DNA from: Pseudomonadota bacterium
GTDB taxonomy: Bacteria > Pseudomonadota > Alphaproteobacteria > Acetobacterales > Acetobacteraceae
Length of the DNA: 9,182 bases
Assembly (NCBI GenBank): GCA_021805485.1
Contig: JAJZFF010000499.1
Location: 1-9,182 of the forward strand
Direction of reading: 5' to 3'
This document shows, piece by piece, positions 1 through 9,182 of the stretch. The notes under the pieces are model-generated. The model did not search any database and was not told the DNA's origin. It worked only from the letters and a program-made list of their open reading frames with translations. Positions within the stretch are counted from its first letter, which is position 1. The number at the start of each line of letters is the position of its first letter. A program made the translations under genes and the position numbers.

Positions 1-249
1 GGCGCGGCGGACCTCGTCATCGCCGGAGAGTTCGGCGAGGGGAATGCCGAGCAGGTCGCAGAGCGGCGCCGCGAGGCGCGGCGGCACGGGCCGGCGGTCA
101 TTCTCGATCTGGTTCATGTAGCTTGGCGACAGGCCGAGGCGGCGGGCGATGTCGCGCTGCAGCAAGCCGCGCTGCTCGCGGATCTGCCTGATCCTGGCGC
201 CGGCGAAGAGTTTGGGTTCGCGCAAAGGACGGTCCTCGGGGTCGGCCAC
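1..249 (-). CDS. XRE-family HTH transcriptional regulator, N-terminal part (ScfR-like), cut by window edge
   Basis: The reverse strand reads open from a GTG at 249 to the window edge, giving 83 residues. After a charged leader the protein has KLFAGARIRQIREQRG, then a helix-turn-helix (about residues 28-50) with LSPSYMNQIEN, then the RRPVPPRLAAPLCDLLGIPL linker. This wording is typical of cytosolic XRE regulators of the short-chain fatty acyl-CoA responsive group (ScfR/RamB/MccR-like), which usually carry an IrrE-like region and a C-terminal sensor domain of several hundred residues. That part lies outside the window, so the ligand class is inferred from the HTH alone. No ATG lies upstream in frame, and the ribosome site before the GTG is only a purine-rich stretch. 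The gene diverges from the L,D-transpeptidase across about 158 bases. It could instead be another long XRE regulator. Confidence 0.8.
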   Translation of the reverse strand, partial: MADPEDRPLREPKLFAGARIRQIREQRGLLQRDIARRLGLSPSYMNQIENDRRPVPPRLAAPLCDLLGIPLAELSGDDEVRRA

Positions 250-407
250 GCCCCTGCCCGCCCCCGCGCGGCGGTCGTTCGGTCGTAGCCTCCGGATCGC
301 TAGCCGCCCCGGCGGAGGGCGTCAAACCGGAAGGCTGCGCTGGATCAATGACCGCTCGCCCGGGCCGGCCTATCGCTGCCGGAACAGAACGGCGGCGGAG
401 GAGCCGG

Positions 408-1229
408 ATGAAAGTGCATGGTGGCGTGAATCTGCTGTGTTTGGCGATGTTGTTGGCCGGCTGCGCGCGGCCACCGGTGCGGGCGGCCATTCGCCCGCCG
501 GCACCCGAGCGTGGGGAGAATGCCGCGTTTCGCGCCGAGGTAATGGCGACATCGGCGGAACTGGCCCGGGAGGTGCCGCGCGCGACCGTACCCGCTCCCG
601 ATGCCACGGCACAATGGATTGCGGCGACACGGCGCGGGTTGGCAGAAGCCGGGGTGAGTGTAACCCGGAGCCAGTTCATCATCGTCGTCGATCGCAATCC
701 GCAGGTCCAGCGTCTCTGCATTATCGCGGCGCGGCTCGCCGGGGCGTGGGACCTGCTCGGGTGCGACGCCGTTTCAACCGGGCAGGCCGGACGGCGGGGG
801 TACTTCATCACCCCCGTCGGCGTGTTTGCCCATACGACAGACATTCTCGACTACCGGGCGCTCGGCACGTTCAACGAGAACCACATCCGCGGCCTCGGCC
901 TGAAGGGGATGCGGGTCTGGGATTTCGGCTGGCGGGTCGCGGAAAAGGGATGGCGGACCGATGGTGAAACCGGCGAAATCCGGCTGCTGGTGCACGCGAC
1001 CGACCCGGATTACCTGGAGCCGCGCCTCGGACAGACAGGCTCGCAGGGATGCGTGCGGATATCGGCGGCGATGAACCGGTTTCTCGACCGTCACGGCGTG
1101 CTCGACGCCGAACAGGAGGCGGCGGCACGGGAAAATGCACGGATCGCGGCGACACTGCCGGCCGACCGTGCCCCCTCGCCGCTCGCGGGCGAATTGCTGG
1201 TGGTGATCGATTCTACGGATGGAACCTGA
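408..1229 (+). CDS. Lipoprotein L,D-transpeptidase (YkuD family)
   Basis: This 273-residue protein starts at ATG 408, chosen because GGAGGAG lies about 5 bases upstream and because this start gives a clean lipoprotein signal (MKVHGGVNLLCLAMLLAGC, lipobox LAGC, lipidated Cys19). The in-frame ATG at 348 would bury the signal peptide. The C-terminal half is a YkuD catalytic domain, with His196 in LLVHATD and the nucleophile Cys215 in GSQGCVRIS. The usual SHGC is SQGC here, a variant found in some proteobacterial members. Such enzymes act in the periplasm on peptidoglycan stem peptides, making 3-3 cross-links or attaching proteins, and a few family members cleave instead. About 95 residues between the lipid anchor and the catalytic region match no domain I recognise. 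One base separates its stop from the next start, so the pair is probably co-transcribed. Confidence 0.87.
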   Translation: MKVHGGVNLLCLAMLLAGCARPPVRAAIRPPAPERGENAAFRAEVMATSAELAREVPRATVPAPDATAQWIAATRRGLAEAGVSVTRSQFIIVVDRNPQVQRLCIIAARLAGAWDLLGCDAVSTGQAGRRGYFITPVGVFAHTTDILDYRALGTFNENHIRGLGLKGMRVWDFGWRVAEKGWRTDGETGEIRLLVHATDPDYLEPRLGQTGSQGCVRISAAMNRFLDRHGVLDAEQEAAARENARIAATLPADRAPSPLAGELLVVIDSTDGT

Positions 1230-1230
1230 A

Positions 1231-1410
1231 ATGCCGTGGACCGCGGATGAAGCCGAACGCCATACGCACCGGGCGAACACGTCCGAGTTGCGGGTGCTCT
1301 GGGCGAAGATCGCCAATGAGTGCCTCGCGCGAACCGGGGATGAGGGGCGCGCGATCCGCGAGGCGAATGCCGTCATCGCCCGGCTTGCGCGGCAGGAACC
1401 CCGGCGCTGA
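1231..1410 (+). CDS. Small conserved-type protein of unknown function (59 aa)
   Basis: This 59-residue protein begins MPWTADEAERHTHRAN and contains TGDEGRAIREANAVIARL. From memory, short proteins starting MPWTADDA-RHT and ending with GDEGRAIREANA occur widely in proteobacteria and their phages, with no assigned function. The ATG at 1231 fits that family start better than the in-frame ATG at 1219, which overlaps the end of the transpeptidase gene. GGATGGA lies about 7 bases upstream of 1231 as a possible ribosome site. There is no signal peptide or membrane segment, and the sequence looks helical and charged. The one-base gap to the upstream gene suggests translational coupling. It ends 9 bases before the convergent PH-domain gene. 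The gene is probably real, but its role is unknown. Confidence 0.72.
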   Translation: MPWTADEAERHTHRANTSELRVLWAKIANECLARTGDEGRAIREANAVIARLARQEPRR

Positions 1411-1419
1411 GACGTCGGA

Positions 1420-1881
1420 TCAGGCGGCGGTGATGCTGCTGCGGAACGCGAGAGGGTCGGCGATCCGCGGGAAAGGTTCCCAGGTGGAGCCGGTGCCGCG
1501 GACGATGACAGTGCCGTAATTGAAAACCCGGCCGGCAAGAGACTGCCGAACCTCGACGCTCTCGACCTTTTCCAGGCTCATTTCATGGGAGTTGCGGCCG
1601 AAGATGCCACTCTTGTGGATGACCCGGCGGTCGGTCACCGCGAGTTCGGTGGACATGCGCCGGAGCCAGGCAACGAGGAGCAGCCAGCAGCCGAGCAGGA
1701 AGGCGGCAGCGGCGGCGAAATGCAGGTAGGTCGACGGCCGGCCCCCGGTAACGCCGCCGGCGATGATGAGCGCGAAGGCAAGGACGACCGTGACGATGCC
1801 GCGGAGATAGACGAACCAGTGAAGATGCGTCCAGCTCATCACGGTTTCGTCGGGCAGCAGAACCTGCTCGATATAGCTCAC
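1420..1881 (-). CDS. Two-TM bacterial PH-domain (YdbS-like, bPH_2) membrane protein
   Basis: This 153-residue protein starts at GTG 1881. GGGAG at 1889-1893 (minus strand) precedes it with 7-base spacing, which supports this start. Two hydrophobic segments, about residues 27-45 (GIVTVVLAFALIIAGGV) and 51-73 (FAAAAAFLLGCWLLLVAWL), are followed by a cytosolic bacterial PH domain from about residue 76: STELAVTDRRVIHKSGIFGR, then SLEKVESVEVRQSLAGRVFNYGTVIVRGTG, ending in IADPLAFRSSI. This is the standard form of the PF03703 (DUF304/bPH_2) single-domain proteins. Their function is poorly defined; membrane stress or export roles have been proposed for some. It converges on the 59-residue gene with a 9-base gap and diverges from the hybrid kinase across 279 bases. 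The family call is confident and the function unknown. Confidence 0.88.
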   Translation of the reverse strand: MSYIEQVLLPDETVMSWTHLHWFVYLRGIVTVVLAFALIIAGGVTGGRPSTYLHFAAAAAFLLGCWLLLVAWLRRMSTELAVTDRRVIHKSGIFGRNSHEMSLEKVESVEVRQSLAGRVFNYGTVIVRGTGSTWEPFPRIADPLAFRSSITAA

Positions 1882-1945
1882 GGACCATCTCCCGGTGCAG
1901 TGTGCCTGGCTGGCGAGCCCGCCGGGACTCCAGCCCAGGGGCCCA

Positions 1946-1987
1946 GATCACGGACATGTTGATTTAAAGCGCAAGCAACATGTGATC
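1946..1987. promoter_or_regulatory. Extended inverted repeat between the PH-domain and hybrid-kinase genes (candidate operator)
   Basis: Perfect 8-base arms ACATGTTG (1954-1961) and CAACATGT (1976-1983) flank a 14-base A/T-containing spacer. The dyad extends outward: GATCAC (1946-1951) pairs with GTGATC (1982-1987) if the four bases GGAC on the left side are looped out. It sits about 70 bases upstream of the GTG of the PH-domain gene and about 175 bases upstream of the kinase, so it could serve either promoter. No T-run follows, so a terminator is unlikely. The rest of 1882-2160 shows no ORF of note and no clear -35/-10 pair. Confidence 0.4.
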
Positions 1988-2160
1988 GACGATATTCACC
2001 CTGTAACCACATATCGCCCAACTCTGAATTCGCGAAGGGTGCGGACGGCGACGTAGCAGACGCAACCGTTGGCGGCAATCTGCGGACGGGGACTTCGCAC
2101 TCGGCCCGGCGGCATCGATTGCACATCGACGCCCCACACCGCAGCGGGTAGGATAACGGC

Positions 2161-4062
2161 ATGACTTCCAAACCCGACGCCCCCGACGAGCCGCCGGCAT
2201 TCGCCCGGTCCTTCGAGGCCGCGCTGATCGGCAAGTCGCTCGACGGCATCATCACGTCGTGGAGCGAAGGGGCAGAGCATCTGTTCGGCTACCGGGCGGA
2301 CGAAATCATCGGGCGCTCGATCCATTTGCTGGCGGCGCCCGGGCGCGAGGCGGAAATGGACGAGCTTCTGGCCCGGACAGCAAAGGGCGAGACCTTCGAC
2401 CAGTTCGAGACCATCCGCCGCCGCAAGAACGGCTCGCTCGTCCGCGTGCTGCTCACGCTCAACCCGGTGCATGATACGGACGGCCGCATCGTCGGCATTT
2501 CCAAGATCGCGCGGGATATCACCGAGCATCGCAGCACTGAGGCCAGGCTCCGCTCGATCCTCGACACCGCGCCGGATGCCGTTATCGTCATCGATCCGCG
2601 CGGCACCATGAGGTCGTTCAGCCAGGCGGCCGAACGGATGTTCGGCTACGCGGCCGAGGAAGTCGTCGGCCGCAACGTGTCGATGCTGATGGCCGAACCG
2701 CATACCTCGGCTCATGACCTCTATCTTGCCCGTTATCTGGAAACCGGCGAGCGGCGCATCATCGGCATCGGCCGCGAGGTAGAGGCCCGCCGGGCCGACG
2801 GCTCGACCTTTCCGGTCGAACTCGCCGTCGGCGAGGTCGACCTGCCCGAGATGAGACTGTTCACCGGCTTCATCCGCGACGTCAGCAAGCGCAAGCGTCT
2901 CGAGAACGATCTCGCGCAGGCGCAGAAAATGGAGGCCGTGGGCCAACTGACCGGCGGACTCGCGCATGATTTCAACAATCTGCTGGCAGTGATTTCCGGA
3001 AACCTCGAAATGCTGGAGGGTCATGTCAACGGCGGCGAGGCCGCGGAACTCCTTGCCGAGGCCCGGCTCGCAACCGAACGTGGCGCCGAACTGGCGGCAA
3101 GGCTGCTTGCCTTCGGCCGGCGGCAAACCCTCCGGCCGCTCGCGATCGACGTGAACGACCTCGTCGGGAAGATGGCGCCGCTGTTCCGGCGCACGCTCGG
3201 CTCGCCGGTGATGATCGAGACAAGGCTTGCAGCCGACCTGCCGCGCACCATGGCGGATCCGGGACAGATCGAGACGGCGCTGCTCAACCTCGCCCTCAAT
3301 GCGCGGGACGCCATGCCCAAGGGCGGCCGTCTCGTGATCGAGACCGGCCTGCTCCATGTCGATGCCGACTATGCGGCACAACAGGCCGAGACCCTGCCGG
3401 GCAATTATGTAGTCCTGGCGGTGACGGACAGCGGGATCGGCATGAGCGCCGAAACGCGGGCACATGCCTTCGAGCCTTTCTTCACCACGAAGGACGTTGG
3501 TGAGGGATCGGGGCTCGGACTGTCGATGGTCTACGGCTTCGTCAAACAGAGTGGCGGCCATGTGCAGATCTATTCCGAACCCGGGCTGGGCACCACGGTC
3601 CGCTTGTTCCTGCCGGCGATCCGGGCCGACATGGTTGCCACCGCCGCCGACGAGGTGGCTCCTGTCCCGCCGCCGCACCGCGGGATGGTCCTCGTGGTCG
3701 AGGACGATCCCGCGGTGCGGCGTGTCGCGGAGCGCCGACTTGCCCGTCTCGGATATTCCACGATCAACGCGGCGACAGGCGCTGCCGGCATCGCAGCGCT
3801 CCAATCCCATCCTGAGGTCGCGGTGCTCTTCACCGATGTCGTGCTGGCCGGTGGCATGTCAGGCCTCGATCTCGCCATCGCAGCCCGGGTGGCGCGCCCC
3901 GAACTGCCGGTGCTGTTCACTTCCGGCTATGGCGATCCCGTCGTGCTCAGGGGCCGCGCGCTACCCGCCGGGGCGATCTGGCTGCAAAAACCCTATGCCG
4001 AGACGGCCCTTGCAAACGCACTTGCAACCTTGCTCCGGCCGGTTCGCGACGAGGGCGTCTGA
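2161..4062 (+). CDS. Soluble hybrid sensor histidine kinase with FixL-type heme PAS domain (PAS-PAS-HisKA-HATPase-REC; hFixL-like)
   Basis: This 633-residue protein starts at ATG 2161, with AGGA 7 bases upstream. No transmembrane segment is visible, so it is cytosolic. PAS1 covers about residues 13-124. PAS2 (about 128-250) reads RSILDTAPDAVIVID, then AHDLYLARY and RIIGIGR. Aligned by eye to Bradyrhizobium FixL it keeps the heme-ligating His (H185 = H200), R191 (= R206) and the O2-contacting Arg (R205 = R220); FixL H214 is Arg199. The H-box is GGLAHDFNNLL with phospho-acceptor H269. The ATPase has N-box LNLALNARDAM, DSGIGMS, FEPFFTTK and GSGLGLS. The C-terminal receiver has E514/D515/D516, phospho-Asp D559 and K610. 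All catalytic residues are intact. The H-box is of the HDFNN type, not the HELNQPL of classical FixL. It ends 15 bases before the convergent OmpR-type regulator, a plausible partner. Heme binding is inferred from residues only. Confidence 0.92.
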   Translation: MTSKPDAPDEPPAFARSFEAALIGKSLDGIITSWSEGAEHLFGYRADEIIGRSIHLLAAPGREAEMDELLARTAKGETFDQFETIRRRKNGSLVRVLLTLNPVHDTDGRIVGISKIARDITEHRSTEARLRSILDTAPDAVIVIDPRGTMRSFSQAAERMFGYAAEEVVGRNVSMLMAEPHTSAHDLYLARYLETGERRIIGIGREVEARRADGSTFPVELAVGEVDLPEMRLFTGFIRDVSKRKRLENDLAQAQKMEAVGQLTGGLAHDFNNLLAVISGNLEMLEGHVNGGEAAELLAEARLATERGAELAARLLAFGRRQTLRPLAIDVNDLVGKMAPLFRRTLGSPVMIETRLAADLPRTMADPGQIETALLNLALNARDAMPKGGRLVIETGLLHVDADYAAQQAETLPGNYVVLAVTDSGIGMSAETRAHAFEPFFTTKDVGEGSGLGLSMVYGFVKQSGGHVQIYSEPGLGTTVRLFLPAIRADMVATAADEVAPVPPPHRGMVLVVEDDPAVRRVAERRLARLGYSTINAATGAAGIAALQSHPEVAVLFTDVVLAGGMSGLDLAIAARVARPELPVLFTSGYGDPVVLRGRALPAGAIWLQKPYAETALANALATLLRPVRDEGV

Positions 4063-4077
4063 CCCGCCCCGCGCGAT

Positions 4078-4800
4078 TCACCGTTCCAGCTTGCCCGCGA
4101 AGACATAGCCCGCGCCACGCACCGTCTTGATCAGTTGCGGTTGTCCGGGGTCCTGCTCGATCTTGCGGCGGAGCCGCATGACCTGGGTATCGACCAGCCG
4201 GTCGAACGCCTCAAAATCCCGCCCTTTCAGCAGGTTCAGCAACTGGTCGCGGTCCAGGACCCGCCCCGCGTGGCGCAGGAAGACGGCAAGAAGTTCGAAC
4301 TCCGCGGTGGTCAGCGGTATATCCACCCCATCCCGCCCGCGCAGGGTCCGGCCGAGCGGGTCGAGGGCATGGCCGTCGAAACGGATCTCGGTTTCCGGCG
4401 GGTCCGGCTCGGCGGGCTCCGGTGCGCTGCGTCCCGTCATCCGCCGCTTGAGGGCGCGGATCCGCGCAAGGACCTCGCGCAGATGGAAGGGTTTGGCGAT
4501 ATAGTCGTCGGCCCCGGCTTCCAGTCCCGCCACCCGGTCGATGACATCGTCCTTGCCGGTCAGCATGATGATCGGGATATCAGAGCGCGCCCGGATGGCT
4601 CGGGCGATCGCCAGCCCATCCTCCCCGCCGAGCATGAGATCGAGCAGCACCAGCGTGACGTCACCAGCGACGAGAGCCGCATGGATGCTGACCTCGCTGT
4701 CGGCTTCCTTGGTTCCGTATCCCTCACCGGCAAGATAGCGACGCAGCATCGTGCGGATCTGGGGGTCGTCGTCAACGATCAGAATTATCCCCGCGTCCAC
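4078..4800 (-). CDS. OmpR/PhoB-family response regulator (possible FxkR-like partner)
   Basis: This 240-residue protein starts at GTG 4800. No other start lies between it and the in-frame stop at 4843-4845, and the ribosome site (TTAGGG) is weak. The receiver domain (about 1-120) is complete: D10/D11/D12 acidic pocket, phospho-acceptor D54 in LVLLDLML, T81 and K103 in AKPF. A proline- and glutamate-rich linker (about 122-138) leads to a winged-helix Trans_reg_C domain (about 139-237) with PLTTAEFELLAVFLRHAGRVLDRDQLL and the closing IKTVRGAGYVF. It should be a phosphorylation-controlled, DNA-binding cytosolic regulator that binds direct repeats. It converges on the hybrid kinase (15-base gap) and diverges from the FixK-like gene. 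In Rhizobium etli an OmpR-type regulator, FxkR, connects hFixL to fixK; the same composition here makes that role plausible. Orthology to FxkR is not shown. Confidence 0.93.
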   Translation of the reverse strand: MDAGIILIVDDDPQIRTMLRRYLAGEGYGTKEADSEVSIHAALVAGDVTLVLLDLMLGGEDGLAIARAIRARSDIPIIMLTGKDDVIDRVAGLEAGADDYIAKPFHLREVLARIRALKRRMTGRSAPEPAEPDPPETEIRFDGHALDPLGRTLRGRDGVDIPLTTAEFELLAVFLRHAGRVLDRDQLLNLLKGRDFEAFDRLVDTQVMRLRRKIEQDPGQPQLIKTVRGAGYVFAGKLER

Positions 4801-4992
4801 GGCCCTAACCCATCGATGGTCGAATAAGATGGAAAGACTAATTTATATGAACTTGTCATAAAACGCCACACAAAGCCGCGAAATGTCAACAAAGATACGC
4901 CGATCCGGCATCTGCGTGTTGCAGTGAGCGTTTAGGAGTGACGGCGCTGAGTCTCGAGCCCTATCAACCCTGGACGCATGAGGACCACGCCA
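4801..4992. promoter_or_regulatory. Divergent control region between OmpR-type regulator and fixK-like gene
   Basis: This 192-base divergent spacer has an AT-rich core at about 4835-4895. On the minus strand a TTGACA (plus 4884-4889) could be a -35 for the response regulator, but no good -10 lies 16-18 bases away. TGTCA occurs twice in direct orientation (4854-4858 and 4884-4888), 30 bases apart and each followed by an A-rich stretch, and ACAAAG recurs at 4870-4875 and 4889-4894. Direct repeats are what OmpR-type regulators usually bind. The copies are short and the repeat call is tentative. A GAGGA at 4980-4984 is the ribosome site for the ATG at 4993. Confidence 0.35.
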
Positions 4993-5706
4993 ATGTCGCA
5001 TGTCGCTGCCGAGCAGCCTCGGGCCACGATTGCCAACTGGAGTGCCGCTGGTGAACCGGGCTTTCGCGCAGGTGCGCTGGAGGCCGGCGCCTCGCTGTTC
5101 ATCGAAGGTGAAAACGTCGACAAGATCTATGATCTCGTGTCCGGAATAGTCCGGCTTTCGAAAATGCTGCCCGACGGGCGTCGGCAGATCCTGGGCTTCC
5201 TGTTTCCGGGCGAGATATTTACCCCGTCCGGCTTTGCCATCAGTCATGGCGGCTGTGCCACATGCTCCGCAGATGCAGTAACCTCGGTCGAGGTCGTGAC
5301 GCATCGGCTCAGCAGTTTCGATGGGCTTCTGGCCAGTCGGCCGGACCTGACGCGCAGCCTGCTGGCCACGGCCGCGAAGAGCCTTTTCATGGCGCAGCAG
5401 CAGATGCTCCTGCTCGGACGGATGAGCGCGACCGAACGCCTGGTCTGGTTTCTGTTGCGGATGGCCGAACAGCAGGATGTCGAAGGTGACGGACCTATCC
5501 GCCTGCCGATGTCCCGTGTGGATATCGCGGATTACCTCGGGCTGACGATGGAAACAGTCTCCCGCACCTTCCGCTGGCTGCGCGAGCGCAACATCATCGC
5601 GCTCAGAGGGGCGACGGAAATCCGGATCGTCGATCCCGGCCGGGCGCGCCAGATCGCCGATTGCGCTTGCACCGAGCGCTCGGTGGCGCCGCGCTGCCGG
5701 CAGTAG
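4993..5706 (+). CDS. Crp/Fnr-family transcriptional regulator, FixK-like (E--SR recognition helix)
   Basis: This 237-residue protein starts at ATG 4993, preferred over the in-frame ATG at 4978 because GAGGA (4980-4984) sits 8 bases upstream and 4978 has no ribosome site. A cyclic-nucleotide-binding-type beta barrel (about 20-125; GASLFIEGE, GIVRLSKML, ILGFLFPGEIF) is followed by a dimer helix with LLLGRMSATERLVWFLL, then an HTH (about 171-200) reading LPMSRVDIADYLGLTMETVSRTF. The recognition motif is E187, S190, R191, as in FNR and FixK, which predicts TTGA half-sites rather than CRP-type GTGA. The N-terminal four-cysteine iron-sulfur motif of FNR is absent. Cysteines C88-x2-C91 and C224, C226, C235 near the C-terminus are unusual and may be redox-active or incidental. 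The position next to the response regulator and near the FixL-like kinase suggests oxygen-linked control. Paralogue identity (FixK, NnrR or another) cannot be fixed by eye. Confidence 0.9.
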   Translation: MSHVAAEQPRATIANWSAAGEPGFRAGALEAGASLFIEGENVDKIYDLVSGIVRLSKMLPDGRRQILGFLFPGEIFTPSGFAISHGGCATCSADAVTSVEVVTHRLSSFDGLLASRPDLTRSLLATAAKSLFMAQQQMLLLGRMSATERLVWFLLRMAEQQDVEGDGPIRLPMSRVDIADYLGLTMETVSRTFRWLRERNIIALRGATEIRIVDPGRARQIADCACTERSVAPRCRQ

Positions 5707-6130
5707 ACGGAACAATGCAGACCATCCCATGCAGCCGACAATATCGATGCTGGCGATAACCCGGAACCGGGCATGGTTGCATCCGGCATCGCATTGCAAG
5801 GCGAAATGAGAGATCCGCATTTCGACAGTCATGAATTTCGGGTTGTCCCGGTGTTATGATTTAATTTTGATCATTTCTGTATAGCATATAAAACTTTCCT
5901 AACATTTTAGCTTGAATGGATAACTGCTTAATACACAAGAAACAGATACGCCGTGGTTGGGTCCATATATTGTGCCCCTTGAAGCGTCATGGGCGGAATA
6001 ACCTCTGACCGAACGTTTTACTATTTTAATTATTTCAGAATTTTTGAAGAATTTCTCTATTATTAAAATTTTTTCATTGACCTGTCATTTTTAAGGTTGT
6101 ATATGATGAATAAATCAACTGGAGGTTGAT
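5707..6130. other. Non-coding region upstream of the CtrA-like gene, AT-rich in its right part
   Basis: This stretch of 424 bases has no convincing gene. The left part (to about 5840) is GC-balanced and holds two small dyads: CCCGG-AA-CCGGG at 5760-5771, and CGAAATG (5802-5808) with CATTTCG (5818-5824) around a 9-base loop. Neither has a T-run, so they are poor intrinsic terminators for the fixK-like gene. From about 5850 to 6130 the DNA turns AT-rich; by my count 6001-6060 has 16 G/C of 60 and 6061-6120 has 13 of 60. I searched TTAA sites for the CtrA pattern TTAA-N7-TTAA and found none. Confidence 0.75.
6077..6105 (+). promoter_or_regulatory. Candidate sigma70-type promoter of the CtrA-like gene
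   Basis: TTGACC (6077-6082) is followed after exactly 17 bases by TATATG (6100-6105), with an A/T-rich stretch just upstream that could act as an UP element. The predicted transcript would begin about 15-20 bases before the start codon, leaving room for the GGAGG at 6121-6125. A small dyad, TGAC-CT-GTCA (6078-6087), overlaps the -35 and could be an operator. The promoter is predicted from consensus only. Confidence 0.5.
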
Positions 6131-6883
6131 ATGAGACTTCTCATTTTTGGCAAAATGTTCGACCGGCACGACAGCCTGAACAGCTTCATCAAGTCCAAGC
6201 TGGTCGTCATCGACGAGACTGTGGATGTCGAGGAAGCCATCGATCTCACGCGTCATTACGAATACGAATCTGTCGTCATTCGTGTTTTCGATGCCAACAA
6301 GATCGAGTTCGACCTGATCCGTCGTCTGCGCAAATCCGGATTTCAGGCACCGATCGTTGCAATCGCAAACGCGCTCGCCGAGCCGACCCGGCTGCATATC
6401 CTTGAAGCTGGGGTCGACGACCTCATCGTGGGCGCCCCGTCATATGAGGAAACGTTCCTGCGCATCCAGAATCATATACGCAGGAACCGGGGCTTCCAGG
6501 ACTCTTCGCTTTCCGTTGGCAATATCGAGGTCAACATGAATGCGAAGAAGGTCTTCGTCGGCGCCCGCGAAGTCGCCGTCACGAAGAAGGAGTATCAGAT
6601 CATCGAACTCCTCGCGCTGCGCAAGGGCTGCGTTCTCAGCAAGGAAGCGATCCTCGATCATCTCTACGGCGGCCTCGACGAACCGAACGCCAAGATCATC
6701 GACGTATTCATCTGCAAGATCCGCAAGAAACTGCTTGCCGCAGACGGCCAGGACGTGCTCGTCACCAACTGGGGACGCGGCTATATGATGGCCGACCGGC
6801 GCCCCCAGAACATGGTTCAGACGGCGACCGCGCCGGGCATCCAAGCCAGGATCAAGACGACTGCAAGCCTTGCAGTCGCTTGA
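6131..6883 (+). CDS. CtrA-like winged-helix regulator with degenerate (phosphorylation-null) receiver domain
   Basis: This 250-residue protein starts at ATG 6131, with GGAGG 5 bases upstream. The C-terminal half (about 125-227) is a CtrA-type Trans_reg_C domain: TKKEYQIIELLALRKG, HLYGGLDEPNAKIIDVFICK and WGRGYMM are near word-for-word CtrA. Aligned from memory with Caulobacter CtrA the proteins run collinear without gaps to at least residue 160, yet the receiver has lost every active residue: E7/D8/D9 are G/K/M, phospho-acceptor D51 is Arg, S79 is Ala and K101 is Gly. The fold is probably kept (YEYESVVI, LEAGVDDLI), so it should be a phosphorylation-independent DNA-binding protein, perhaps competing at CtrA sites or binding others. 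The tail after the wing is longer than in CtrA and ends SLAVA. Sampled lines have 45-60% G+C, against about 68% in the kinase, hinting at different ancestry. No kinase is adjacent. Confidence 0.9.
   Translation: MRLLIFGKMFDRHDSLNSFIKSKLVVIDETVDVEEAIDLTRHYEYESVVIRVFDANKIEFDLIRRLRKSGFQAPIVAIANALAEPTRLHILEAGVDDLIVGAPSYEETFLRIQNHIRRNRGFQDSSLSVGNIEVNMNAKKVFVGAREVAVTKKEYQIIELLALRKGCVLSKEAILDHLYGGLDEPNAKIIDVFICKIRKKLLAADGQDVLVTNWGRGYMMADRRPQNMVQTATAPGIQARIKTTASLAVA
6858..6878. repeat. 21-base palindrome spanning the last codons of the CtrA-like gene
   Basis: Perfect 10-base arms CGACTGCAAG (6858-6867) and CTTGCAGTCG (6869-6878) flank a single C at 6868. As RNA it would fold as an 8-pair stem with a 5-base loop. 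It ends 2 bases before the TGA stop (6881-6883) and encodes the terminal residues T-A-S-L-A-V. No T-run follows, so it is not a textbook intrinsic terminator. It could instead protect the mRNA 3' end, promote factor-dependent termination, or bind a protein. Confidence 0.6.
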
Positions 6884-7004
6884 CCCTCTAACCCGGGAGT
6901 TCGCGGCACGTCACAGACCGAAGGCAGCAACGGATGCGGCGATTGGCGCGACCGGCCTGCCCTGGCATCGGTGACCGGCATTTCCCGATTTCGTTTCGGC
7001 ATCA

Positions 7005-7286
7005 TTACCAGGTCTGATGATGGTGATGGTGGTGATGATGGTGGTGATGATGATGCTCATCGGCCTGCTGGATCCGGGCGCCACCCTGCTCCGCGCGCTG
7101 GCGGGCGAGCGCCGCATCGTGCTCGCGAAGCATGACGGAGGCATTGGGGACCGGGCCGAGAAGTTCAGCATAGGATGCCGCTTCAAAGCGGGGCGCCGGG
7201 GGAAGCGACGCGGCGGAACTCATCACCGGGGCGGCGATAGCGGCCCCGACCACTGCGCCGAGAATACAGATTGTGGTCTTTTCCAT
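7005..7286 (-). CDS. Small exported protein with a 13-histidine C-terminal tract
   Basis: This 93-residue protein starts at ATG 7286, with AGGAGA 6 bases upstream (minus strand). A signal peptide (MEKTTICILGAVVGAAIAAPVMSSAA, cleavage probably after residue 25-27) is followed by a short mature part containing ASYAELLGPVPNASVMLREHDAAL, a helical R/A/E/Q-rich stretch, then E, 13 consecutive His and QTW at the end. The His codons mix CAT and CAC, so the run is not one simple repeat unit. From memory, small exported alphaproteobacterial proteins with a SYA(E/D)LL-P-PNA motif and a His-rich end exist without an assigned function. A periplasmic metal-binding or metal-buffering role (Ni, Zn, Cu) follows from the His tract but is inference. 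The gene converges on the CtrA-like gene across 121 bases in which I see no clear terminator. Confidence 0.8.
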   Translation of the reverse strand: MEKTTICILGAVVGAAIAAPVMSSAASLPPAPRFEAASYAELLGPVPNASVMLREHDAALARQRAEQGGARIQQADEHHHHHHHHHHHHHQTW

Positions 7287-7698
7287 CTTCGCTCTCCTTT
7301 CGATTGGCGAGACACAGGAAAGAGATTGACCGTGGCGTTTCTGTGACGCTGAATTTGTTTGAAACTTTACAATTTCTTTATCCTGCCAAGGTCATGACCC
7401 GGATCACGCGGGCTTCGAAGCACATCGGCACGCGCGGATCATCGTCCGGGATGCCGCCGTGACATCTTTCGGCCCGGGAGCGCTTTCCCGCCCCGATCGC
7501 GCCGCCCGCATGGCCAGTTCGAGGGCGTGGCTTCAGTCACGGCGTCAATCATTCGCGCGACATGTCATGTGACTGTCGTGTATCCGCGCAATAATCCGAT
7601 CGCGACCATATGCCGGCGAATTCCCCGGCGCGGCTTCATCGGCAGGTCAGGTCGGCGGATCGCCGATCCCGGCAGTATGTCCGGTTCCTGATTCGTCG

Positions 7699-7761
7699 AC
7701 TCGCAGTCATTTACGGCCGATTGGTAAGACGCATCGGTAGACGAGGCCGATACTCGCAGTC
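7699..7761. repeat. Paired short direct repeats (ACTCGCAGTC and GGCCGAT)
   Basis: ACTCGCAGTC occurs at 7699-7708 and again at 7752-7761, 53 bases apart. GGCCGAT occurs at 7715-7721 and 7745-7751, between them. The order is therefore ACTCGCAGTC, GGCCGAT, GGCCGAT, ACTCGCAGTC. The first long copy is itself a small dyad (GACT-CGC-AGTC, 7698-7708). This may be a regulatory-site cluster, part of an RNA, or the remains of a small duplication. Confidence 0.45.
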
Positions 7762-7839
7762 CGTATCGAATTCACCGGCGCCGCATTGCACAATCGGGAC
7801 TGATGGATGCTTCAGGTCGATCGTTCAAGCACAATTTTG

Positions 7840-8010
7840 GATTATCATAATTCATTTTTTGCTTTTTTATAATATTATTTTAAATTGGCTTGTTCATTCA
7901 AAAATACTTTTGAACAATTATAGAATAACGATAAAATATTACAAATACCGTTTTATTCAATTTGATGATCCGATCATTAAATATTTTATGATCATATTTT
8001 TGACACAAAT
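7840..8010. promoter_or_regulatory. AT-rich island with dyads upstream of the bcsB-like gene
   Basis: By my count 7861-7920 has 11 G/C of 60 and 7921-7980 has 14 of 60. Two inverted repeats lie inside: TTGTTCA (7890-7896) with TGAACAA (7911-7917), 14-base spacer; and GATCAT (7972-7977) with ATGATC (7988-7993), 10-base spacer. TATGAT at 7987-7992 resembles a -10 and overlaps the second dyad, and TTGACA occurs at 7999-8004 without a well-spaced -10. Such DNA suits binding by AT-preferring silencers (MucR/Ros-type in alphaproteobacteria). The promoter placement is uncertain. Confidence 0.45.
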
Positions 8011-8051
8011 TGGCGACGATTGCGCCATATCCGCTCCTTGTCTTGGCAGCC

Positions 8052-9182
8052 ATGGACGGACATTCAAAAGACCCACAGTCTCGACACATGCCCTGCCCAG
8101 ATCGGCCCGGTCATGGGCTGCCCGCCCGCTTCCAGCCCGCACGCTGGGCTGCCGGACTGGCGCTGGCGCTGCCACTCTGCTGCCAACCCGCTCAGGCGCG
8201 CCTCGAACACCGCCAGAGCGAGGTCCGGTCCGGGGCAGGCATTCCCGCGACGGCGATTTCCCATCCGCTGGCCTGGTATGACCGCGATCGGGCCCCGATC
8301 GTCCTGAAGGGACGCTCGGCTTCGGGCGACATCACGTTCCAGGTGGCCGATCATCGGGAGGTTTCGGCCGCCGAGCTGCATCTTCTCGGCACCAATTCCG
8401 CATCGCTGATCGGTGGCGCCTCGCAATTGCTGGTGCTGCTGAACGGCTCGCCGCTGAAGCAGATCCCGCTCGACGGCTCGTCGCCGACGATCGACCGGAC
8501 CATCGGCATTCCACCCGGCGATCTGCGGGATGGAACGAACCAGCTCACCCTGTCGGTCACGCAAAAGGCGGCGCAGGGCTGCGAGGCGTTCGATGACCCC
8601 GCGCTGTGGACACGGATTTCGCCGAAGTCGCAACTGTCGATGAGCTACCGGCGGGACTCGGTTCCCCTCACCCTCGCCAGCCTGAAGTCGAGCTTCATGT
8701 CGTGGCAGCCGGATACGTCCCACATATTCGTCCTCTACGATCCCGCGCTCGCGCGCGCGCCGGAACCGATCATGGCGATCGCGCGGTCGGTGGCGCGGGC
8801 CGACGCGATGCGCGCGGTGTCCTTCGTCGCGCGGCCGCTCGACCGGGTCGGCAAGGCCGTGGCGCAGACATCGGCCGCGACCGTGATCATCCTCAAGCTG
8901 GAGAACGGAGCGGCCGCCGGCAGCGGGCTCGACGCCGCGACGCTGTCGATCGCCCGCAATCCGGTCGGTGGGGTCGTGATGACCATTGCCGCGGAAACGC
9001 CCCGCGCCCTTACCGGCGCGGCCCGGCTGATCGGGCGGCCCGGAACGGTCTGGCCGAACGAACAGAGCGCCGTCATCCGCGTTCCGGCCGCCACCGGCCA
9101 CACGCAGAGCCCGCACGCGCCGGCAGCCAGCCCGACCGATATCAGCTTCCGCGCCACCGGCCTGCCGACACAGACCGAACAC
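8052..9182 (+). CDS. bcsB: BcsB-like cellulose synthase regulatory subunit, N-terminal half, cut by window edge
   Basis: 377 codons stay open to the window edge. Start choice is uncertain: ATG 8052 or in-frame ATG 8088 (residue 13), neither with a clear ribosome site; 8088 gives a more usual signal peptide. The hydrophobic segment WAAGLALALPLCC (from about residue 32) and QPAQA (to residue 49) form an export signal. The mature part resembles PF03170: GDITFQVADHREVSAAELHL (from about residue 92), LLVLLNGSPLKQIPL, then C177 followed by AFDDPALWTRISPKSQL. BcsB is a periplasmic, inner-membrane-anchored partner of the cellulose synthase BcsA that guides the glucan with carbohydrate-binding and flavodoxin-like domains. 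Family length is about 750-800 residues, so roughly half is missing here. Normally bcsA lies just upstream; here about 765 non-coding bases precede it. A BcsB-like protein of another polysaccharide system remains possible. Confidence 0.82.
   Translation, partial: MDGHSKDPQSRHMPCPDRPGHGLPARFQPARWAAGLALALPLCCQPAQARLEHRQSEVRSGAGIPATAISHPLAWYDRDRAPIVLKGRSASGDITFQVADHREVSAAELHLLGTNSASLIGGASQLLVLLNGSPLKQIPLDGSSPTIDRTIGIPPGDLRDGTNQLTLSVTQKAAQGCEAFDDPALWTRISPKSQLSMSYRRDSVPLTLASLKSSFMSWQPDTSHIFVLYDPALARAPEPIMAIARSVARADAMRAVSFVARPLDRVGKAVAQTSAATVIILKLENGAAAGSGLDAATLSIARNPVGGVVMTIAAETPRALTGAARLIGRPGTVWPNEQSAVIRVPAATGHTQSPHAPAASPTDISFRATGLPTQTEH

What the first reader, a model, noticed from the sequence alone, without database searches (positions are those of the whole stretch)
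6131..6883. CtrA paralogue with a completely erased phosphorylation pocket
The DNA-binding half is strongly CtrA-like, and the receiver aligns with CtrA without gaps, yet all active positions changed (E7/D8/D9 to G/K/M, D51 to R, S79 to A, K101 to G). Loss at every site with the fold and reading frame kept points to a selected pseudo-receiver, not decay. D51R puts a positive charge where phosphate would sit. Such a protein could act as a constitutive competitor or a partner of CtrA, controlling cell cycle, motility or surface polysaccharide.
Basis: partly seen in the sequence, partly recalled or inferred. Interest (0 to 1): 0.8.

Follow-up and report, generated by a model that had tools for sequence, protein, structure and literature searches.

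The report
Phosphorylation-free CtrA in acidophilic bacteria
The gene looks like a second copy of a master cell-cycle regulator that, in a group of acid-loving bacteria, has lost the site where its switch-on phosphate would attach, in genomes where the protein that delivers that phosphate was not found either, yet it is kept intact by selection.

Summary
In detail: ORF 6131-6883 is a CtrA-type regulator with G7/K8/M9, R51, A79, G101. The interpretation needs reframing. The empty pocket is not peculiar to this copy: 120 of the 120 listed best homologues (of 552) lack D51 (117 R, 2 H, 1 S), yet keep dimer-face charges and a CtrA DNA-binding domain. Of 13 genomes in the Acidiphilium genus, 10 carry only pocketless CtrA, 3 carry none found; no D51-type CtrA was found. 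The window gene is a fast-diverged duplicate of that core pocketless CtrA (one genome carries both), beside a cellulose-synthase gene, under purifying selection (dN/dS 0.11). The phosphotransferase ChpT was not found in 15 of 15 R/H/S genomes, even with a family-specific profile. Another branch (Gluconobacter, Acetobacter, Acidomonas) also lacks ChpT and carries D51E. Family-wide: D51, 77 ChpT+/17 ChpT-; non-D51, 1/33, but few independent events. Best reading: CtrA was released from its phosphorelay and works as a constitutive dimer controlled by its amount; the window copy is a local specialisation. Binding sites and activity are untested or weakly supported. Aspartate-less receivers are known; this clade-wide CtrA case was not seen in the paper searches made.

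The parts
6131..6883 (+). CtrA-type response regulator gene with aspartate-less receiver (second, diverged copy)
6131..6490 (+). pseudo-receiver domain (aa 1-120)
   Evidence: AlphaFold2 (beta-alpha)5 order; Pfam Response_reg 17.6 bits, below cut-off
6149..6157 (+). codons 7-9, G-K-M in place of E-D-D
6281..6283 (+). codon 51, Arg in place of the phospho-acceptor Asp
6365..6367 (+). codon 79, Ala in place of Ser
6431..6433 (+). codon 101, Gly in place of Lys
6509..6796 (+). winged-helix DNA-binding domain (aa 127-222); in the pocketless group the recognition helix shares 13 of 16 majority residues with D51 CtrA
6077..6103 (+). sigma-70-like promoter TTGACC-17-TATA, present at the same place in the G161 orthologue
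   Evidence: (1 match, 0.01 expected in shuffles), alignment
8010..9182 (+). bcsB (cellulose synthase subunit), runs out of the window; in G161 bcsB is followed by a BcsA-like synthase with PilZ
   Evidence: L290
4978..5706 (+). Crp/Fnr-type regulator upstream (best NCBIfam model FixK, 143.4 bits, cut-off 300)

Best explanation
In the common line of Acidiphilium and Acidocella, CtrA was cut loose from its phosphorelay: ChpT is not found and the receiver has lost its acceptor Asp and most or all other phosphorylation residues, while dimer-face charges and the CtrA DNA-binding domain stayed (shown by sequence). The protein therefore most likely binds CtrA-type sites as a constitutive dimer, and its activity is set by how much of it is made or degraded rather than by phosphate (inferred). 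In the line leading to the window and G161 this gene was duplicated; the second copy diverged fast, sits near a cellulose-synthase gene behind its own conserved promoter, and is under purifying selection (shown). Its likely job is a specialised output, such as surface polysaccharide or attachment, sharing or competing for the core copy's sites, perhaps as a heterodimer (inferred).
For: Acceptor lost in 120 of 120 listed homologues: 117 R, 2 H, 1 S. Dimer-face charges kept in the 120: R87 120, D96 119, D97 120, E107 120, K/R111 120, R117 and R118 120 (that these form the OmpR-family interface is recalled). No D51-type CtrA found in 13 genus genomes or in G001-G004. ChpT not found in 15 of 15 R/H/S genomes with a profile that finds 13 of 13 positive controls at 104-202 bits; PF10090 agrees for the 13 genus genomes. 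Pocketless clade 13 of 13 rows together (100/100) inside the family's CtrA (100/100); the window copy and its G161 orthologue join the G161 core copy (97/83), branch 1.04 against 0. dN/dS 0.11. GcrA in 42 of 42 genomes; FliM in 15 of 15 R/H/S genomes and 18 of 18 searched. NCBIfam's best model is CtrA for the window, core and Acidocella-type copies.
Against: Target sites are weakly supported. Spacing 7 makes 6 of 16 (G161) and 11 of 24 (G159) of TTAA-N5..9-TTAA matches, but 2 of 12 in the D51 genome G111; and the pattern as a whole is rarer than its reversed control (one strand: 16 against 132 in G161, 24 against 123 in G159, 12 against 29 in G111). Only 1 of 18 fliM upstream regions has an exact site, 3 more with one mismatch, with crude gene starts. 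In the window the only match with at most one mismatch is at 7869-7883, before bcsB (0.24 expected; 43 of 200 shuffles have one), none before the regulator. The helices of the presumed dimer face have diverged apart from the charges: majority residues shared with D51 CtrA 2 of 10 in alpha4, 5 of 15 in alpha5. The core copy's neighbours differ from the fliI-ctrA locus, so orthology rests on the tree and on the absence of another CtrA; the stem is very long (5.28). 17 D51 genomes also stay ChpT-negative. CckA could not be resolved. Constitutive activity is untested. The window's own genome is not held, so its core copy is unseen.
Confidence: 0.65

Rival explanations
1. Ligand-gated pseudo-receiver: the basic pocket (R51, and R56 in most relatives) binds an anionic signal, for example c-di-GMP, and that replaces phosphate as the switch.
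For: R51 in 131 and R56 in 130 of the 137 rows of the pocketless group (the 17 non-P rows of that group were chosen by residue 51). The pseudo-receiver of Caulobacter ShkA binds c-di-GMP (PMC7010744, passages). The window copy lies near a cellulose synthase gene, and its G161 counterpart has a PilZ domain in the next synthase gene.
Against: In ShkA the residues cluster on the beta5-alpha5 surface, not in the pocket. The window copy has N56 and its G161 orthologue Y56.
Confidence: 0.2
2. Competitor or heterodimer partner of the core CtrA (the first reader's idea, but the partner is another pocketless CtrA, not a canonical one).
For: G161 carries both copies; dimer-face charges are kept throughout the group; the DNA-binding domains of window copy and G161 core copy are identical at 75 of 96 positions.
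Against: No canonical CtrA found in 13 genus genomes. The core copy in the window's own organism was not observed.
Confidence: 0.25
3. Decaying copy on its way to a pseudogene.
For: Long branch since the duplication (1.04).
Against: dN/dS 0.11, full-length ORF and conserved promoter region in two lineages; 96 of 96 DNA-binding positions identical to the G161 orthologue, although low synonymous divergence there (0.09) weakens that last point.
Confidence: 0.03
4. Artefact of detection: ChpT is present but too diverged, or another phosphotransferase feeds CtrA (suggested by Brilli et al. 2010 for genomes with CckA and CtrA but no chpT; PMC2877005, passages).
For: The family profile found ChpT in 3 of 20 D51 genomes missed by Pfam. 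At most 47 first-look candidates per genome were scored in that search.
Against: 0 of 15 R/H/S and 0 of 18 E51 genomes gained a ChpT (best weak matches 29.2 and 32.9 bits, in ORFs of about 400 aa or more, against 104 or more for the controls); and the R/H/S proteins have no acceptor Asp to take a phosphate.
Confidence: 0.07

Closest known systems
CtrA (alphaproteobacterial cell-cycle response regulator, NCBIfam NF045991)
   Same: Best-scoring family; same domain order and ungapped receiver; group recognition helix 13 of 16 majority residues; falls inside the family's CtrA clade.
   Different: No acceptor Asp, acidic triad, Ser79 or Lys101; 191 bits against a cut-off of 350; ChpT not found in related genomes; not beside fliI.
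Aspartate-less receiver / pseudo-receiver response regulators (examples ChxR, HP1043, RitR, GlnR; PMC4395418 passages, PMC12632262 outline and section 18)
   Same: OmpR-type output, phospho-Asp replaced, dimer-face charges retained, possibly active without phosphate.
   Different: Arg, Lys and His together make 4% of substitutions in such domains; here a whole branch of a master regulator is converted and its relay protein is not found.
CtrA(D51E) of Caulobacter (laboratory allele; ctrA(D51E)delta3omega is called stable and active in PMC5189948, passages)
   Same: Same position changed; the E51 branch found here carries that substitution naturally.
   Different: The window clade has the opposite charge (R) and an emptied pocket.

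Membership tests
CtrA | Best match among response-regulator families | tested here: met
   NF045991 190.7 bits versus 91 for the next model
CtrA | Passes NCBI's curated CtrA cut-off (350 bits) | tested here: not met
   190.7 bits; core copy 201.3; Acidocella-type copy 221.5; E51 protein 318.6; D51 protein 370.1
CtrA | Phospho-acceptor Asp51 and catalytic pocket | tested here: not met
   G7 K8 M9 R51 A79 G101
CtrA | Fed by CckA-ChpT | tested here: not met
   ChpT not found in 15 of 15 R/H/S genomes (window's own genome not held); CckA unresolved
CtrA | Groups with CtrA of the same bacterial family in a rooted tree | tested here: met
   51 family CtrAs 100/100 against 32 outgroup CtrAs, pocketless clade inside
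CtrA | Recognises TTAA-N7-TTAA | tested here: inconclusive
   excess of spacing 7 in two genomes, but the pattern is rarer than its reversed control
Aspartate-less receiver (pseudo-receiver) | Receiver fold kept | tested here: met
Aspartate-less receiver (pseudo-receiver) | Phospho-Asp replaced | tested here: met
   R51
Aspartate-less receiver (pseudo-receiver) | Activity independent of phosphorylation | not testable with these tools
   needs biochemistry

The most novel reading that the evidence does not exclude
Within one bacterial family CtrA has left the CckA-ChpT relay and evolved in two opposite ways: a natural phosphomimetic D51E in acetic acid bacteria, and an Arg-filled, emptied pocket in the acidophiles, the latter then duplicated into a ligand-gated (possibly c-di-GMP) regulator of cellulose. 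That would make CtrA a relay-free master regulator whose timing comes from synthesis, degradation or a small molecule.
Probability: 0.3. Interest if true: 0.85.

Novelty: new variant of a known kind. Interest (0 to 1): 0.66.

Why it matters
CtrA control by phosphorylation is the textbook core of the alphaproteobacterial cell cycle. Two surveys (PMC2877005 and PMC8116508, passages seen) noted that chpT is often missing in Rhodospirillales while ctrA stays; the first suggested a substitute phosphotransferase, the second lower selection pressure or missed homologues. The receiver changes described here offer another explanation for part of these genomes: the acceptor itself is gone or fixed as Glu. 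It makes a direct test possible: can a cell run CtrA-controlled functions with no phosphorelay, and what times CtrA then?

Tried and rejected
Sought a canonical CtrA next to the pocketless one: none in G001-G004 or the 13 genus genomes. SciP (DUF1153; that this is SciP is recalled): 0 of 42 genomes, D51 genomes included, so uninformative. CckA by NF046026: 0 of 42 genomes over cut-off, D51 genomes included, so inconclusive. FliM upstream sites: 1 exact and 3 one-mismatch of 18; for 17 of 18 the expected start motif was not found, so the anchor was the opening of the frame. CtrA boxes in the window: one 1-mismatch match, 0.24 expected. Rfam: nothing over threshold. Plasmid records: 16, each covering at most 4% of the window. 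Independent-pairs test of D51 loss against ChpT loss: 5 pairs on supported branches, ChpT differing in about 1 of them, always the same way; no significance possible. C-terminal degron: 62 of 99 D51 rows end in AA, R rows end variously (GT 4, VA 3, IA 3, AG 2, GA 2), no conclusion.

Dropped rows and limits: 22 of 150 family genomes left out of the table (18 without a match at 1e-30, 2 whose match was not listed, 2 partial; 8 of the 22 are ChpT+). The 137-row pocketless group is 120 listed proteins plus 17 rows chosen by residue 51 (3 of them identical to listed proteins), so statements on how common the change is rest on the 120 alone. Only the best 120 of 552 hits were listed. The ChpT recheck covered all 20 D51 ChpT-negative genomes but 20 of the 33 non-D51 negatives in the sample.

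Changed on recheck: the former claim '137 of 137 lack D51' was partly circular and is now 120 of 120; the E51 branch is no longer called a sister; confidence lowered from 0.68 to 0.65 and the detection-artefact rival raised from 0.05 to 0.07 because of the reversed-pattern control, the diverged alpha4/alpha5 and the candidate cap.

Full report

It is clade-wide. All 120 listed best homologues (of 552) lack D51: 117 R, 2 H, 1 S. With the window and 16 genome loci that were picked by residue 51, the group used for composition has 137 rows: 131 R, 4 H, 2 S; position 56 is R in 130; E7 is still present in 86. Against 76 D51 proteins from ChpT-bearing genomes the pocket stretches are replaced (101-104: 0 of 4 majority residues shared; beta4: 0 of 5), the recognition helix is kept (13 of 16), the DNA-binding domain shares 57 of 96, and alpha4 and alpha5 share only 2 of 10 and 5 of 15. 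Within those helices, however, the charges that I recall as the OmpR-family dimer face stay: in the 120 homologues R87 120, D96 119, D97 120, E107 120, K/R111 120, R117 and R118 120. Position 103 (K+2) is Phe in 73 of 76 D51 proteins and Leu in 97 of 137 pocketless ones; Bourret et al. 2025 report that Ala, Ile, Leu or Val there shifts CheY toward active conformations (PMC12632262, section 18 read). The window copy itself has Pro103, so this does not apply to it.

Sole CtrA, then a duplicate. In G001-G004 (an Acidiphilium MAG, an Acidocella MAG and two MAGs titled Proteobacteria) the next-best match after this gene is a generic OmpR-type regulator at 23-27% identity. In 13 genomes of the Acidiphilium genus, 10 have a pocketless CtrA (8 R51, 2 H51), 3 have only generic OmpR-type matches, and none showed a D51 CtrA; only G161 has two copies, 93% and 68% identical to the window protein. 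On the careful tree, rooted with 32 CtrAs of other alphaproteobacteria and built without the pocket columns, the pocketless rows are one clade (13 of 13, 100/100) on a very long stem (5.28) inside the family's CtrA, and the window copy plus its G161 orthologue branch with G161's own core copy (97/83) (in the 145-row quick tree the same four rows, with G166, form a supported set). So the pocket was lost first and the gene duplicated later. In four Acidiphilium-type loci compared the core copy lies near a moaE-cluster gene (4 of 4) and in two of them beside radical-SAM, lytB and dxs genes; D51 ctrA lies beside a fliI-cluster gene in 3 of 3 loci and E51 ctrA in 2 of 3 (Pfam run on one member of each cluster). 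The long stem and the changed neighbours leave room for an ancient paralogue that replaced the original ctrA.

Selection and surroundings. Against the G161 orthologue dN/dS is 0.11 overall, 0.10 in the receiver and 0.05 in the DNA-binding part; five neighbours give 0.11-0.24. The upstream region holds a conserved stretch with a TTGACC-17-TATA promoter in a 32% GC segment. Upstream lies a Crp/Fnr-type regulator; downstream, after a small His-rich ORF on the other strand, bcsB (in G161 followed by a BcsA-like synthase with PilZ).

The relay. ChpT (PF10090) is in 83 of 150 sampled family genomes and over cut-off in 0 of 13 Acidiphilium-genus genomes. A profile of 15 family ChpTs found 13 of 13 Pfam-positive controls outside the profile (104-202 bits), 0 of 15 R/H/S genomes (best 29.2 bits), 0 of 18 E51 genomes (best 32.9 bits) and 3 of 20 D51 genomes that Pfam had missed (at most 47 candidates per genome scored). 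Fisher p is 1.3e-15 on the table before recheck, but the tree offers 5 independent pairs on supported branches, with ChpT differing in about 1, so the counts reflect few events. The exception, G142, has a second CtrA-like gene with Asp at the site but no acidic triad.

A second route. Gluconobacter (2), Acetobacter (1) and Acidomonas (1) genomes carry E at position 51. Among 30 E51 rows D9 stays in 25, S/T79 in 30, K101 in 22 (R in 6), but D8 in only 3. In the careful tree the 13 E51 rows sampled form one clade (99/93) whose sisters G080, G141 and G065 are D51 without ChpT, which suggests that ChpT went first and D51E followed. Against a simple history: in the wider tree E51 needs at least 5 changes, and D51 rows (G135, G055, G069; ChpT-negative) nest among E51 rows. 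In Caulobacter a D51E allele is used as an active form (PMC5189948, passages).

How it most likely works. Shown: no acceptor, no ChpT found, conserved dimer-face charges and DNA-binding domain, purifying selection, GcrA kept (42 of 42), FliM kept (15 of 15 R/H/S genomes, 18 of 18 searched). Inferred: constitutive dimers bind CtrA-type sites, and control lies in synthesis or degradation. Site evidence is weak: of TTAA-N5..9-TTAA matches, spacing 7 makes 17 of 40 in two Acidiphilium genomes (8 if spacings were equal) and 2 of 12 in a D51 genome, but the pattern as a whole is much rarer than its reversed control. One exact site lies before fliM in G159, and others lie near genes that read like chemoreceptors (my reading, no family search); one is inside a long ORF. 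The window copy's role in cellulose is a neighbourhood inference only.

What is known. Aspartate-less receivers are an established class (PMC4395418, passages; PMC12632262, outline and section 18); Arg, Lys and His together make 4% of substitutions at the acceptor. Loss of chpT in this order was noted by PMC2877005 (passages) and PMC8116508 (passages: ctrA, gcrA and ccrM in 72-82%, chpT, cckA and divL in 27-36% of genomes); the passages seen make no link to the CtrA receiver. Searches for CtrA with Acetobacteraceae, Acetobacter+ChpT, Rhodospirillales+CckA+ChpT, Acidiphilium, D51E/Gluconobacter, aspartate-less receiver, cell-cycle evolution terms, acetic acid bacteria and pseudo-receiver listed no paper whose title or abstract start describes this; most listed papers were not opened, and the library is open-access only, so absence in print is not proven.

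Noticed in passing
L007, L011, L049, L073 and other family loci: Natural D51E CtrA in Gluconobacter, Acetobacter and Acidomonas, again without ChpT; possibly more interesting than the window gene itself.
   Followed up: partly
window 6491-6883 against L290: Synonymous divergence between the window gene and its G161 orthologue drops from 0.63 (receiver) to 0.09 (DNA-binding half), as if the 3' half had recently been exchanged by recombination.
   Followed up: no
window 7005-7286 (-): Small 93-aa ORF with a signal-like start and a run of about 13 histidines near its end, between the regulator and bcsB.
   Followed up: no
G161, G158, G159, G160, G166, G167, G105, G001, G033, G162, G164: T3SS_ATPase_C domain (FliI type) found in 0 of these 11 genomes although FliM is present in all 11; in Acidocella-type genomes it is found in 4 of 4. 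An unusual or missing flagellar export ATPase.
   Followed up: partly
window 2161-4800: PAS-PAS-HisKA-HATPase-REC hybrid kinase with CckA-like core (NF046020 314.9 bits, cut-off 1000) next to an OmpR-type regulator with normal receiver score on the other strand.
   Followed up: no
G163, G165, G168: Three Acidiphilium-genus genomes with only generic OmpR-type matches, no CtrA found; incomplete assembly not excluded.
   Followed up: no
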